A DNA stretch of 64,000 bases, taken from contig NZ_VFMM01000001.1 in assembly GCF_006715085.1 (NCBI RefSeq), positions 2,480,001 to 2,544,000 of the forward strand. The letters run 5' to 3'. Positions within the stretch are counted from its first letter, which is position 1; the number at the start of each line of letters is the position of its first letter. Made by a program: the position numbers and the translations under genes. The DNA is from Kribbella jejuensis. GTDB taxonomy: Bacteria > Actinomycetota > Actinomycetes > Propionibacteriales > Kribbellaceae. The notes below the pieces were generated by a model. That model saw only the letters and a list, made by a program, of their open reading frames with translations. It did not search any database and was not told the DNA's origin. Below, one piece after another: positions 1 through 64,000 of this stretch.

Positions 1-68
1 TTGTAGACCGTGACATGGCCGTTCGGGTCGTTCATCGTCACAGCGGGATAGCGCGCGTCGAGCCCCAT
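1..68 (-). CDS. Hypothetical protein, N-terminal fragment (runs off the window)
   Basis: An ATG at 68 on the minus strand opens 22 codons that continue past base 1, reading MGLDARYPAVTMNDPNGHV. It starts 22 bases after the stop of the preceding minus-strand membrane gene, so it could be the last gene of that operon. Only the extreme N-terminus is present and no family can be recognised. No strong ribosome binding site is visible, so the start is tentative. Confidence 0.4.
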   Translation of the reverse strand, partial: MGLDARYPAVTMNDPNGHVTVY

Positions 69-90
69 GACCGAAGTATGGGGCGGGAAC

Positions 91-531
91 TCAGGAAGCG
101 GCCAGGCCTCGCAGCTTGAGGTCCACGACCGTCGGCGCGTCGGCCTGGGAATGCTTGTCGCCCGCGGCAACCACAGTGGCGACCTCCTGGTCGATCTTGT
201 CCAGCCGCTCGTCGATCTTGTCCAGCCGGCGCTGCATCAGATCCACGAACTCGGCGTTCTCGACGACCCGCGCACTGGTGATCCGCGAGTACTCCTGGGC
301 GACCTGTGCGCGCTCGTCGGAATGGGCCAGCCGCTCGACCAGCAACTGGTGCCGGAACAGCACGGAGGCAGCGATCGCGACCAGCACAGCCCCACCCGCG
401 GCGGCCCGGAGAATCCACGCGTTCTGTGAGAACAGCGCGACACTCACACCCAGGCAGACAACGATCAGCAGACCATTGGCGACGGTGAGAACTGTGGTCC
501 TGGTTCGACGGCGGCTACCCCTTGACCCCAT
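91..531 (-). CDS. Small membrane protein with C-terminal coiled coil
   Basis: This encodes about 146 residues. A basic N-terminus (GSRGSRRRTRTT) is followed by two hydrophobic segments forming a probable membrane hairpin. An amphipathic stretch containing the repeated unit LDKIDERLDKIDQE then suggests a short coiled coil on one side of the membrane. The ATG at 531 was chosen because it lies 12 bases after the upstream stop codon; a GTG at 579 in the same frame would overlap the upstream gene by 37 bases. Function is unknown; the position at the end of the folate operon suggests co-transcription only. Confidence 0.6.
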   Translation of the reverse strand: MGSRGSRRRTRTTVLTVANGLLIVVCLGVSVALFSQNAWILRAAAGGAVLVAIAASVLFRHQLLVERLAHSDERAQVAQEYSRITSARVVENAEFVDLMQRRLDKIDERLDKIDQEVATVVAAGDKHSQADAPTVVDLKLRGLAAS

Positions 532-542
532 GGGTCGCCATG

Positions 543-1055
543 TTAAGGGGTTTCGTCGGGGTCCTCGGGAATGCGACACGCACGTTCGAGCAACAATCCG
601 GCCGTGACGACCAGCACTGAGATCACCGCCGCGGCACCGGCCATGATCACCCGGTTACGAGGCCCCGAGAAGCCCATCGCTTGCACGAAGCTTAACGCGA
701 ACCCTGCGTAAACACCGGCGCACAACGCGCCGACAAAAGCACTCGCCTTCCCGATCATCAACAGGAAGACCGCGCGGCTCGGCTCGATCCGTTCCCGGCG
801 TACCTGCAGGCGCTGGTGGGTGTTGCGGGCCGCCGCGAACAGCAGCGCGGCCAGGAACGCCCAGGCGACCAGCGTCAGCCAGGACACCGCCGGCGCCACC
901 CCACCGCCGGCCTCAACCGCCTTCACCAGCGTCACGCCGATCGCGACGCCGAGCACGGCGATCGCGATCAGCAGCCGGCGCGACGTCGGCCGCACCGAAC
1001 CCGAGGGCGGCTGCTGCTGTGGTGCCCGGCCGGGCTCGGGACCGCCGGACACCAC
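543..1055 (-). CDS. DUF3180 family membrane protein
   Basis: This is a protein of about 170 residues with a proline/glutamine-rich N-terminus and four hydrophobic segments (roughly residues 28-46, 53-73, 97-118 and 135-155). DUF3180 proteins sit directly downstream of folK in many actinobacteria, and the same order is seen here. The start GTG at 1055 shares one base with the folK stop (TAGTG), so translation is probably coupled to folK. The open frame continues upstream to 1166, but that part lies inside folK. The molecular function of the family is not known. Confidence 0.75.
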   Translation of the reverse strand: MVSGGPEPGRAPQQQPPSGSVRPTSRRLLIAIAVLGVAIGVTLVKAVEAGGGVAPAVSWLTLVAWAFLAALLFAAARNTHQRLQVRRERIEPSRAVFLLMIGKASAFVGALCAGVYAGFALSFVQAMGFSGPRNRVIMAGAAAVISVLVVTAGLLLERACRIPEDPDETP

Positions 1056-1612
1056 TACTGCAGCTCGATGTCGAGCTTGGTCACACCGTCGGTACCGACC
1101 TTCGCGAGCAACTCGGAGACCGGGCCGTGGCCCGGCAGTACGGCGTCCCGCTCGATGTCCAGCCACGGCGCCAGCACGAACGCGCGCTCGTGCGCCCGCG
1201 GGTGCGGGATGGTCAGCTCCTCGGTCTCGATCGTCTTCTGCCCGTAGGTGATCAGGTCGATGTCGAGGGTCCGCGGCGCGCCCGGCACGCTGCGCTCGCG
1301 GCCGAACGCCTCCTCGACCGCGTGCGCGCGCTCGAGCAGCAGATCGACGGCCAGCGTGCTGTCCGCGAGCAGCACGATGTTCAGGTACGGGCCCGACTCC
1401 TCCGGGCCGCCGACCGGTTCGGTCTCGTACACCGGCGAGACCTCGACCACCACGACGTCCGGGGTGTCCCGCAGCGCGTCGACCGCGCCCTGCAGGTTCG
1501 CCTCACGGTCGCCGAGATTGCTGCCGAGCGACAGGATCACCTGCCGGATCGGCTTCAGGCCGCCGCTCAGCGTGTCGGCGTCGATGACGTGGGGACTAGG
1601 GGTCTCGGTCAC
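1055..1612 (-). CDS. folK: 2-amino-4-hydroxy-6-hydroxymethyldihydropteridine pyrophosphokinase
   Basis: HPPK transfers pyrophosphate from ATP to 6-hydroxymethyl-7,8-dihydropterin, the step before dihydropteroate synthase in folate synthesis. The 185-residue product shows the family hallmarks: ILSLGSNLGDR near residue 30, the E-x-EPVGG-type pterin loop (YETEPVGGPEESGPYLN), and the ATP/Mg signature PRTLDIDLITYG. It has about 20 extra N-terminal residues before the conserved core. The GTG start at 1612 overlaps the folB stop (GTGA), so folB and folK are translationally coupled. Confidence 0.95.
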   Translation of the reverse strand: MTETPSPHVIDADTLSGGLKPIRQVILSLGSNLGDREANLQGAVDALRDTPDVVVVEVSPVYETEPVGGPEESGPYLNIVLLADSTLAVDLLLERAHAVEEAFGRERSVPGAPRTLDIDLITYGQKTIETEELTIPHPRAHERAFVLAPWLDIERDAVLPGHGPVSELLAKVGTDGVTKLDIELQ

Positions 1613-2001
1613 GAGGATTCTCCGGCTCTGCGCTGCACGGTCAGGACAACGTCGTCGAACGGCACCGTGATCGGCGCCGAGGGTTTGTGGATGGTCACGG
1701 CCGTCGCTGTCACGCGCTCGTCGGCGAGACAGAGATCGGCGATGCGCTGGGCGAGGGTCTCGATCAGGTCCACCGGGTCGTTCTCGATCGCGTGGTGCAC
1801 CCGCTCGGCCACCACCCCGTAGTCCACGGTGTCGGCCAGGTCGTCGGAGGCCGCCGCGGCCCGGGTGTCCAGCTCCAGCCGGACGTCCACGACGAACTCC
1901 TGTCCGTCGGCCCGCTCGTGCTCGAACACCCCGTGGCGCCCGAACCCGCGGATGCCCCGGATCTCGATCACATCAGGAGGCAGCGCTCTGGGACCGCTCA
2001 T
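1609..2001 (-). CDS. folB: Dihydroneopterin aldolase
   Basis: FolB converts 7,8-dihydroneopterin to 6-hydroxymethyl-dihydropterin and glycolaldehyde. The 130-residue product has the family core: IEIRGIRGFGRHGVFEHER at the N-terminus, VDYGVVAERV, and ETLAQRIADLCL with the conserved glutamate of the pterin anchor. The ATG at 2001 was chosen because it overlaps the upstream stop as ATGA; a longer open frame exists upstream but runs into the preceding gene. It is the third gene of the folP-SnoaL-folB-folK-DUF3180 chain. Confidence 0.93.
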   Translation of the reverse strand: MSGPRALPPDVIEIRGIRGFGRHGVFEHERADGQEFVVDVRLELDTRAAAASDDLADTVDYGVVAERVHHAIENDPVDLIETLAQRIADLCLADERVTATAVTIHKPSAPITVPFDDVVLTVQRRAGESS

Positions 2002-2483
2002 TCCGCCTCCTCCTGTCGGCCCCCAGACGACAGTACCGGGGAGGCATGGTGGATCCACAACCGCCAGCCGCTGGAAGTTCGGCGGAAAACGTTCGTCGCG
2101 TACGCCTTCCCGCCCGCGAACCCGTCCTCCGGGGCGCCCTCACCCGACGACAGGACATTCTCCGTACACGTGACGTACGCCACGTCTTCATCCACCCGTA
2201 CCTGCACGTCGGTCAGGAAGAACTGGATGTACGGCGTGTTCGCGAAGATCATCGCCCAGGCCCGCATCATCTCGGCGTACCCGGAGATCGCCGCGTTGCC
2301 CGGATGCACACAGACCGGATCGGGCTCCGGCAGCCAGACCGCCGCCATCAGGTCCAGGTCGCCGGCCTCGAACGCGTTGTAGAAAGCAGTGTTCGCGTTC
2401 AGGACGGCGTCCTCCACGGTCGCACTGGTCGGCCCTTTGGGTGCGCCATCGCCTCCCGTGCCCTGCCGTGGTGCGTCCGTCAT
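1998..2483 (-). CDS. SnoaL/NTF2-fold protein inside the folate operon
   Basis: This is a 161-residue protein with an NTF2-like cone fold signature: an N-terminal helix (LNANTAFYNAFEAGDLDLMA), WLPEPDPVCVHPGNAAISGY, VRVDEDVAYVTCTEN and a C-terminal SSGWRLWIHHAS strand. The family covers non-enzymatic ligand binders and small isomerases or cyclases, so no reaction can be named. The ATG at 2483 overlaps the folP stop and its own stop overlaps the folB start, so it is locked into the folate operon. A related gene is known at the same place in other actinobacteria. A role in pterin handling is an inference. Confidence 0.8.
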   Translation of the reverse strand: MTDAPRQGTGGDGAPKGPTSATVEDAVLNANTAFYNAFEAGDLDLMAAVWLPEPDPVCVHPGNAAISGYAEMMRAWAMIFANTPYIQFFLTDVQVRVDEDVAYVTCTENVLSSGEGAPEDGFAGGKAYATNVFRRTSSGWRLWIHHASPVLSSGGRQEEAE

Positions 2484-3343
2484 ACCGTTCCCCATCTCTG
2501 TGCCACCCGGACCGCGTCCACGTTCGGTGCCACCGCGTGCGCCCGGACACACCAGGCACCGGCGGCGGCGGCCAGGGCGGATACGGCCACGCTCGCGTCG
2601 TCTCGTCGTACGGCCGGTCTGGGTTCACCGGTCTGCTCGTCGGCGAGCAGCCTACCGAGGAACGTCTTCCGGGACGCACCGATCAGCAACGGTCTCTCCA
2701 GTACGGCGAATTCCCGCATCCGGCGCAGGATCTCCCAGTTGTGGTCGGCGTTCTTCGCGAAACCGAGGCCGGGATCGAGCGCGACCCGGTTCAGGTCGAG
2801 GCCGGCCGCACGCAGCGCCTCAAGGCGTTCGGCCAGTTCGGCGATCACCTCCGCGACGACGTCGCCGTACTCCGCCTTCTTCTGCATGTCGATCGAGTGG
2901 CCGCGCCAATGCATGCACAGGTACGGCGCTTCGCGCTCCGCGACCAGCGGCAGCATGTCGGGGTCGGCGAGCCCGCCGGACACGTCGTTGATCATCGTGG
3001 CGCCGGCGTCCAGCACGAGCTCGGCGACCCGGGAGCGCATCGTGTCCACCGAGATGATCGCGCCGTCCGCGGCGAGCGCCTCGACGACCGGGAGCACCCG
3101 ACGGAGCTCCTCCTCCTCGGACGGCCGGACGGCCCGCGGGCGGGTCGACTCACCGCCGACGTCGAGCAGATCCGCACCCTCGGCGAGCAGCTCCCGGCCG
3201 TGCTTGATCGCGGCGCTCGGCTCGAACCACTCACCACCGTCGGAGAACGAGTCCGGCGTGACGTTCACGACACCCATGACGAGGCACCGGTCCAGCACCG
3301 GCAACCCGTCGACGTGACCCCACGGCTCAGTTCTCACCCACAC
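2480..3343 (-). CDS. folP: Dihydropteroate synthase
   Basis: DHPS condenses 6-hydroxymethyl-dihydropterin pyrophosphate with p-aminobenzoate and is the sulfonamide target. The 287-residue product has VMGVVNVTPDSFSDGGEW near residue 23, DVGGESTRP, NDVSGG, and the C-terminal LIGASRKTFLG pterin/phosphate loop. These signatures place it in the canonical FolP1 type. The start is GTG at 3343, with a second GTG two codons later. It begins just downstream of the S1 peptidase gene, which separates it from folE. Confidence 0.95.
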   Translation of the reverse strand: MWVRTEPWGHVDGLPVLDRCLVMGVVNVTPDSFSDGGEWFEPSAAIKHGRELLAEGADLLDVGGESTRPRAVRPSEEEELRRVLPVVEALAADGAIISVDTMRSRVAELVLDAGATMINDVSGGLADPDMLPLVAEREAPYLCMHWRGHSIDMQKKAEYGDVVAEVIAELAERLEALRAAGLDLNRVALDPGLGFAKNADHNWEILRRMREFAVLERPLLIGASRKTFLGRLLADEQTGEPRPAVRRDDASVAVSALAAAAGAWCVRAHAVAPNVDAVRVAQRWGTV

Positions 3344-3391
3344 ACCGTAGTAGCCGCCACCCCCAAGCCGAAGGCTGGGCCCGAGGATCTC

Positions 3392-4528
3392 TCAGTTCGC
3401 CAGGATCAGGCGCGACTTCGTCGACTGCAGCACGACAGCGATCGGTTGCGAGTAGGACTCATTGGTCTGGCCGTACTTCTCCAGGCACTGACCGTTGATC
3501 AGGGCGGCACCGCTGGTGATGCCCTGGGCGTAGCTGCCGGTCATGTTGGCGCCGCCAGAGTCACCGGCCTCGACGCAGGCGGTGTGCTCGAACAGGCCGC
3601 GGACGATGCGGTTGTTGCCGTAGTTCACGGTGACGTTCCGCGCGACGATCCGGCCGCAGGTCCAGCCGGTGCTCTTCCCGGACTTGCAGAGCGTGGAGCC
3701 GATGGTGGCGTCCGCGATCCCCTTGACCGCGACGTTGCCGTTGCCCCAGCCCTCGACGTACCCCTGCTGGTCCCAGCCCTCGATCACGCCGACCGAGCCG
3801 AAGTCGCTGCCCGGGAAGGTCGAGGTGTAGGTGTCGCCGAGCACGTACCCGTTCCGGGAGAACGACGGCCTGCCGGCCGTGCAGTGCCCGGCGGTCAGGA
3901 AGATCCGGGTGCCCTTGCGGGTCCGGGCATTGAAGCCGAGCGAGCAGACGTAGCCGGTGTTCTTGTCGACCTGGACGCCGCCGCGCAGGCCGAAGTCGTC
4001 GGCGGTGGTCCGGATCGTGCCGGCCACCCGGCGGACCGTGACCCGGTCGCCGTTCGCCTCGGCGCGGGACAGGAACCGCTGCGTGATCGGGTCGTGCGCG
4101 TTCTTCGGCACCGACACGACGACGGTCCCGGTCACCGGGTCGACGTACCAGGACCGGACCTTGCCGGCACTGGAATTGCTGGCCAGGTGGTTCAGCTCGC
4201 CCTGTACGGCGTTCAGCTGGTGGGCCGTGTACTTGACCAGCCGCGGGATCGCGCCGATCTGGCGGACCAGTGCGGCGGTCGAGACGTCCGAGACCGCGAC
4301 GATCAGCTCGCCGGAGTCGTCGTAGTAGCTGCCGACGAATCCCGAGTCCGAGCCGAGCTCCGACTCCAGGGTCTTCGCGACCAGCGGGTCGGCGGGCCGC
4401 TTCACATCGGCCCTCGGCGCGGTCTTGGTCCGCGTGTCCGCGGTTGCCCAGTTCGCTGCGGCGAGTCCGCCGGCCGTCAGGACGACGACTCCGGCCACAG
4501 CGGCGCCGATCCGCAAACGCCCCGACAT
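3392..4528 (-). CDS. Secreted streptogrisin/alpha-lytic-type serine protease with prodomain
   Basis: A 378-residue exported protease of the S1 (chymotrypsin-fold) family. A signal peptide covers about residues 1-30. An alpha-lytic-type prodomain (about 45-165) follows, and the mature domain starts near residue 180. The triad can be read as His215 (LTAGHC), Asp242 (GSDFGS) and Ser324 (EAGDSGG), with cysteine pairs near 195/216, 281/291 and 318/348. An AGGAGG ribosome binding site lies six bases before the ATG. It sits between folE and folP, where most actinobacteria have no gene; this looks like an insertion into the folate operon. Confidence 0.9.
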   Translation of the reverse strand: MSGRLRIGAAVAGVVVLTAGGLAAANWATADTRTKTAPRADVKRPADPLVAKTLESELGSDSGFVGSYYDDSGELIVAVSDVSTAALVRQIGAIPRLVKYTAHQLNAVQGELNHLASNSSAGKVRSWYVDPVTGTVVVSVPKNAHDPITQRFLSRAEANGDRVTVRRVAGTIRTTADDFGLRGGVQVDKNTGYVCSLGFNARTRKGTRIFLTAGHCTAGRPSFSRNGYVLGDTYTSTFPGSDFGSVGVIEGWDQQGYVEGWGNGNVAVKGIADATIGSTLCKSGKSTGWTCGRIVARNVTVNYGNNRIVRGLFEHTACVEAGDSGGANMTGSYAQGITSGAALINGQCLEKYGQTNESYSQPIAVVLQSTKSRLILAN

Positions 4529-4613
4529 CCTGTCCTCCTCACACCGGCACCTGGTCCCCGTTGGCCAAGCACCACTACGGAAAGTAAACGCTCAGCGACA
4601 GAATGTCCATAGT

Positions 4614-4643
4614 CCCGGACTTTAAAACCTCAACGAGTCCGGG
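4614..4643. terminator. Inverted repeat between folE and the S1 peptidase
   Basis: Eight-base perfect arms (4614-4621 CCCGGACT and 4636-4643 AGTCCGGG) flank a 14-base AT-rich loop. It lies downstream of folE on the minus strand and upstream of the peptidase, so it may end folE transcription or form part of the peptidase leader. There is no clear T-tract. Confidence 0.4.
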
Positions 4644-4660
4644 GGCGCCGGGGCTACGGC

Positions 4661-5233
4661 TCACCCGACGATCAGGCTCATCGCCTCCGCGCGGGTGACC
4701 GGATTGCGAAGCTGGCCGCGGACAGCCGAAGTGATGGTCTTCGCGCCCGGTTTCCGGACGCCGCGCATGGTCATGCAGAGGTGCTCGCACTCGATCACCA
4801 CGATCACGCCGCGCGGCTGCAGGATCTCGACCAGCGACTCGGCGACCTGCGTGGTCAGCCGCTCCTGGACCTGCGGGCGCTTCGCGTACACGTCGACCAG
4901 CCGGGCGAGCTTCGACAGGCCGGTGACCCGCCCGTCCCGGCTCGGGATGTACCCGACATGCGCAACGCCCGTGAACGGCACCAGGTGGTGCTCACACAGG
5001 CTCCACACCTCGATGTCCTTCACCAGCACCATCTCGTCGTGCTCGAGCGCGAACGTGGTGGTCAGTACGTCCTCCGCGCGGTTCCCGAGCCCGGCGGTCA
5101 TCTCGGCGTACGACCGGGCCACCCGGGCCGGGGTGTCCCGCAGCCCCTCGCGTTCCGGATCCTCGCCGATCGCGATCAGCAGCTCGCGGACCGCCCGCTC
5201 CGCCCGCGCGTGGTCGAACTTCGGTGACGTCAT
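4661..5233 (-). CDS. folE: GTP cyclohydrolase I
   Basis: FolE opens and rearranges GTP to 7,8-dihydroneopterin triphosphate, the first step of folate synthesis. The product (190 residues from the ATG at 5233) carries the zinc and active-site motifs [11 protein letters not shown] and [11 protein letters not shown], plus LSKLARLVD. These are the signatures of the zinc-dependent type IA enzyme. An in-frame start at 5260 would add nine residues lacking family conservation. The upstream neighbour is ftsH, ended by a terminator at 5264-5294, so folE probably has its own promoter or depends on read-through. Confidence 0.95.
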
Positions 5234-5263
5234 CCTTGGAACGCTACCCGCCGGGGACACGAA

Positions 5264-5294
5264 AACGCCGCCACCCGGGTGGGGTGGCGGCGTT
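5264..5294 (-). terminator. Rho-independent terminator after ftsH
   Basis: A 12-base perfect inverted repeat (5264-5275 and 5283-5294, AACGCCGCCACC) has a 7-base loop. On the minus strand it is followed by a TTTT run, and it starts 13 bases after the ftsH stop codon. Confidence 0.85.
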
Positions 5295-5306
5295 CGTGGT
5301 GCGGGG

Positions 5307-7352
5307 CTACTGGTGGTTCGGCGGGGTCGGGCCGCTGCCGTAGTCCGGCGGGCGGATCGCCTCGTCCGGGCCGACCGAGCCGCCCGGCAGGACGTCGGAC
5401 AGCGAGCCGTTCTGGCCGTCGTGGCCGTTCTGCGCGGCCGGGACCGGCATCACCGGCGGCTGGTCCGACGGGACCCGGGTCGACGAACCGGTCCAGGCCG
5501 GCCGCCGCTCGCGCATGATCACCGGCTCGAAGATCCGGGCGATCTGGTGCTTGTCCAGGGTCTCCTTCTCCAGCAGTTCCTCGACCAGGTGGTCCAGAAC
5601 CGACCGGTTCTCGACCAGGATGTCGAAGGCCTCCTGGTGCGCGTTCAGGATCAGCTTGCCGACCTCCTCGTCGACCGCGGCCGCGATCTCCTCGGAGTAG
5701 TTCCGCTGGCTGCCGAAGTCCCGGCCGAGGAACGGCTCGCTGCTGTCCTGGCCGAACTTGATCGCACCGAGCCGCTCGGTCATGCCGTACTGCGTGACCA
5801 TCGCGCGGGCCAGCGCGCTGGCCTTCTCGATGTCGTTGCTCGCGCCCGTGGTCGGGTCGTGGAAGACCATCTCCTCGGCGGCCCGGCCGCCGAGCATGTA
5901 GGCCAGCTTGTCCAGCATCTCCGACCGGGTGGTCGAGTACTTGTCCTCGTCCGGCATCACCATCGTGTAGCCGAGCGCCCGGCCACGCGGCAGGATCGTC
6001 ACCTTCTGCACCGGGTCGGAGTGCGGCAGCGCCGCCGCGACCAGGGCGTGGCCGCCCTCGTGGTACGCGGTGAGCACCTTCTCCTTGTCCGACATCAGCC
6101 GGGTCCGGCGCTGCGGGCCGGCGATCACGCGGTCGATGGCCTCGTCCAGCGCGCGGTTGTCGATCAGCTGCGCGTTCGAGCGGGCGGTCAGCAGGGCCGC
6201 CTCGTTCAGCACGTTGGCGAGGTCGGCACCGGTCATACCCGGCGTCCGGCGGGCGACCGCGGTGAGGTCGACGTCCTGCGCCATCGGCTTGCCGCGGGCG
6301 TGCACCTTGAGGATCTTCTGCCGGCCGGGCAGGTCCGGCGCGTCGACGGCGATCTGCCGGTCGAAGCGGCCGGGCCGCAGCAGCGCGGGGTCGAGCACGT
6401 CAGGCCGGTTGGTGGCCGCGATCAGGATCACACCGCCGCGGACGTCGAAGCCGTCCATCTCGACCAGCAGCTGGTTCAGGGTCTGCTCGCGCTCGTCGTG
6501 ACCGCCGCCCAGACCCGCGCCACGGTGCCGGCCGACGGCGTCGATCTCGTCGATGAACACGATCGCCGGCGCGTTCGTCTTGGCCTGCTCGAACAGGTCC
6601 CGGACCCGGGAGGCACCGACACCGACGAACATCTCGACGAAGTCCGAACCGGAGATCGAGTAGAACGGCACCCCGGCCTCACCGGCGACCGCACGGGCCA
6701 GCAGGGTCTTGCCGGTACCGGGCTGTCCGTAGAGCAGCACGCCCTTCGGGATCTTGGCGCCGACGGCCTGGAACTTGCCCGGCTCCTGGAGGAACTCCTT
6801 GATCTCCTGGAGCTCCTCGATCGCCTCGTCCACGCCCGCGACGTCGGCGAACGTGGTCTTCGGTGTGTCCTTGGTCACCAGCTTCGCCTTGGACTTGGCG
6901 AAGCTCATCACCCGGGAGCCGCCGCCCTGCATCGAGTTCATCAGGAAGATGAACACGACCGCGATCAGCAGGAACGGGATCAGCGTCGAGAACACCTGGC
7001 CGATGAAGCTCGGCTTCGGGTTCTCCACGTCGTACCGCTCGATCTTGCCGTCCTGGAACAGGGTCTGCAGGTCGGTCCCGAGTGTCTCGCCCTGGCCGTC
7101 GACGTAGTGCGCCCGGATCTTGGTCCCGTCGGTCTTCTCCACCCGGATCTCTTCGTCCGGGTTGTTCAGCGTCACCGACTTGATCGACTTGTCGCTGGAC
7201 GACTTGGCCTGCTGGATGAGCTGGACGACCTGTCCGGTGGGCTCGGTCTTGTACCCGGTCGAGCCGGTCAGGAGCTGCCCGATCACCAGCACGCCCAGGA
7301 AGGCGACGACGATCCAGAACAGGGGTCCGCGGAAGATGCGCTTCACGTCCAT
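5307..7352 (-). CDS. ftsH: ATP-dependent zinc metalloprotease FtsH
   Basis: A membrane-anchored AAA+ protease that degrades misfolded membrane and regulatory proteins. From the ATG at 7352 it has 681 residues. Transmembrane segments lie at about 9-28 and 119-137, flanking an extracytoplasmic domain. The AAA core has Walker A GQPGTGKT (209-216), Walker B FIDEID (266-271) and the second region of homology near 315-333. The peptidase motif is HEGGH (431-435). The C-terminus is a Pro/Gly/Asn-rich disordered tail, as in other actinobacterial FtsH. The frame is open to 7445, but the added residues do not resemble an FtsH N-terminus. Confidence 0.96.
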
Positions 7353-7525
7353 GATCGGGGCCGACGCCCCGTCCCTCCTAGCTCGGCAGGCCCGGAAAAC
7401 GGGCTTGTGACGGTAACACCATCCCAAGTGTCTCGTGTCGCACAAGACAACACATCACGAGGGTCACGAAAGGACGGTTGCGACCCGTTGTACAGGCCGT
7501 CACCAAGTCTGCCTGCCGGAGCCGG

Positions 7526-8080
7526 TCAGGAATAGACGTGCGGCGCCAGTGTCCCGACGCAGCGCAGGTTCCGGTACTTCTCCGCGTAGTCCAGCCCGTA
7601 CCCGACGACGAACTCGTCCGGCAGGTCGAACCCGACGTACTTCACCGGGACCGCCATCTTGGCCGCCGCGTCCGGCTTGCGGAACGCGGTGCAGATCTCC
7701 ACCGAGGCCGGGCCGCGGGACTGCAGGTTGCTGACCAGCCAACTGAGCGTCAGCCCGGTGTCGATGATGTCCTCGACGATCAGCACGTGCCGGCCGCTGA
7801 TGTCGGTATCCAGGTCCTTGAGGATCCGGACCACCCCCGACGACTTGGTCCCGGAGCCGTACGACGAGACCGCCATCCAGTCCATCTCGACGTGCCGGGT
7901 GAGCGCCCGGGCGAGATCGGCCATCACCATCACGGCACCCTTGAGAACGCCGACGATGAGGAGGTCCTTGCCCTCGTAGTCCTGCTCGATCCGCCCGGCC
8001 AGTTCCCGCAGCTTCGCCAGGATCTGGTCCTCGGTGTAATGGATCGTGCTCAGGTCCTTCTCGATGTCCGAAGCATCCAC
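7526..8080 (-). CDS. hpt: Hypoxanthine phosphoribosyltransferase
   Basis: A purine salvage enzyme making IMP or GMP from hypoxanthine or guanine and PRPP. The 184-residue product carries the PRPP-binding loop VLIVEDIIDTGLTLSW, the VGVLKGA loop, SSYGSGT, and the C-terminal VGYGLDYAEKYRNL motif. The GTG at 8080 starts five bases after the tilS stop; longer in-frame extensions lie inside tilS. The tilS-hpt-ftsH order is the conserved one in bacteria. Confidence 0.95.
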   Translation of the reverse strand: MDASDIEKDLSTIHYTEDQILAKLRELAGRIEQDYEGKDLLIVGVLKGAVMVMADLARALTRHVEMDWMAVSSYGSGTKSSGVVRILKDLDTDISGRHVLIVEDIIDTGLTLSWLVSNLQSRGPASVEICTAFRKPDAAAKMAVPVKYVGFDLPDEFVVGYGLDYAEKYRNLRCVGTLAPHVYS

Positions 8081-8085
8081 GCGCC

Positions 8086-9126
8086 TCAGCCTGTCACATC
8101 GGGACCGAATGCGATGAATCCGCCCCGGCGGACCGCGCGGATCCCCTGGGGCAGATCGATCCAGCGCTGGCCGCGCCAGTCGGTGACCAGTGCGTCGACC
8201 GCCGCGACGTGCCCGGCGGTCAGGTCCGTCGCCCGGCAACCTGCTTCCAGCGCGGCCTGTCGCAGGACCCGCGTACGGATCGCCGCGGGCTCCTCCACAA
8301 GGACGCCGACGTCGCAGCGGACCTGCCTGTCAGCACGGCTCAGTGCGGTCTCCGCAACGTCCGCGGCGAGCTGATCGAGGGCGTCGGCATCCGCGCGGAG
8401 CAGGCCCGCCGTACGGGCCAGGGCCTCGACCACACCGGGCCCCAGCGCCTGCTCCAGCACCGGCAGCACCTCGTGCCGCACCCGGACGCGTACGTACTGC
8501 GGGTCGTCGTTGTGCGGGTCGTGCCACGGCCGCAGCCCCGAGGCGATACAAGCAGCCGCGGTCGTAGCCCGAGGCACCTCCAAGAACGGCCGCCGCAACA
8601 GCCCCACGGCAGCCGCCATACCGGCCAGCGACCGAGCCCCTGAACCCCGCCCCAACCCGAGGAGAACAGTCTCGGCTTGATCATCACGGGTGTGGGCCAA
8701 CAGCACGACGTCGGCTCCCAGCTCATCGGCCGCGTCTCGCAGAGCGTCGTACCGGGCCGTCCGCGCCGCGCCTTCCGGCCCGCCCGCGGTGCCCACCTCC
8801 ACCGCCCGGACGAGGACAGGGTCCAGCCCGACGGACCGGCACTGTTCAGCGGCGATCTCCGCGATGTGAGCGGAGTCGGCCTGCAGCCCGTGGTCCACCA
8901 CCACGGCCCCTGCCCGCAGCCCGAGCTTCGGTGCCTCGAACGCGGTCGCGGCCGCCAGCGCCAGCGAGTCGGTGCCACCGGAGCAGGCCACGAGCACCGT
9001 CGTACCCTGCGGCAGCTCGGCGAGCGTCGCACGGACGGCCTCACGGGTCCGGGCAACGGCCGGGTGGAGCTTCCCGCGCCGTTGCTCGATCAGGCCCTCA
9101 GCCGTGGAGTCGGGCGACCCAGGCAT
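8086..9126 (-). CDS. tilS: tRNA(Ile)-lysidine synthetase
   Basis: TilS modifies C34 of the CAU-anticodon isoleucine tRNA to lysidine so that it reads AUA; the enzyme is essential in most bacteria. The 346-residue product has the N-type ATP pyrophosphatase P-loop SGGTDS (residues 49-54) after VLVAC, VVVDHGLQ, LLAHTRDDQAET and the R-P-F-L/Y-type core. The C-terminal domain is short, as in other actinobacteria. The ATG at 9126 overlaps the upstream protease gene by 29 bases. Confidence 0.93.
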   Translation of the reverse strand: MPGSPDSTAEGLIEQRRGKLHPAVARTREAVRATLAELPQGTTVLVACSGGTDSLALAAATAFEAPKLGLRAGAVVVDHGLQADSAHIAEIAAEQCRSVGLDPVLVRAVEVGTAGGPEGAARTARYDALRDAADELGADVVLLAHTRDDQAETVLLGLGRGSGARSLAGMAAAVGLLRRPFLEVPRATTAAACIASGLRPWHDPHNDDPQYVRVRVRHEVLPVLEQALGPGVVEALARTAGLLRADADALDQLAADVAETALSRADRQVRCDVGVLVEEPAAIRTRVLRQAALEAGCRATDLTAGHVAAVDALVTDWRGQRWIDLPQGIRAVRRGGFIAFGPDVTG

Positions 9127-10189
9127 CCGGATCCGCGATCTCGTTCTTGGTCGGCAGCGTGTTCGGACCGGTCCAGACCCGGTTGAAGCCCTCCATACCG
9201 ACGCTGTCGACGACCCGGCGGACGAAGGCCGCTCCGTCCTTGTACTGGCGCAGCTTGGCGTCCAGGCCGAGCAGCCGCTTCAGCAGCTGGTCCAGCGGGT
9301 TCCCACTCGCCCGCCGGGACGTGAACTTGGACCGGATCGTCTCGACGGTCGGGATGACCGACGGCCCGACCCCGTCCATCACGTAGTCCGCGTGGCCTTC
9401 CAGCAAGGACATGACTGCGGTCAGCCGGTCCAGCACTGCACGCTGCTCCGGCGACTGCATGAGGTCCACGAGGCTCAGCTCGCCCTCGCCGCGTACCGAC
9501 CGGCCCAGCCGCTGCACGGCCTCGCGGAACATCGCCGCGTACGCCGAGGCGTCCAGCTCGGCCTGGTCCAGGAAGAGCGCGAGCTCCGACCGCAGGTGGT
9601 CCCGCAGCCACGGTACGGCGGTGAACTGGACCCGGTGCGTCTCCTCGTGCAGACACACCCACAGCCGGAAGTCCCGCGGTACGACGCCCAGCTCGGACTC
9701 CACGTGGACGACGTTGGGCGCCACCAGCAGCAGCCGCCCGGTCAGGTGCGGCCGGTCGGGGTCCGGCTCCGCCGGGTAGAACGGGTCGAACTGCCCGAGC
9801 ACCTTCGACGACAGGAACGCCAGCAGTGCGCCCGCCTCGATCCCGGTGACCCGGGAGCCGACTGCGGACGCCAGGGCGGCGCGGTCGGCCTTCTGGCGCA
9901 GCTTCTCGGCCAAAGGTTGCAGTACGGTCCGGAAACCGTCCGCGTTCGCCTGCACCCAGCCGGGCCGGTCCACGATCACCACGGGCGCCGTGGCCGAGGT
10001 GGCCTGCAGCCCGGTGAACTCGCGGACATGTCCTTCGGACTCGGCAGCGAACTGCCGCAGCTCGGCGACCACCCGGTCCGCCTCCGCACGGCTGACCGCC
10101 GGCCCAGGGCGCACCAGCTTCCGCGCCACGCCGGTCGCCAGCTGCCAGTCGACCATCTCGGTCGTGGTCCCGCTATCCGCCGTACTCAT
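9098..10189 (-). CDS. DUF2342 zinc-dependent metalloprotease (F420-associated family)
   Basis: A 363-residue protein of the family annotated as coenzyme F420 biosynthesis-associated or zinc-dependent metalloprotease. The gluzincin-like site is HEETH (181-185) within LWVCLHEETHRVQF, and a third ligand is probably the glutamate in LLEGHADYVMD further on. The core starts around PGWVQAN and includes FDPFY and LVAPNVVHVESEL. No signal peptide is visible, so it is probably cytoplasmic. fbiC occurs elsewhere in the window, which fits an F420 producer, but the substrate is unknown. Its promoter may be leaderless. Confidence 0.85.
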   Translation of the reverse strand: MSTADSGTTTEMVDWQLATGVARKLVRPGPAVSRAEADRVVAELRQFAAESEGHVREFTGLQATSATAPVVIVDRPGWVQANADGFRTVLQPLAEKLRQKADRAALASAVGSRVTGIEAGALLAFLSSKVLGQFDPFYPAEPDPDRPHLTGRLLLVAPNVVHVESELGVVPRDFRLWVCLHEETHRVQFTAVPWLRDHLRSELALFLDQAELDASAYAAMFREAVQRLGRSVRGEGELSLVDLMQSPEQRAVLDRLTAVMSLLEGHADYVMDGVGPSVIPTVETIRSKFTSRRASGNPLDQLLKRLLGLDAKLRQYKDGAAFVRRVVDSVGMEGFNRVWTGPNTLPTKNEIADPDAWVARLHG

Positions 10190-10195
10190 ATAAAA

Positions 10196-10201
10196 ACCCT
10201 A
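10196..10201 (-). promoter_or_regulatory. Probable -10 element of a leaderless DUF2342 transcript
   Basis: On the minus strand TAGGGT (TANNNT form) ends six bases before the ATG at 10189, the spacing expected when transcription starts at the start codon. No ribosome binding site is present. Confidence 0.4.
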
Positions 10202-10218
10202 GTGGTTTGTCCCAACAA

Positions 10219-11568
10219 TCAGCAGCCGCAGTTGGCGAGGGCCGCGGTCGCGCGGTCGAGAGCGGCGCGCGCATCGAGGGTTTTGGGGACCGGGACACTG
10301 TCGCTGGCGATGGCGAAGACCAGGAGCGTGCCGGTGCGATCGCGGGCGTACCCGGCGAGACTGTGGACGCTGGTGAGCGTCCCGGTCTTCGCGTGCACCA
10401 GTCCGAGGCCTGTAGCGGTACCGGCCGTGGTGAACCGCTCGCGGAGGCTCCCGTTGAAGCCGGCGATCGGCAGACCGGTCAGGAGGTGCCGTAGCTCCGG
10501 GTGGTCCTTCGAGACGGCTACGCGCACCGCACCGGCCAACAGGTCCAGCGGGACCTTGTTGGCGCGCGTGAGACCGCTACCGTCGTAGATGATCGCCTTG
10601 GACACGTCCAGACCGAGCTTGGTCAGCGTGGCGCGGACACCCTTCACACCGCCGACGTACGACCCTCCGTTGCCGGTGGCGATCCCCACGTGCCGCAGCA
10701 GCGTCTCGGCGCCGTCGTTGTCGCTGTGCAGGTTGATGTACTCGACGATCTGCCCGAGCGTCGGCGACTTGACCTGAGCCAACAGCGCAGCGGTCGACGG
10801 TGCGAGGGCTGCCTTGGGGGCAGCAGCCACCTTGATGCCGTACTGCTGCAGGAGCTTCTGGAAGGACACGGCAGCTGCCAATGGCGGGGACGGCGAACGC
10901 CTCGCCATCCCGGGAGAGACGCGTCCTTCGTTGACCCACAGCGCCGACGTGGGAGCGGCGATGCCCTCCGGGACGTAGTTGGCCTCCCAGTGCGCGTTGA
11001 CGGCCGGGCCGGTGAACAGCGACGCGTCGTACCCCAGGGTGACCGACGCGACGCCCTGCGCTTTCAGGGCCTTCGCGGTACTCGCAGCGAGCGCCTGGAG
11101 CGTCGCACGGGCGGGGTAGTCGTTCGCCTGCTTCACGGCGAGCAGCGGGTCGCCGCCGCCGACCAGCACGATCGAACCCTTACCGGTGCTCACGACCTTC
11201 GTGGCGAAGGTGTGGTCCGGCCCAAGCGTCGACAGCGCCGACACCGTGGTCAGCAGCTTCAAGGTGGAGGCAGGCGTGTACGGCGTTGACGCCCCGACCG
11301 AGAACACCGGCTTCCCCCGCGACGCGTCGTACACGTAGATGCCGTGGTGCGGGCCGAGTGACGGGTCCTTCAGGATCGCGGCCAGGGCCGCACCGACACC
11401 AGCAGCGGTCGGAGCGGCACCCTCTGTCGTCAGCGGGGCCAGTACCGCAGGGGCCTGCGCAGCGCCTGTCCGCACGGATGCGGGTACGGCGCGTGCGCTG
11501 CTGACCAGCCCCGCGCACAGCGCCGTGGCCAGTAGCGTGACGAATGCCGCACGGGCAGGTCGGGCCAC
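10219..11568 (-). CDS. dacB: D-alanyl-D-alanine carboxypeptidase/endopeptidase (PBP4, S13 family)
   Basis: An exported penicillin-binding protein that trims or cleaves peptidoglycan stem peptides. The 449-residue product has a signal peptide (about 1-28). The three catalytic boxes are STLK (Ser101, Lys104), SDN (282-284) and KTG (394-396). The insertion between the first two boxes is the typical family II/III feature of this class. The start is GTG at 11568 with an AGGAGC site six bases upstream. It is divergent from ppa with only 50 bases between, so the two promoters must overlap. The C-terminus ends in CGC, a possible late disulfide. Confidence 0.93.
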
Positions 11569-11618
11569 CGGGCTGCTCCTGTCATGTCGTCGGTCCGAAC
11601 CGTGACAGTATCTGCCGT

Positions 11619-12107
11619 ATGGAGTTCGACGTCTTCATCGAGATCCCCAAGGGCACCCGTAACAAGTACGAGCTGGACCACAAGACGAACCGTCTGCGGC
11701 TGGACCGGACCCTGTTCACCGCGACGCAGTACCCGTCCGACTACGGCTTCATCGAGGACACCCTGGGCCAGGACGGCGACCCCCTGGACGCCCTCGTGCT
11801 GCTGCCTGAGCCGACCTTCCCGGGCTGCCTGATCAAGGCGCGCGCGATCGGCATGTTCCGGATGACCGACGAGAAGGGCCCGGACGACAAGGTCCTGTGT
11901 GTCCCGGCCGGCGACCCGCGCCAGGAGCACCTGCGCGACATCCACCACGTGCCGGAGTTCGACCGGCTGGAGATCCAGCACTTCTTCGAGGTCTACAAGG
12001 ATCTCGAGCCCGGCAAGTCCGTCGAGGGCGCCACCTGGGTCGGCCGCGCCGACGCCGAGGCCGAGATCACCGCCTCCTTCGAACGCCTGAAGACCGAAGG
12101 CCACTAG
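11619..12107 (+). CDS. ppa: Inorganic pyrophosphatase
   Basis: A soluble family I pyrophosphatase that hydrolyses PPi and drives biosynthetic reactions forward. The 162-residue product shows [24 protein letters not shown] and the signature [10 protein letters not shown] with its metal-binding aspartates, then [13 protein letters not shown]. The start is the ATG at 11619; the frame is open to 11544, but those residues fall in the dacB promoter. It is convergent with a MarR gene whose stop lies three bases beyond. Confidence 0.96.
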
Positions 12108-12110
12108 GGC

Positions 12111-12542
12111 CTAATCTCCTGAGACGCGGCGGAGCAGGGTCAGCAGGGTCTTGCGCTCCGCCGCGGTCAGTGGTGCCAGCAGATCCGCCTCCGCGGCGTA
12201 GATCAGCTGGTCCATGTCCGCCAGCTGCTTCTCCCCGGCCGGCGTGATCGCGACGATCTTGCGGCGCCGGTCGGCGGCGTCGACCCGCCGCGCCAGCATC
12301 TTCAGCTCCTCGAGCTCGTCCAGCAGCGTGACGAGGTCGCTGCGATCCATCCCGATCCGGTCCGCGAGCGTGGCCTGGACCGCCTCGCCGTCGTCGGCCA
12401 GGCTCGCCAGCACGTGGTAGTGCAACGTGCGGACGCCGCCCTCGGTCATGTGCTGCCGGACCAGCCGCTGGGCGTGCTGACTCGCCCGGCCGAGCGCGAA
12501 CAGCACCTGGTCGGACAGCCGATGGTTCGGCGACGTATCCAC
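12111..12542 (-). CDS. MarR family transcriptional regulator
   Basis: A 143-residue winged-helix repressor. The DNA-binding part reads TLADRIGMDRSDLVTLLDEL followed by the wing MLARRVDAADRRRKIVAIT. It is divergent from a quinone oxidoreductase gene, and the 88-base gap contains a perfect 9-base inverted repeat. This is the usual layout for a MarR protein that represses itself and its neighbour in response to a phenolic or oxidant ligand. Start codon is GTG. Confidence 0.88.
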   Translation of the reverse strand: MDTSPNHRLSDQVLFALGRASQHAQRLVRQHMTEGGVRTLHYHVLASLADDGEAVQATLADRIGMDRSDLVTLLDELEELKMLARRVDAADRRRKIVAITPAGEKQLADMDQLIYAAEADLLAPLTAAERKTLLTLLRRVSGD

Positions 12543-12578
12543 CTCACCAACTCTATTGGCAACGCTTCCGCTCGGAGT

Positions 12579-12617
12579 TATCGTGGGATTCTCCCATTAT
12601 TACTATTCCCCACGATA
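12579..12617. promoter_or_regulatory. Candidate MarR operator region
   Basis: Perfect 9-base arms TATCGTGGG (12579-12587) and CCCACGATA (12609-12617) lie 21 bases apart in the divergent promoter. A smaller palindrome, TGGGATTCTCCCA (12584-12596), overlaps the left arm. The segment is far more AT-rich than its surroundings, as expected of a promoter. Confidence 0.6.
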
Positions 12618-12630
12618 TGGAGCACCCACG

Positions 12631-13596
12631 ATGCGCGCAGTGCGCTACCACCGCCACGGCGGTCCCGACGTCCTCCAGCTCGACGAGGTCGCCGTACCCG
12701 AACCAGGTCCCGGCCAGGTGCTGATCCAGGCCGAGGCGATCGGTGCGAACGCGATCGACACCGTCCTGCGCCGCGGCGGCACACCCTGGGACCGGCCGCT
12801 GCCCGGCACGCTGACCGGTGAGGTCGTCGGCCGGATCACCGCACTCGGACCACAGACCCCGCCCGGCGTCGCGGTCGGCCAGCGCGTCGCCGCACTGGCC
12901 GAGGACGCGTTCGCCGAGTACGCCGTCGTCGACGCCGCGTTCCTGGCACCGATCCCGGACCAGGCCGACGCGGCCGAGGCGACCATGATGGGGATGACCG
13001 GGCCGCTCGCCTACCGGTTGCTCGAGTCCGCGCACCTGCCGGCCGGCGGCGCCGTCGTCATCCACTCAGCGGCCGGCACCATCGGCCACCTCGCCGTCCA
13101 ACTCGCCCACTCCTACGACCCGAAGACCGTCATCGGCACGGCGTCCTCCCCCGCTCGGCTCGACTTCATCCGCTCGCTCGGCGCGGAGGCGGTCGACCTG
13201 ACCGATCCGGACTGGCCGGCCAAGGTCCGCGAGCTCGCCCCGGACGGCGTCGACGCGGTCCTCGACGCCGTCGGCGGGAAGGTCTTCGAGCAGGGCCTCG
13301 GCCTGATCCGGCCGGTCGGGACGATGGTGACGTACGGCGCCATCACGACCGAGCTGCCCGCGGTACCGCCCGGCGCGCTGTTCGGGTTCAAGACGGTCAC
13401 CGGCGTCGCGATCATGGGCTGGCGGAACGCCCGCCCGGAGGCGGCCCACGCCGACATCACCGAGGTCATCCGCCGCTGGCAGAGCGGCGACCTGCGTCCC
13501 GTCGTACACGCCACCCACCCGCTCGCCGAGGTCGCGCGCATCCACGAAACCCTCGACGCCCGGACAAACCTGGGGCGGCTGGTCGCGACCCCCTGA
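12631..13596 (+). CDS. NADPH:quinone oxidoreductase-type zinc-free dehydrogenase (MDR family)
   Basis: A 321-residue medium-chain dehydrogenase/reductase. The N-terminal GroES-like part begins MRAVRYHRHGGPDVLQL. The nucleotide-binding domain follows with VVIHSAAGTIGHLAVQLA (A-x-G-x-x-G type) and DAVLDAVGGKVF. The zinc ligands of alcohol dehydrogenases are absent, as in the quinone reductase branch. It is transcribed away from the MarR gene across a palindromic operator, so it is probably induced by quinones or electrophiles. The true substrate cannot be read from sequence. Confidence 0.87.
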   Translation: MRAVRYHRHGGPDVLQLDEVAVPEPGPGQVLIQAEAIGANAIDTVLRRGGTPWDRPLPGTLTGEVVGRITALGPQTPPGVAVGQRVAALAEDAFAEYAVVDAAFLAPIPDQADAAEATMMGMTGPLAYRLLESAHLPAGGAVVIHSAAGTIGHLAVQLAHSYDPKTVIGTASSPARLDFIRSLGAEAVDLTDPDWPAKVRELAPDGVDAVLDAVGGKVFEQGLGLIRPVGTMVTYGAITTELPAVPPGALFGFKTVTGVAIMGWRNARPEAAHADITEVIRRWQSGDLRPVVHATHPLAEVARIHETLDARTNLGRLVATP

Positions 13597-13609
13597 GATA
13601 CTGAGCGGC

Positions 13610-14500
13610 GTGGAGCTTCGGCAGCTGCGGTACTTCGTGGGCGTCGCCGAGGAGCTGCATTTCGGCAAGGCCGCCGAGCGGCTGTACATCTCCACGCCGA
13701 CGCTGAGCCAGCAGATCAAGCAGCTCGAACGCGAGATCGGCACCCGGCTGCTGATCCGGCACTCCCGCGGCGTCGAACTCACCCCGGCCGGGCAGGTCTT
13801 CCTGGCCCGCGCGCGGGAAACTCTCCAGGCGGCCGGCCTGGCGCTGAAGGACACGCGCCGGGCCGCCGGCCTGGACGAGCCGGTCCTGCGCCTCGGCCTG
13901 CTCAACGGCATCCCCGGACGGCTCCCGGCCGCGCTCGAACAGCTCGCCACCGAACGCTTCCCGGACAGCAGCGTCACGCTCGAGGCCGGTACCACCACCG
14001 ACCAGCTCCGGATGCTCGACGCCGGCGAGATCGACCTCGGCCTGGTCCGTACGCCGGTGACGTTGCCGCCGGCAATCATGTCCGAACACCTCGCCGAGGA
14101 GGAGCTCGGCGTCCTGCTGAGTGCCGGTCACCCGCTCGGCGACCGGCCTGAGCTCACCCTCGGCGACCTGGCCGGCCTCGAGCTGATCTGGATCCCGCGG
14201 GCCGCCGCGCCCGAGTTCCACGACGACACGCTCCGCCGGATCGGTCCGGGCGTACGGCTCAGCGAGATCAGCATGAGCCACTCCCAGCTGCGATCGGCCC
14301 TGCTCGTCCGGCGATCCGCCTTCAGCCTCGGGTCCCGCCGGGCCGCGACGCCCGATGTCGTCTGGCGGCCGATCGCGGGCCGTCCGCTGGTCGCGCGGTA
14401 CGCCGCCGTCTGGCGCTCGGACTCCAGCAACCCGGTGCTACGGGCAATGACCGTTAGCCCTGGTCTAACGGTCATTAGGCAACAAGTCCTGGCGGACTGA
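13610..14500 (+). CDS. LysR family transcriptional regulator
   Basis: A 296-residue activator/repressor with the canonical N-terminal winged helix (LRQLRYFVGVAEELHFGKAAERLYISTPTLSQQIKQLE, residues 3-41) and a periplasmic-binding-like effector domain from about residue 90. The start is GTG at 13610. It is followed in the same direction by an SDR gene. The last codons of the LysR gene contain a perfect 12-base inverted repeat holding a T-N11-A LysR box, which could control the SDR gene. Confidence 0.9.
   Translation: MELRQLRYFVGVAEELHFGKAAERLYISTPTLSQQIKQLEREIGTRLLIRHSRGVELTPAGQVFLARARETLQAAGLALKDTRRAAGLDEPVLRLGLLNGIPGRLPAALEQLATERFPDSSVTLEAGTTTDQLRMLDAGEIDLGLVRTPVTLPPAIMSEHLAEEELGVLLSAGHPLGDRPELTLGDLAGLELIWIPRAAAPEFHDDTLRRIGPGVRLSEISMSHSQLRSALLVRRSAFSLGSRRAATPDVVWRPIAGRPLVARYAAVWRSDSSNPVLRAMTVSPGLTVIRQQVLAD
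14446..14476. promoter_or_regulatory. LysR-type box within a 12-base inverted repeat
   Basis: The arms AATGACCGTTAG (14446-14457) and CTAACGGTCATT (14465-14476) are perfect, with a 7-base loop. The centre TTAG-N7-CTAA contains the T-N11-A pattern of LysR operators. It lies 70 bases before the SDR start and inside the 3' end of the LysR coding region. Confidence 0.6.
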
Positions 14501-14546
14501 CCTTCGCGGTGGTTGGCTCGAAACGTCAACCACAGAAGGAGATTCA

Positions 14547-15254
14547 GTGCAGGAACACGTCGTGATCGTCGGTGGCAGCTCCGGCATGGGCCGCGCGCTC
14601 GCCGCCGAGCTCGTTGCCCAGGGCAGCGAAGTCACCGTCGCGGGCCGGACCCCGGCCAAATTGGAAGCAGTACGCACCGAGCTCGGCGTACGAACCGTCG
14701 AAATGGATCTAGCGAACGAGCAGGACATCGAGCGGTTGTTCGCGACCACCGGCAGGATCAACCACCTGGTCAGCACCGCCGCGGACGTCGGCGGCGCCTA
14801 CCAGCCGATCATCGCGTACGACGTGGCCGCGGCCCGCTCCGCCGTCGACTCCAAGTTGCTCGGGCCGCTGCTGCTCGCCAAGCACGGCGCCCCGGTACTC
14901 GAACCCGGTGGGTCGATCGTGTTCACCTCGGGCATCGCGGCGTACCGGCCGGGGCCGAAGGCATCGTTGCTCGCGGCACTCAACGGCGCACTCGCCTCGC
15001 TCGCCGCGGCACTCGCGGTCGAACTCGCGCCGCTGCGGGTCAACGTGGTCTCACCCGGCTGGGTGGACACGCCGATCTGGCAGGACGTCGCCGGCGACGC
15101 CGCACCCGCGACCCTGGCCGCGATGGCGGCCCGCCTCCCGGTCGGCCGGATCGGCCACACCCAGGACATCGCCGCCGCCATCATCGCCCTACTACGCAAC
15201 GGTTTCATCACCGGCACCGTCCTCCACGCCGACGGCGGCCACCGGCTGGTCTGA
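14547..15254 (+). CDS. Short-chain dehydrogenase/reductase (SDR)
   Basis: A 235-residue Rossmann oxidoreductase. The cofactor motif VIVGGSSGMGRALA is at residues 5-18, and TVAGRTPAK after the second strand suggests NADP preference. The usual active-site tyrosine is in GIAAYRPGPKAS, where the YxxxK motif is spaced as Y-R-P-G-P-K, one residue longer than usual. The family C-terminal motif NVVSPGWVDTPIW is present. A GAAGGAGA ribosome binding site precedes the GTG start. The LysR gene and its operator upstream suggest controlled expression. Confidence 0.85.
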   Translation: MQEHVVIVGGSSGMGRALAAELVAQGSEVTVAGRTPAKLEAVRTELGVRTVEMDLANEQDIERLFATTGRINHLVSTAADVGGAYQPIIAYDVAAARSAVDSKLLGPLLLAKHGAPVLEPGGSIVFTSGIAAYRPGPKASLLAALNGALASLAAALAVELAPLRVNVVSPGWVDTPIWQDVAGDAAPATLAAMAARLPVGRIGHTQDIAAAIIALLRNGFITGTVLHADGGHRLV

Positions 15255-15262
15255 AAGGGGTT

Positions 15263-15290
15263 CCCCGGCAACGGATAATAGTTGCCGGGG
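15263..15290. terminator. Bidirectional terminator hairpin
   Basis: Ten-base perfect arms CCCCGGCAAC (15263-15272) and GTTGCCGGGG (15281-15290) with an 8-base loop lie in the 47-base gap between two convergent genes. Confidence 0.7.
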
Positions 15291-15301
15291 ACAACTACAG
15301 C

Positions 15302-16717
15302 TTACGGTCGGCCGAAGAAGTTCGGGGGAATCCAGTAGTAGACGCTGTCGATCTGCACCGGCTTGCCCGTGCGGGGGGCGTGGATCATCATCCCGTTGCC
15401 GATGTACATCGCGACGTGGTGGATGGTGCCCGGGTCGTTCGGGTTGGTCGCCCAGAAGATCAGGTCGCCTGGCCGGAGGTCGTCCTCCTGGATGTGCTGG
15501 ATCTGCTCGTACTGCGCGACGCTGTAGTGCGGCAGCTGCACACCGGCCTGCTCCCACGCACCCTGTGTCAACCCGGAGCAGTCCCAGCGGTTCGGACCGG
15601 TCGCGCCCCACAGGTACATGTCCCCGAGCTGATGCATCGCGAACCTGATCGCCGCCTTCGCGCCATGCCCCGAGGAACTCCCGCCACCACCGTCGTTGCC
15701 GTTCCCGCTGCCGTTCCCACCGCCACCCGAAGGCTGGTCGTGCCGCGGCTTCTTGCCGTGGTGCTTCTTCGCCTCCTCGCGGGCTTCCTGCTCCTCGCGA
15801 GCACGCTCGGCGGCCGCGGCGCGGCGCTCCGCGGCCTCGCGGGCGGCGATCCGGCGCTTCAGCTCGGCGGCCTTGCGGGCAGCCTCCTCGGCGGCCTTGA
15901 TCCGGGCGAGCTCTTCGAGCCCGCGCTGCCGCTGGGCGGCGACCTTGACCGAGATGTTCTGCAGAACGGCGAGCTGGTTGATCGAGTTCGTCCGCTGCAC
16001 ACCGATCGCGGTGACGGCCGCCGCCTGCGCCGCCTCCGCTGCCTCGGCCGCCTTCTTCGCCGCGGCTGCCTCGTCGGCTGCCTTCTTCACCTTCGCGAGC
16101 GCCTGGTCGGCCTGGACCTTGAACAGGTTCGCCATCACCTGCGTGGCCGAGAACCGCAGGTACGACCCCTGCATCGCGGCCGACACCGAGTGCGCCGCAC
16201 CGGCGGAGTCGAGCAACTGCTGCGGACCCTCGGCGGTGAACAGCGGCGCGAGCTTCGCGACGTCGCCACCACCCTGGTACGACGCGGCAGCGAAACGGCC
16301 GATCTGCTGCCGCTGGACGGCGAGCGTCTGCTCGGCCTCCTTGGCCCGGGCCGCGGCGGCGGTCGCGGCGGCCTGCGCCAGCTGCAACCGGTACACGGCA
16401 CCGTTGTAGGCCTCGTCGGCGATACCGGACTGGATCCCGAGCTGCTCGAGCCGGGCGTTCGCCGCGGCGAGTTCGCGCTCGATCTTGGCGACCTGGGCGG
16501 CCTTCGAGTTCGCGGCCTGCTTGGCCCGCTCGACCGCGGCCTTGGACGGGATCACCGGCGGCTTCGGCTTGGCTGCCTCGGCCGGGAGCGTGGGCACGGC
16601 CATCGAGCCGGCCAAGCAGATCGCGAGCACCCCAGAGGTCAGCAGCTTGGCTGCCCGTCCGGTCTTCCCAGCACTCGCGACCCGTTCGCCGGACGTGGCC
16701 CTGAGGGGCGTCCGCAT
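15302..16717 (-). CDS. Secreted NlpC/P60 peptidoglycan endopeptidase (RipA/C-like)
   Basis: A 471-residue exported cell-wall hydrolase that probably cuts D-Glu-mDAP type bonds. A signal peptide (about 1-48, ending PAEAA) is followed by a long Ala/Glu/Lys/Arg coiled coil (about 55-310), a glycine/serine linker (about 325-350), and a C-terminal NlpC/P60 domain (about 355-471). The catalytic Cys380 is in WDCSGL and the histidine is in TIHHVAMYIGNG. The coiled coil probably holds the enzyme inactive, as in RipA-like proteins. Two hairpins occupy its 5' leader. Confidence 0.93.
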   Translation of the reverse strand: MRTPLRATSGERVASAGKTGRAAKLLTSGVLAICLAGSMAVPTLPAEAAKPKPPVIPSKAAVERAKQAANSKAAQVAKIERELAAANARLEQLGIQSGIADEAYNGAVYRLQLAQAAATAAAARAKEAEQTLAVQRQQIGRFAAASYQGGGDVAKLAPLFTAEGPQQLLDSAGAAHSVSAAMQGSYLRFSATQVMANLFKVQADQALAKVKKAADEAAAAKKAAEAAEAAQAAAVTAIGVQRTNSINQLAVLQNISVKVAAQRQRGLEELARIKAAEEAARKAAELKRRIAAREAAERRAAAAERAREEQEAREEAKKHHGKKPRHDQPSGGGGNGSGNGNDGGGGSSSGHGAKAAIRFAMHQLGDMYLWGATGPNRWDCSGLTQGAWEQAGVQLPHYSVAQYEQIQHIQEDDLRPGDLIFWATNPNDPGTIHHVAMYIGNGMMIHAPRTGKPVQIDSVYYWIPPNFFGRP

Positions 16718-16738
16718 CGGAGTCGTTCCTTCCGCCGG

Positions 16739-16787
16739 TCACGAACCCCTTCCCCAGGGTTCGTGAACTTTTGGTCCTCCTGGACCA
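16739..16787 (-). promoter_or_regulatory. Two tandem hairpins in the leader of the NlpC/P60 gene
   Basis: Hairpin 1 has perfect 10-base arms TCACGAACCC (16739-16748) and GGGTTCGTGA (16757-16766). Hairpin 2 has 6-base arms TGGTCC (16772-16777) and GGACCA (16782-16787). The first ends 21 bases before the ATG. They may be an mRNA stability or regulatory element; no known riboswitch consensus was recognised. Confidence 0.5.
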
Positions 16788-16917
16788 CATACGTGACACT
16801 AGTTGCCTAGAGCCCCATTGGGAACAGTTTTCACACAAGTATCTTTGTTTCACCCGTGTGTCGACTTGACAAACTACAAGCTTGTAATTCCGCGAAGTCG
16901 CAGGTGGGCGCGCGAAA

Positions 16918-16950
16918 AACGCCCCTCCGCACCGGTTGCGGAGGGGCGTT
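16918..16950 (-). terminator. Rho-independent terminator
   Basis: Perfect 14-base arms (AACGCCCCTCCGCA and its complement, 16918-16931 and 16937-16950) enclose a 5-base loop. A T-run follows on the minus strand. It ends the phosphatase gene whose stop is at 16968. Confidence 0.85.
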
Positions 16951-16967
16951 GCGGGGATCGCTGGGAT

Positions 16968-17780
16968 TCAGCTCAGGACGAACGACGCGACCACCGGCAG
17001 GTGGTCCGAGGCCGGCGTCACCGGCACTGAAGCCTGCGTCGGGCGCAGGCCCGCGCTGTGCAGCTGGAAGTCGATCCGCTTCGTCGGCTTGTCCGCCTCG
17101 ATCGTGTAGCCCGGACCGCTGCCGACCTCGGGCCAGGTGTCGTCGTACACGGCGGTCAGCGTCTTGATCTCCGGCGCCATCGGGGTCGCGTTCAGGTCGC
17201 CGACGAGCAGCGTGGGCGTCGTCGAACCGCTCAGCAGCTCGACCACCTTCTGCGCCTGCTCGAGCCGTTCGGCGTTGTTGTTGCTGGTCAGATGGGTGTT
17301 CGCGAAGCGCAGTTTCGCGCCGCGCACTGTGAGGTTCGCCACCGCGAGGCCACGCTGTTCACCGGTCGGGTACAGCGGCAGCAGGGTGTTCTCGAAGTCC
17401 TGGATCGGGTACTTCGACAAGATCGCGGTCCCGTACTGGCGACGCGGCTCCCCCGGGTTCACCGGCGGCAGATCGAGGTTGGCGGCGTACGCGTAGTGCA
17501 TCTTCAGCCGCTGCGCGAACCAGGCCGGCTGGTCCACCCAGTTGCTCCGCGCGGCCCAGTGCCGGTCGACCTCCTGCAGCCCGATCACGTCGGCCTTGGA
17601 CTGCTCGATCAGTACGGCGATCCGCTCCAGGTCGAGGACGCCGTCGATCCCCGCGCCGTGGTGGATGTTGTAGGTCATCACGGTCAACGGCCGGCCCGGA
17701 CGACCCGCGTCCGGCTGAGCCGCGGCCACAGTAGCTACTACCATCAGCAACCCCACCAGAACGGTCAGCAATTTACGCAT
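16968..17780 (-). CDS. Secreted endonuclease/exonuclease/phosphatase (EEP) family protein
   Basis: A 270-residue exported metal-dependent phosphoesterase. The signal peptide covers about residues 1-24. The EEP fold markers are VMTYNIHHGAG (metal-binding Asn), VIGLQEVDRH (catalytic Glu), FANTHLTSN, LLVGDLNATP (Asp/Asn pair) and the terminal SDHLPVVASF with the general-base His. These are the motifs of the DNase I / sphingomyelinase superfamily, so the substrate may be nucleic acid, a phospholipid or a sugar phosphate. The ATG at 17780 was preferred to an upstream in-frame start because the signal peptide begins there. Confidence 0.85.
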   Translation of the reverse strand: MRKLLTVLVGLLMVVATVAAAQPDAGRPGRPLTVMTYNIHHGAGIDGVLDLERIAVLIEQSKADVIGLQEVDRHWAARSNWVDQPAWFAQRLKMHYAYAANLDLPPVNPGEPRRQYGTAILSKYPIQDFENTLLPLYPTGEQRGLAVANLTVRGAKLRFANTHLTSNNNAERLEQAQKVVELLSGSTTPTLLVGDLNATPMAPEIKTLTAVYDDTWPEVGSGPGYTIEADKPTKRIDFQLHSAGLRPTQASVPVTPASDHLPVVASFVLS

Positions 17781-17867
17781 GCGCCCATCTTTCCGGAAAA
17801 CCGGCGACACCCGCGCGACGAGCGAGTGTCGCCGAGCTGAACGTCAGTTCATGACACGACCGGCAGC

Positions 17868-18938
17868 TCAGTGCACCAGGCGGCCGACCGCGCCCTTCGC
17901 TCCGGAGGCCCAGCAGCCGGCGTTGATGCCGTGGCCGGCGCACTCGACACTGTCGAAGCTGCCGTCGTAGAACTGCTTCCAGCTCCGCCCGCCGTCGAAA
18001 CTCACGTCGCTCCCGGACGGGCCGACCGCGATCACGGTGAACGGCGACCACGGGACGAAGTGCGAACCACTCCGGTAGCCCTTCGGCGCCTGGTCGGCCG
18101 GTACCAGCTTCCACGTGCGGCCACCGTCGTACGTCACCGAGGCCGCGTTCACCGCCTCTGTCGGCTTGGTGAAGTCACCGCCGACGGCGACGCCGAACAA
18201 CGTGTTCCGGAACGCCAGGCTGAAGATTCCGGCCGCCGCACCACTGGCCATCGGCGAGTCCGCGACCGTCCAGTGCCGGCCGCCGTCGTCGGTCCGGAAC
18301 ACCCGCGGCCGGTCGCCACCACCGGTCGCGAACCAGGCCGTCCGGCCCGGTCCCGCGACCAGGCAGGTCCCGCTCGCGGCGAAGCCGAACTCGCCGGTCA
18401 GCGCGGCCGGCATCCCGCCGGTCGGCTGCACCTGCCAGGACCTGCCGCCGTCCGACGTCGCCGCGATCCGGAACTTCCCGTCCACCGGGTCGCTCATCGC
18501 CAGCCCATGCTTGGCGTCGTTGAACGCGATGCAGTCGTAGAACGCCTTCGGGTCGGTGTTGCGGAAGGTTTCCGACCACGTCTTCCCACCGTCGTCGGTG
18601 CGGTAGACCCGGGAGTCCTCCCCTTCGCCGATCGTCAGCGCGACGGCCCGCCGTGCGTCGAAGGCCTCGACGTCGCGGAACTGCAGGCTTTCCGCACCGG
18701 CCGGACTGACGTTCTGCCAGTGCTTCCCGCCGTCGACCGTCCGGAACACGGTGCCCGACGTACCGGCCACCCAGGCGACGTCCTTACTGACCGCGGCCAG
18801 TCCACGGAACTGCGCCGTCGTACCAGTCGGCGTCAACTCCCACCGGTACGACGGTCCGCCGTGCGCCTGAGCGGGTACGACGTTCGCCATCAACAACAGA
18901 CCTCCTGCCGCGAGAGCGGCCACACGCAGGATTCTCAT
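17868..18938 (-). CDS. Secreted YCF48/BNR-type beta-propeller protein
   Basis: A 356-residue exported protein with a signal peptide (about 1-25, ending AQAHG). It is built from repeats containing the Asp-box-like unit T-x-D-G-G-x-x-W (TVDGGKHW, TDDGGKTW, TSDGGRSW, TDDGGRHW, TYDGGRTW, SFDGGRSW), about six copies, which indicates a six- or seven-bladed propeller. Similar actinobacterial proteins are often labelled oxidoreductase or sialidase-like without evidence, and no catalytic motif is visible. Two cysteines in VECAGHGINAGC probably form a disulfide. Confidence 0.8.
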   Translation of the reverse strand: MRILRVAALAAGGLLLMANVVPAQAHGGPSYRWELTPTGTTAQFRGLAAVSKDVAWVAGTSGTVFRTVDGGKHWQNVSPAGAESLQFRDVEAFDARRAVALTIGEGEDSRVYRTDDGGKTWSETFRNTDPKAFYDCIAFNDAKHGLAMSDPVDGKFRIAATSDGGRSWQVQPTGGMPAALTGEFGFAASGTCLVAGPGRTAWFATGGGDRPRVFRTDDGGRHWTVADSPMASGAAAGIFSLAFRNTLFGVAVGGDFTKPTEAVNAASVTYDGGRTWKLVPADQAPKGYRSGSHFVPWSPFTVIAVGPSGSDVSFDGGRSWKQFYDGSFDSVECAGHGINAGCWASGAKGAVGRLVH

Positions 18939-18948
18939 GCGCGGAAAT

Positions 18949-20217
18949 CTAACCCGCCGTCAGCTGAAAAGACTGCGCCGCGCCTCCGTCGCAGGTGAGT
19001 TGGACCAATTGCGTGCTGTCTGCGACCGAACTGTTCGGGACGGCCAGGCACTTGCTGCTGTACCTGCTGACGAAATGGAAGTTTCCGGAACCTTCGGAAA
19101 CCGCCTGCCATTGCTGGTTGTTTCCGCCGCTGTACATCCACAACTGCAGGCCCGCATTGTCCGCCGCCGACACCCCGGTCACGTCGATCACCTTGGTCTC
19201 GTCGTTGCGGTTGTTCACCCGGGTGAAACCGCCGGACGTCGGCTGGAACTGGAACTGCTGCGCCTGCGTGCCGTTGCAGGTGTACTGCTGGATGACGGTC
19301 CCGTTCGCGGTCCCGGCGGCGCGGGCGTCGACACATTTTCCGTTGCCCTTGTTGGCGATCCGGTACCACGCGGTCGGCGACGGCTGGCCCGCCGGCGGCG
19401 TGGTACCGGCACCGCCGAGCCACTTCAGGGCGTCCATCATGAACTGGTTCTGCGCCGGGCTGTCGAACGTCGACGACAGCCTGGTGTTGGTGTCGTAGTT
19501 CATCGCGTTGTGGCCGAAGTTCGCGTAGATCATCTTGTAGTGCTTGTTGGTCCAGATGATCGGGTAGTAGCCGGAGTACCAGGTCTGGTTCGGATCGGTG
19601 CCGACCGGGAAGCTGGATGGGTCGATCGAGGCCAGGATCTGGATCTCGGGGTTGTTCCGCAGATCGTTCTGCCAGCTGTACCACTCACTCACCGACGACC
19701 GGAACGTCGCTCCGGTGTTCACCAGCGCCGGATGTGAACGGTTCTCGGTCCGCAGCGTCACCGCCGTCGGCCCCCAGGTGTTCGAGACGAAGTACCCGGT
19801 ACCGAGGAACGTGTTGTTGAACCACGGCCAGTTGCCACTCGCATCGTTGTACGCCGACACGTGGAACCCGAAGAACGCGCCACCGTTGTCCATGTAGTTC
19901 TTGAACCCGTTGCGTTGGGCGTCGGTGTGCGGCGAGTCGTCGAGGAACATCACCACCTGGTACTGCGAGGCGCTGAGATTGTCGAGCTGGTCCCAGTTGT
20001 TCGTTGCCGTGTAGGAGAACCCGTTGTCCGCTCCGAACTGCGGGAAGCGCTGGTTCGCTTCCTTCTCGAAGTCGATATGGGCGGCGTCCCAGGTACCGCT
20101 GTAGAAGGCGAGCACCTTGAAGGTTTGGACCGCGGCGACGGCGGGCGAGGTCAGGCCACTGATCACGAGGACCAAGGCGAGCAGGAAGGTGGGCAGGCGA
20201 AAACGATCGGAAAGCAT
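18949..20217 (-). CDS. Secreted ThuA-domain protein with ricin B-type lectin domain
   Basis: A 422-residue exported protein with a signal peptide (about 1-28). A ThuA-like class I glutamine-amidotransferase fold (about 32-270) contains VLAFYSG, VVMFLDD and GGAFFGFHVSAY. After a Pro/Gly linker, a C-terminal ricin B lectin / CBM13 domain (about 285-422) has three QxW-like repeats and paired cysteines. ThuA proteins act on sugars such as trehalose, and the lectin domain would target the enzyme to polysaccharide. It stops 11 bases upstream of the propeller gene start, so the two may be co-transcribed. Confidence 0.87.
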   Translation of the reverse strand: MLSDRFRLPTFLLALVLVISGLTSPAVAAVQTFKVLAFYSGTWDAAHIDFEKEANQRFPQFGADNGFSYTATNNWDQLDNLSASQYQVVMFLDDSPHTDAQRNGFKNYMDNGGAFFGFHVSAYNDASGNWPWFNNTFLGTGYFVSNTWGPTAVTLRTENRSHPALVNTGATFRSSVSEWYSWQNDLRNNPEIQILASIDPSSFPVGTDPNQTWYSGYYPIIWTNKHYKMIYANFGHNAMNYDTNTRLSSTFDSPAQNQFMMDALKWLGGAGTTPPAGQPSPTAWYRIANKGNGKCVDARAAGTANGTVIQQYTCNGTQAQQFQFQPTSGGFTRVNNRNDETKVIDVTGVSAADNAGLQLWMYSGGNNQQWQAVSEGSGNFHFVSRYSSKCLAVPNSSVADSTQLVQLTCDGGAAQSFQLTAG

Positions 20218-20234
20218 GGGGGCGGACCTTTCCG

Positions 20235-20257
20235 TCAGAACCTTCTGAAATTTCAGA
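20235..20257. promoter_or_regulatory. Overlapping palindromes upstream of the ThuA gene
   Basis: TCTGAAATTTCAGA (20244-20257) is a perfect 14-base palindrome. TCAGAA (20235-20240) and TTCTGA (20243-20248) form a second, overlapping one. They lie 18-40 bases before the ATG in an AT-rich gap, as an operator would. Confidence 0.5.
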
Positions 20258-20259
20258 TC

Positions 20260-21126
20260 TTAAATTAACTCCCGATCAAAGCCCTGTCCAGAGCCCATCA
20301 CCTGACTGCCCAGAACGCTCAGCAACCGCAACTTCTCCGCGCTCTCGCTGCCCGGCTCGGCGGTGAAGACGATCAGCGTCTGCTGCTGGTCGCGGTTGTC
20401 GATCAGCTCGCAGTACAGCTCGAGGTCGCCCACCGACGGATGCCGGAATCGCTTCGTCCGGCTGTGCGCGACCACGACCTCGTGCGCGTCCCAGATCTCG
20501 GCGAACTCCGGGCTGGCCTTCTGCAGCGCGCGCACGATCGAGGCGGCGTACGACTTCGGGCCGTCGATGGTCGCGACCGTCCGCAGCATCGAGACGAGCA
20601 GCTTGCTGTGCGTGGTCAGCTCGGGCTCGGCGTACAGAGCGCGCGTCTCCGGGTGCATGAACCAGCGGTACACCTCGCTGCGCTCCATGCCCTGGAAGTT
20701 GGTCAGCTCACCCGCGAATGCGACGTGTGTCGGGGTCTGGGCGACCACCTCGCCGACCCGGTTCAGCAACATCGCGGGGGTGTCGTGCAGCCGGTCGAGA
20801 ATCCGCAGCATCCCGGGGTCGACGTGGTCGGCGCGCGTCGAGCGTGGCGGCGTACCGTGACCGGCGAGCAGGAACAGGTGGTCGCGCTCGTCGAGCGTCA
20901 GGCGCAGGGCGCGAGCGATCGCGCCGAGCATCTCGACCGACGGCTGCGGACCGCGGCCGCCTTCGAGTCGGCTGTAGTAGTCCGTCGACATCGACGCCAG
21001 CGCGGCGACCTCCTCGCGGCGCAGGCCGGGCGTACGGCGCCGGCGCCCGCGCGGCATGCCGACGTCCTCGGGTTGCAGGGCCTCGCGGCGTTTGCGCAGG
21101 AAGTCGGACAGGTCGGAGTACTCCAT
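20260..21126 (-). CDS. XRE-type HTH regulator with MmyB-like ligand-binding domain
   Basis: A 288-residue regulator. The N-terminal helix-turn-helix region reads RRRTPGLRREEVAALASMS and YYSRLEGGRG, typical of the actinobacterial family that carries a C-terminal PAS-like MmyB domain (about 110-270, with VYRWFMHPE and a terminal TAEPGSESAEKLRLL). The latter is thought to bind fatty acid-like ligands. It is divergent from an SDR gene 111 bases away; regulators of this family commonly control the adjacent dehydrogenase. The ATG at 21126 is well placed. Confidence 0.88.
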   Translation of the reverse strand: MEYSDLSDFLRKRREALQPEDVGMPRGRRRRTPGLRREEVAALASMSTDYYSRLEGGRGPQPSVEMLGAIARALRLTLDERDHLFLLAGHGTPPRSTRADHVDPGMLRILDRLHDTPAMLLNRVGEVVAQTPTHVAFAGELTNFQGMERSEVYRWFMHPETRALYAEPELTTHSKLLVSMLRTVATIDGPKSYAASIVRALQKASPEFAEIWDAHEVVVAHSRTKRFRHPSVGDLELYCELIDNRDQQQTLIVFTAEPGSESAEKLRLLSVLGSQVMGSGQGFDRELI

Positions 21127-21237
21127 AGGTCCAGTGTCCCTCCGAATGACAGGGCGTCCCGGCCGTTATCCACGGCTTGGCAAGCAGAGGCTGACCACAG
21201 CCTGGTTGCCGTCGGCATCCAGCGCCAACCTGGAGCC

Positions 21238-21969
21238 ATGAAAACGACCGGCAACACGATCTTCCTCACCGGCGGTACGTCGGGTATCGGCCTCGAACTC
21301 GCCCGCCGCTTCCGCGACCTCGGCAACACCGTGATCATCAGCGGCCGCCGCAAGGACCTCCTCGACCGGATCGCCGCCGAGGACGGCATCGACGGCGTCC
21401 AGCTCGACGTCGCCGACCCGGCGTCGATCACCGCCGCCTATGAAGCGGTCACCACGAAGTACCCGGCTGTGAACGTCCTGATCACGATGGCCGGCATCAT
21501 GCAGCCCGAGGACCTCAAGAACCACGACCTGGCCCTGGCCGAAGAGATCATCACGATCAACCTGCTGGGCACGATCCGCACCGTCGCGGCCTTCACGCCG
21601 CATCTGCTCGAGCAGCAGGACGCGGTCATCATGACCGTCAGCTCGGGCCTCGCCTTCGTCCCGCTCGTGATCACGCCGACGTACAACGCGACGAAGGCAG
21701 CCATCCACAGCTACACCCAGAGCCTCCGCCACCAGCTCCCGCTCCAGGTGATCGAGCTCGTCCCACCGGCGGTGCAGACGACCCTCCTCAACCAGGAGAA
21801 CGACCCACACGCCATGCCCCTGGCCGAATACGCCGACGAAACCATCCAGCTCCTGAAGGACAACCCCAACGCCGAGGAAATCCTCGTCACCCGAGTCCAC
21901 TTCCTCCGCAACGCCGAAAAGGAGAACCGCTACGAGTCAGTCGTCGCGGCCCTCAACTCAGTCGCCTAA
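21238..21969 (+). CDS. Short-chain dehydrogenase (DltE-like SDR)
   Basis: A 243-residue Rossmann oxidoreductase with [18 protein letters not shown] at residues 8-25, [11 protein letters not shown] (NADP-type), ITMAGIM in place of NNAG, and the catalytic [20 protein letters not shown] (Tyr and Lys spaced YxxxK). The tail [13 protein letters not shown] is characteristic of DltE-like SDRs. The ATG at 21238 was selected although the frame is open far upstream, because the Rossmann motif follows directly. Its 3' end overlaps the convergent thiamine-binding gene by 12 bases. Confidence 0.87.
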
Positions 21970-22257
21970 GGCCTGCTCGATCCGCTCGACCTTCGCGGTC
22001 AGCTGGCCCGTGTAGCCCGGGCGGATGTCGGCCTTCAGTACCAAACTGACCCGCGGTGAGACGGCGGCGACGGCGTCGACGGCCCGTTTGACCACCGCCA
22101 TCACCTCGTCCCACTCGCCCTCGAGGTTGGTGAACATCGCATTGGTCTCGTTGGGAAGACCGGAGGCACGAACGACGCGGACGGCCTCAGCCACCGCTTC
22201 GCTCACGCCTCCGGTCTCATCGCCGGCGGCCGGACTGATACTGAAGGCAACGATCAT
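21958..22257 (-). CDS. Thiamine-binding protein family (MTH1187/YkoF-like, DUF77)
   Basis: A 99-residue ferredoxin-like fold protein. IVAFSISP at the N-terminus, [30 protein letters not shown] and [13 protein letters not shown] match the MTH1187/YkoF family, which binds thiamine-related ligands. The ATG at 22257 overlaps the MFS stop codon (ATGA), so it is the last gene of a TetR-MFS-DUF77 operon. A role in binding the cargo of the transporter is possible but not shown. Confidence 0.8.
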
Positions 22258-23819
22258 GCGTCCAGGATGTCAGGCTCCTCCTGCGCTCGCCGCTCGGCTC
22301 CGGACGTGGTGAGGAGTGCCTTTTCCTTGATGAACAGGACTGCTATCAGGGCCAGTACGGCGAACGGGACCGACATCATGAACAGGTCCGCGGTCGCGTC
22401 GCCGTAGGCGTTCTCGACCACGACGCGTACCTGGTCCGGCAGGTCCTTGATGTTCGGTACGGCGCTGCCCGCGCCCGAGGACGCGCCGCCCGGGTTCAGC
22501 ATCTCGGTGACCTTGTTGGCCAGCACCGCGCCGAGGACGCTGACGCCGATGGTGCCGCCCATGCTCCGGAAGAAGCTGACCGCCGACGTCGCCGCACCCA
22601 GCTCACGAGCCGGTACGTCGTTCTGTGCGGCGAGGACCAGGTTCTGCATCACCAGACCGATGCCGACACCGAGGACCAGCATGAAGGCCCACAGCATGTA
22701 CTTCGACGTGTGCGCGTCGATCGTGCCGAACAACGCCAGCCCGATCGGCAGCAGCACACTGCCGACGACCAGGTAGATCTTCCAGCGGCCGTACTTCGTG
22801 ATCAGCGCACCGGCGATCGTCGACGCGGTCATCATGCCGAGGATCATCGGCAGGCTCATCAGACCGGCCTTGGTCGGCGTGTAGCCCTGCGCGATCTGGA
22901 AGTACTGCGCGAGGAACACCGAGCCGGCGAACATCGCCACCCCGACCAGTGCGCTGGCGATGATGGCCAGCGTTACCGTGCGGTTGCGGAACAGGTCCAT
23001 CGGGATGATCGGCTCCGGGTGCCGGCGCTCGACCAGTACGGCGGCCAGCAACAGGACCGCAGCGGCCCCGACCAGCGCGAAGCTCCAGCCGGAGACCCAG
23101 TCGAACTTGTTCCCGGCGAACGAGGACCAGACGAGCAGCGTGCTGACGCCGCCCATGATCAGGACCGCACCCCACCAGTCGATCTTCACGTCCCGTTTCA
23201 CGGTCGGCAGCTTCAGCGTGCGCTGCAGCAGGATCATCGCGGCGATCACGAACGGTACGCCGATCAGGAAGCAGGCCCGCCAACCGAGCGGCGAGTCGAC
23301 CAGGAAACCGCCGAGCAGCGGTCCGCCGACGGTCGCGGACGCGAAGATCGCGCCGAACACACCGGAGTACCGGCCGAGCTCACGCGGCGGGATGATCGCC
23401 GCCATCACGATCTGCACCAGCGCGGTCAGACCGCCACCGCCGAGACCCTGGAGCACGCGACTGCCGAGCAGTACCTCGATGTTCGGCGCGAAGCCGGCGA
23501 CCAGCGAACCGATCACGAAGAAGCTCAGCGAGAGCTGGATCAGCAGCTTGTTGTTGTAGAGGTCGGCGAGCTTGCCCCACAACGGCACGGTGGCCGTCAT
23601 CGTCAGCAGCTCGAGCGTGACGACCCAGGTGTACGAGGACTGGCTGGCGCCCAGGTCATGGATGATCCGCGGCAGTGCGGTCGAGACCACGGTGCCGGCG
23701 AGGATGGCCACGAACAGACCCATCATCAGGCCGGACATCGCCTGGATCGTCTGCCGTGGAGTAAGAGTGGCGGTGACCTCACCCACCGGTTCCGGGGTGG
23801 ATGACGAGGTCGTCGTCAT
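22254..23819 (-). CDS. MFS drug exporter, DHA2 family (14-TM, EmrB/QacA-like)
   Basis: A 521-residue proton antiporter with 14 predicted membrane helices. Helix 1 region is [23 protein letters not shown]; motif [13 protein letters not shown] and motif C-like [20 protein letters not shown] are present. DHA2 pumps extrude dyes, antibiotics and other hydrophobic compounds. The ATG at 23819 overlaps the TetR stop (ATGA), so the pump and its repressor are co-transcribed. The C-terminus ends in a short charged tail. Confidence 0.92.
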
Positions 23820-24436
23820 GAGTTGCCTTTCTGGTCAGCTGCCGCGAAGGCGGTGTCGATGCCCTGGGCAAGTAGTTGGAACGCTTCGTCGAGCAGTTCG
23901 GGGATCGGGCGGTCCGGGGCGGTCTTGTGCAGCTCCATCACCACCCGGCAGGCGGCGCCCGCAGTACTGACGATCAGCGCGGGCCGGATCGAACCGGCCG
24001 GCTCGCCCATCCGCTCGGTGAGCGCCTCGGTGAGCTGCCGCTCGTCGTCGATGCTCGACATCATCAGCTGGTACAGCAGGGTCGGGGAGCTCATGATCAG
24101 CTCACCGCGCCGGGACAGTTGCCCGTCGCTCTCGAGCTCCCGCAGTACGTCGTGCACGATGAACGACATCGTGGTCAGCGGCGACTCGCCGGCGGGCGCG
24201 GCCCGCATCCGCTCGAGCGCCCGGACCAGCTGCTCCGGATTGCGCGCGAGGATCGCATGCTCCTTGTGCGGGAAGTAGTTGAAGAACGTCCGCACCGACA
24301 CGTCGGCCGCCTCGGCGATCTCCTCCACCGTGACGTGCTCCGGCCCCTTCTCCAACGCCAGCCGCAACGCGGCGTCGGCCAACGCCGCCCGCGTCTGCAG
24401 TTTCTTGCGCTCCCGCAACCCACCCTCAGCCCCCAC
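23816..24436 (-). CDS. TetR family transcriptional regulator (MFS operon)
   Basis: A 206-residue repressor whose N-terminal HTH reads TVEEIAEAADVSVRTFFNYFPHKEHAIL. The rest is the helical ligand and dimer domain. Start GTG at 24436. It heads the operon with the DHA2 pump and the DUF77 gene, and an inverted repeat upstream is a probable autoregulatory operator. The ligand is probably a pump substrate. Confidence 0.9.
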   Translation of the reverse strand: MGAEGGLRERKKLQTRAALADAALRLALEKGPEHVTVEEIAEAADVSVRTFFNYFPHKEHAILARNPEQLVRALERMRAAPAGESPLTTMSFIVHDVLRELESDGQLSRRGELIMSSPTLLYQLMMSSIDDERQLTEALTERMGEPAGSIRPALIVSTAGAACRVVMELHKTAPDRPIPELLDEAFQLLAQGIDTAFAAADQKGNS

Positions 24437-24457
24437 GACACCAGGCTAGGCAGAAAC

Positions 24458-24496
24458 TTGCACCCACTGCAAACTATTAACCCTGAAACTTTGCAG
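24458..24496. promoter_or_regulatory. Candidate TetR operator
   Basis: CTGCAAA (24467-24473) and TTTGCAG (24490-24496) form 7-base arms 16 bases apart, and TTGCA-N5-TGCAA (24458-24472) overlaps the first arm. The region lies just upstream of the TetR start and spans the stop codon of the next minus-strand gene. Confidence 0.45.
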
Positions 24497-24956
24497 TCCG
24501 CGAAAGCTTCGGGATCCAGGCCGGTACGACGCGGCAGTACTCCTCGTACTGCGCGCCGTAGCGGGCTCGGAGTACCGGCTCCTCGTACCAGTGGACGAAC
24601 GACGCCATCACCGCCCACGCGATGACGCCGTACACGAGAACCCGCCAGTCGAGGAAGAGCAGTGCCTGGCCGAGGATCGCCGCGACGACGCCGACGTACA
24701 TCGGGTTGCGGACGAAGCGGTAGTCGCCGCCCACGACGAGGTCCTGCGTCGGGGCGATCGGGGCGGGGGTGCCGCGGCCTTCGCGGACGAAGCGGACGAA
24801 CGCCCGCAGTACGACGAAAGCGCCGGCCGCGACGATGATCAACCCGGGCCAGAAGCGCGGACCCGCCCAGCCGCTGACCCACCACGGCAACACCCCGCCG
24901 ACGACGCACGGCGCAACAAAGAAGAACACCGCACTCCCGAGAACGGCTTTTACCAT
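24477..24956 (-). CDS. Membrane methyltransferase, isoprenylcysteine carboxyl methyltransferase-like
   Basis: A 159-residue integral membrane protein with four or five hydrophobic segments. The C-terminal half has the PEMT/ICMT signature GGDYRFVRNPMYVGVVAA followed by a hydrophobic pair and EEPVLRARYGAQYEEYCRVVPAWIP. The R-x-x-R-N-P-x-Y and E-E-x-x-L motifs bind S-adenosylmethionine. The substrate (isoprenoid, phospholipid or small thiol) is not determined. The ATG at 24956 was chosen because the preceding in-frame residues do not form a membrane protein. Confidence 0.85.
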   Translation of the reverse strand: MVKAVLGSAVFFFVAPCVVGGVLPWWVSGWAGPRFWPGLIIVAAGAFVVLRAFVRFVREGRGTPAPIAPTQDLVVGGDYRFVRNPMYVGVVAAILGQALLFLDWRVLVYGVIAWAVMASFVHWYEEPVLRARYGAQYEEYCRVVPAWIPKLSRTAKFQG

Positions 24957-24984
24957 GGGACAATTAAAGGCCCTGTGCGGTGGT

Positions 24985-25935
24985 TCAAGGCCGGAGATCG
25001 GGAGGCTCGGGTCGGCGGTTGAGGGATTGGGGCGGGCCGCTGCGGGTGCTGTACGTGCCCCAGCCGGACGTGCCGCGCGCGGGTGATGCGACGCCGCCGA
25101 AAGAGATGCGGCGGGCGAAGTACTCACCGGCGATTTCCCGGGCTTCTTCGAATGCCTGGTGTCCGACGGCGGCCGAGCGGCTGAAGAGTTGGTGGGAGGC
25201 GACGATCGACAACCCGGGAAGCTTGCCGAAGTGCTTCCACATCGCGTTGGTGATCCGGCGCTCCGCTATTACGCGTTCGGTCGCGAAATGCGGGGCGCCG
25301 AGGCCGTAGCGGTCGGCGATGATTCCGGCGGCGACGGTCCATTTACCGGTCGCGTTGACGACTACCATCCGGCGAAGGATCTCGAGGCGATCGGCCTCGT
25401 CCAGCGTCCCGAGTTCGTAGGCCAGCGTCTCGGCCGCCGGGGTGAACCGCTCGTACGCCATCAGCCCGATCACGTTCTTGATGCCTGGGGCAACGAGATC
25501 CAGCTGGAGCTCGTCGATGTAGTCGTCCAGCGTCTCGTGGCCGTAGCTCTCGGTCACGCCTTCCTCGAACGCCCGTACCGCGTCGATCCGGAAGTCCTGC
25601 TGCGCGTCCGCATGCTCGGTACCCGGTCCGGCGAGCAGATGCAGGTTCTCGTGGTACACCACGGCGAGCGCTTCGCGGTACCGCAGCAGCGTCGCGTCGT
25701 CCACCTGCTGCCCGGCGTACCGGAACATCTCCCGGAGCGGCCGCAGCACCCGTTCCTCGTCGTACCGGATCGTGTGGTCCCAGCCGGCCGAGCCGAGTAC
25801 CAGCTTGCCGTCGTCGGTCAGCTCGTACGGCTGGACGTCGTACGTCCCGTTCCAGCTGGAATGGTCGGCACCGGTGACGTTGATCGCGGCCAGGTGCTGC
25901 ACCCGCATGAACTCCTCGAACGAGGCAGGCCGCAT
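24985..25935 (-). CDS. Unknown protein with HENLH zincin-like motif
   Basis: This encodes 316 residues from the ATG at 25935. Residues 95-99 are HENLH inside LAVVYHENLHLLAGPG, an HExxH metal site with a hydrophobic flank. A possible third ligand is in AFEEGVTESYG (124-129), about 25 residues later, the spacing of gluzincin-type peptidases. There is no signal peptide. A ten-residue MRPASFEEFM start and a Pro/Arg-rich C-terminal tail are variable. The start overlaps the upstream stop (TGATG), so the two are coupled. I do not recognise a named family. Confidence 0.65.
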   Translation of the reverse strand: MRPASFEEFMRVQHLAAINVTGADHSSWNGTYDVQPYELTDDGKLVLGSAGWDHTIRYDEERVLRPLREMFRYAGQQVDDATLLRYREALAVVYHENLHLLAGPGTEHADAQQDFRIDAVRAFEEGVTESYGHETLDDYIDELQLDLVAPGIKNVIGLMAYERFTPAAETLAYELGTLDEADRLEILRRMVVVNATGKWTVAAGIIADRYGLGAPHFATERVIAERRITNAMWKHFGKLPGLSIVASHQLFSRSAAVGHQAFEEAREIAGEYFARRISFGGVASPARGTSGWGTYSTRSGPPQSLNRRPEPPDLRP

Positions 25936-26345
25936 CAACCCCCGAGCTCCGCTCGCCAACTGTCCGCGAGCCGGGCCAGCGGTTCGTTCACCGCGAGTAC
26001 GGCGTACTGCTCGAACTCGTCGTCCGTCTCGAGCGCGACCGCCGTGATGTCGCGTATCCCGTCCTCCAACCGGGTCAGACGTTCGCGCGCGTCACCCTCG
26101 TCCCGCTCCGCCTCCGCAGCGATCCGCTGCACGCGCTCCATCCGCTCCCGGGCGTCGGGTGACGTGTGCGCCGCCCATCGATCGATCAGGAAGCCCGCCG
26201 TCTGCTGCAACCGCTGGTCATCGATCGCCGGTACGACGTCACGCAACCCGGCCAGCGCTTCGCGTGCGTCGACGCGCCCGAGCCGCCACTCCCGCTGCGC
26301 CGCCTTGTAGCGCTCGAGGAACTCGTCGTACCGCACGCATCGCAC
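25935..26345 (-). CDS. Small charged helical protein coupled to the HENLH protein
   Basis: This encodes about 136 residues from GTG at 26345; a GTG at 26336 is equally possible. The product is almost entirely charged amphipathic helix (YDEFLERYKAAQREWRLGR, RERMERVQRIAAEAERDEGD), suggesting a bundle or coiled coil. Its stop overlaps the start of the HENLH gene. It may be a partner or inhibitor of that protein, but this rests on gene order only. No family recognised. Confidence 0.6.
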   Translation of the reverse strand: MRCVRYDEFLERYKAAQREWRLGRVDAREALAGLRDVVPAIDDQRLQQTAGFLIDRWAAHTSPDARERMERVQRIAAEAERDEGDARERLTRLEDGIRDITAVALETDDEFEQYAVLAVNEPLARLADSWRAELGG

Positions 26346-26435
26346 TGTAGCGCCGCCGGGATTCGCCGGGCTCCGATGAGTTTCGATCACCGGCCTCCTC
26401 TGTACGAGTAGAAGCCTCGTCCGAAGGAGAAGGAA

Positions 26436-27227
26436 ATGTTGCTGGAGAACAAGAACGTGGTCGTCTACGGCGGCGGCGGAGCAGTCGGCGGCGCGGTCGC
26501 CCGTGGATTCGCCGAAGCCGGCGCGAAGGTGTTCCTGACCGGGCGGAATCCCGACAACGTGAACACCGTCGCCAAGGAGATCTCCGCGGCGGGCGGAGCC
26601 GTCGAAGCTGCCGTGGTCGACGCTGCGGACGAGCAATCCGTCTCCGAGCACCTCGACGCGGTCGTCGCCGACGCCGGCTCCATCGACGTGTCATTCAATG
26701 CCATCGGGATCTCACCACGAGGGCTACAGGGCATCCCGTTCACCGAGCTGCCCGTTGACAACTTCCTGCGACCGGTCACGACGTACGCCGAGGCTCATTT
26801 CGTGACCGCGAAGGCCGCGGCACGGCACATGATCCCGCGCGGCTCGGGCGTGATCATGATGCACACTCCGGAACCTGCCCGCCTGCCCATGCCCCTGGTC
26901 GGCGGCATGAGCGTCGGCTGGGCCGCAATGGAGGCCCTCAACCGAGCGCTGTCCTCCGAATGGGCCCAGTACGGCGTCCGCTCGATCTGCCTGCGTACCA
27001 CCGCGATGGTCGAGACACCCGTCATCGATGTCGTCTTCGGACTGCAGGCCGACACCTTGGGCATCCCCAAGGACCAGCTCACCGCTGCCGAGGCCGCGAT
27101 GACCCACCGCAAGCGCCTCACGACCCTGACCGAACTCACTTCGGCGGCGGTCTTCTTCGCCTCCGACCACGCGGCGGCCATCACCGGAACCGTCGCCAAC
27201 CTGACCGGCGGCCTGATCGTCGATTGA
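26436..27227 (+). CDS. Short-chain dehydrogenase/reductase (SDR)
   Basis: A 263-residue oxidoreductase. The Rossmann motif VVVYGGGGAVGGAVARGF (residues 8-25) replaces the usual TGxxxGIG with a glycine-rich variant. LTGRNPDNV indicates NADP. The active-site region lacks a clear YxxxK; MMHTPEPARLPMPLVGGMSVGW occupies that place, so it may be a divergent (enoyl-reductase-like or non-catalytic) SDR. A good GAAGGAGAAGGA site precedes the ATG. It opens an operon that runs to an ECF sigma factor. Confidence 0.8.
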   Translation: MLLENKNVVVYGGGGAVGGAVARGFAEAGAKVFLTGRNPDNVNTVAKEISAAGGAVEAAVVDAADEQSVSEHLDAVVADAGSIDVSFNAIGISPRGLQGIPFTELPVDNFLRPVTTYAEAHFVTAKAAARHMIPRGSGVIMMHTPEPARLPMPLVGGMSVGWAAMEALNRALSSEWAQYGVRSICLRTTAMVETPVIDVVFGLQADTLGIPKDQLTAAEAAMTHRKRLTTLTELTSAAVFFASDHAAAITGTVANLTGGLIVD

Positions 27228-27246
27228 GCCCGTGAGAGGCAAGTTC

Positions 27247-27945
27247 ATGAACGATCTGCTCGCGACCGCGGTCGCCGCGCACGGCGGAATGGACCGCTGG
27301 AATCGGATCCGGACGATCCGCGTCGACGCCAACATCACCGGCGCCTTCTGGCAGCTCAAAGGAAAGAGCGACGCGATGAAGGACGTCCACTTCGAGGTCG
27401 ACACGACGCAGGAACGGCTGACGATGGACTTCGCCGGCCGGAACCTGCGATCACTCTTCCGACCCGACCGGGTCGTCCTGCAGCAACTCGACGGCACGGT
27501 CGTCGAGGCTCGCGACGACCCGGAGCGGTCGTTCGACGGCCACCGGTTCGAGACGCCGTGGGACGACCTGCACCTGGCGTACTTCACCGGCGAAGCTCTG
27601 TGGACGTACCTGAACACGCCGTTCGTGTTCACGTCGGCGGGTTTCGTCTGCACGGAGCTCGCACCCGTCGACGTCGACGGTGAAACCTGGCGGCGGCTGC
27701 GGGTGCGGTTCCCCGACCACATCAGGACCCACACCCACGAGCAGGTCTTCTGCTTCGGCCCGGACGGTCTGCTGCGCCGCCACGACTTCACGATCGACAT
27801 CGTCGATCCGGACACCGAGTCGCAGTTGTACGCCGCCGACTACCGCAGCGTCGACGGCATCATCATCCCGGCCACGCGCCGCGCGTACACCGACGACCAC
27901 TCCGTCCTGGTTGCCATCGACATGACCGACATCAAAGTCAGCTGA
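27247..27945 (+). CDS. Unknown protein, 232 residues, beta-rich
   Basis: The product has an alternating beta pattern (VHFEVDTTQERLTMDF, WRRLRVRFPDHIRTHTHEQVFCFGPDGLLRRHDFTID), reminiscent of proteins that hold a hydrophobic ligand in a half-barrel such as LolA-like domains, but no signal peptide is visible and I cannot assign a family. The ATG at 27247 lies seven bases after AGAGG and 19 bases after the SDR stop. It is followed 29 bases later by an NAD-binding gene, so co-transcription is likely. Confidence 0.65.
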   Translation: MNDLLATAVAAHGGMDRWNRIRTIRVDANITGAFWQLKGKSDAMKDVHFEVDTTQERLTMDFAGRNLRSLFRPDRVVLQQLDGTVVEARDDPERSFDGHRFETPWDDLHLAYFTGEALWTYLNTPFVFTSAGFVCTELAPVDVDGETWRRLRVRFPDHIRTHTHEQVFCFGPDGLLRRHDFTIDIVDPDTESQLYAADYRSVDGIIIPATRRAYTDDHSVLVAIDMTDIKVS

Positions 27946-27974
27946 CACGAATTCCCTTCCACTACTGGAGAATC

Positions 27975-28676
27975 ATGCACATCGGAGTCATCGGTGCCAC
28001 CGGCACCATCGGCAGCCGTGTCGTCACGGAGGCGCTCGACCGCGGTCACCAGGTCACGGCGTTCAGCCGCGATGTCTCGGGCGTTCGGGAAGACCGCGCG
28101 AACATCCGGTGGAAGCAACTCGACGTCACCGAGACCGGCGGTATCGCCGACGTACTGCCCGGCCTCGACGTCCTGGTCAGCGCATTCGGAGTCGGCAACG
28201 CTGCCCAGGACCCCGCCGACGCGGTGGCACGCGCCATCGCCGACCCCGGCATGTACGCGCGGGCAGCGAACGCGCTGCTGACCGCGCTGGCGAGCTTTCC
28301 CCGGGTCCGGCTCATCGTGATCGGGGGCGCGGCGAGTCTCGAACTCGAGCCAGGGCGGGTGTTCGCCGACTCCGACGACCTTCTGCACGCCGCGATCGAC
28401 GGCTTCGGCCTGCCCCGCGAGTACGCGACGGCGATGCGCGGCCACGGCGAGGCGCTGAACCTGTTCCGCACCTCCAACCGGCTCTGGACCTACCTCAGCC
28501 CGGCCGTGGAGATCGCCCCCGGCGAACGCACCGGCCGATTCCGGATCGGCGGCGACCAACCCGTGGTCGACGGCGAGGGCCGCAGCCGGATCTCCGCCGA
28601 GGATGCGGCCGTTGCCGTTCTCGACGAGGTCGAGCTTCCGCGCTTCGTGCAGCGCCGCTTCACCATCGGCTATTGA
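27975..28676 (+). CDS. NAD(P)-binding atypical SDR (NmrA/SDR_a5-like)
   Basis: A 233-residue single-domain Rossmann protein. IGVIGATGTIGSRVVTEAL (residues 3-21) is the GxxGxxG motif of extended/atypical SDRs, and TAFSRDVSGV lies at the end of strand 2. The middle has LDVLVSAFGVG and RVRLIVIGGAASLELEPG. Such proteins act as NADPH-dependent reductases or redox sensors. It sits between the unknown beta-rich gene and the sigma factor in the same operon. Confidence 0.8.
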   Translation: MHIGVIGATGTIGSRVVTEALDRGHQVTAFSRDVSGVREDRANIRWKQLDVTETGGIADVLPGLDVLVSAFGVGNAAQDPADAVARAIADPGMYARAANALLTALASFPRVRLIVIGGAASLELEPGRVFADSDDLLHAAIDGFGLPREYATAMRGHGEALNLFRTSNRLWTYLSPAVEIAPGERTGRFRIGGDQPVVDGEGRSRISAEDAAVAVLDEVELPRFVQRRFTIGY

Positions 28677-28711
28677 GCGCCACATCGACAACCGACGAGG
28701 AAGGGCGGATC

Positions 28712-29674
28712 ATGCGCACCGTGGTTGAGTCCGAGGCCGGCAGCGAGGATTTCGGGACGCTGAGTGAACCGTTCCGACGGGAGTTGCTGGCGTACTGCTA
28801 CCGCATGCTCGGCTCGGTCCACGAGGCCGAGGAAGTGGTACAGGACGTGCTTCTCGACGCCTGGCGGGCCTACGACCGGTTCGAGGGCAGGTCTTCGCTA
28901 CGGACCTGGCTGTACCGGATCGCGGCGCGGGCCTGTCTCAAGGCGCTCGAGAAGGGCCGGCGCAGGCCGCTGCCCGCCGACCTCGGCGCGCCCGATTCGA
29001 GCCCGGATGCTCGGCTGGTCCAGCAAAGCCCCGAAGTACCGTGGCTGCAGCCGATCCCCGACTACTTGTTCACAGCCGCCCCGGTCGATCCCGAAACAGC
29101 CGTGGTGGAACGACAGACGATGCGCCTCGCCCTGGTCGGAGCACTCCAGCAACTACCACCGCGACAGCGTGCCGTGCTGATCCTTCGCGACGTACTGCAG
29201 TGGCGGGCCGCCGAGGTCGCCGAACTGCTGGACATGACGACCGCGGCCGTCAACAGCGCGCTACAGCGAGCCCGAGCGGTCGTTCCGCTCAGCGAGGACA
29301 GTGTCACCGAACCTTCCGAACCACAGCAGCGAGCGCTTCTCGACCGCTACGCCAAGGCCTTCGAAACCGCCGACGTCGATCAACTCGTCGCGGTCCTGAC
29401 CGAGGACGCACGCCTGGAGATGCCGCCAATCGACAACTGGTTCGAAGGCCGCGACACGATCGTCGCCTTCCTGGCCAAGCAGATGCGGACGATCGGGCCG
29501 GCCGAACTGGTCGCCACCTCGGCCAACGGACAGCCTGCCTTCGCGGTGTACGCCCGCGGCGCGGACGGTACGTACCGTCCACACGCACTACACGTACTGA
29601 CACTCACCCCGCACGGCGTCAGCAGGATCGTCGCCTACCACGGCCCCGGACTGTTCCCGCTGTTCGGCCTCTGA
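28712..29674 (+). CDS. ECF sigma factor with C-terminal SnoaL-like domain
   Basis: A 320-residue sigma-70 family factor. Region 2 is YCYRMLGSVHEAEEVVQDVLLDAWRAYDRF and RTWLYRIAARACL; region 4 is LQQLPPRQRAVLILRDVLQWRAAEVAELL. After residue 195 a SnoaL/NTF2-like domain follows (LLDRYAKAFETADVDQLVAVLTED, MPPIDNWFEGRD). Sigma factors with such a tail usually have no anti-sigma factor and are regulated by the tail itself. No anti-sigma gene is seen here. The ATG at 28712 has the site GAGGAAGGG upstream. It probably controls the three enzymes before it. Confidence 0.92.
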   Translation: MRTVVESEAGSEDFGTLSEPFRRELLAYCYRMLGSVHEAEEVVQDVLLDAWRAYDRFEGRSSLRTWLYRIAARACLKALEKGRRRPLPADLGAPDSSPDARLVQQSPEVPWLQPIPDYLFTAAPVDPETAVVERQTMRLALVGALQQLPPRQRAVLILRDVLQWRAAEVAELLDMTTAAVNSALQRARAVVPLSEDSVTEPSEPQQRALLDRYAKAFETADVDQLVAVLTEDARLEMPPIDNWFEGRDTIVAFLAKQMRTIGPAELVATSANGQPAFAVYARGADGTYRPHALHVLTLTPHGVSRIVAYHGPGLFPLFGL

Positions 29675-29688
29675 CCGGGCGTGACGGC

Positions 29689-29874
29689 ATGTCCGAAGAG
29701 GAACAGCTCGCCGCCCAACTGCGCTTGTTCTGCGAACTGATGCTCGGCTCGCCCGAGGCCGCCGGCTCCGCGCTGGAGCAGATCCACCGGCGGGCACTCG
29801 AGGGGGACCGGCCGCCGGACTGCGTCCGCCTGTTCCGCATAGCAGCCGACGTCTGCGGAGTCCGCCGGCCGTGA
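29689..29874 (+). CDS. Small protein (61 residues) after the sigma factor
   Basis: ATG at 29689, 14 bases after the sigma-factor stop. The acidic, helical product begins MSEEEQLAAQLRLF and ends VCGVRRP, with cysteines at 15, 45 and 56. It resembles no family I know; the position suggests it belongs to the sigma-factor operon and could modulate the sigma factor. Codon use is GC-rich at third positions, in favour of a real gene. Confidence 0.5.
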   Translation: MSEEEQLAAQLRLFCELMLGSPEAAGSALEQIHRRALEGDRPPDCVRLFRIAADVCGVRRP

Positions 29875-29894
29875 GCTGCTTCACTTCGGTGGAG

Positions 29895-29915
29895 ATACAT
29901 AGCAAAGCTATGTAT
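29895..29915. promoter_or_regulatory. MarR operator, perfect 21-base palindrome
   Basis: ATACATAGC-AAA-GCTATGTAT: 9-base perfect arms (29895-29903 and 29907-29915) around a 3-base centre. It ends five bases before the MarR start codon, in an AT-rich stretch, so the repressor would block its own promoter. Confidence 0.8.
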
Positions 29916-29919
29916 ATTT

Positions 29920-30372
29920 GTGGATGTGATCGCAACTGACCTGACCCGGCTCGGAGAAGCGCTGGTGGTCGCGTCGACGCGGCTGTCGCGGCTCGCCACC
30001 CGGAACGTGAACACGCTGCCGCATGCCGCGATGCGCGTGCTCGGGCGGCTCGACGAGCTCGGGCAGGCCCGGATCAGTGACCTGGCGAAGGCCGACCGGA
30101 CCTCGCAGCCGACCATGTCCAACCTCGTGCAGCGGCTCGAGGAGCAGGGTTCGGTACTGCGTACCCAGGACCCGGCCGACTCCCGCGCCAGCCTGATCAG
30201 CCTCACCGACGCAGGTCTCGCCGAACTGCGCAGCGCCCGCCATCAGGCCGGCGAGGCGCTCGCCGCGCACCTGGGTCAGCTGCCCGCGACGGACCTCGCC
30301 ACCCTCGAGGCCGCGGTCGCCGTCATCCACAAACTCCTCACCCTTGAATCGTTGGAGGACACGCCCCGGTGA
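29920..30372 (+). CDS. MarR family regulator of the adjacent MFS pump
   Basis: A 150-residue winged-helix regulator with ISDLAKADRTSQPTMSNLVQRLEEQG as recognition region and the wing VLRTQDPADSRASLISLT. Start GTG at 29920 (a second GTG two codons later is possible). Its stop overlaps the MFS start (GTGA), and a perfect palindrome covers its promoter. The arrangement indicates an autoregulated MarR-MFS efflux operon. Confidence 0.9.
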   Translation: MDVIATDLTRLGEALVVASTRLSRLATRNVNTLPHAAMRVLGRLDELGQARISDLAKADRTSQPTMSNLVQRLEEQGSVLRTQDPADSRASLISLTDAGLAELRSARHQAGEALAAHLGQLPATDLATLEAAVAVIHKLLTLESLEDTPR

Positions 30373-31583
30373 GTAACTCGTCGTTCCTGAAGCAGCCCAA
30401 GTCCGTCTGGGCGGTCGCGTTCGCCTGCGTGATCGCGTTCATGGGCATCGGCCTGGTGGACCCGATCCTGAAGCCGATCGCCGAACAACTGCACGCGAGC
30501 CCGTCCCAGGTCTCGCTGCTGTTCACCAGCTACATGGCGGTGATCGGGGTGGCGATGCTGATCACCGGTGCGGTCTCGAGCCGGATCGGCGCCAAGCGCA
30601 CCCTGCTGATCGGACTGGCCATCATCGTCGTGTTCAGCGCGCTGGCCGGCCTGTCCAACTCGATCGGCATGATCGTCGCCTTCCGGGCCGGCTGGGGCCT
30701 GGGCAACGCGCTGTTCATCGCGACCGCGCTCGCCACGATCGTGAACTCGGCCTCCGGTTCGGTCGCCGAAGCGATCATCCTGTACGAAGCCGCGCTCGGT
30801 GTCGGGATCGCGGCCGGCCCGCTCGTCGGTGGCGAGCTCGGCACGATCTCCTGGCGCGGCCCGTTCTTCGGCGTCGCGGTCCTGATGACGATCGCACTCG
30901 CCGCGACCGCGTTCCTGCTGCCTGCCTCCCCGCCACAGGCTCGTCGTACGTCGGTGATCGAGCCGCTGAAGGCGCTCCGGCACCGTTCGCTCGCGACGGT
31001 CGCGGTCACGGCGTTGCTCTACAACTTCGGGTTCTTCACCCTGCTGGCGTTCACGCCGTTCCCGCTGGCGATGTCGGCGCGGCAGATCGGCCTGATCTTC
31101 TTCGGCTGGGGCCTTTGCCTGGCCTTCACGTCGGTCTTCGTGGCGCCGCGCCTGCAGGCCAAGTTCGGCACGCTGCCGGTGGCGATGACGGTGCTGTTCC
31201 TGTTCGCCGTCGACCTCGCGGTGATGGGCGTGTACGCGCACCACAAGCCGGTACTCGCGATCGGCGTGATCATCGCCGGCCTCTTCCTCGGCATCAACAA
31301 CACCCTGATCACCGAGGCTGTGATGGGTGCCGCGCCGGTCGAACGCGGTACGGCGTCCGCGGCGTACTCCTTCGTCCGCTTCTCCGGCGGCGCCGTCGCC
31401 CCGTGGCTGGCCGGCAAACTCGGCGAGGAGTTCAACATCCAACTCCCGTTCTACGTCGGCGCGATCGCCGTCCTCCTCGCCGTCGGCGTCCTAGCCACCG
31501 GCTGGAAGCCCCTCTCCCACCTCCGCACCCCCGCCAACCACTCCGAAGCCGAAGCCGAAGCCCTCACCGCAGCCGACGCCTGA
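30369..31583 (+). CDS. MFS transporter, 12-TM
   Basis: A 404-residue major facilitator with about 12 hydrophobic segments. IGLVDPILKPIAEQLHASPSQVSLLFTSY is helix 1-2, and motif A is ISSR-type GAVSSRIGAKRTLLIG. FRAGWGLGNALFIATAL and GGELGTISWRGPFFGVA follow (drug-H+ antiporter 1 type). It overlaps the MarR gene by four bases and is followed by a strong terminator, so the operon has two genes. The cargo is probably the MarR ligand or a related toxic compound. Confidence 0.9.
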   Translation: MSNSSFLKQPKSVWAVAFACVIAFMGIGLVDPILKPIAEQLHASPSQVSLLFTSYMAVIGVAMLITGAVSSRIGAKRTLLIGLAIIVVFSALAGLSNSIGMIVAFRAGWGLGNALFIATALATIVNSASGSVAEAIILYEAALGVGIAAGPLVGGELGTISWRGPFFGVAVLMTIALAATAFLLPASPPQARRTSVIEPLKALRHRSLATVAVTALLYNFGFFTLLAFTPFPLAMSARQIGLIFFGWGLCLAFTSVFVAPRLQAKFGTLPVAMTVLFLFAVDLAVMGVYAHHKPVLAIGVIIAGLFLGINNTLITEAVMGAAPVERGTASAAYSFVRFSGGAVAPWLAGKLGEEFNIQLPFYVGAIAVLLAVGVLATGWKPLSHLRTPANHSEAEAEALTAADA

Positions 31584-31594
31584 CCAACCGACAA

Positions 31595-31625
31595 CCCGCC
31601 GGAGAGAATCTCTCCGGCGGGTTTT
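31595..31625 (+). terminator. Rho-independent terminator after the MFS gene
   Basis: Perfect 12-base arms CCCGCCGGAGAG (31595-31606) and CTCTCCGGCGGG (31610-31621), a 3-base loop and a TTTT tail, 11 bases after the MFS stop. Confidence 0.9.
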
Positions 31626-31639
31626 CTCGCGAGGTGGAG

Positions 31640-31660
31640 CATACCAAACAGTATGGTATG
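31640..31660. promoter_or_regulatory. Candidate TetR operator, 21 bases
   Basis: CATACCA (31640-31646) and TGGTATG (31654-31660) are perfect 7-base arms around AACAGTA. It lies 8 bases before the TetR start codon at 31669. Confidence 0.7.
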
Positions 31661-31668
31661 TTTTGGCC

Positions 31669-32196
31669 ATGGTCAGTCGGGGTGAGTGGTTGGATGCCGG
31701 GTTGGGGTTGCTCGCCGCGGAGGGTGCTCCGGCGGTGACGATCGAGCGGTTGACGGGAGCGCTTGGAGTCACCAAAGGGTCGTATTACCACCACTTCAAA
31801 GGAACCGCCGGCTACAAGGCGGCTTTGCTGGAGCACTTCGAGCTTCGGTACACGACTCGGTTGATCGATGCCGTGGAGAAGTCCGGTGCCGCGAAAGAAA
31901 AGTTGTTGCATCTGTTGCAGCTCGTGCTGGCCGACTCGGACACTGCGGGGCTGGAGATCGCGGTGCGGGCGTGGGCGTTGCAGGATCCTGACGTACGGGT
32001 CGCGCAGGAGCGGGTGGACAAGGCGCGGACGGCGTACCTGAAGAAACTGTGCCGGGGGCTGGACGCCGACGTGGATCCGGATCGGTTCGCGCAACTGCTG
32101 TACCTGATCCTGATCGGGGCCGAGCAGGTCGTGCCGCCGATCGGCAAGCGGGACGTGCGGAAGATCTACGACCTCGTTCTGCGCCTCATCGACTAG
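31669..32196 (+). CDS. TetR family transcriptional regulator
   Basis: A 175-residue repressor. The HTH reads TIERLTGALGVTKGSYYHHFKGTAGYKAALLEH. The C-terminal domain is helical. The ATG at 31669 was chosen because it begins right after the operator; six upstream bases in frame add only two residues. It is followed 10 bases later by a DUF2867 gene, which it may co-regulate. Use of TTG codons is higher than in neighbours, giving a slightly different codon style. Confidence 0.88.
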   Translation: MVSRGEWLDAGLGLLAAEGAPAVTIERLTGALGVTKGSYYHHFKGTAGYKAALLEHFELRYTTRLIDAVEKSGAAKEKLLHLLQLVLADSDTAGLEIAVRAWALQDPDVRVAQERVDKARTAYLKKLCRGLDADVDPDRFAQLLYLILIGAEQVVPPIGKRDVRKIYDLVLRLID

Positions 32197-32206
32197 CGGA
32201 GTGCGA

Positions 32207-32704
32207 ATGCCTACGACGCTGCACGTACTCGACGACCTGATCCCGGTCGTCGACGAGATCGACGTGAAGACGGCCCACGGCGACGTCACACTGCGCGAGT
32301 TCACCGCCAACGCCCTGAGCCACACCCCGGTCTGGGTCAAAGGGCTGTTCGCGGTGCGGATGGCCGTGGCCGCCGTACTGCGACTCGAAACCGCCGGCGT
32401 ACCGGACTCGCGCCGGACGCGACCGGAAACCGTCAGCTTCACACCCGGCGAGAAGAACGCCTTCTTCACCGTGGTGCGCGGCGAGGAGGACCACTACCTG
32501 TTGCTCGAGGTCACCGACAACCACCTGATCGGCTACCTGGCGATCATCACCGACAATGAGAGACCGGCAACGTTCCAGGTCGTCACGCTGGTCAAGTTCC
32601 TGCGGCCGGCCGGGCGGTTCTACTACAACCTGATCCGCCCGTTCCACCACGTGATCCTGCTCAGTATGTGCCGAGCCGGCGAGAAGTCGCCCGGGCGGCG
32701 GTGA
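32207..32704 (+). CDS. DUF2867 family protein
   Basis: A 165-residue protein with the DUF2867 pattern: VDEIDVKTAHGDVTLREF, a long amphipathic helix, FTPGEKNAFFTVVRGEEDHYLLLEVTDNHL, and TLVKFLRPAGRFYYNLIRPFHHVI near the end. The family is thought to be a START-like lipid-binding fold. The gene is directly downstream of a TetR regulator. Its last 44 bases overlap the convergent permease gene. Confidence 0.8.
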   Translation: MPTTLHVLDDLIPVVDEIDVKTAHGDVTLREFTANALSHTPVWVKGLFAVRMAVAAVLRLETAGVPDSRRTRPETVSFTPGEKNAFFTVVRGEEDHYLLLEVTDNHLIGYLAIITDNERPATFQVVTLVKFLRPAGRFYYNLIRPFHHVILLSMCRAGEKSPGRR

Positions 32705-34499
32705 TCGCTGCCGCGCCGCCGACCACGATCAGCGCCGACCCGAAGATCAACCCGAGCAACCGCCACGGAATCGCCAACGCTGCAAGGCCGTAGGGCCCGG
32801 CGGCAACACCCGCCAACGCAGCCGCCGCGACCAACGATCCGAGCAGTACGCCGACCACGACGACCGTCCCGGATTCGACCACCGCCACAGTGACGACCTG
32901 ACCGCGTGTCATCCCGGCCAGCCGCGACAACGTGAACTCCTGCCGCCGATCGGCCGTCGACATCCCCACCGCGTTGACGACCGCGACCGCGGTGAAGATC
33001 CCGGCCAGCCCCATCAGCGCGGCGAAGAGGTCGGCGTTGCTCCGCTGCTGCGCCTCACCTCGCGCCGCCGCCCACTGCTTCACGGACTGCCCATCGAGCG
33101 ATCCTCCCGGCGCGAGCTTCACCAGTGACTGGGTCCGCCCACCGGCCGGTAGCAAAGCCCTGGGAATGAAGAAGTTCTCGCTGACGTCCAGCGTTTCCGG
33201 CATGATCGCCACCACCCGCACGTGCACCTGTCTGTTGCCAAGCGCAACCTTCAACGTCGAGCTGAGCTGGTAGCCCTCGGCCGCCATCCCCGGCCCGATC
33301 GCAATCGTGTTCCCGGTCAGCCGATCCAGCGACCCCTTCCGCGGCCGCAGCGTGTGCGTCTGCTGGTACGCCACCGGATCGATCCCGACCGCCTCGGAGT
33401 ACACCGTTTTCCGCCCCCGCGCCACGGTGATCGGTACGGCAGTCTGCACCGAGGAAACCGCGATTCCCGGACCGCTTCCGACCGCGTGATCGACCACCAC
33501 GTCGGCGGTGACGAGACGCTCCTGCTCGACCCCGACCGCCTTCGCCAAGGACCCGAACGTGCCCCACATCCCGACCATCAGCCCGACCAGCACGATCAAC
33601 GGCGCCGCGGTCGCCGCACTTCGCCGTACCGCATGCAGCACCCCGGCCCTGGCCAGATCCGCGATCAAGTTGCCACGAACAACGACCGCCGGGATCCGCC
33701 CGACCAGCGGTACGACGACCGGGCTCAGCTGGCTCAACGCGATCGACCCACTGATCATCACCACCAGGCCGATCATCAACCCGGCGACCAGGTCCCGCGC
33801 CGCCTGCGCCACGATCACCAGCAGTACGGTGCCGGCGGCTGCGCACAAGCCCCAGAACCACCGCCACCGTGTCATCACCTGCCGCGCCGCGCGCCCCTCG
33901 ACGATCGCCTCGAGCGCGTTCACCCGCGACGCCCGCCAGGCCGCGGCCAGTACGCCGGCCAACGCCGTCCCGACCCCGATGATCATCGCCGCCCACACCG
34001 CCCCCGTGTCCCACGGCGCGTCGAACCATGGCGGCAGCATCTTCAGCTGCACCAGCAACCACGACTGCGCGACCGTGGCTACCAAGCCGATCAGTACGCC
34101 GAGCACGCTGCCGGCGACGCCGAGCAGCCCGGCCTCGATCACGACCATCAGGCACAGGTACCAGCGCTGCGCGCCGACCAACCGGAGCAGCCCGAACTCC
34201 CGTCGCCGCTGCACGGTGATGAACCCGAACGTCGTACTCACGATGAACACGCTCAGGAACGCGGCGAGCATGACCGACATTCCGAGCAGCGTCGCGGCGC
34301 CGACGTACCCTTCCCGGACGTGCGCACGTTCGTACGCCGACAACCCGGACGGCAGCACCGGCCGATCGGTGGCCGCCAGCAACTGCAGGTCGGACTGCAC
34401 CAAACCGACTCCGAGCGCGACGGCCACCACCGCGCCGGCGAACAACTGCCACCTGGTCCGCAATGCCCCGACAGACAACCTCAGCATCCGCCCAGCCAA
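32661..34499 (-). CDS. FtsX-like ABC permease without an adjacent ATPase
   Basis: A 612-residue permease with two FtsX domains. The first begins around VGAATLLGMSVMLAAFLSVFIVSTTFGFITVQRRREFGLLRLVGA and the second around ADLFAALMGLAGIFTAVAVVNAVGMSTADRRQEFTLSRLAGMT. A large extracytoplasmic segment lies between. No MacB-type ATPase is present near it in the window, so it needs one encoded elsewhere. It is shorter than the usual 800 or more residues of such permeases because only a small N-terminal extracellular domain is present. The cargo is unknown. Confidence 0.85.
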   Translation of the reverse strand: MAGRMLRLSVGALRTRWQLFAGAVVAVALGVGLVQSDLQLLAATDRPVLPSGLSAYERAHVREGYVGAATLLGMSVMLAAFLSVFIVSTTFGFITVQRRREFGLLRLVGAQRWYLCLMVVIEAGLLGVAGSVLGVLIGLVATVAQSWLLVQLKMLPPWFDAPWDTGAVWAAMIIGVGTALAGVLAAAWRASRVNALEAIVEGRAARQVMTRWRWFWGLCAAAGTVLLVIVAQAARDLVAGLMIGLVVMISGSIALSQLSPVVVPLVGRIPAVVVRGNLIADLARAGVLHAVRRSAATAAPLIVLVGLMVGMWGTFGSLAKAVGVEQERLVTADVVVDHAVGSGPGIAVSSVQTAVPITVARGRKTVYSEAVGIDPVAYQQTHTLRPRKGSLDRLTGNTIAIGPGMAAEGYQLSSTLKVALGNRQVHVRVVAIMPETLDVSENFFIPRALLPAGGRTQSLVKLAPGGSLDGQSVKQWAAARGEAQQRSNADLFAALMGLAGIFTAVAVVNAVGMSTADRRQEFTLSRLAGMTRGQVVTVAVVESGTVVVVGVLLGSLVAAAALAGVAAGPYGLAALAIPWRLLGLIFGSALIVVGGAAAITAARATSRRLGTY

Positions 34500-34501
34500 C
34501 C

Positions 34502-34534
34502 GTGCTCAGGCCGGGAAGACGCTGGCCTGAGCAC
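34502..34534. terminator. 11-base inverted repeat
   Basis: GTGCTCAGGCC (34502-34512) and GGCCTGAGCAC (34524-34534) are perfect, with an 11-base loop. It lies between the small CCGP gene and the FtsX permease, both minus strand, and is probably a terminator of the former. Confidence 0.5.
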
Positions 34535-34556
34535 CCGGCCAGAGGTAGCTCGCGCA

Positions 34557-34955
34557 CTACCTCATCGACGAAAGGAGCAAGTTGACCGTGCTGTGATTCG
34601 CCAGCCCGCCGAGCGCTCCGAGCGCACGGAACGTCAGCGTCACGTCCACCATCGTCGGCTCGTCGAGCCGGACGCGGAAAGCGGCGTCCTGCCGATGCTC
34701 GCCGGTCAGCTCGTTCGCCGCTGCGTCGAGCTCGAGTCCGGGAACCGGCTCCGCCTCGACAACCAGAGGTCCGGTGACGAAGCCGTCGTTGACGACCGTG
34801 ACGGGAATCGTGTGCCACTCACCCGTGGTCAACGTGCCGACCGGCGCGCCGCTACGGGCGACGTTCACGCGCGCTTCCGGGTTGATCGTGACCGCGATCG
34901 GAGCATCCGTCGCGACCGGCCCGCAACAACCCATCGCCGGCGCCTGGTGCGTCAT
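34557..34955 (-). CDS. Small protein with CCGP motif coupled to the CehA/McbA-like hydrolase
   Basis: A 132-residue protein beginning MTHQAPAMGCCGPVATD and continuing with a beta-rich, Ig/CARDB-like segment (TINPEARVNVARSG, WHTIPVTVVNDG, VVEAEPVPGLELD, AFRVRLDEPTMVDVTLTFRALG). The ATG at 34955 shares one base with the hydrolase stop (TGATG), so the two proteins are made in a fixed ratio. The adjacent cysteine pair could bind a metal or form a vicinal disulfide. No signal peptide is present. No family name can be given. Confidence 0.7.
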   Translation of the reverse strand: MTHQAPAMGCCGPVATDAPIAVTINPEARVNVARSGAPVGTLTTGEWHTIPVTVVNDGFVTGPLVVEAEPVPGLELDAAANELTGEHRQDAAFRVRLDEPTMVDVTLTFRALGALGGLANHSTVNLLLSSMR

Positions 34956-37261
34956 CAGTCGACCTCGCATTCTGCTCGCCTCGACAGGTACGCGGCCTGC
35001 GCCTCGTCGTACGCCTGCCGCGCGGCCTCCCGCTCGCTCTCCCGGATGAAGCCGGACTTCGCTTTCCACAGCTGGTCGACGGAGTCGTGCAACCACTGCG
35101 CACTACGCCTGGACGCGCGGATCGGCCGACCACCGACCTCGAGGAAGATCGGCTGCGTGTGCACGCTGCGCAGAATCCGCACCGCGAGCCAGGACGACCG
35201 TTCCACCGTCACGTCGAAGGTCAGTTCCTGCTCGGTGCCATCGGCAACAATCTCCTGGGTCGCGACAGCGACCCCGTTCAGCACGACCTCGACCTCGACG
35301 GTCCGCGACGTACCGATCCGGGACCGTTCGAGATGCCAGCCCACCGGCGCGCTGTACACGGGACGGGTCGGCGGCGGGGCAGGCGGCTCCTCCGGCAACC
35401 AGGCAGCGACCGTCGCACTGACCCGGACCGGACCGGTGGCGTCCAACGGATGCTCGCGGCTGACGTCGCCGTCGACGGCCAGGTCGAACACATGACTCCG
35501 GCCGTCACCGAAGTACGACCCGTTCTCCCGCAGCCCGCTGATCCAGGCCTCGATCGCCTGCGGGCCGGTCGGCGGTTCGGCGAGTCGTACGTACGTGCGC
35601 CCGACGCCCGGGCCCTCGTCGTAGATGCACGGGTAGTCGGTCTCGCCGAGCATCAGCGTGCGGTAGCCGACGCTGAGCAGGTGGTACCAGATGTTCAGCT
35701 CGGCCGCGGGCGCGAACTCGGCACCGCACTGGAAGTCGGCCGCGCCGAGCGGTACGTCGACGATGATCTCGTTCGAGCCGATGCCCTGGAACGACGGCAC
35801 GACGTAGTTCGGCAGCTCCTCGGTGCCGACGCCGAGCCCGATCCCACAGTGCGCGTAGCCGACGAGGGCGTTCTGCTCCTTGGCCCAGCGCAGTACCGGC
35901 AGGTTCCAGGACGGCCAGTCCTCGATGACGCTCGTGCCCGGGTAGTCCTGATCGGTCAGACCGAGCAGGATCAGGTGGCCGGAGTGACTGGACGGGAATC
36001 CGGAAACCTCGAGGTCGTACCGTAAAGCGCTTTCGGCGTCGCGGTCGGTCGGCCGCGGAGTCCAGGTCATGCCCTGCGCGGCCTGCATCGGCGGGTCCTC
36101 GAGCTCCGCCGGCGGACTGATCGACGCACCGCTGAAGAACTGCTTCTGGTGGTAGTAACACGGCGCCCAGGTGAGCACGCTGCCGAGCCAGAGACCTTCG
36201 CCGCGAACATGCCGGATCATGGTTTCCGGCGTGACGCCTTCACTCGGGACGTTGTAGTGCGAGCACCCGCCGGCGTGGATGTGCGGGTCGCCGGAGTAGT
36301 ACCCACGGCTCGCCGGATCGACCCAGCGGTCGAGCGTGACCGCGATCCGCTCGGTGCCCGCGTCGACCTCCGTCGCGAACCGCACCGGGCGGTACTCGGG
36401 CCCGCGGATCGCGGTCACCTCGTACTGCCCCGCCGGCAGCGCGATCACTTCACCGGTCGCGCGGTACACGTGTTCCTGGAAGAACATGTCCGGCGCCAGC
36501 CGCATCGCCTTCGACGGGTACACACGTCCTTGCCCGTCCGTGACCGTGATCGCGGCCATGCAACTGCGGCCGTCGGGCTCGCGGATGTCGAGCTCGATCT
36601 GACGGGCCGGCGCACAGTCGAAGTCGAACGACGCGGAGTACGCGCGCAGCTCGAAGTTGGTCCGCATCCCGGCGAGTCCGAGCGACGTCCGGCTCAGGCT
36701 CCGGTGGTTGTGCTCGTCCGTTGCGAACAGCATCAATCCGCCCGCGCGGACACCGCTGTCCCGCGCGTACAGGCTGATCACCCGGTACTCGGTCTCGAAG
36801 CCGGACAGCGCATCGGGACCGGCGAGCTTCGCGTCCAGCCAGGCGTCCTTGATCCGCGGTACGACGGTCAACGTGTCGTGCAGCGCGATCCGTGCGGAGT
36901 GGCTCTCGTAGTCGATCAGGCCGTAGACGCCACCGTCCCCGGTGACGAGGTTCGCCTCGATCCGGTGTGGGTTGTCGACGCGCACCAGGAAGCTGCGCCA
37001 CCCGTGTTGCACGAGCCGCGGCGGAGCTGCGCCGGGCGCGGAGGTCGCGACACCTTGCTCGTCGATCGCGGTCTTCACCAGCACGAACGGCTCGAGCAAG
37101 GCATGCAGCTGGTCGCGGCGATCCGCCTCGCTCAGCTCACTGGTCTCCAGCTTCGACAGCTGGGCAACGAGGTCGTCGGGTAGTGGATCGCCGAGCTCCC
37201 GCAGTTTCCGGACGGCACGAAGCGCGGACGCGAACAACGGCTGCACTGGAGTCTCTGACAC
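34955..37261 (-). CDS. CehA/McbA-family metallohydrolase
   Basis: A 768-residue protein. A long N-terminal region (about 1-310), with a probable beta-sandwich, precedes a PHP/amidohydrolase-like domain that starts at GYYSGDPHIHAGG (His327, His329) and contains HSGHLILLGL, ALVGYAHCG and LMLGETDYPC, metal-ligand candidates. The C-terminus (about 600-768) has further beta domains and ends in a charged helix. Family members include carbamate (carbaryl) hydrolases, but the true substrate here is open. There is no signal peptide. It is followed by a coupled small CCGP protein. Confidence 0.82.
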   Translation of the reverse strand: MSETPVQPLFASALRAVRKLRELGDPLPDDLVAQLSKLETSELSEADRRDQLHALLEPFVLVKTAIDEQGVATSAPGAAPPRLVQHGWRSFLVRVDNPHRIEANLVTGDGGVYGLIDYESHSARIALHDTLTVVPRIKDAWLDAKLAGPDALSGFETEYRVISLYARDSGVRAGGLMLFATDEHNHRSLSRTSLGLAGMRTNFELRAYSASFDFDCAPARQIELDIREPDGRSCMAAITVTDGQGRVYPSKAMRLAPDMFFQEHVYRATGEVIALPAGQYEVTAIRGPEYRPVRFATEVDAGTERIAVTLDRWVDPASRGYYSGDPHIHAGGCSHYNVPSEGVTPETMIRHVRGEGLWLGSVLTWAPCYYHQKQFFSGASISPPAELEDPPMQAAQGMTWTPRPTDRDAESALRYDLEVSGFPSSHSGHLILLGLTDQDYPGTSVIEDWPSWNLPVLRWAKEQNALVGYAHCGIGLGVGTEELPNYVVPSFQGIGSNEIIVDVPLGAADFQCGAEFAPAAELNIWYHLLSVGYRTLMLGETDYPCIYDEGPGVGRTYVRLAEPPTGPQAIEAWISGLRENGSYFGDGRSHVFDLAVDGDVSREHPLDATGPVRVSATVAAWLPEEPPAPPPTRPVYSAPVGWHLERSRIGTSRTVEVEVVLNGVAVATQEIVADGTEQELTFDVTVERSSWLAVRILRSVHTQPIFLEVGGRPIRASRRSAQWLHDSVDQLWKAKSGFIRESEREAARQAYDEAQAAYLSRRAECEVD

Positions 37262-37309
37262 CGGGAACCTCCCTGATGGCGAGTTCCCCGCGACCCTATC
37301 CGGCGGGCG

Positions 37310-37864
37310 CTACTTCAGCACCTCGATTAATGCCGCCACGTCGGCACGGTCCAGGTCGCGAGCACCGATCAACGTCTGCATCAACAGGCCGTCGAGCGCC
37401 GCGACCAACAGTTGCGCCTTCTGCGGATCGGCGGTGAACGTACGGGCGATCTCGGTCAGCGGCTCCAGCCACGCGGCGGCGGTCTCCCGCAGCTCGGGCC
37501 GGCGAGCGGCGTACAGGTACAGCTCGTAGAGCGCGAGCGTCCGGCCACGTCGCCGTACGACGCTGTGCTCGATCAGCCGGGCCAGCTCATCGGCCGGGCG
37601 CGGGCCGAGCTCGCTACCGCGGCCGTGCAGCTCGACAGCCAGGTCCTCCGCGGCGGACTGCAGTGCCGCGGTGAGGAGAGCGTCCAGGGTCGGGAAGTGG
37701 TACGTGATCGAAGCGACCGAGACATCGGCTTCCGCGGCCACCACCCGATGGCTCACACCTGCGACTCCGTCGCGTTCGATCACCGTCAGCGTTGCCTTGA
37801 TCAGCTCGCTGCGGCGCTGCTCACCGCGCACGCGCCGCCCGTCGACACCCCTGCTGACCTGCAC
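37310..37864 (-). CDS. TetR family regulator
   Basis: A 184-residue regulator from GTG at 37864, with the [36 protein letters not shown]. The frame is open to 38167, but that stretch overlaps fbiC and is not TetR-like. It is divergent from fbiC, 91 bases apart, and precedes the CehA/McbA gene in the same direction (49-base gap), so it may control either side. Confidence 0.85.
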
Positions 37865-37941
37865 GAACAGCAAACTATCAGGACGTTTGTACGGATTGAT
37901 TTTGGTCCCCGGAAACGCGGGATCAACCGTTTTCCGCGACT

Positions 37942-37947
37942 TAGGCT
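37942..37947 (+). promoter_or_regulatory. Probable -10 element of a leaderless fbiC transcript
   Basis: TAGGCT (TANNNT) ends eight bases before the GTG start of fbiC. No ribosome binding site is seen between them, so a leaderless mRNA is likely. Confidence 0.45.
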
Positions 37948-37955
37948 CGGATTCC

Positions 37956-40511
37956 GTGGCCACCTCAGAACTCAGTACTGCGATGCGCCGCGCACTGAAG
38001 CGCGCGGCCGACGGCAAGACCCTCGACCCGGCGGAAGCGGAGGTGCTGCTCGCCGCGAGCGGCGACGCACTGACCGCGCTGATGGAGACCGCGGCCCGGG
38101 TCCGCGACCAGGGCCTGGCCGATGCCGGCCGCTCGGGCGTCGTCACGTACTCGAAGAAGGTCTTCATCCCGCTGACGCGGCTGTGCCGGGACCGGTGTCA
38201 CTACTGCACGTTCGCGACCACGCCCGGCCGGGTGCACGCGCCGTACCTGTCGCCCGACGAGGTGCTGGAGATCGCGCGCCAGGGCGCCGCGCTCGGATGC
38301 AAGGAAGCGCTGTTCACGTTGGGCGACGCGCCTGAGCAGCGCTGGGACGCGGCGCGGACCTGGCTGGAGGAGGCCGGGTACGACAGCACGCTCGACTACG
38401 TCCGCGCGATGGCGATCCGGGTACTCGAGGAGACCGGGTTGCTGCCGCACCTGAACCCGGGCGTGATGTCGTGGCAGGACCTGCAGCGGTTGAAGCCGGT
38501 CGCGCCGAGCATGGGCATGATGCTCGAGACCACGTCCCGGCGGCTGTTCGAGGAGAAGGGCCAGCCGCACTTCGGGTCACCGGACAAGGACCCGACCGTC
38601 CGGCTGCGGGTACTCGAGGACGCCGGCCGCTCGAACGTACCGTTCACCACCGGGCTGCTGATCGGGATCGGGGAGACCCTGGCGGAGCGGTCGGAATCGA
38701 TCTTCGCGCTGCGGAAGATCGCGCGGCAGTACAACGGCATCCAGGAAGTGATCATCCAGGGCTTCCGGGTGAAGCCGGACACCGCGATGCGCAACGACGA
38801 GGACGTACCGCTGGACGAGTGGCTGGCCGCGATCGCGGTGACGCGGGTCGTGCTCGGGCCGCGGGTCCGGATCCAGGCGCCGCCGAACCTGGTCGACCTC
38901 GCAGAGTGCCGCGCATTGCTCGACGCCGGCGTGGACGACTTCGGCGGGGTGTCTCCGCTGACCCCCGATCATGTGAACCCCGAGCGTCCGTGGCCGCAGA
39001 TCGACGACCTCGCGAAGGTGACCGCCGACGCCGGTTTCGTCCTCCGCGAACGGCTGACGGCACATCCGGAGTACCTGCGCGAGCCGTGGCTCGACCCGCG
39101 CCTCATCTCGCACGTCGAGGCCCTCGTCGACCCGGCGACGGGTTTGGCGAACGAGTCCGCGATGCCGGTCGGTCTGCCCTGGCAGGAGCCGGACGGCGGC
39201 TGGGACAGCGTCGGCCGTACCGATCTCCACACCGCCATCGACACCGAAGGCCGCCGGACCGAGACCCGCTCGGACTTCGACGCCGCCTACGGCGACTGGG
39301 ACGTCCTCCGCGAGGATGTCGCAGCCCGCCGTGCCGCCGAAGCAGCAGACGCGTCCGCCGCCGACTCCACCTCTCCCGAGCGGATCTCCGCCGAGGTGAA
39401 GGCGGCGCTCGCCGCCGCGGAGCGGGATCCGGCGGGGTTGTCCGACGCTCAGGCGCTCACGCTGATGACTGTCACCGGGCCCGCGCTCGACGAGTTGGCG
39501 CGGATTGCCGATGAGTTGCGCAAGGCAACTGTTGGCGACGACGTCACCTACGTGGTGAACCGGAACATCAACTTCACCAACGTCTGCTACACCGGCTGCC
39601 GGTTCTGCGCGTTCGCCCAGCGCCGTACCGACGCCGACGCCTACTCGCTGTCGATGGACGAGGTCGGCCAGCGTGCCGAGGAAGCCTGGGTGATCGGCGC
39701 GACCGAGGTCTGCATGCAGGGCGGCATCCACCCCGACCTGCCCGGTACGGCGTACGCCGACCTGGTCCGCGCCGTGAAGGACCGGGTCCCGGACATGCAC
39801 GTACACGCCTACTCCCCGATGGAGATCGTGAACGGCTCGGTGCGTACCGGCCTGTCGATCGAGGAGTTCCTGATCTCGGTGAAGGAGGCCGGGCTGGACA
39901 GCATCCCCGGCACCGCGGCCGAGATCCTCGACGACGACGTCCGCTGGATCCTCACCAAGGGGAAGTTGCCGACGGCAAGCTGGATCGAGGTGATCAGCAC
40001 CGCGCACCGGGTCGGCCTGCCGTCCAGCTCGACGATGATGTACGGCCACGTGGACGCGCCGCACCACTGGGTGCAGCACCTGCGCACGATCGCCGCGGTC
40101 CAGGACCAGACCGGCGGCTTCACCGAGTTCGTGCTGCTGCCGTTCATCCACCAGAACTCGCCGATCTACCTCGCGGGCGTGGCCCGGCCGGGTCCGACGT
40201 ACGACGAGAACCGGGCCGTGCACGCGATGGCGCGGATCATGCTGCACGGGCGGATCGACAACATCCAGTGCTCCTGGGTGAAGCTCGGCGTCGACGGCTG
40301 CGTCGCGGTACTCAACGGTGGCGTGAACGACATCGGCGGCACATTGATGGAGGAGACCATCAGCCGGATGGCCGGCTCCAAGCACGGCAGCCGCAAGTCG
40401 ATCGCCGAGCTGACGGCGATGGCGGACGCCGCCGGCCGCCCGGCGCGGCAGCGCACCACCACGTACGGCGAGGTGCCGGCCCGTCCGGTGACGGAGCTCG
40501 AACTCGCCTGA
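37956..40511 (+). CDS. fbiC: FO synthase (two-domain CofG-CofH)
   Basis: FbiC makes the deazaflavin FO, the chromophore of coenzyme F420, from tyrosine and a pyrimidine precursor using two radical SAM reactions. The 851-residue product has both halves: CofG-type with CRDRCHYC (Cys77, Cys81, Cys84) and CofH-type with CYTGCRFC (Cys544, Cys548, Cys551). The spacing and length match fused actinobacterial FbiC. The start is GTG at 37956, and the promoter may be leaderless. A TetR regulator is divergent. The fused form argues for F420 use in this organism. Confidence 0.96.
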
Positions 40512-40532
40512 CCCTCGTCCCTCCCGAAGGCA

Positions 40533-40949
40533 TTACTTGACCGGATCGAGGTCCACTGCTCGGGTACGGCGCCGGTTGCCGACGCGGTGCCCGAGCACGA
40601 CGAGCAGGTTGCCGACGATGTAGATCCCGCCGGTCACCGCGAGGTACCCGAACGGGAGCCGGTCCGGGTCGGCCGGGAAGGCCTGGTGGCTGTCGCCCAC
40701 CCAGGCCCTGAGCAGGTAGAGCGTCTGGAACGTGAAGCAGTAGGCGAAGATCGCAATGTACGCGACGTGCGCGGCGAGCCGGTTCCGCAGGAAGAAACCG
40801 AGCGGAAAGGCGAACAGGACGGTAGCGATGGCGATCACGGGAATCCCCTCCTCGATGAGTTGATCCCGCCACGATCGCCGCGCGACCCGGTCCGTGGCAT
40901 CGGTGCTGTCGCCGGACTTCGTTCCGGGCCGGCCATTACGTGCTGGCAC
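40533..40949 (-). CDS. Small membrane protein, four segments
   Basis: This encodes 138 residues. A charged N-terminus (about 1-32) is followed by hydrophobic segments at about 35-54, 60-80 and 102-119, then a basic tail ending DLDPVK. GTG start at 40949. It is divergent from the histidine kinase gene across a 31-base gap, so it may be connected with that system. No family recognised. Confidence 0.65.
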   Translation of the reverse strand: MPARNGRPGTKSGDSTDATDRVARRSWRDQLIEEGIPVIAIATVLFAFPLGFFLRNRLAAHVAYIAIFAYCFTFQTLYLLRAWVGDSHQAFPADPDRLPFGYLAVTGGIYIVGNLLVVLGHRVGNRRRTRAVDLDPVK

Positions 40950-40980
40950 GGGTGCGCGGGCGGCGGTTCGCGGTCATCAT

Positions 40981-42912
40981 GTGGTTGTGCTCCGGCCTCG
41001 GCGTCTGGTCGTCGCCGCGACGGCCGTGTTCGTCGCGGCAGCCGCCGTACGCGCGCTACTCGCCTACGGACCGCCCTCGGTCGGCTCACCGGCTGATTGG
41101 CCTACGTCGACGGCCCTGCTGTTGCCGTCCTTGCTGCTCGGCTGGCTGATCGCGGTCCGGGTTCCGACGAGCCCGATCGGCCCGGCGCTGGCCCTGACGG
41201 CGACCGTGCCGTCCGTCGTCTTCACCGTGGAGGACTGGGGAACAACCGTGCGCACCGGCCACCCCTGGCCCGCAGCACGCGTGGTCGACGTGGTCGGTGC
41301 AGGCGCTTGGGCCTGGCTGTTCCTGGGGTTCGTGACGTTGGTGCTGCTGTTCCCGGACGGCCTGCTGCCCGGCCGCCGTTGGAGGGTGCTGTGGGTGGCG
41401 GTGCCGTTCTCCGCCGCCCTCGTGAACTTCACGGTCTCCTCGGACCCGTCGGAGGGCCGGTTCCCGATTCGGCTGCCCGAACCACTGCGGGTCGCGTTGA
41501 TCGTCACGGCGTTCGCGACCTTCCTGGGCGTTCTGCTCGCGGCCGCGTCGAGCCTTGTCGTGCGGTACCACCGGGGTGATCGGCTCACCCGGCAGCGGCT
41601 GCGCTGGCTGATGGCGGCGGCCGTCGCCGTACCGCTGCTGCTCGGCGCGAGTTGGTTGGCGACTGCGCTCGGTGCCCCGGGAGTCGTTGCCTACACAGGC
41701 TTCCTGGTCGCGATGCTGTTCGTGGTCCCCGGCGCGATCGCGGCGGCGATCCTGCGGCACGACCTGTTCGACATCGACCGGCTGCTCGGCGCGACGGTCA
41801 GCTGGATCGTGACGACGCTGCTCTCGGCAGGCGTGTTCGCGGCGGTGGTCCTCGTCGTCGGCGGATACTTCCCGGATCGGGTCGGCATCACCACCGCGGC
41901 CTTCGTCACGGCGCTCGTACTGCTCCCGCTCTACCAGTGGATCCACCGCGCGGCCGGACGGCTGGTCGACCCGGACCGTACGGTCGCGCTCGAACGGATC
42001 CGCGCGTTCGTCCGCAGGGTCCGCGACGGCCAGGCCGAGCCGGAGCAGATCGAGTCGGTACTGCGTTCCGCCCTCGACGACCCCGCGCTCCGCGTGCTGC
42101 TCCGCCGCCCCGGCGCCGACCTCGCCGTACCGGACGGTGCGATCCCGTTGCAGACCGGCGATTCCGTAGTCGGCGCGCTGGTCCTCGGTACGACGTCCGC
42201 GCGCCGGATCCGGCGCGCGCGGGAGGCCGCGGTCGAGGCCCGGCTGCCGATCGAGGTCAGCCGGCTGCGGCTGGAGCTCCAGGAGGCGCTGGCCGAGATT
42301 CGGACCAGTCGGTCCCGGTTGATGGACGAGGTGAACGCGGAGCGGCAGCGGCTGGAGCGCGACCTGCACGACGGCGCGCAGCAGCGGCTGATCGCGATCG
42401 GCATGCGGCTGCGGTCCGTGCAGTACCACCTTTCGCCCGGTGTTTCGGCGTACCGGGAGCTCGACGAGGTCGTGGAGACGCTCGAGGACACGGTCGCCGA
42501 GTTGCGGCGGATCGCGCATGGCGTGCGGCCGAGCCGGCTCGACGACGGGCTCGCGGTCGCGCTGCGGCACCTCGTCGCGGACAGCACGGTGCCGGTCGAC
42601 CTCGTCGTACCCGAGGTCGACGTCGGCGAGAACGCGGCGACGGCGGTGTACTTCACTGTGGGCGAGGCGATCGCGAACGCGCTCAAGCACGCGCGCGCGA
42701 CCCGGATCTCGATCGCGGTCGGCGTGACGGACCAGGTACTGCGGGCCGTGGTCCGCGACGACGGGGTCGGCGGCGCCTCCGAAGGGTTCGGGCTGACGTC
42801 GCTGCGGGACCGGGTCGCGTCGGCCGGCGGAGCGTTCACCGTGGACAGCCCGCCCGGCGCCGGTACCTCGATCACCGTCGAGATCCCGCTGGAGCTCCCG
42901 TGCGCATCGTGA
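40981..42912 (+). CDS. Membrane sensor histidine kinase (NarL/LytS-like, HisKA_3)
   Basis: A 643-residue kinase from GTG 40981 (a GTG two codons later is possible). About eight hydrophobic segments occupy the first 320 residues. A GAF-like linker follows, then the dimerisation helix LERDLHDGAQQRLIAIGMRL with phospho-acceptor His463. The catalytic domain has GEAIANALKHARATRISI, DDGVGG and GFGLTSLRDRV. Its stop overlaps the response regulator start, so the pair forms one signalling unit. The stimulus is not evident; the many membrane segments suggest sensing within the membrane. Confidence 0.9.
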   Translation: MVVLRPRRLVVAATAVFVAAAAVRALLAYGPPSVGSPADWPTSTALLLPSLLLGWLIAVRVPTSPIGPALALTATVPSVVFTVEDWGTTVRTGHPWPAARVVDVVGAGAWAWLFLGFVTLVLLFPDGLLPGRRWRVLWVAVPFSAALVNFTVSSDPSEGRFPIRLPEPLRVALIVTAFATFLGVLLAAASSLVVRYHRGDRLTRQRLRWLMAAAVAVPLLLGASWLATALGAPGVVAYTGFLVAMLFVVPGAIAAAILRHDLFDIDRLLGATVSWIVTTLLSAGVFAAVVLVVGGYFPDRVGITTAAFVTALVLLPLYQWIHRAAGRLVDPDRTVALERIRAFVRRVRDGQAEPEQIESVLRSALDDPALRVLLRRPGADLAVPDGAIPLQTGDSVVGALVLGTTSARRIRRAREAAVEARLPIEVSRLRLELQEALAEIRTSRSRLMDEVNAERQRLERDLHDGAQQRLIAIGMRLRSVQYHLSPGVSAYRELDEVVETLEDTVAELRRIAHGVRPSRLDDGLAVALRHLVADSTVPVDLVVPEVDVGENAATAVYFTVGEAIANALKHARATRISIAVGVTDQVLRAVVRDDGVGGASEGFGLTSLRDRVASAGGAFTVDSPPGAGTSITVEIPLELPCAS

Positions 42913-43538
42913 TCGGCGAGGATTCCGCCTTGTTCCGCGAGGGTCTGCGCCGGCTGCTGACCGAGAACGGCCACGACGTCGCCGGTACGGCGGAATCGGC
43001 CGACACGCTCCTCGACGTCGTCCGCGCGGTGGACCCGGACCTGACGATCATCGACGTCCGGATGCCGCCGACGATGACCGACGACGGCGCCCGGGCCGCG
43101 GTCACGCTCCGTGCGGAGCGGCCGGACCGGCCGATCCTGATGCTGTCGCAGCACATCGAGACCCGGCACGTGGTCGAACTGGTCGGCACCGGCGGGTTCG
43201 GGTACCTGCTGAAGGACCGGGTGCTGCGGGTCGGGGACTTCCTGGACGCGATGCGCCGGGTGCTGGACGGTGGGTCCGCGCTCGACCCGGAGATCGTCGC
43301 CGCGCTGGTGACGCCGACCCGGGCCGGCGATCCGCTGTCCGCGTTGTCGGCGCGCGAACGCGAGGTGCTGGCGCTGGTCGCGGAGGGCCGCTCGAACAGC
43401 GCGATCGCGGCACGGCTGGTGCTCGCCGAGCGGACCGTCGAGAGTCACATGCGGAGCATCTTCCAGAAACTCCGGATCGACGACGCCCCCGACACGCACC
43501 GCCGGGTGCTCGCAGTCCTTACCCAGTTGAGATCTTGA
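42900..43538 (+). CDS. NarL/LuxR-type response regulator
   Basis: A 212-residue regulator with an N-terminal receiver (acidic Glu7/Asp8, phospho-acceptor Asp52 in IIDVRMPP, a lysine in YLLKD) and a C-terminal LuxR-type HTH (LSAREREVLALVAEGRSNSAIAARLVLAERTVESHM). The GTG start at 42900 overlaps the kinase end by 13 bases. No operator is recognisable in the sequence, and the target genes are unknown; the divergent small membrane gene is a candidate. Confidence 0.9.
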   Translation: MRIVIGEDSALFREGLRRLLTENGHDVAGTAESADTLLDVVRAVDPDLTIIDVRMPPTMTDDGARAAVTLRAERPDRPILMLSQHIETRHVVELVGTGGFGYLLKDRVLRVGDFLDAMRRVLDGGSALDPEIVAALVTPTRAGDPLSALSAREREVLALVAEGRSNSAIAARLVLAERTVESHMRSIFQKLRIDDAPDTHRRVLAVLTQLRS

Positions 43539-43826
43539 CGAGTGGTTAGTTGTTGCGACAGGCAACATTTGCACGGACAGTCAGGAAAGTCTTACTGAGC
43601 GTTGCTTACTTCAAAGGCAATGCAAATGTTTGAACCGGAGGATTCCCGGTACGCGGGGCCGCATGACAGGTTTCTGTTGTCGGCGACGGACGGGTCGCCG
43701 GCACAGGGTCCAGGTGGTTCCCGATGCACTTCCGTCCGCGACCGGACTGTACCTCCCCTGCCGGCCGCGGAATGGGTCTCGGGACCGCCCTCCTTCGGGC
43801 CACTGCCCTCTCGGGGCAACAGCAGG

Positions 43827-43895
43827 GCGCCGGCCGTGTTCGGTCGGGCGTTGGTCGCCAGTGAGGTGGCGACCAACGCCCGGCACGGCCGGCGC
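43827..43895. repeat. Large nested hairpin (28 paired bases)
   Basis: The inner arms of 16 bases (43845-43860, CGGGCGTTGGTCGCCA, and 43867-43882) are perfect around a 6-base loop. The outer arms of 12 bases (43827-43838 and 43884-43895, GCGCCGGCCGTG) are also perfect. A 6-base/1-base internal loop separates them. Confidence 0.75.
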
Positions 43896-43906
43896 TTCTT
43901 ATTGAG

Positions 43907-43954
43907 ACCGCCCCTCCGTACTGGTGCTGCTGGGGACCAGTACGGCGGGGCGGT
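43907..43954. terminator. Hairpin downstream of the acidic hypothetical gene
   Basis: ACCGCCCC (43907-43914) plus CCGTACTGGT (43916-43925) pair with ACCAGTACGG (43936-43945) plus GGGGCGGT (43947-43954), with one mismatch. It lies 38 bases past the stop of the minus-strand gene at 43992 and is probably its terminator. Confidence 0.6.
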
Positions 43955-43991
43955 TCTCGTTGCTACAGGTTCAGTAGGGGTCAGTAGGGAG

Positions 43992-44618
43992 TCAGTAGGG
44001 GTAGGTGTCGTCGCGCCGGGTCGGATCCAGGTCCCAGAGCGAGAACTTGACCACCTTGTGCGACTCCTCGCCGCCGCCAGGGACCAGGCCGAACGACTCG
44101 TACTCCTTGGAGCCGACGCCGTCCAGGTAGCACAGCAGCTCGAACGCCGACTGCGCGTCCTCGATGTCGTCGATGACGTCCTCGTTCTGCGCCTCGTGCG
44201 CGCGGCTGCGGACGTACCGCACGAAGGCGTCCGGGTCGGTGACGACGTAGTCGTACCGCGCCTGGTAGCTGAGCCGCAGCCCGTTCTCGGGCAGCAGCGG
44301 CTCCTCCAGTTCGTCGAGGTCGTCCAGCGCGTTGCCCTCGACGATCTCCCGGTAGTCCGCCGGGTCGTCGAAGTCGTCCGGCCCGAGCGGCAGGTCGTCC
44401 AGCTCGTCGGGGTCGTAGGAGTCGATCCCGAGGAAGATGTCACCCCAGCCACGCTCGTGCACCGCGTCCGCGAGCGCCCGAGCCTGCACCCGGACGTTCT
44501 CGATCGCGCCGGTCGCCCGCAGATCATGCAGATCCAAAGCGTCAGCCTGCTCCAGCAACACCCTTGCAAGCTCCCGAGCGGCCTCCGCCGCCGACACCGG
44601 TTCGATCGACTCACTCAT
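43992..44618 (-). CDS. Acidic hypothetical protein, 208 residues
   Basis: A strongly acidic product: DSYDPDELDDLPLGPDDFDDPADYREIVEGNALDDLDELEEP in the middle, with a helical N-terminus (AAEAARELARVLLEQADALDLHDL) and a C-terminal half with SYQARYDYVVTDPDAFVRYVRS. No signal peptide or membrane segment. The start ATG at 44618 overlaps the stop of the upstream acyl-CoA oxidase. No family recognised. Immediately after its stop the sequence CCCTACTGA is repeated, each copy carrying the same TGA. Confidence 0.75.
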   Translation of the reverse strand: MSESIEPVSAAEAARELARVLLEQADALDLHDLRATGAIENVRVQARALADAVHERGWGDIFLGIDSYDPDELDDLPLGPDDFDDPADYREIVEGNALDDLDELEEPLLPENGLRLSYQARYDYVVTDPDAFVRYVRSRAHEAQNEDVIDDIEDAQSAFELLCYLDGVGSKEYESFGLVPGGGEESHKVVKFSLWDLDPTRRDDTYPY

Positions 44619-46537
44619 GCCTGTGACGGTACAACCATCGGCACCTCCACTGCGGAGGCCGGTACGCCGAAGGCGTCGACGAGGTCCGGTGCGGCCGGGC
44701 GGACGGTGGCGCAGAGGTCGTTGACGAGGGCAGTGATCGCCTTCGAACGGCCCGGTGACAGGCGGCCGTGTTCGAGGTACCAGGCGCGCTCAGCCTCGAT
44801 CGTCGACAGTGCGTGCAGGTCGTACACGTCCTGCAGCACCGGCTGAACCTCCTCCGGGGCGTCTCGCACTGCGGACTGGAAGGCTTCGAGGACGACCCGG
44901 TCCACATGCGCCCGGCCGGCCGCGATCACGTGGTCCTGGCAGCGGTTGAACACCTCGAACGCGTCGATCCCGGCATCGATCCCGGCCTTCAGCCGCCGCG
45001 CCACCCCGGACAGCATGTGCTCCTCGCGATACCTGAGCAGACCGGAGTGGTACGCCCCGTCCCGCAGCCCGGCATCCGGATCGGAAGCGTCGGAACGATT
45101 CGGTACGGCGTCGCGCAGCCGCTCGATCAACGGGCGGAGCGCCGCCTTCTCGACCGCGAACTCCACGGCCTGCGCCGCGACGAACCGCGCCGTACCCAAC
45201 GGGTCCAGCTCGCCGAACGACCTGCGGTAGTCGGTCAGCAGGCCCTTCGCGACCAGTTGCAGCAGCACCGTGTTGTCACCCTCGAACGTGGTGAAGACGT
45301 CGGTGTCCGCCTTCAACGTGGCCAGCCGGTTCTCCGCGAGGTAGCCGGCGCCACCACATGCCTCGCGGCACTGCTGGATCGTCTCGGTCGCATGCCAGGT
45401 CCCGAGCGCCTTCGTCCCGGCTGCCTGTGCCTCGAGCGCCCGCCGGTCGTGCTCGTCCCGCTCACCGTCTCTCTCGCTGTCGAAGACGCGGGCGAACTCC
45501 GCGACCAGCTCGGCCTGGGCGAAGTGCAGGGCATACGTCCGGGCGAGCAACGGCAGCAGCCGGCGCTGGTGCATCCGGTAGTCGAGCAGGATCGCCTCCT
45601 CGCTGCTCCCCGGAGCGCCGAACTGTCGGCGCTGAGCGGCGTACCGAATCGCGATCGTGAGCGCGACCTTGCTCGCGTTGATCGCCGCGCCGCCGACCGA
45701 CACCCGGCCCTGGACGAGCGTCCCGAGCATCGTGAAGAACCGGCGGTCCGGGTTCTCGATCGCACTGGTGTAGTTGCCGTTGGCATCGACCTGGGCATAC
45801 CTGTCGAGCAACGCCGCGCGCGGGACGCGGACCTGGTCGAAGACGATCCGCCCGTTGTCGACACCGTTCAGCCCGAGCTTCGGCCCGCAGTCCGACAAGG
45901 TGACGCCGGGCAGGGCTGAACCGTCCTCGCCGCGGATCGGCACCAGCAGACAATGCACGCCGTGGTTTTCCCCGCCGACGACGAGCTGCGCGAAGACCGC
46001 CGCCATCCGCCCGTGCCGGGCCGCGTTCCCGATGTAGTCCTTGCGCGCCGCCGGGGTCGGCGTGTGCACGACGAACTCGTCCGTTGCCTCGTCGTACGTC
46101 GCGGTCGTGCCGAGCGCCTGGACGTTCGACCCGTGGCCGGTTTCGGTCATCGCGAAGCAGCCGAGCAACCGGCCGCTGATCGCGTCCGCCAGGTACTGCT
46201 TGTGGTGGCGCTCGGTCCCCAGGTGCAGGATCGCGCCGGCGAACAGGCCGAACTGCACGCCGGCCTTCACCATCAGCGACAGGTCGCCGAAGGCCAAGGT
46301 CTCGAAGCCCGCGATGAACCCGCCGAGGTCCGCCGCCCCGCCGTACTCCTTCGGGAAGCCGCGCGCGGGCAGCCCGCTCGCGGCGGAGCGCTGCAGCAGC
46401 TCGAGCACCCTGTCCCGGTACTCGTCGTGCGGCAGCCGGACCGCCAGGTCGGCGTGCGCGGCCAGCTCGGCCCGCACGACGTCCCGCGCCGCCTTGTGCG
46501 GCCCGTCCAAGTAGTCCCGCATCGCCGTTGTCCTCAT
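44615..46537 (-). CDS. Acyl-CoA dehydrogenase/oxidase family flavoprotein
   Basis: A 640-residue FAD enzyme of the acyl-CoA oxidase branch (longer than the 380 residues of simple dehydrogenases). The FAD/substrate region has GCFAMTETGHGSNVQAL, and the catalytic glutamate is in FTTFEGDNTVLLQLVAKG. RRQFGAPGSSEEAILLDYRMHQRRLL and CREACGGAGYLAENRL are family signatures. The C-terminal domain (about 430-640) is the acyl-CoA oxidase type. It oxidises fatty acyl-CoA at the alpha-beta bond. The ATG at 46537 was preferred over one at 46561. It is divergent from the molybdate module. Confidence 0.92.
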   Translation of the reverse strand: MRTTAMRDYLDGPHKAARDVVRAELAAHADLAVRLPHDEYRDRVLELLQRSAASGLPARGFPKEYGGAADLGGFIAGFETLAFGDLSLMVKAGVQFGLFAGAILHLGTERHHKQYLADAISGRLLGCFAMTETGHGSNVQALGTTATYDEATDEFVVHTPTPAARKDYIGNAARHGRMAAVFAQLVVGGENHGVHCLLVPIRGEDGSALPGVTLSDCGPKLGLNGVDNGRIVFDQVRVPRAALLDRYAQVDANGNYTSAIENPDRRFFTMLGTLVQGRVSVGGAAINASKVALTIAIRYAAQRRQFGAPGSSEEAILLDYRMHQRRLLPLLARTYALHFAQAELVAEFARVFDSERDGERDEHDRRALEAQAAGTKALGTWHATETIQQCREACGGAGYLAENRLATLKADTDVFTTFEGDNTVLLQLVAKGLLTDYRRSFGELDPLGTARFVAAQAVEFAVEKAALRPLIERLRDAVPNRSDASDPDAGLRDGAYHSGLLRYREEHMLSGVARRLKAGIDAGIDAFEVFNRCQDHVIAAGRAHVDRVVLEAFQSAVRDAPEEVQPVLQDVYDLHALSTIEAERAWYLEHGRLSPGRSKAITALVNDLCATVRPAAPDLVDAFGVPASAVEVPMVVPSQA

Positions 46538-46623
46538 GCCCTTTAACTTACGAGGATTCACCCCCGCTTTCCGTCACCGATCCGTGATTGTGGACAACTG
46601 GCATCAATCCGCAGATGCGGAAG

Positions 46624-46629
46624 TATGCT
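46624..46629 (+). promoter_or_regulatory. Probable -10 element of a leaderless TOBE-gene transcript
   Basis: TATGCT (TANNNT) ends seven bases before the GTG at 46637, with no ribosome binding site between. This suits transcription starting at the first codon and would serve the whole module to modC. Confidence 0.45.
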
Positions 46630-46636
46630 GTGTACC

Positions 46637-47032
46637 GTGCCGAGTTTGCGGGTTAGTGAGGCAGCCGCGCTCCTGGGCGTCAGTGACGACACGGTGCGCC
46701 GCTGGATCGATCAGGGGCGGTTGCCGTCCAAGCAGGAGAACGGGCGGATGGCGATCGACGGGCAAGCGCTCGCCGCGTTCGCGCAGCAGCTGGCGGACAC
46801 ACCGGAGCCGGGTCACACCGCCGCCGCGTCGGCGCGGAACCGGATGCGCGGGATCGTCACGCGCGTACTCAAGGACGGCGTGATGGCGCAGGTCGAGATG
46901 CAGGCCGGGCCGTTCCGTGTCGTGTCGCTGATGAGCCGGGAGGCCGCCGACGAGCTCGGGTTGGAGCCCGGCGTCGTCGCCGTCGCCTCGATCAAGTCCA
47001 CCCACGTCGTCGTCGAGATCCCGGAGGCCTGA
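46637..47032 (+). CDS. HTH plus TOBE molybdate-binding protein
   Basis: A 131-residue two-domain protein. The N-terminal excisionase/MerR-like HTH (LRVSEAAALLGVSDDTVRRWIDQGRLPSKQENGR) is followed by a single TOBE (Mop) domain (RNRMRGIVTRVLKDGVMAQVEMQAGPFRVVSLMSREAADELGL) that binds molybdate or tungstate. It heads the modABC operon and its stop overlaps modA (TGATG). It probably senses molybdate and controls the operon. Confidence 0.88.
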   Translation: MPSLRVSEAAALLGVSDDTVRRWIDQGRLPSKQENGRMAIDGQALAAFAQQLADTPEPGHTAAASARNRMRGIVTRVLKDGVMAQVEMQAGPFRVVSLMSREAADELGLEPGVVAVASIKSTHVVVEIPEA

Positions 47033-47808
47033 TGTTCCGCCGTACCGCCGTCACCGCCCTGGCCGCTGTCGCCACGTTCGCGCTGGCCGGGTGCGGAGGT
47101 GACACCCCGGCATCCTCCGCACCGTCCTCCAGCGCCTCGTCGATCTCCGGGACCGTCAACGTCTTCGCGGCCGCCTCGCTGACCGGGACGTTCACCCAGC
47201 TGGGCAAGGATTTCGAGGCCGCACACCCGGGCGTCAAGGTGGTCTTCAACTTCGCCGGCAGCTCCGCGCTCGCGAAGCAGATCAACGAGGGCGCGCCGGC
47301 CGACGTCTTCGCCTCGGCGGCACCGAAGAACATGGACGACGTGAAGGACAAGGGCACGCCGACGAACTTCGTCAGCAACACGCTCGAGATCGCCGTACCG
47401 AAAGGCAACCCCGGCAAGATCACCGGCTTGAAGGACTTCGCCGACAAGAGCAAGAAGATCGCGCTGTGTGCTCCGCAGGTGCCCTGCGGCGCCGCGGCGG
47501 GGAAGGTGTTCAAGGCGAGCGGGATCACCGCGCAGCCGGACAGCCTCGAGCAGGACGTGAAGGCTGCGCTGACCAAGGTCGGTCTCGGTGAGGTCGACGC
47601 TGCGCTCGTCTACAAGACCGACGTGCTGTCCTCCAAGGACAAGGTCGACGGCATCGAGTTCCCGGAGGCGAGCAAGGCAGTCAACGAGTACCCGATCGCC
47701 ACCCTGACCAAGGCTCCGAACGCGGACGGCGCGAAGGCTTTCGTCGACTACGTCCTGTCCGACAAGGGCAAAGCGGTCCTGACCGCGGCCGGCTTCTCCG
47801 CGCCGTGA
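47032..47808 (+). CDS. modA: Molybdate-binding lipoprotein of the ModABC transporter
   Basis: The substrate-binding subunit that captures molybdate outside the membrane. The 258-residue product has a lipoprotein signal with lipobox LAGC (Cys21). The ModA fold is recognisable from VNVFAAASLTGTFTQLGKDFEAAHPGVKVVFNFAGSSALAKQI, whose serines bind the oxyanion, and QVPCGAAAGKV. It overlaps the TOBE gene and is followed without a gap by modB. Confidence 0.94.
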   Translation: MFRRTAVTALAAVATFALAGCGGDTPASSAPSSSASSISGTVNVFAAASLTGTFTQLGKDFEAAHPGVKVVFNFAGSSALAKQINEGAPADVFASAAPKNMDDVKDKGTPTNFVSNTLEIAVPKGNPGKITGLKDFADKSKKIALCAPQVPCGAAAGKVFKASGITAQPDSLEQDVKAALTKVGLGEVDAALVYKTDVLSSKDKVDGIEFPEASKAVNEYPIATLTKAPNADGAKAFVDYVLSDKGKAVLTAAGFSAP

Positions 47809-48611
47809 GTCGCCGTGGCAGGAGCACCAGCGGGCGGTTGCCCCTCGCACTCCTGCTGCCTGCGCTCATTGGCCTGGCGTTCCTGCTCGTCCCCCTGATC
47901 GGGCTGCTTGCCAAAGCGCCCTGGTCGACGCTGCCTGCCAAGCTGCTGAGCGCGGACGTCTGGCAGGCGCTGAGGTTATCCCTGGTGTGCGCCACGGCCG
48001 CCACTGCGTTGTGTGTCGTGCTAGGCATTCCTCTGGCATGGCTGCTCGCTCGCGGTGGACTACCAGGGCGCAGCCTGATCCGGGCGTTCGTGACGGTGCC
48101 GCTGGTATTGCCGCCGGTTGTTGGTGGTGTGGCGTTGTTGCTCGTGTTGGGGCGGCGTGGGCTGGTCGGTCAGTACCTCGACTCGTGGTTCGGGGTGTCG
48201 TTGCCGTTCACCACGGCAGGTGTGGTCGTGGCTGAGGCTTTCGTCGCCATGCCGTTCCTGGTGATCTCCGTTGAAGGCGCACTGCGCGCGGCTGACCCGC
48301 GGTACGAGGAGGCTGCCGCCACGCTCGGTGCCGGGCGCTGGATGACGTTCCGGCGCGTGACGTTGCCGTCCATTGCGCCGGGGGTTGTTGCGGGGATGGT
48401 GTTGTGCTGGGCGCGGGCGCTGGGGGAGTTCGGTGCCACCATTACGTTCGCCGGCAATTTCCCGGGGCGTACGACGACGATGCCGCTGGCGGTGTACCTG
48501 GCGTTGGAGACCGATCCGGACGTGGCCGTCGTACTCAGCCTGGTTCTCCTGCTCGTGTCTGTCGTCGTACTGGCGTCTCTGCGCGAGCGCTGGATCAGAG
48601 GGTTGCGGTGA
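47805..48611 (+). CDS. modB: Molybdate ABC transporter permease
   Basis: A 268-residue inner-membrane permease with about six helices. The BPD_transp_1 EAA loop reads EAAATLGAGRWMTFRRVTLPSIAPGVVAGM, the contact with the ATPase. GTG start at 47805 overlaps the modA stop (GTGA). VLPPVVGGVALLLVLGRRG and ARALGEFGATITFAGN are typical of ModB. It forms the channel for molybdate. Confidence 0.94.
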   Translation: MSRRGRSTSGRLPLALLLPALIGLAFLLVPLIGLLAKAPWSTLPAKLLSADVWQALRLSLVCATAATALCVVLGIPLAWLLARGGLPGRSLIRAFVTVPLVLPPVVGGVALLLVLGRRGLVGQYLDSWFGVSLPFTTAGVVVAEAFVAMPFLVISVEGALRAADPRYEEAAATLGAGRWMTFRRVTLPSIAPGVVAGMVLCWARALGEFGATITFAGNFPGRTTTMPLAVYLALETDPDVAVVLSLVLLLVSVVVLASLRERWIRGLR

Positions 48612-48618
48612 ACCTCAG

Positions 48619-49680
48619 ATGACGCTGTACGCCGACGTGCGGGTGAGCCGTGGTTCCTTCGAGCTCGCACTGGAGCTGACCGTGGAGCCAGGTGAGGTTG
48701 TCGCGCTGCTCGGGCCCAACGGGGCCGGCAAGACCACTGCACTGCGCGCTGTCTCCGGACTGCTGGCACTTGACGGTGGACGGATCGCGCTGGGCTCAAC
48801 GGTGTGGGACGAGCCGCCGCACACGTTCCGTACGCCGGAGCGGCGGCCGATCGGCGTGGTGTTCCAGGACTACCTGCTCTTCAACCACCTGAGCGCTTTG
48901 GAGAACGTGGCGTTCGGGCTTCGCGCCCGCGGGATGGAGAAGCAGACCGCCCGCGCGGAGGCTGCGCGGTGGTTGGAGGTCGTGGGGCTGGCGGAGTACG
49001 CGCGTACTCGTCCTCGTGCTCTGTCCGGTGGTCAGGCACAACGGGTGGCGCTGGCGCGAGCCCTGGCGACGGAGCCGGAGCTGTTGCTGCTCGACGAACC
49101 GCTTGCCGCTCTGGATGCGAGTACGACGCTGCATGTGCGGGCTGAGCTTGGCCAACACTTGTCTCGCTTCGAGGGACGTACGCTGCTCGTCACCCACGAC
49201 CCGCTGGACGCCATGGTGCTGGCTGATCGTCTGGTGATCATCGAGAACGGTCAGGTAGTCCAGGAAGGTAAGCCCACTGAGGTGGCGCACCGCCCGCGCA
49301 CTGACTACGTGGCCCAACTAGTGGGCCTCAATCTCTACCGAGGCACCGCCTCCGGCACCACCGTCACCCTCACCGACGGCGGCACCATAACCCTCGCCGA
49401 ACCAGCCACCGGCGGCGTCCACGTAGCCTTCCCACCCACCGCCGTAAGCCTCTACACAGAAGCCCCCACCGGCAGCCCCCGCAACACGTGGCCCGCGGTG
49501 GTAACCGGCATAGAACAGCACGCCCACACCGTCAGAGTCCGCCTGAACGCCTCCCCCACCGGCCCAGCCGAAGTCCTCGCCGACATCACCCCCGCCGCCG
49601 TAGCCGACCTCCACCTGACCCCCGGCCAACCCCTACAAACCACCCTCAAAGCCACCGAGGTCCACACGTACCCGGTCTAG
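48619..49680 (+). CDS. modC: Molybdate ABC transporter ATPase with C-terminal TOBE domain
   Basis: The 353-residue ATPase has Walker A GPNGAGKT, Q-loop VFQDYLLF, signature LSGGQAQRVALARAL, Walker B LLLLDEPLAALD and the H-loop THD. After residue 235 a single TOBE domain (VTGIEQHAHTVRVRLNASPTGPAEVLADI) lies at the C-terminus, which senses intracellular molybdate. The ATG at 48619 starts seven bases after the modB stop. Confidence 0.94.
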   Translation: MTLYADVRVSRGSFELALELTVEPGEVVALLGPNGAGKTTALRAVSGLLALDGGRIALGSTVWDEPPHTFRTPERRPIGVVFQDYLLFNHLSALENVAFGLRARGMEKQTARAEAARWLEVVGLAEYARTRPRALSGGQAQRVALARALATEPELLLLDEPLAALDASTTLHVRAELGQHLSRFEGRTLLVTHDPLDAMVLADRLVIIENGQVVQEGKPTEVAHRPRTDYVAQLVGLNLYRGTASGTTVTLTDGGTITLAEPATGGVHVAFPPTAVSLYTEAPTGSPRNTWPAVVTGIEQHAHTVRVRLNASPTGPAEVLADITPAAVADLHLTPGQPLQTTLKATEVHTYPV

Positions 49681-49687
49681 AACCAAG

Positions 49688-49693
49688 TATCCT
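49688..49693 (+). promoter_or_regulatory. Probable -10 element before the DUF6247 gene
   Basis: TATCCT (TANNNT) lies seven bases before the ATG at 49701 with no ribosome binding site, consistent with a leaderless transcript of the toxin-antitoxin-like pair. Confidence 0.35.
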
Positions 49694-49700
49694 GACCGAC

Positions 49701-49991
49701 ATGACGGCGCAGCCTGTGGATCGGTCGGCGGAGGATCCGGAGCAGATCCTCGCTGTGCTGCCGCAGCGGTGGCACGAGCAGTTCCTCCACGACTACCACC
49801 AGGCGCTGGACGCCGCCCACGAGGTCTGGCGCTTCCAGCATCTGCGCGACGTCCTCCATCTCTGGCATCTCCGCGCCGTCGCGTACTCGAGCCCGGGCTT
49901 CGACGAGCGAATGCAAGCAGCCCGTCAGGGCGCGGCCGAGAAGTTCCTTCCCGCCGAGCAGGTCATTCCGGGCTGGTCAGATCGGCAGTGA
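49701..49991 (+). CDS. DUF6247 family protein, probable antitoxin
   Basis: A 96-residue acidic helical protein. DPEQILAVLPQRWHEQFLHDYHQALDAAHEVWRFQHLRDVLHLWHLRA matches the DUF6247 family, often encoded next to a RelE-type gene. Its stop overlaps the following gene (GTGA). By position it is the antitoxin of a pair. It would be expected to bind and inhibit the downstream protein and repress the promoter. Confidence 0.65.
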   Translation: MTAQPVDRSAEDPEQILAVLPQRWHEQFLHDYHQALDAAHEVWRFQHLRDVLHLWHLRAVAYSSPGFDERMQAARQGAAEKFLPAEQVIPGWSDRQ

Positions 49992-50233
49992 ACTATCGCG
50001 TGGAGTTCCACGCGGCAGCGCTCGCTCAGCTCGGCGGATTACCGTCGGAAGCATTCGACGCTCTGGTGGAGCGTGTCACCAAGCTGGTCGGCGCACCGTG
50101 GGAAGCTCAGCCTCTCGACCCGGATGAACCTGCGTTTCGGCAGTGCGTGTTCGGGTCCTTCGGCCTGCTGTCGTTCCACGTCGACGAGCCGCAGGAAATG
50201 ATCCGGATCTTCGACGTGACCTGGGTCGGCTGA
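49988..50233 (+). CDS. RelE/ParE-like small protein, probable toxin
   Basis: An 81-residue protein with the ParE/RelE fold pattern: YRVEFHAAALAQLGGLPSEAFDALVERVTKLVGAPWEAQPLDP, then FRQCVFGSFGLLSFHVDEPQEMIRIFDVTWVG, the last strand typical of the family. The RNase-type catalytic residues are not obvious. Start GTG at 49988. It ends 258 bases before lanKC. Confidence 0.65.
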   Translation: MNYRVEFHAAALAQLGGLPSEAFDALVERVTKLVGAPWEAQPLDPDEPAFRQCVFGSFGLLSFHVDEPQEMIRIFDVTWVG

Positions 50234-50491
50234 CGAAACCTGCCGGGCGCATCAGACACCGTACGAAGTACTGCTGGGGAAGTTACGGGTTGTGATGGGT
50301 TCGGGATGGATTGACATGTTGTTGCGGGGGGATTCACGCTCAGGGGTGGCGGGAATGTAACGAAGAGTGTTTAGTTACTCACTCGTAGTGTGTGGGTTCT
50401 TCACAGCAGAGTGATGACATCGTGCACTACGCCGATGCCTGACGCGGCGCCCAAGATGTGGCGGGGCACCGCGAAAGGGGGTCGGACAGTC
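50234..50491 (+). promoter_or_regulatory. Promoter region of the lanthipeptide operon
   Basis: This 258-base gap precedes lanKC. It contains TTGACA at 50311-50316, an AT-rich block around 50350-50390, short inverted pairs GTAAC (50357-50361) and GTTAC (50374-50378), and AGTTAC both at 50281 and 50373. An AAGGGGG site lies about 11 bases before the start. A RamR-type regulator site is expected here, but the exact operator cannot be identified from the sequence. Confidence 0.35.
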
Positions 50492-53047
50492 ATGCATGAG
50501 AGTTACGAGTTCTACTGCCTTGCGGATCGGCAGTTCTACGAGACGCCGGCCAATCGTGGTGCGCGACATCCGGATTTCGCGATCACGCGCCGGGACGTCC
50601 CGGACGGCTGGCAGCACGTGCCAGGTGAGCAGTGGATGCACTACGCGCCGGACGGGCTGCGGCTGCCCCACCAGGGGTGGAAGATCCACGTCTCGGCCCG
50701 CCTGCAGGACGTCGACCGCACGCTGGCTGCGGTGTGGGACTACTGCGTCCCGCGCGGCATCGCGTTCAAGTTCCTGCGCAACGAGGCCGTCCTGGTGATG
50801 ACGAACTCGAAGGCTGCTCCCCGCGGGTCGAGCGGCAAGCTGGTGACGATCTACCCGAGCGACGACGCGCAGCTCGAGCTCGTCCTCAAGGACCTCAACG
50901 AGGTACTGCGCGGTGTCGAGGGCCCTTACATCCTGAGCGATCTGCGCTACGCCGAAGGTCCACTCTTCGTCCGGTACGGCGCCTTCGTCAGCCGCCACTG
51001 CCTGAGCCCGACCGGCGAACGCGTGCTCGCGATCGAGGATGCGCACGGCAACCTCGTCCCGGACCACCGCGGCCCGACCTTCGTCGTACCGCCGTGGATC
51101 CAGCTCCCGGACTTCCTGCAGCCGCATCTCGACGCCCGCAACGCGGTCACCACCAACGACCTCGCGTACACGATCGACGGCGTCATCCAGTTCTCCAACG
51201 GCGGCGGCGTGTACCTCGGCCACCACAACGAGACCGGCGCCCGCGTCGTGCTCAAGGAGGGCCGTCCGTACGCCGGTCTCGACATGGCCGGCCGCGACGC
51301 GGTCGCCCGGATCGCCCATGAGCGCGACATCCTGGCGCAGCTCGACGGCCTCGACGCCGTACCGCGGACGCACGACTACCTGCAGCTCGGCGAGCACCAC
51401 TTCCTCGTCCAGGAGCACATCGACTCGGTGTCGCTCCAGCGCGAACTGGTCCGCCGCTACCCGCTGACCCATCCCGACGCGACCGAAGCCCAGAAGGCCC
51501 AGTACGCCGAATGGGCGACCGCGATGATCGCGAAGGTCGGCGAGGCCGTCGGCCAGCTGCACGAGCGCGGCGTGGTGTTCTGCGACCTGCACCCGGACAA
51601 TCTGCTCCTCGACGTGAACGGCAAGCTCACGCTGATCGACTTCGAGGTCGCGACCAAGGCCGAGGACCAGGCGCGTTCGACGCTGGCCCACCCGGGGTAC
51701 GCCGCCCCGCAGGACCGGCAGGGCGTCGATGTCGACCGGTACGCGCTCGCCTGTATCGCGCTCGGTGTTTACGCGCCGCAAGCAACGATCCTGCTCAATC
51801 TCCATCCGGGCAAGGCGTTCCAGCTCGCCGACATGATCGCGGACACCTTCCCGGTGCCGCGCGCCGCGCTCGACGAGGCGGTCCGCACGATCGTCGGCAA
51901 CAACACGACCAACGACCTCGAAGACATCGCTCTCCCCGGCAAGGCCGACTGGACCGACGTACGCGCGGCCCTCACGAAGGCGATCGTCGCGAGCGCGACA
52001 CCGGAACGCACCGACCGGCTGTTCCCCGGCGACATCGCGCAGTTCCGCGACGGCGGCGGCATCGACCTCGCGACCGGCGCCGCCGGCGTCCTCTACGCGC
52101 TTGCGAAGACGGGCGCAGGACGTTTCCCGGAGTACGACGACTGGCTTCGCAAGCAGGCACTCCAGACGCCGGCCGGCCCAGGGCTGTACGACGGTCTGCA
52201 CGGCGTCGCGCATGTACTCGACGAGCTCGGCCATCGCCAGGACGCTCTTGACCTGATCGACCGGACGCTCGCCGACGACTGGACCACCCGCGAGCTCGGT
52301 CTGCACTCCGGCCTCGCCGGCATCGGCCTCAACCTGCTGCACTTCGACACCGAGCCGGCGCTGCGCGCGCAGGCGGTCCGGGTGCTCGACTTGGTCGCCG
52401 ATCGCCTCGAGGCCGACATAGCGGAGATCAGCGGCGGTCAGTACGCGCGAGCCGGTCTGATGTACGGGTCGTCCGGGCCGGCGCTGCTGTTCCTCAACGC
52501 GTTCGAGCAGCTCGGCGACACCGGTCTGCTCGACCTCGCGGAGATCGCGATCCGGCAGGACCTGAAGCGGACCGTGCTCACCGACGACGGGATGCGCCAG
52601 GTCAACCAGGGCTGGCGAACGCTGCCGTACCTGGAGGAAGGCTCCGCCGGCATCGCGCTCGTCCTCGAGCGGTACCTGCGCCATCGCCCGTCCGACGAGC
52701 TGACCGCCACGCTCGCCGAGCTCAAGCGGGTCACGCACTGTTCTTACTACGTCCAGCCCGGACTCTTCATGGGCCGCGCCGGGCTCCTCCTCACGGCCGC
52801 GGCGCTGGACGATCAGGTCGACGACCTGATCCACGGTCTCGGCTGGCACGCGATGCCGTTCGAGGGCGGCCTCGCGTTCCCGGGCAACCAGCTGCTCCGT
52901 CTCTCGATGGACCTGGCGACCGGATCGGCCGGCGTACTGCTGGCCCTGGGCGCGGCGCTGCATGACGCGCCGGTGGCCCTCCCGTTCCTCGGACCTCCCC
53001 AGTGGTCCGAGTACTCATCCCGACAACCTGCACCGAAGGAGGTGTAA
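50492..53047 (+). CDS. lanKC: Class III lanthipeptide synthetase (lyase-kinase-cyclase)
   Basis: LanKC installs lanthionine/labionin rings by phosphorylating Ser/Thr, eliminating phosphate and cyclising onto Cys. The 851-residue protein has three parts: an N-terminal lyase-like region (about 1-220), a Ser/Thr-kinase-like domain (about 230-430) with Lys255 (VVLKEG), catalytic Asp365/Asn370 in CDLHPDN, and metal-binding Asp383 in IDFE (replacing DFG), and a C-terminal LanC-like cyclase (about 500-840). The cyclase has LPYLEEGSAG where LanC enzymes carry their zinc cysteine, so it lacks zinc ligands, as expected of class III. The ATG at 50492 has a ribosome binding site. The precursor gene follows four bases after its stop. 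Confidence 0.95.
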   Translation: MHESYEFYCLADRQFYETPANRGARHPDFAITRRDVPDGWQHVPGEQWMHYAPDGLRLPHQGWKIHVSARLQDVDRTLAAVWDYCVPRGIAFKFLRNEAVLVMTNSKAAPRGSSGKLVTIYPSDDAQLELVLKDLNEVLRGVEGPYILSDLRYAEGPLFVRYGAFVSRHCLSPTGERVLAIEDAHGNLVPDHRGPTFVVPPWIQLPDFLQPHLDARNAVTTNDLAYTIDGVIQFSNGGGVYLGHHNETGARVVLKEGRPYAGLDMAGRDAVARIAHERDILAQLDGLDAVPRTHDYLQLGEHHFLVQEHIDSVSLQRELVRRYPLTHPDATEAQKAQYAEWATAMIAKVGEAVGQLHERGVVFCDLHPDNLLLDVNGKLTLIDFEVATKAEDQARSTLAHPGYAAPQDRQGVDVDRYALACIALGVYAPQATILLNLHPGKAFQLADMIADTFPVPRAALDEAVRTIVGNNTTNDLEDIALPGKADWTDVRAALTKAIVASATPERTDRLFPGDIAQFRDGGGIDLATGAAGVLYALAKTGAGRFPEYDDWLRKQALQTPAGPGLYDGLHGVAHVLDELGHRQDALDLIDRTLADDWTTRELGLHSGLAGIGLNLLHFDTEPALRAQAVRVLDLVADRLEADIAEISGGQYARAGLMYGSSGPALLFLNAFEQLGDTGLLDLAEIAIRQDLKRTVLTDDGMRQVNQGWRTLPYLEEGSAGIALVLERYLRHRPSDELTATLAELKRVTHCSYYVQPGLFMGRAGLLLTAAALDDQVDDLIHGLGWHAMPFEGGLAFPGNQLLRLSMDLATGSAGVLLALGAALHDAPVALPFLGPPQWSEYSSRQPAPKEV

Positions 53048-53051
53048 ACAC

Positions 53052-53189
53052 ATGGCACTTCTCGACCTTCAGGGTCTCGAGACCCCGGGTTACGGCCACG
53101 GCGGCCACCACCACGGCGGCTCCACGCTGACCGTGCTGGGCTGCGCGTCGCAGACCCCGAGCAACCTGAGCCTGCTGCTCTGCCACTGA
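53052..53189 (+). CDS. lanA: Class III lanthipeptide precursor with Gly/His-rich leader
   Basis: A 45-codon gene with a perfect GAAGGAGG site (53035-53042) nine bases before ATG. The leader (about residues 1-23) starts MALLDLQGLETP, the LLDLQ-type recognition motif of class III precursors, and goes on with GYGHGGHHHGG. The core (about 24-45) has two ring units: S24xxT27xxxC31 and S37xxS40xxxC44, matching Ser-x-x-Ser-x3-Cys labionin motifs, the first with Thr. Pro12 is the only leader proline and Pro36 lies between the rings. It is the substrate of LanKC and probably of the prolyl oligopeptidase next door. Confidence 0.92.
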   Translation: MALLDLQGLETPGYGHGGHHHGGSTLTVLGCASQTPSNLSLLLCH

Positions 53190-53217
53190 TACGGCACCTG
53201 TATTGCCAGGTAGTGAG

Positions 53218-53245
53218 GCCCTGGGTGGGACACCCCGCCCAGGGC
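53218..53245 (+). terminator. Hairpin between the precursor and the protease gene
   Basis: Twelve paired bases (53218-53229 with 53234-53245, one G-T wobble) around a 4-base loop, 28 bases after the precursor stop. There is no T-tract, so it is more likely a partial terminator or mRNA stabiliser that raises the precursor level over downstream genes. Confidence 0.6.
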
Positions 53246-53320
53246 TGACCTGTCTACGGGTAGCTCCGGGCCTTCGGGCTCGTTGTGTCTGTGGAAGAGA
53301 GAAGTGAGGTGATCGATTCC

Positions 53321-55138
53321 GTGCAGGCTTATCCATGCGCCGAGCGTCTGACGCTCGTGGAGCAGGTGCACGGTTGTTCCGTTGCGGACCCGTACCGCTG
53401 GCTCGAAGATCCGGTAGCCGCCGCCCCGTGGCTGCGGGATCAGGACGAGTTGTGGCTGACGTACGCGGGCTCGCTGAGCACCCGGTTCCGCTGGAAGAAC
53501 GCCGTACGGCGGCTGTCCGACGTCGGCAGTGTGTCCGTGCCGGTGTGGCGCGGCGGCCGCTGCTTCACGGTACGGCGCGAGCCCGGGCACCACCCGGTCC
53601 TGTTCGTCGACGAGACGCCACTGCTGGACCTGAAGGATGGCCGGACCACGCTCGACGCGTGGCAGCCGTCGCCCGACGGCACCAAGGTCGCGGTGCAGCT
53701 GTCGCGTGGTGGCACCGAGCAGGCCTCACTGTCGGTCCTCGACGTCGCCACCGGACAGGTCGTCGACGGGCCGCTCGACGGCTGCCGGTACTCCCCGGTC
53801 GCCTGGCTGCCCGACAGCAGCGCCTTCTACTACGTCCGCTTCCGCCAGGTAAGGCGGCACGTGCTCGGCCAGGCGGACACGACGATCCTCGCGGACGAGG
53901 CGTCGTACGGGCTGGAGATCAGCGCGGACGGCCGCTGGCTGACGATCTGTACTACCGACAACCTGTGGCTCGCGGCTGACGACGCAGCGCCCACGCCTGT
54001 TCCGACCACGGGCACGACGATCATGTCGGTGGGTCCGGACGGGCGGCTGTACGTGGTCACCGCGGACGGGATCAGCGTCGGCGATCCGACCACGCCCACG
54101 GTCTGGCGCGAGTACAGCAAGCCGGACGAGCCATTGACCGGCCTGGCGATCCTGGACGACGACGTGCTCGTCGCCACCGCTAGCGCCATCGCCGTACACG
54201 ACCGCACCACAGGGACCTTCAAACGCAACGTGCAACTGCCCGGCGTCGGCTCCATCGGATCCCTGAGCGCCGACGGCAACCGAGCCTGGTTCAGCTACAC
54301 CGACAGCGTCACGTCGCCGACTGTCTACTGCTACGAGGCAGGCGACGCAGCGCCGTGGGGCGCGGTGCGACAGAGCCTCAAGGCGGAGACGCACCGGTTG
54401 ACCTATCGGTCCGCGGACGGCACCGAGCTCGAGTTGCGCGTGATCGGCGGACCCGGCCCGCGGCCCACCATCCTCTACGGGTACGGCGGCTTCGGGCAGG
54501 CGTTGACACCGACGTACTCCGCGTTCGCGCTGGCCTGGGTCGAAGCCGGCGGCGCATTCGTGACGGCGACCGTCCGCGGCGACGGGGCGGATCACCACGC
54601 CGGCACCGGCAACAACAAGCAGCACGTCTTCGATGACTTCATCGCCGCCGCCGAACACCTGATCGCGGACGGCTGGACCACCGCGGACCAGCTCGCGATC
54701 TGTGGTGAGTCCAACGGCGGTCTGCTCACCGCCGCCGCTCTCACCCAGCGCCCCGAGCTGTTCGCCGCGGCGGTCTGTTCAGCGCCGTTGACGGACATGG
54801 TCCGCTACGAGCGATCCGGTCTCGGCGAGCGCTGGACCGCGGAGTACGGGTCCGTCGATGACCCGGACGACTTCGCGAACCTCCTGTCGTACTCGCCGTA
54901 CCACCGCGTCTTCGACGGCGTGAAGTACCCGGCTGTCCTGCTGACCGCGTTCGGGAACGACACACGCGTGGATCCCTTGCACGCAAGGAAGTTCTGCGCA
55001 GCGCTACAACACGCGACCGCGGGTCCACGTCCGGTGCTGCTGCGGTTCGAACAGGACGCCGGACACACCACCGGCGGCATCAACCTGGCCGCCGACATGC
55101 TCGCCTTCCTCGCCGACCAGACAGGCCTCGACGCGTGA
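53321..55138 (+). CDS. Prolyl oligopeptidase (S9), probable leader peptidase
   Basis: A 605-residue cytosolic serine peptidase with an N-terminal propeller (about 60-370) and a C-terminal alpha/beta-hydrolase domain. The catalytic triad is Ser464 (GESNGG), Asp547 (GNDTRVDP) and His582 (QDAGHT). The N-terminus has the family hallmark VADPYRWLED. GTG at 53321 has GAGGTG ten bases upstream; an in-frame GTG at 53285 is also possible. Family enzymes such as FlaP in Kribbella cut class III leaders after proline. Its position between precursor and exporters supports the same role. It overlaps the next gene (GTGA). Confidence 0.93.
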   Translation: MQAYPCAERLTLVEQVHGCSVADPYRWLEDPVAAAPWLRDQDELWLTYAGSLSTRFRWKNAVRRLSDVGSVSVPVWRGGRCFTVRREPGHHPVLFVDETPLLDLKDGRTTLDAWQPSPDGTKVAVQLSRGGTEQASLSVLDVATGQVVDGPLDGCRYSPVAWLPDSSAFYYVRFRQVRRHVLGQADTTILADEASYGLEISADGRWLTICTTDNLWLAADDAAPTPVPTTGTTIMSVGPDGRLYVVTADGISVGDPTTPTVWREYSKPDEPLTGLAILDDDVLVATASAIAVHDRTTGTFKRNVQLPGVGSIGSLSADGNRAWFSYTDSVTSPTVYCYEAGDAAPWGAVRQSLKAETHRLTYRSADGTELELRVIGGPGPRPTILYGYGGFGQALTPTYSAFALAWVEAGGAFVTATVRGDGADHHAGTGNNKQHVFDDFIAAAEHLIADGWTTADQLAICGESNGGLLTAAALTQRPELFAAAVCSAPLTDMVRYERSGLGERWTAEYGSVDDPDDFANLLSYSPYHRVFDGVKYPAVLLTAFGNDTRVDPLHARKFCAALQHATAGPRPVLLRFEQDAGHTTGGINLAADMLAFLADQTGLDA

Positions 55139-56787
55139 TCACGTTCCGCGAGGTCGCGAAGCAGGGCCGTGGCCGGCTGCCGTTGATCGGGGTGAACGCG
55201 CTGATCGGCAGCGCGGTCACGCTCGCGCTGCCGTCGGTCCTCGGCCGGTCGGTGGACTCGATCGTGGCCGGTGACGGGTATGCCCGCTGGCTGATCGTCA
55301 CGGCCGCGCTGATCGGGCTGGGGATCGCGGCCAGCATCATCGACGCGTTCGCCGGCGCGGCGTGCGTCGCCGAGACCACCGCCTGGCTGCGGAACCGCCT
55401 GGTGCGGCACGTCGTCCGCGGCGGCCCCGACGGGACCCGCGCCTTCGAGACCGGCGACCTCGTCACCCGCGTCTCGGCGAACGCGACCGATGCCGCCCAG
55501 GCCGGCCCGGCCGCGGTGACGGCCATCGCCGCGATCGCTCCCCCACTGGGCAGCCTCGTCCTGCTGGCCGTCATCGACCCGTGGCTCGCGGCCGCCTTCT
55601 TCGGCGGCGTACTGCTGGTGATCCTGGTCCTCTGGACCTTCGCCAAACGCACCGCTGACGTGAGCCTCGCCTACCAGGAAACGCAGGGCCGGATCGCCGC
55701 GCTGCTGTCCGAATCGCTGACCGGCATCCGCACCATCCACTCCGCCGGTACGACGGAACGCGAGGAACGCCGCATCCTCGGCCTCCTCCCCGAACTGCAC
55801 CGGCACGGCGTCGTCACCTGGCGGATCCTCGCGCGCTCCGGCGCACAGGCCGCGGTCGTCGGCCCGCTCGTACTCGTAGCGGTCCTGGCCGTCGGCGGAC
55901 TGCAGCTCGTGGCCGGCAACGTGACCGCGGGCGAGCTGTTCGCCGCCTCGCAGTACGCCGTCCTCGGGGCCGGGCTCGGCAACCTGACCGGCGTCCTCGG
56001 CGAGCTCGCCCGCGCGAAGGCCGGTGTACGGCGGTCCGCCGAGGTGGCCGCGATCGAGTCCGTCCCGCACGGCTCGCTGACGCTGCCGCCTGGGACCGGC
56101 CAGCTGACGTTCGACGGCGTGAGTGTCTTCGCCGGCGAGAAGGTCCTGCTGGACAACGTGAACCTCGACCTGCCGGGCGGGGTGACTGTCGCGGTCGTCG
56201 GCCCTAGCGGCGCCGGCAAGTCGGTGCTCGCGGCAGTTGCGGCGCGGTTGCGTGATCCGTCGGCCGGGCAGGTCTCGCTGGACGGCGTACCGCTGCAGGC
56301 GGTCAGCCGACGGGCACTGCGGCACGCGGTCGGGTGCGCGTTCGAGCGCCCGCAGCTGGTCGGCCGGACCGTCGGCGAGGCCATCGACCCGCATGCGGTC
56401 AGCCCGGTCCGGACGCTCGCCGCGGCCCGCGCGACACACGCCCACGACTTCGTCAGCCGGCTCCCCGACGGGTACTTCACCTCGTTGCGCAAGGCACCGA
56501 TGTCCGGCGGCGAACGGCAACGCCTCGGCCTCGCGCGCGCCTGGTCCGCCCGTCGTCTGCTCGTCCTGGACGATGCCACGTCGAGCCTCGACACCGCGAC
56601 CGAACGCCAGATCAGCCGCACTCTCACCGAGGACCGCCGGCACCGGACCCGCCTGATCGTCACGCACCGCCCCGCCACCGCGGCTCGCGCCGACCTGGTC
56701 ATCTGGCTCGACCGGGGCCAGGTCCGCGCCATCGCCCCCCACGCCGACCTCTGGCACAACACCTCCTACCGAGCCGTGTTCGGATGA
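55135..56787 (+). CDS. ABC exporter half-unit 1 (transmembrane plus ATPase)
   Basis: A 550-residue half-transporter. The transmembrane domain covers about 1-310. The nucleotide-binding domain (from about 335) has Walker A GPSGAGKS (356-363), signature MSGGERQRLGLARAW and Walker B LLVLDDATSSLD, with an H-loop THRP. It lacks an N-terminal C39 peptidase, which fits the presence of a separate leader protease. Overlapping starts link it to the protease and to the second half-unit. Both are of RamA/RamB type and should form a heterodimer that exports the lanthipeptide. Confidence 0.9.
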   Translation: MITFREVAKQGRGRLPLIGVNALIGSAVTLALPSVLGRSVDSIVAGDGYARWLIVTAALIGLGIAASIIDAFAGAACVAETTAWLRNRLVRHVVRGGPDGTRAFETGDLVTRVSANATDAAQAGPAAVTAIAAIAPPLGSLVLLAVIDPWLAAAFFGGVLLVILVLWTFAKRTADVSLAYQETQGRIAALLSESLTGIRTIHSAGTTEREERRILGLLPELHRHGVVTWRILARSGAQAAVVGPLVLVAVLAVGGLQLVAGNVTAGELFAASQYAVLGAGLGNLTGVLGELARAKAGVRRSAEVAAIESVPHGSLTLPPGTGQLTFDGVSVFAGEKVLLDNVNLDLPGGVTVAVVGPSGAGKSVLAAVAARLRDPSAGQVSLDGVPLQAVSRRALRHAVGCAFERPQLVGRTVGEAIDPHAVSPVRTLAAARATHAHDFVSRLPDGYFTSLRKAPMSGGERQRLGLARAWSARRLLVLDDATSSLDTATERQISRTLTEDRRHRTRLIVTHRPATAARADLVIWLDRGQVRAIAPHADLWHNTSYRAVFG

Positions 56788-58466
56788 AGCGCGAGCTCTT
56801 GTACGGCGCGGCGGCGCTTCGGAGCAAGGCGACGCTCGGGTTGATTGGGTGGTCGGTTCCGGAGATCTTGCCGACGGCGGTGTACGGGATCGCGGTGGCT
56901 CGGGCGACGGACAGTTTTCTCGGTGGGCATGCGTGGCAGGGGATCGCGTGGCTGGGTGGGTTGGTCGCGACCGCGGGGCTCGGGGCGGCCGGCGCGCGGC
57001 AGGTGTACGGGCGGCTCGGCGACCTGGTCGAGCCGTTGCGTGACGACCTGGTCCGGCGGGTGGTGGGCGGCGCGCTCCGTACCTCGAACAACGGCACAGA
57101 CGGCACCGGGGACGACGGCGCGGTCGCCCGGTTGAACCGGCAGGTCGAGATCGTCCGCGACACGTTCGCCGGGCTCGTCCTGGTGCTGCGGAGCTTCGCG
57201 GTCACGTTGTTCGGCGTACTCACGGGTTTGTTGTCGCTCGCGCCGATGATCGCGGCGTTCGTCGTACCGCCGTTCCTGCTGGGGTTCGGGTTGTCGCTGG
57301 CGGTGCTCGGGATGGCGGCCGACCGGGTCCGGGCGTCGTTGACGGCGGACGAGGAGCTCGCATCCACGGCGGGCATGGTGTTCGGTGGGGTCCGCGACAT
57401 CACCGCGACCGGCGCCGAGGAGTACGCGGAATGGCTCGTGGGCCAGCCGATTCAGGCGCACGCGGCGGCGGAGCGCGCGTTGGCGAAGGTGTCGGCGCTG
57501 CGGACGTTGTGCTTCGCGGTGGGCGGCTGGTTGCCGTTGCTGATCCTGTTGGCGACCGGGCCGTGGCTGGTCGGGCGCGGCGTCAGTACCGGCACGGTGC
57601 TCGGCGGGCTGACCTACGTACTGATCGGATTGCAGCCCGCGTTGAACACGGTCATGAACGCGCTTGGCGACAGCGGTCTGCGGTACGTCATCACGCTCGG
57701 CCGGATCCTCGATACGTCAACACCTAAAGAGAAACCGCGTCCGGTGGACGAGCTGAGCGGCTACCAGGTCCGGCTGCGCGGACTGACGTTCGCGTACGGA
57801 CCGAAAGCCGAGCCCGTGCTGGACAATCTCGAGCTGACCATCGCCGAAGGTGAGCACGTGGCCGTCGTCGGGCCGAGCGGCATCGGCAAGTCGACGCTGG
57901 CCGGACTGGTGTGCGGGATGCTGACGCCGACCCAAGGCCGGCTCCTGCTCGGCGGCGCCGCGCCGGCCGAGGTGACCACCGAGCGGCTCGCGCAGACCCG
58001 GGTCCTGATTCCGCAGGAGGCATACGTCTTCACCGGCACGGTCCGCGACAACCTCGCTTATTTGTTGCCCGATGCAACGGATCATCAGCTCGAGCTGGCC
58101 ACGAAGACGGTCGGCGCGGACCAGCTCGTCGAACGCCTCGGTGGTCTGCACGCCGACGTCAAGCCGGCCGAACTTTCCGCCGGCGAGAAGCAGCTGCTCG
58201 CGCTGGTCCGCGCGTACCTGTCTCCCGCGCCGCTCGTGGTGCTCGACGAGGCGACCTGCTTCCTCGACCCCGAGGCCGAACGCCAGGCCGAGGAAGCGTT
58301 CGCGAAACGTCCTGGCACGCTGATCGTGATCGCGCACCGGATCAGTTCGGCCCTGCGCGCAAAGCGCATCCTGGTCCTCGACGGCAACAAGGCAGCCCTC
58401 GGCACCCACGCGGGGCTGATGCGCACGTCCCGCATGTACCGCGACCTGCACGGCAGCTGGAGCTAA
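56784..58466 (+). CDS. ABC exporter half-unit 2 (transmembrane plus ATPase)
   Basis: A 560-residue half-transporter. The membrane domain covers about 1-310. The nucleotide-binding domain has Walker A GPSGIGKS (363-370), signature LSAGEKQLLALVRAYL, Walker B LVVLDEATCFLD and H-loop AHR. The serine-glycine pattern LSAGE differs from LSGGE in the partner, as in heterodimeric exporters. ATG at 56784 overlaps the previous stop (ATGA). Its last four bases overlap the convergent regulator gene. Confidence 0.9.
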   Translation: MKRELLYGAAALRSKATLGLIGWSVPEILPTAVYGIAVARATDSFLGGHAWQGIAWLGGLVATAGLGAAGARQVYGRLGDLVEPLRDDLVRRVVGGALRTSNNGTDGTGDDGAVARLNRQVEIVRDTFAGLVLVLRSFAVTLFGVLTGLLSLAPMIAAFVVPPFLLGFGLSLAVLGMAADRVRASLTADEELASTAGMVFGGVRDITATGAEEYAEWLVGQPIQAHAAAERALAKVSALRTLCFAVGGWLPLLILLATGPWLVGRGVSTGTVLGGLTYVLIGLQPALNTVMNALGDSGLRYVITLGRILDTSTPKEKPRPVDELSGYQVRLRGLTFAYGPKAEPVLDNLELTIAEGEHVAVVGPSGIGKSTLAGLVCGMLTPTQGRLLLGGAAPAEVTTERLAQTRVLIPQEAYVFTGTVRDNLAYLLPDATDHQLELATKTVGADQLVERLGGLHADVKPAELSAGEKQLLALVRAYLSPAPLVVLDEATCFLDPEAERQAEEAFAKRPGTLIVIAHRISSALRAKRILVLDGNKAALGTHAGLMRTSRMYRDLHGSWS

Positions 58467-59062
58467 ATCCAGCCCGCGTCCTGAGCCTTGCGGATCGCCT
58501 CGATGCGGCTCCGCGAACCGGTCTTCGCCAAGATGCGCGAGAGATAGTTGCGAACCGTCCCCGCGCTCAGACTCAAGGTGCGCGCGACCTCCTGCGCGGT
58601 CGCGCCGGTGGTGACCTGGCGGAGCACCTCGCACTCACGGTCCGTCAGCGGGTTGTCTCCCGCCTTCAGCGCGGCCACGGCCAGTCGTACGTCGACCACG
58701 GGCAGCCCCTTGGCGACGTCGCGGACCGCCTGCACCAGCTGGTCGGTGGTCGCGTCGGTCGCGATCAGCCCGATCCGGGGTGCCTGCTTCACCAGCGCGA
58801 GGCTCGTGGCCGGGATCGCCTCATGGTCGATCAGCACCAGCACACCGCGCCCGGTGAGCTTGCGGCAGAGCTCCTCGATCCGGATCCGGCCGGGCAGCTG
58901 TGGGTCGAGCAGGAACACGTCCGGCCGTCGCCCGGCGACCTGCAGGACGTCCTCGGAGCGGTCCACGTCCGCCACCACGTCCAGGTCGTTCTCCCGTGCC
59001 AGCACCGCGGCCAGCGCGCCACGCACCAACGTGCCACGATGGCCGAGAACCACTCGGATCAA
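58463..59062 (-). CDS. RamR/LuxR-like response regulator of the lanthipeptide locus
   Basis: A 199-residue regulator with a receiver-like domain (1-120) and a LuxR HTH (LTDRECEVLRQVTTGATAQEVARTLSLSAGTVRNYLSRIL). Asp53 in LLDPQLPG is present, but the acidic pair near residue 8 is Gly-His and the conserved Lys is absent, so it is an atypical receiver, as reported for RamR in Streptomyces. The start is TTG at 59062 with GGGAAG upstream. No kinase gene is near. It is convergent with the exporter gene, so its own promoter faces the DUF5946 gene. Confidence 0.88.
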   Translation of the reverse strand: MIRVVLGHRGTLVRGALAAVLARENDLDVVADVDRSEDVLQVAGRRPDVFLLDPQLPGRIRIEELCRKLTGRGVLVLIDHEAIPATSLALVKQAPRIGLIATDATTDQLVQAVRDVAKGLPVVDVRLAVAALKAGDNPLTDRECEVLRQVTTGATAQEVARTLSLSAGTVRNYLSRILAKTGSRSRIEAIRKAQDAGWI

Positions 59063-59153
59063 GGCTTCCCGCCCCCATCACACTCGTTGCCTCATCCGCC
59101 CCCAGTGATGAAAACCAAGTGCCGGGTGGCGGTACCCGTGTTTCGATCAACGA

Positions 59154-59693
59154 GTGAACACGCCGGATGACACGCGGTCGTCGACAATCTGTCCGGGTTG
59201 CCGCGCCGAACTGCCCGTATCGGACTGGCCGGAGACCCCGAAGTACAACGCCAGCCGCGAGTGCGCGGAGGTGGCCGGCGAACTGCTCGGCTTCGAGATC
59301 GAGCACGCGGCCCGGCTCGGGTACCTGCATCAGCTCCGGATCGACGCGTACGGCGCTCAGCACGTCAATCCGAACGCGCCGCGGATCGGCCCGGTGTTCG
59401 CGCTCAACGGCCTGTACATGTTCCTCGAACGCGGCTCCGGGAACGTCGACGTACGCACGGCGCACGGCATCATGGCGAACTCCTACGACGACTGGCCGCG
59501 GCTCGTCCCGCCGGCCCGGGCCGGCGAGCTCACGGCGTACGACGTCCTGACCGCCGGTGGGGTCGACGAGGTTGAGTCGACCCTGCTCAGGTGGGCCGCC
59601 CAGGTGTGGGAGTCGTGGCCGGATGCTGAGCGCGAGACCATCCGGAATCTGACCGTGGAGCTGGTCCCGGAACGCTACTTCCGGCGCCGATAA
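59154..59693 (+). CDS. DUF5946 family protein
   Basis: A 179-residue protein with an N-terminal CPGCRAELP (Cys13, Cys16) and an ASxEC motif near residue 35, together a possible zinc site. LHQLRIDAYGAQHVNP matches DUF5946, and a C-terminal helix-rich tail follows. GTG start. No enzyme function is known for the family. It is divergent from the RamR-like gene, 91 bases apart. Confidence 0.82.
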   Translation: MNTPDDTRSSTICPGCRAELPVSDWPETPKYNASRECAEVAGELLGFEIEHAARLGYLHQLRIDAYGAQHVNPNAPRIGPVFALNGLYMFLERGSGNVDVRTAHGIMANSYDDWPRLVPPARAGELTAYDVLTAGGVDEVESTLLRWAAQVWESWPDAERETIRNLTVELVPERYFRRR

Positions 59694-59979
59694 ACCGATC
59701 GGTTCCGCCCGGTCGGGATCGGCGTCCGGACGCCGGAAACCGTTCAGTTGTTGGGCTTTCGAAAGGTCAGGTCGTGGAAAAAGTTCGGGGCAGATCGGAA
59801 TCGGGGGTTGCGTTTCCGGACATCCTCACCGAGGATGGCTCAGGTCACGCCGTTACCGGGGCGTGACCATTCGGAAGCTGTCCCGTTACCTGTAGCGAGA
59901 TGTGCCCCGAGTGCCCCCACCCCTGTACGGGGGGCCTGGTGTGCTCCACCATGCCCAGCTTTCAAGGAGCGCTTTTCAG
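59694..59979 (+). promoter_or_regulatory. Structured 286-base leader of the LysM/Rpf gene
   Basis: Several perfect stems lie in this gap: the 14-base palindrome GGCGTCCGGACGCC (59721-59734), CATCCTC/GAGGATG (59821-59837), GGTCACGCC/GGCGTGACC (59843-59851 with 59860-59868), and a CCCC/GGGG element near 59927-59940. The ribosome binding site AAGGAG precedes the ATG at 59980. Known riboswitch consensus could not be matched by eye. Confidence 0.5.
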
Positions 59980-60621
59980 ATGTCCAAGGCTCGACATGCG
60001 CGCGCCCGGCGAAGTACTCGCCGGGTGGCCCGAACCATCTCGATCGCCGGTCTGGGAGCCGGCATCACCGCAGCAGGCGCCGCCTCGGCGTTCGCGACCG
60101 ACTACACGGTCAAGTCCGGTGACACCCTCTCCGAGATCGCCCAGGCCAACGGTGCCGACTGGCACGAACTGGCCCGGATCAACCACCTCAAGGACCCGAA
60201 CCTGATCCTGATCGGGCAGACGCTGACGCTGGACGGTGTGAAGACGACCGCCGACCGCGACCAGTCGCCGCGGGTCGCGAAGCTCGCCGAAACGCGAAAG
60301 TCCGACGCCAAGAAGTCGGAGAAGTCCGAGCGCAAGGCCCGGAGCAGCCGCTCCGAGGACCGCCCGTCGGCCGGCGGCAAGGCGAGCCTGAGCGGCGCCT
60401 GGGCGAAGGTCGCGAACTGCGAGTCCAGCGGCAACCCGCGGGCCGTGAACGGCGCCGGCTACTACGGGCTGTTCCAGTTCGACCTGCAGACCTGGCGCAG
60501 TGTCGGCGGCTCCGGCAACCCGATCAACGCCTCGGCGGGCGAGCAGTTGATGCGTGCGAAGAAGCTGTACGCGCAGCGCGGCGCCTCCCCGTGGCCGGTC
60601 TGCGGCCGTTTCCTTCGCTGA
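59980..60621 (+). CDS. Secreted LysM plus Rpf-like lytic transglycosylase
   Basis: A 213-residue exported wall protein. A signal/anchor region (about 15-40) is followed by a LysM domain (41-84: TDYTVKSGDTLSEIAQANG) that binds peptidoglycan. A charged Lys/Ser/Arg linker (95-135) leads to a C-terminal Rpf-like domain (138-213) with the catalytic glutamate Glu148 in CESSGNP, YYGLFQFDLQTW, and the cysteine pair 147/208. Rpf proteins cleave peptidoglycan and promote resuscitation of dormant cells. It has a long structured leader, common for such genes in actinobacteria. Confidence 0.92.
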   Translation: MSKARHARARRSTRRVARTISIAGLGAGITAAGAASAFATDYTVKSGDTLSEIAQANGADWHELARINHLKDPNLILIGQTLTLDGVKTTADRDQSPRVAKLAETRKSDAKKSEKSERKARSSRSEDRPSAGGKASLSGAWAKVANCESSGNPRAVNGAGYYGLFQFDLQTWRSVGGSGNPINASAGEQLMRAKKLYAQRGASPWPVCGRFLR

Positions 60622-60631
60622 CCTCGCGTGT

Positions 60632-60671
60632 CGGGCAGGCGGTCGGTGACCGTCCTCCCCCTGCCTGCCCG
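60632..60671. terminator. Hairpin between two convergent genes
   Basis: CGGGCAGGC (60632-60640) and GCCTGCCCG (60663-60671) form 9-base perfect arms; a smaller GGTC/GACC stem lies in the loop. It ends transcription of the Rpf-like gene and/or the methyltransferase gene. Confidence 0.6.
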
Positions 60672-60695
60672 GCACCGTGGAAAGCACCACCCGGA

Positions 60696-61346
60696 TCAGG
60701 TGCGGGTGATCACGAGCATTTCGTCGGCGCCGGCCTGGAACTCGTAGGGGACCTTGCGGATCTCACACGTCACGTCCTCGAGCGAGTCGAGCAGTTCCGG
60801 CAGCCACGGGATCTTCTGGCCGTCGCCCTGCAGCACCAGCGGAAAGATCCGGACCTCGTGGTTGCTGACCCGGATGAGCTCGCGCAGCGCGGCCGCGTGC
60901 CAGGCCTGGTCGTACTTGTCGGCCCAAGTGAACAGCAGATGTGAGCACAGCACCAGCTCGAACCGTCGATCACCGAACGGCAGGTCGGGCAGACCGGCGG
61001 CCACGTACCGCTCCGGCGCGGCCGCCACGTCCTGCAGGAACTGATCGGCCGCCTCGATCCGGTACTGATCCTTCCGCTCCGGTGATCCGTACCAGCTCCA
61101 GACGAAGCTGCCCTGGTGCTCGTCGATGATCCCCGAGGTGGCCGGCAGGCTCTTGCGGACGCTGTCGACGAGTTCGGGATGGTCGAGCTCGTACGCCGGG
61201 TCGGCGGCGATCGCGTCCACACCCCGGGCGGCGGCCTCGGCGGTGAAGCCGGCGCCACCGGCGCAGCAGTCGAGCACGGATTCGGGGAGTTCCTTCAGGT
61301 CGAACATCGCTTCGTACTCGGCGTACGAGCGCGAGGTCACCAGCAC
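60696..61346 (-). CDS. SAM-dependent methyltransferase, class I
   Basis: A 216-residue protein with the Rossmann methyltransferase motif I VLDCCAGGAGFTAEAAARG, then AADPAYELD, and LPFGDRRFELVLCSHLLFTW, which is the usual D-x-x-L/F motif IV region. Substrate unknown. It is convergent with the Rpf-like gene and starts four bases after the membrane gene that precedes it. Confidence 0.85.
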   Translation of the reverse strand: MLVTSRSYAEYEAMFDLKELPESVLDCCAGGAGFTAEAAARGVDAIAADPAYELDHPELVDSVRKSLPATSGIIDEHQGSFVWSWYGSPERKDQYRIEAADQFLQDVAAAPERYVAAGLPDLPFGDRRFELVLCSHLLFTWADKYDQAWHAAALRELIRVSNHEVRIFPLVLQGDGQKIPWLPELLDSLEDVTCEIRKVPYEFQAGADEMLVITRT

Positions 61347-61350
61347 GGGT

Positions 61351-61992
61351 CTACCTTTCGACGGTTGTCTTCCGGCGCAACCGGCGGTCGAGTGCGGTCG
61401 CTCCCGCCGCCAGAGCCAGGAACAGTACCGCCACCAGCAGACAGTTCAGCAACACCCGTCCGTACCCGTGCTCGTCGACGTTCACGAACGGATACGGGTA
61501 GAACCCGACGAACGCGCCCCGGACCAGCGTGAAGATCAGCCAGAGCACCGGGAACACGATCGACCACCCGACGATCCGCCAGTCGACGAGACCGCGCGGC
61601 CCGAACAACAGCCACCCGAGGACGCCTGCGATCGGCGCCGCGGTGTGCAGCAGGAAGTCGGCGACCGCGGCCCAGCCGTGCAGCTCGACCAGGCCGGCCA
61701 GCACCGCGTGAGCGACGATGCCGGTGACCGCTATGCACAGCACGCCGTTCAGCCGCAGGGTGCGGAACAGCGCGCTCTGCGGACGATCGGGTTGCGCCGC
61801 GAGCATCAGCGCCGTACCGCCGAGCAGCAGGTTCGACTGGATCGTGAAGTAGGCGAACACATTGAAGACCCGTTCCGGATTGTCCGGGAAGAATCCGTCG
61901 TGCCCGTTCGCGGTGACCACCAACTGGATGCCGATACCGGCCACCACGATCAGCCCGGTGACCGCCGCCCAGACCCGCCCAACCGTCGTCAT
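61351..61992 (-). CDS. Pr6Pr family membrane protein (FAR-17a/AIG1-like)
   Basis: A 213-residue integral membrane protein with six helices. FNVFAYFTIQSNLLLG and GFYPYPFVNVDEHGYGRVLLNCLLV are features of the Pr6Pr/FAR-17a family, which in eukaryotes hydrolyses fatty-acid esters; a bacterial role is not established. It precedes the methyltransferase by four bases, so the two are probably co-transcribed. Confidence 0.75.
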   Translation of the reverse strand: MTTVGRVWAAVTGLIVVAGIGIQLVVTANGHDGFFPDNPERVFNVFAYFTIQSNLLLGGTALMLAAQPDRPQSALFRTLRLNGVLCIAVTGIVAHAVLAGLVELHGWAAVADFLLHTAAPIAGVLGWLLFGPRGLVDWRIVGWSIVFPVLWLIFTLVRGAFVGFYPYPFVNVDEHGYGRVLLNCLLVAVLFLALAAGATALDRRLRRKTTVER

Positions 61993-62026
61993 GCTGGAAA
62001 TGTACGACGAGTGACCGCGCGATTCT

Positions 62027-62566
62027 CTACACCGACTGCTTCTGGCGCGGCGCGCGGTCGAAGGAGTAACTGAACGAGACTATCGCGTCGATGACCAGCA
62101 CGATGGTCCAGATCGACGCCGGTCCGAGCACCGCGGCGTACCCGCGTCCGGAGAGCAGGCCGAGGCCGATCATGATGCCGACACCGACCACGTAGGCGAG
62201 CAGGTGGCGGAACCAGCCGGCGCGCTCGAGTCGGGCGCGCTCCGGACCCTTCTTCGGCGGCTTCGCCGGGCGTGGCGCACCGGCGAGGAAGTGCGCGGCC
62301 CACTTGTCCGCCCACTTCAGCGACTGGTGGCCGAAGCCGACGCTGACGCCGATGAAGATCGCGGCCAGTGAATGCTTGAACGACGGCGCCGTGCCGCGAT
62401 GGATGTCGACGACGCTCGCGACCAGCAGCACCACGTCGACCAACGGCACGGCGGCGAGCAGCACGAGGCCGGCCTTCGGTCGACGGAGCAGATAACGCGT
62501 CACCAGGCCGGCGGCGAGCAGCACCCAGAAGCCGATCTCGCAGGCGGCGATCACAGCAAGCAGCAC
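62027..62566 (-). CDS. Membrane protein, four segments, TetR-adjacent
   Basis: A 179-residue protein with hydrophobic segments at about 5-25, 32-52, 122-140 and 147-163, and a Lys/Pro/Arg-rich loop (RPAKPPKKGPERARL). GTG start at 62566. It is divergent from a TetR gene across 68 bases that hold a palindromic operator, and so is probably a TetR target. No family recognised with certainty. Confidence 0.7.
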   Translation of the reverse strand: MLLAVIAACEIGFWVLLAAGLVTRYLLRRPKAGLVLLAAVPLVDVVLLVASVVDIHRGTAPSFKHSLAAIFIGVSVGFGHQSLKWADKWAAHFLAGAPRPAKPPKKGPERARLERAGWFRHLLAYVVGVGIMIGLGLLSGRGYAAVLGPASIWTIVLVIDAIVSFSYSFDRAPRQKQSV

Positions 62567-62588
62567 GGTCTTCCCCGTTTCAGTACGA

Positions 62589-62620
62589 CTGTGTTGTAAA
62601 ACGAGAGTAACACAGCTGTG
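62589..62620. promoter_or_regulatory. Candidate TetR operator
   Basis: CTGTGTT (62589-62595) and AACACAG (62609-62615) form 7-base perfect arms with a 13-base spacer, and CACAGCTGTG (62611-62620) is a 10-base perfect palindrome overlapping the right arm. It occupies the gap between the divergent membrane gene and the TetR gene. Confidence 0.65.
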
Positions 62621-62634
62621 CTAAAAAGGGCCGC

Positions 62635-63234
62635 ATGCCGAAGATCGTCGACCACGTCACCCGTCGCGAGGAGATCGCCGAGGCGCTCTGGCGGGTGGTC
62701 CGCCGGGACGGGATCCGGGCGGCGTCGGTGCGGACGGTCGCGGCCGAGGCGGGCTGGTCCGCGGGCGCGGTGCGCCACTACTTCCCCGACCAGGACGGGC
62801 TGCTCAGTTTCGCGATGGATCTGGTGTCGCGCCGGGTGACCGAGCGGGTCAACGCGATCGAGGCAAAAGGCACTGTGCCGGCGATCGTGTTGCGATACCT
62901 CGACGAAGTGCTTCCGCTCGATGCCGAGCGGCGCGCGGAGTTCGACATCTGGCTGGCGTTCATGGCGCAGGCCCAGGCCGAGTCCGGGGCCGGCACCTTG
63001 CACGCGCACGTGGACACGGTCCATGAGGAACTTCGCGGATTGTGCGAGTCGCTCGTCCGCGCGCTATCCGAGGCAGGCCTCTTGAAAGACGGTCTCGACG
63101 TACGTCGCGAGGTCGAACGTCTGCACGCACTGCTCGACGGGGTCGCTCTGCACGCAGCCATCCAGCCGCACCGAACCACACCCACGCGAGCCCGCCAGTT
63201 GATGCGCCACCACGTGGAGTCACTGCTTCGATGA
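62635..63234 (+). CDS. TetR/AcrR family regulator
   Basis: A 199-residue regulator with HTH SVRTVAAEAGWSAGAVRHYFPDQDGLLSFAMD. The remainder is helical, with AEFDIWLAFMAQAQAESG and a C-terminal TTPTRARQLMRHHVESLL. ATG at 62635, with AAAGGG eight bases upstream. It faces a membrane protein gene across a shared operator. Confidence 0.88.
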   Translation: MPKIVDHVTRREEIAEALWRVVRRDGIRAASVRTVAAEAGWSAGAVRHYFPDQDGLLSFAMDLVSRRVTERVNAIEAKGTVPAIVLRYLDEVLPLDAERRAEFDIWLAFMAQAQAESGAGTLHAHVDTVHEELRGLCESLVRALSEAGLLKDGLDVRREVERLHALLDGVALHAAIQPHRTTPTRARQLMRHHVESLLR

Positions 63235-63355
63235 CCCTCCCCCGCGCCCAGCGAAGCGAGGGGCGGGATGCTTGAAAGGCCTTACAAAGATGGGTTTTCG
63301 CCAAGAATCGCCGTGACCCGCCCAAAACCGTAGTGGCACGTGGCACGATCACCGC

Positions 63356-63871
63356 ATGGAGTCCGAGGGGGTGATCGTCGTCAGTGGAATCATGGCGGCG
63401 GGGAAGTCGTCGGTGTCCCAGCTGCTCGCCGAGAGATTCGAGTACGGCGTGCATCTGCGGGGGGACGTTTTCCGGCGGATGATCGTGAGCGGCCAGGCCT
63501 CGATGGCCGACGACGCACTCGCGGCACAGCGCCAGTTGCAGCTGCGCTACCGGCTCGCCTGTCTGTCCGCCGACGAGTACGCGAAGGCAGGTTTCACCGT
63601 GGTCCTGCAGGACGTGGTGATCGGCGAGCTGCTGCGCGAGTTCCTGGACGGGATCCGCACCCGGCCGCGCTACCTGGTCGTGCTGACACCGCGGCCGGAG
63701 GTGATCTCGGACCGGCTCGGCGGCGCGCGTCATCTGGTCGACGAACTCGACTACGAGCTGCACGCGTTCAGCCCGCGGCGCGGGTTGTGGCTGGACAACT
63801 CGGATCTGTCGGTCGGCGAGACCGTGGACGCGATCCTCGGCCGCCTGGACGAGGCACGCTACGACTCGTAG
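63356..63871 (+). CDS. P-loop kinase/phosphotransferase
   Basis: A 171-residue ATP-binding protein. The P-loop GIMAAGKSS (residues 11-19) is followed by LLAERFEYGVHLRGDVFRRM, a lid-like RYLVVLTPRPEVISDRL and a terminal LDNSDLSVGETVDAIL. The layout is that of small AAA/zeta-toxin or chloramphenicol-phosphotransferase-like kinases; the acceptor is unknown. The ATG at 63356 was chosen because it directly precedes the first strand. Confidence 0.8.
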   Translation: MESEGVIVVSGIMAAGKSSVSQLLAERFEYGVHLRGDVFRRMIVSGQASMADDALAAQRQLQLRYRLACLSADEYAKAGFTVVLQDVVIGELLREFLDGIRTRPRYLVVLTPRPEVISDRLGGARHLVDELDYELHAFSPRRGLWLDNSDLSVGETVDAILGRLDEARYDS

Positions 63872-63880
63872 CGGCGCAGG

Positions 63881-63897
63881 CTACCCGAGGGTAGTTT
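63881..63897 (+). promoter_or_regulatory. Palindrome and -10 element before the molybdoenzyme
   Basis: CTACCC-GA-GGGTAG (63881-63894) is a perfect inverted repeat. TAGTTT (63892-63897, TANNNT) overlaps its right arm and ends six bases before the ATG at 63904, so a leaderless transcript under operator control is likely. Confidence 0.5.
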
Positions 63898-63903
63898 GAG
63901 GGG

Positions 63904-64000
63904 ATGACCGTACGGCGGACGTCCTGCAACCTGTGTGAAGCGATCTGCGGTGTGCTCGTCACCGTCGAGGACGGCCGGGTCACGGACATCCGTGGCGACG
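63904..64000 (+). CDS. Molybdopterin oxidoreductase, N-terminal fragment
   Basis: ATG at 63904 opens 32 codons to the window end: MTVRRTSCNLCEAICG, then VTVEDGRVTDIRGD. The CxxCxxxC pattern (Cys8, Cys11, Cys15) is the start of the [4Fe-4S] site of DMSO reductase-type enzymes such as formate dehydrogenases. The rest of the protein is outside the window, so the substrate cannot be stated. It would use the molybdenum imported by ModABC in this window. Confidence 0.85.
   Translation, partial: MTVRRTSCNLCEAICGVLVTVEDGRVTDIRGD

Follow-up and report, generated by a model that had tools for sequence, protein, structure and literature searches.

The locus

The DNA analysed here is a stretch of 64,000 nucleotides from Kribbella jejuensis (assembly GCF_006715085.1, contig NZ_VFMM01000001.1, positions 2,480,001 to 2,544,000 of the forward strand), referred to below as the window. 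It carries a compact gene cluster in the order lanKC-lanA-POP-ABC-ABC, where POP denotes a prolyl oligopeptidase-family peptidase. Its features are as follows.

50390..53047, + strand: lanKC, class III lanthipeptide synthetase (NF038151, 1071 bits, cut-off 575; RamC_N PF25816; Pkinase); the start may be an ATG near 50492.
52988..53011, + strand: 8-bp hairpin CTCGGACC-8 nt-GGTCCGAG, located within lanKC near its 3' terminus and about 40 nt short of the first lanA codon (z -4.42 on folding; 0 of 200 shuffles).
53052..53189, + strand: lanA, precursor gene and flaA orthologue, 45 amino acids plus stop (family models, genus orthologues).
53058..53072, + strand: leader recognition motif LLDLQ, residues 3-7 (from the sequence).
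53085..53087, + strand: codon of Pro12, that is Pro(-12), the expected POP cut site (counted from Ser24; FlaP precedent).
53088..53120, + strand: Gly/His spacer GYGHGGHHHGG, residues 13-23 or -11 to -1 (translation, conservation, His enrichment).
53121..53186, + strand: core STLTVLGCASQTPSNLSLLLCH, which has a C-terminal His and two ring motifs of the form [ST]xx[ST]xxxC (from the sequence).
53217..53246, + strand: GC-rich stem-loop directly 3' of lanA, its bases varying in relatives (from folding; a possible partial terminator or mRNA stabiliser).
53285..55138, + strand: lanP, FlaP-like S9 prolyl oligopeptidase-family peptidase (PF00326, 139 bits; PF02897, 96 bits); start codon provisional.
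55135..56787, + strand: ABC transporter 1 (PF00664 and PF00005).
56784..58466, + strand: ABC transporter 2 (PF00005, 90 bits), its ATG start overlapping the stop codon of ABC transporter 1.

Translation of 53052-53189 yields the 45-residue peptide MALLDLQGLETPGYGHGGHHHGGSTLTVLGCASQTPSNLSLLLCH. Counting Ser24 as core position +1, residues 13-23 read GYGHGGHHHGG, with histidines at 16, 19, 20 and 21; the four histidines in eleven residues that the initial annotation had placed between Pro12 and the core are thus present as described. The peptide scores 59.2 bits against NCBIfam NF033212 (SapB/AmfS; cut-off 25) and 56.5 bits against Pfam RamS PF19402 (cut-off 24.3). Both matches, together with the adjoining lanKC, bear out the earlier reading of a class III precursor, and judged by these family models 53052-53189 is a genuine member of the SapB/AmfS family. 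Its leader also has proline at -12 and a FlaP-like POP gene adjoins it, features by which lanA is best explained as encoding the FlaA-type (flavipeptin-type) precursor in a class III lanthipeptide cluster of Kribbella.

The neighbouring genes agree with these assignments. Solved relatives of the lanKC product are LanKC enzymes (SalKC, 9ugq; also 8sam/8sap), and the best solved chains for the product of lanP, 3' of lanA, are prolyl endopeptidases, in keeping with the prolyl oligopeptidase that the annotation had seen next to the precursor. The start of ABC transporter 2 was assigned by hand at residue 151 of a longer open reading frame; the query was shortened there, and relatives align from its first residues.

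Expected cut site and relation to flavipeptin

According to PMC10885120, efficient cleavage after Pro(-12) by FlaP of the flavipeptin pathway requires that the rings be in place, and it leaves residues -11 to -1 on the product. The removal of these residues was at first unexplained, and AplP-type metalloproteases were suggested later (PMC10885120). Pro12 of the lanA peptide lies at exactly -12, and the Gly/His segment begins where the flavipeptin cut falls, so that the FlaP precedent supports the cut after Pro12 that had been proposed for this locus. Such a cut would leave GYGH at the N-terminus, with histidine fourth; one more residue would have to come off for X-X-His, as had been correctly counted. 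A partly trimmed tail is plausible, since the same account describes class III and class IV peptides as mixtures that differ in the residues removed by aminopeptidases (PMC10885120). Six Peptidase_M1 matches are encoded in the genome of the window.

Does flavipeptin itself carry the segment? One genome of our set (G009), which appears to be that of Kribbella flavida, encodes two precursors, MALLDLQGLETPGYGHGGHHHGGSTLTVLGCGSQRPSNLSLLLCH and one with a 10-residue spacer, TGGGGGGGGG. The former has the 11-residue spacer GYGHGGHHHGG, and because it alone of the two has proline at -12, it is probably the published FlaA, which would then carry this spacer. The initial annotation had named the occurrence of the same segment in flavipeptin-type precursors as a point against its proposal; given this probable identity of FlaA, the segment does in substance occur there. 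The lanA locus thus resembles the flavipeptin system (FlaA/FlaP/FlaKC) in genus, cluster type, peptidase, Pro(-12) cut site and, on the same identification, spacer. It differs in belonging to another genome of the genus and in two core residues (A32G and T35R).

Conservation within Kribbella

The genus search returned 49 match rows, 36 of them main orthologues of lanA and 13 others. Matches occur in 37 of 38 genomes, that of the window included: 36 hold the main orthologue and one only a second type of precursor. The 12-residue leader MALLDLQGLETP is identical in all 36 orthologues, and every one of these precursor genes is flanked by lanKC and, on the opposite side, by a POP gene; identity to the POP of the window is about 53-73% over the stretches seen at the 35 other loci. 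The spacer is more variable, with 11 variants of 9-12 amino acids and 1-5 histidines. At least one histidine is present in 36/36 orthologues and at least three in 33/36, which exceeds chance, and 19 have exactly GYGHGGHHHGG. A special status of the segment, as the initial annotation had implied, is not supported by this comparison: 36 of 38 genomes of the genus have the orthologue, and the trait extends further. Uniqueness of the histidine segment is ruled out by the genus search and by the named relatives described below; judged by these alignments, the Gly/His spacer belongs to the family at large, and the precursor is of a kind already known.

The second precursor type is present in 13 copies, with spacers holding 0-3 histidines. 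Eleven of these lie in lanKC-POP-ABC clusters of their own; the other two (L046 and L051) have no lanKC, POP or ABC gene in the 10 kb examined. These two, also collected as L090 and L104 respectively, are FlaA-like precursor genes of Kribbella sp. VKM Ac-2527 (L046/L090) and K. catacumbae (L051/L104), and no homologues of lanKC, POP or ABC were found around them in the 10-16 kb examined. The genome of the window itself has a second flavipeptin-type cluster (L048, G000:C3:523537-533674) with its own enzymes and the His-free spacer GSCGGGSGGGGG. A record named Streptomyces sp. SID13031 (L067) carries a Kribbella-type cluster; its name is probably outdated.

Relatives in other actinobacteria

A scan of named genomes gave 67 related loci, members of the genus included. 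Gly-rich spacers with one histidine occur at 9 of 12 Streptosporangium loci and at loci of Actinocorallia, Jiangella (two), Actinoplanes and Virgisporangium. Six of seven Nonomuraea loci and all six Actinomadura loci have His-free spacers resembling ASSDVASGG or TASGGASGG, the spacer of Amycolatopsis and Labedaea reads GGKGGGGG, and Micromonospora members have SapB-like layouts. A POP gene accompanies 54 of the 61 FlaA-type loci (L052-L112), His-free ones among them; the seven exceptions are five loci at a contig edge and the two orphans. None was found at the remaining six loci (L113-L118). All 61 FlaA-type precursors end in Cys-His, the histidine codon in lanA being 53184-53186.

With the precursor family model, 46 of 394 genomes sampled from the class gave a match, as did 71 of 150 genomes of one family. 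Flanks were examined for 67 of these 71, which with others made 98 stretches, and a POP gene was found in 33 of the 98. In some clusters without a FlaP-like gene, Pro-Gly-Gly-His-poly-Gly precedes a quite different core, and several core types are paired with Gly-rich spacers that differ in length. Gly-rich spacers with histidine near the proline thus recur in other actinobacteria, also where no peptidase was detected, a sequence pattern that is new here.

SapB (RamS) and AmfS of Streptomyces share with the lanA peptide both family models (NF033212 and PF19402), an LLDLQ-type leader and two ring motifs. The precursors of one sampled family (f21) are, we presume, of this SapB/AmfS kind. They differ from lanA in that a FlaP-like gene was detected beside the precursor in 0 of 24 genomes and histidine between leader and core occurs in only 8 of 24. 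Several tandem arrays (L202, L208, L214, L228, L233, L235, L236 and L252) have a His-free copy, its spacer beginning with Thr or Asn, among His-bearing copies.

Histidine in glycine-rich spacers

Precursors gathered by pattern comprised 273 entries, 188 of them distinct. Spacers with at least six residues after the last proline and at least half glycine were retained (121 entries, 80 distinct spacers), a rule that places outside the set Nonomuraea and Actinomadura spacers such as ASSDVASGG as well as GYGGGHHHPGG of one Kribbella. In one case (L237) the spacer was truncated at an internal proline, and L051/L104, whose leader reads LLGLQ, were missed by two of the collection patterns. A spacer occurring at several loci was filed under the first. 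All counts below are of distinct sequences, not of independent events, and the p-values are overstated to that extent.

Leaving out the first residue, histidine makes up 97 of the 167 non-Gly residues in the 80 spacers versus 7 of 136 in control Gly-rich 10-mers (Fisher p 1.6e-24, overstated by relatedness). The control comprised 34 distinct 10-mers from 1117 other open reading frames of the window and the loci, chosen by a GC3 rule rather than by annotation. None of the 80 spacers is pure glycine: the 18 without histidine carry T, N, K, R, S, C, Y or other residues. His-free spacers are commoner when the first residue is not glycine (12/23 versus 6/57 of the others; Fisher p 1.5e-4).

The position of histidine is also constrained. 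In 35 of the 40 spacers with a single histidine it lies 3-5 residues after the proline, where 11.8 were expected, and its distance varies less from the proline (sd 1.18) than from the core (sd 2.14). Exact Pro-Gly-Gly-His is found in 19 of 80 distinct spacers. Spacer histidine is probably under selection and tied to the proline side, since it is enriched over the controls and anchored 3-5 residues after the proline. The bias in composition and the anchoring near the proline are, like the gene, its cluster and its conservation, direct observations.

Dependence on the peptidase is less strict. Histidine occurs in 42 of 52 distinct spacers from POP loci and in 20 of 28 from loci without a detected POP; taking all 188 distinct precursors, 71 of the 100 with POP have histidine between leader and core, as do 43 of the 88 with no detected POP. 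Here absence of POP means no tblastn match to the POP of the window at 1e-8 in the stretch examined; orphan loci count as lacking it, and some contigs end early (L208, L199, L282 and L219 among them). Among His-bearing spacers, histidine is third after the proline in 4 of 42 from POP loci versus 15 of 20 from loci without a detected POP (Fisher p 4e-7). Where two or more such precursors lie beside the same enzymes, 8 of 26 arrays mix His-bearing and His-free copies, which argues against an essential role of histidine in modification or cleavage.

Possible roles of the Gly/His segment

What could such a segment be for? The tail of class III lanthipeptide leaders is usually treated as a discarded linker. 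That histidine is strongly preferred, and anchored to the cut-site proline, across several groups of actinobacteria suggests a role for the tail. The best reading, which we consider reasonably probable, is that of a flavipeptin-type precursor whose Gly/His leader segment serves as a tether and is trimmed later. Docking of the precursor on LanKC would be the task of the LLDLQ leader helix, and the eleven residues of the Gly/His segment would form a flexible tether, giving the core access to the active sites. Rings would form first; POP would then cut after Pro(-12), with GYGHGGHHHGG staying on the product, and aminopeptidases, probably of the M1 family, would trim this tail wholly or in part. 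Histidine would most likely be kept because it is polar, is not dehydratable by the kinase and interrupts poly-Gly near the cut site. The tether function, the trimming enzyme and the reason for the histidines are what we infer from these data. An invariant leader (36/36) beside a spacer that shifts in length yet stays Gly/His is consistent with a tether. A plain tether fits most of the facts, but it does not fully explain how strong the preference for histidine is and how close it keeps to the proline.

Could histidine, a few residues after the proline, help POP or an unlinked protease to choose or pace the cut? Its anchoring to the proline rather than the core would fit, and so would the scarcity of histidine in spacers that do not begin with glycine (lacking in 12/23 versus 6/57), as though the residues next to the cut were read together. 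Yet 20 of 28 Gly-rich spacers without a detected FlaP-like gene also have histidine, while six Nonomuraea loci and four Actinomadura loci with sufficient contig have the peptidase and no spacer histidine. A strict tie of histidine to POP is rejected on both counts, and recognition by a protease seems to us unlikely.

The possibility raised originally was a metal-binding tail. In this reading an X-X-His (ATCUN) or His-cluster site laid bare by trimming would bind Cu(II) or Ni(II) in the secreted peptide, or bound metal would halt an aminopeptidase; in our estimate this is distinctly unlikely. An ATCUN-type Cu/Ni site is X-X-His at a free N-terminus. The lanA peptide can reach it by trimming, but the N-terminus expected after the POP cut lacks it, the histidine of GYGH being at position 4 and not 3; the third-position histidines in only 4 of 42 His-bearing POP-cluster spacers disfavour direct creation of such a site by the cut. 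The strong preference for histidine on the proline side and the exact Pro-Gly-Gly-His of 19/80 spacers speak for metal binding, as do the ragged N-termini reported for class III products (PMC10885120). Against it stand the His-free copies beside His-bearing ones in 8 of 26 arrays, the His-free second copy in the genome of the window, the lack of spacer histidine in six of the seven relatives from Nonomuraea and all six from Actinomadura, and the profile scan, in which no metal-handling family reached its cut-off among the cluster proteins scanned. The Pro-Gly2-4-His-Gly(n) junction is shared by actinobacteria that include Kribbella, Streptosporangium, Jiangella and Actinoplanes. In a broader form of the idea it would be a conserved Cu/Ni site of the N-terminus, with trimming brought to a stop at a metal-capped X-X-His, giving secreted metal-binding peptides or metal-gated maturation; this we regard as decidedly improbable. 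A search limited to open-licence papers gave no report of His-rich, Gly-rich, ATCUN or copper-related lanthipeptide tails, which is weak evidence of absence.

Noursin (NorA, LanKC-Hbt) offers a precedent of sorts. According to PMC10206099 it is a copper-binding class III lanthipeptide, binding only after leader removal, and its cluster likewise has a class III synthetase and an S9 peptidase gene. Its copper binding requires a core histidinobutyrine crosslink, however, and not a leader tail; its precursor combines the motif LELQEL with a single Cys, and a histidine of the core is crosslinked to Dhb (PMC10206099). The lanA peptide, by contrast, has LLDLQ and two Cys, and its histidines belong to the leader except for one at the C-terminus. 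A His-to-Dhb crosslink as in noursin was considered and rejected, the core layout being unfit for it (LLDLQ, two Cys, histidine only as the last core residue). Were the Gly/His tail to bind metal, or to pace trimming, it could help to explain trimmed product mixtures and might join noursin as another kind of lanthipeptide that binds copper; if the segment is only a tether, the case is an ordinary one.

The segment might also have no function, its low-complexity Gly/His codon repeats drifting by slippage in a part of the peptide that is discarded. Spacer length does vary (9-12 amino acids, 11 variants among 36 orthologues) beside an unchanging leader. Codons for glycine and histidine differ at two positions, and single changes from the usual glycine codons lead to Asp, Ser, Ala, Arg, Cys, Val or Glu. 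Histidine dominates nonetheless, although single changes would yield those other residues, and it keeps its place near the proline in several groups; drift without function is in our judgement very unlikely. A tether that is later trimmed remains our preferred reading.

Possible nucleotide-level signals around lanA

Among 15 genomes that share the same precursor peptide, identity extends to 40 of 44 degenerate lanA codons, a strong constraint on synonymous sites; over roughly the last 500 codons of lanKC it holds for 114 of 342 degenerate codons whose amino acid is invariant. The difference at fourfold sites is 0.054 in lanA versus 0.30 in that part of lanKC.

The constraint continues into the 3' end of lanKC, where 35 of the 36 positions of the block 52977-53012 are identical in 36 orthologues, and this block contains the hairpin 52988-53011. 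Four of its eight pairs change on both sides, and 94.6% of cells pair, versus at most 53.6% in slid controls, as counted in the 7 equal-spacing sequences of 14 aligned, the other 7 being left out. In some clusters of the second type the hairpin is retained but built from different bases. Folded singly, only 1 of 14 sequences lies far beyond its shuffles: the window has z -4.42, L092 -2.42 and L040 -1.91, and the other 11 fall between -1.33 and +1.21. Downstream, a helix of at least 10 pairs within 130 nt 3' of lanA is present at 48 of 48 genus loci versus 25 of 240 rough shuffles.

To judge from these comparisons, the lanKC-end hairpin and the helix after lanA look like RNA signals that set expression of the precursor; the hairpin may instead be a DNA operator. 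A Sigma-70 promoter scan of 52800-53400, blind to other promoter types, gave none near lanA, and Rfam gave no hit at gathering score in 50000-55500. One terminator-like site lies between lanA and the POP gene (53267-53282), with 6 pairs followed by TTGTGTCTGT; the mean in shuffles was 0.1.
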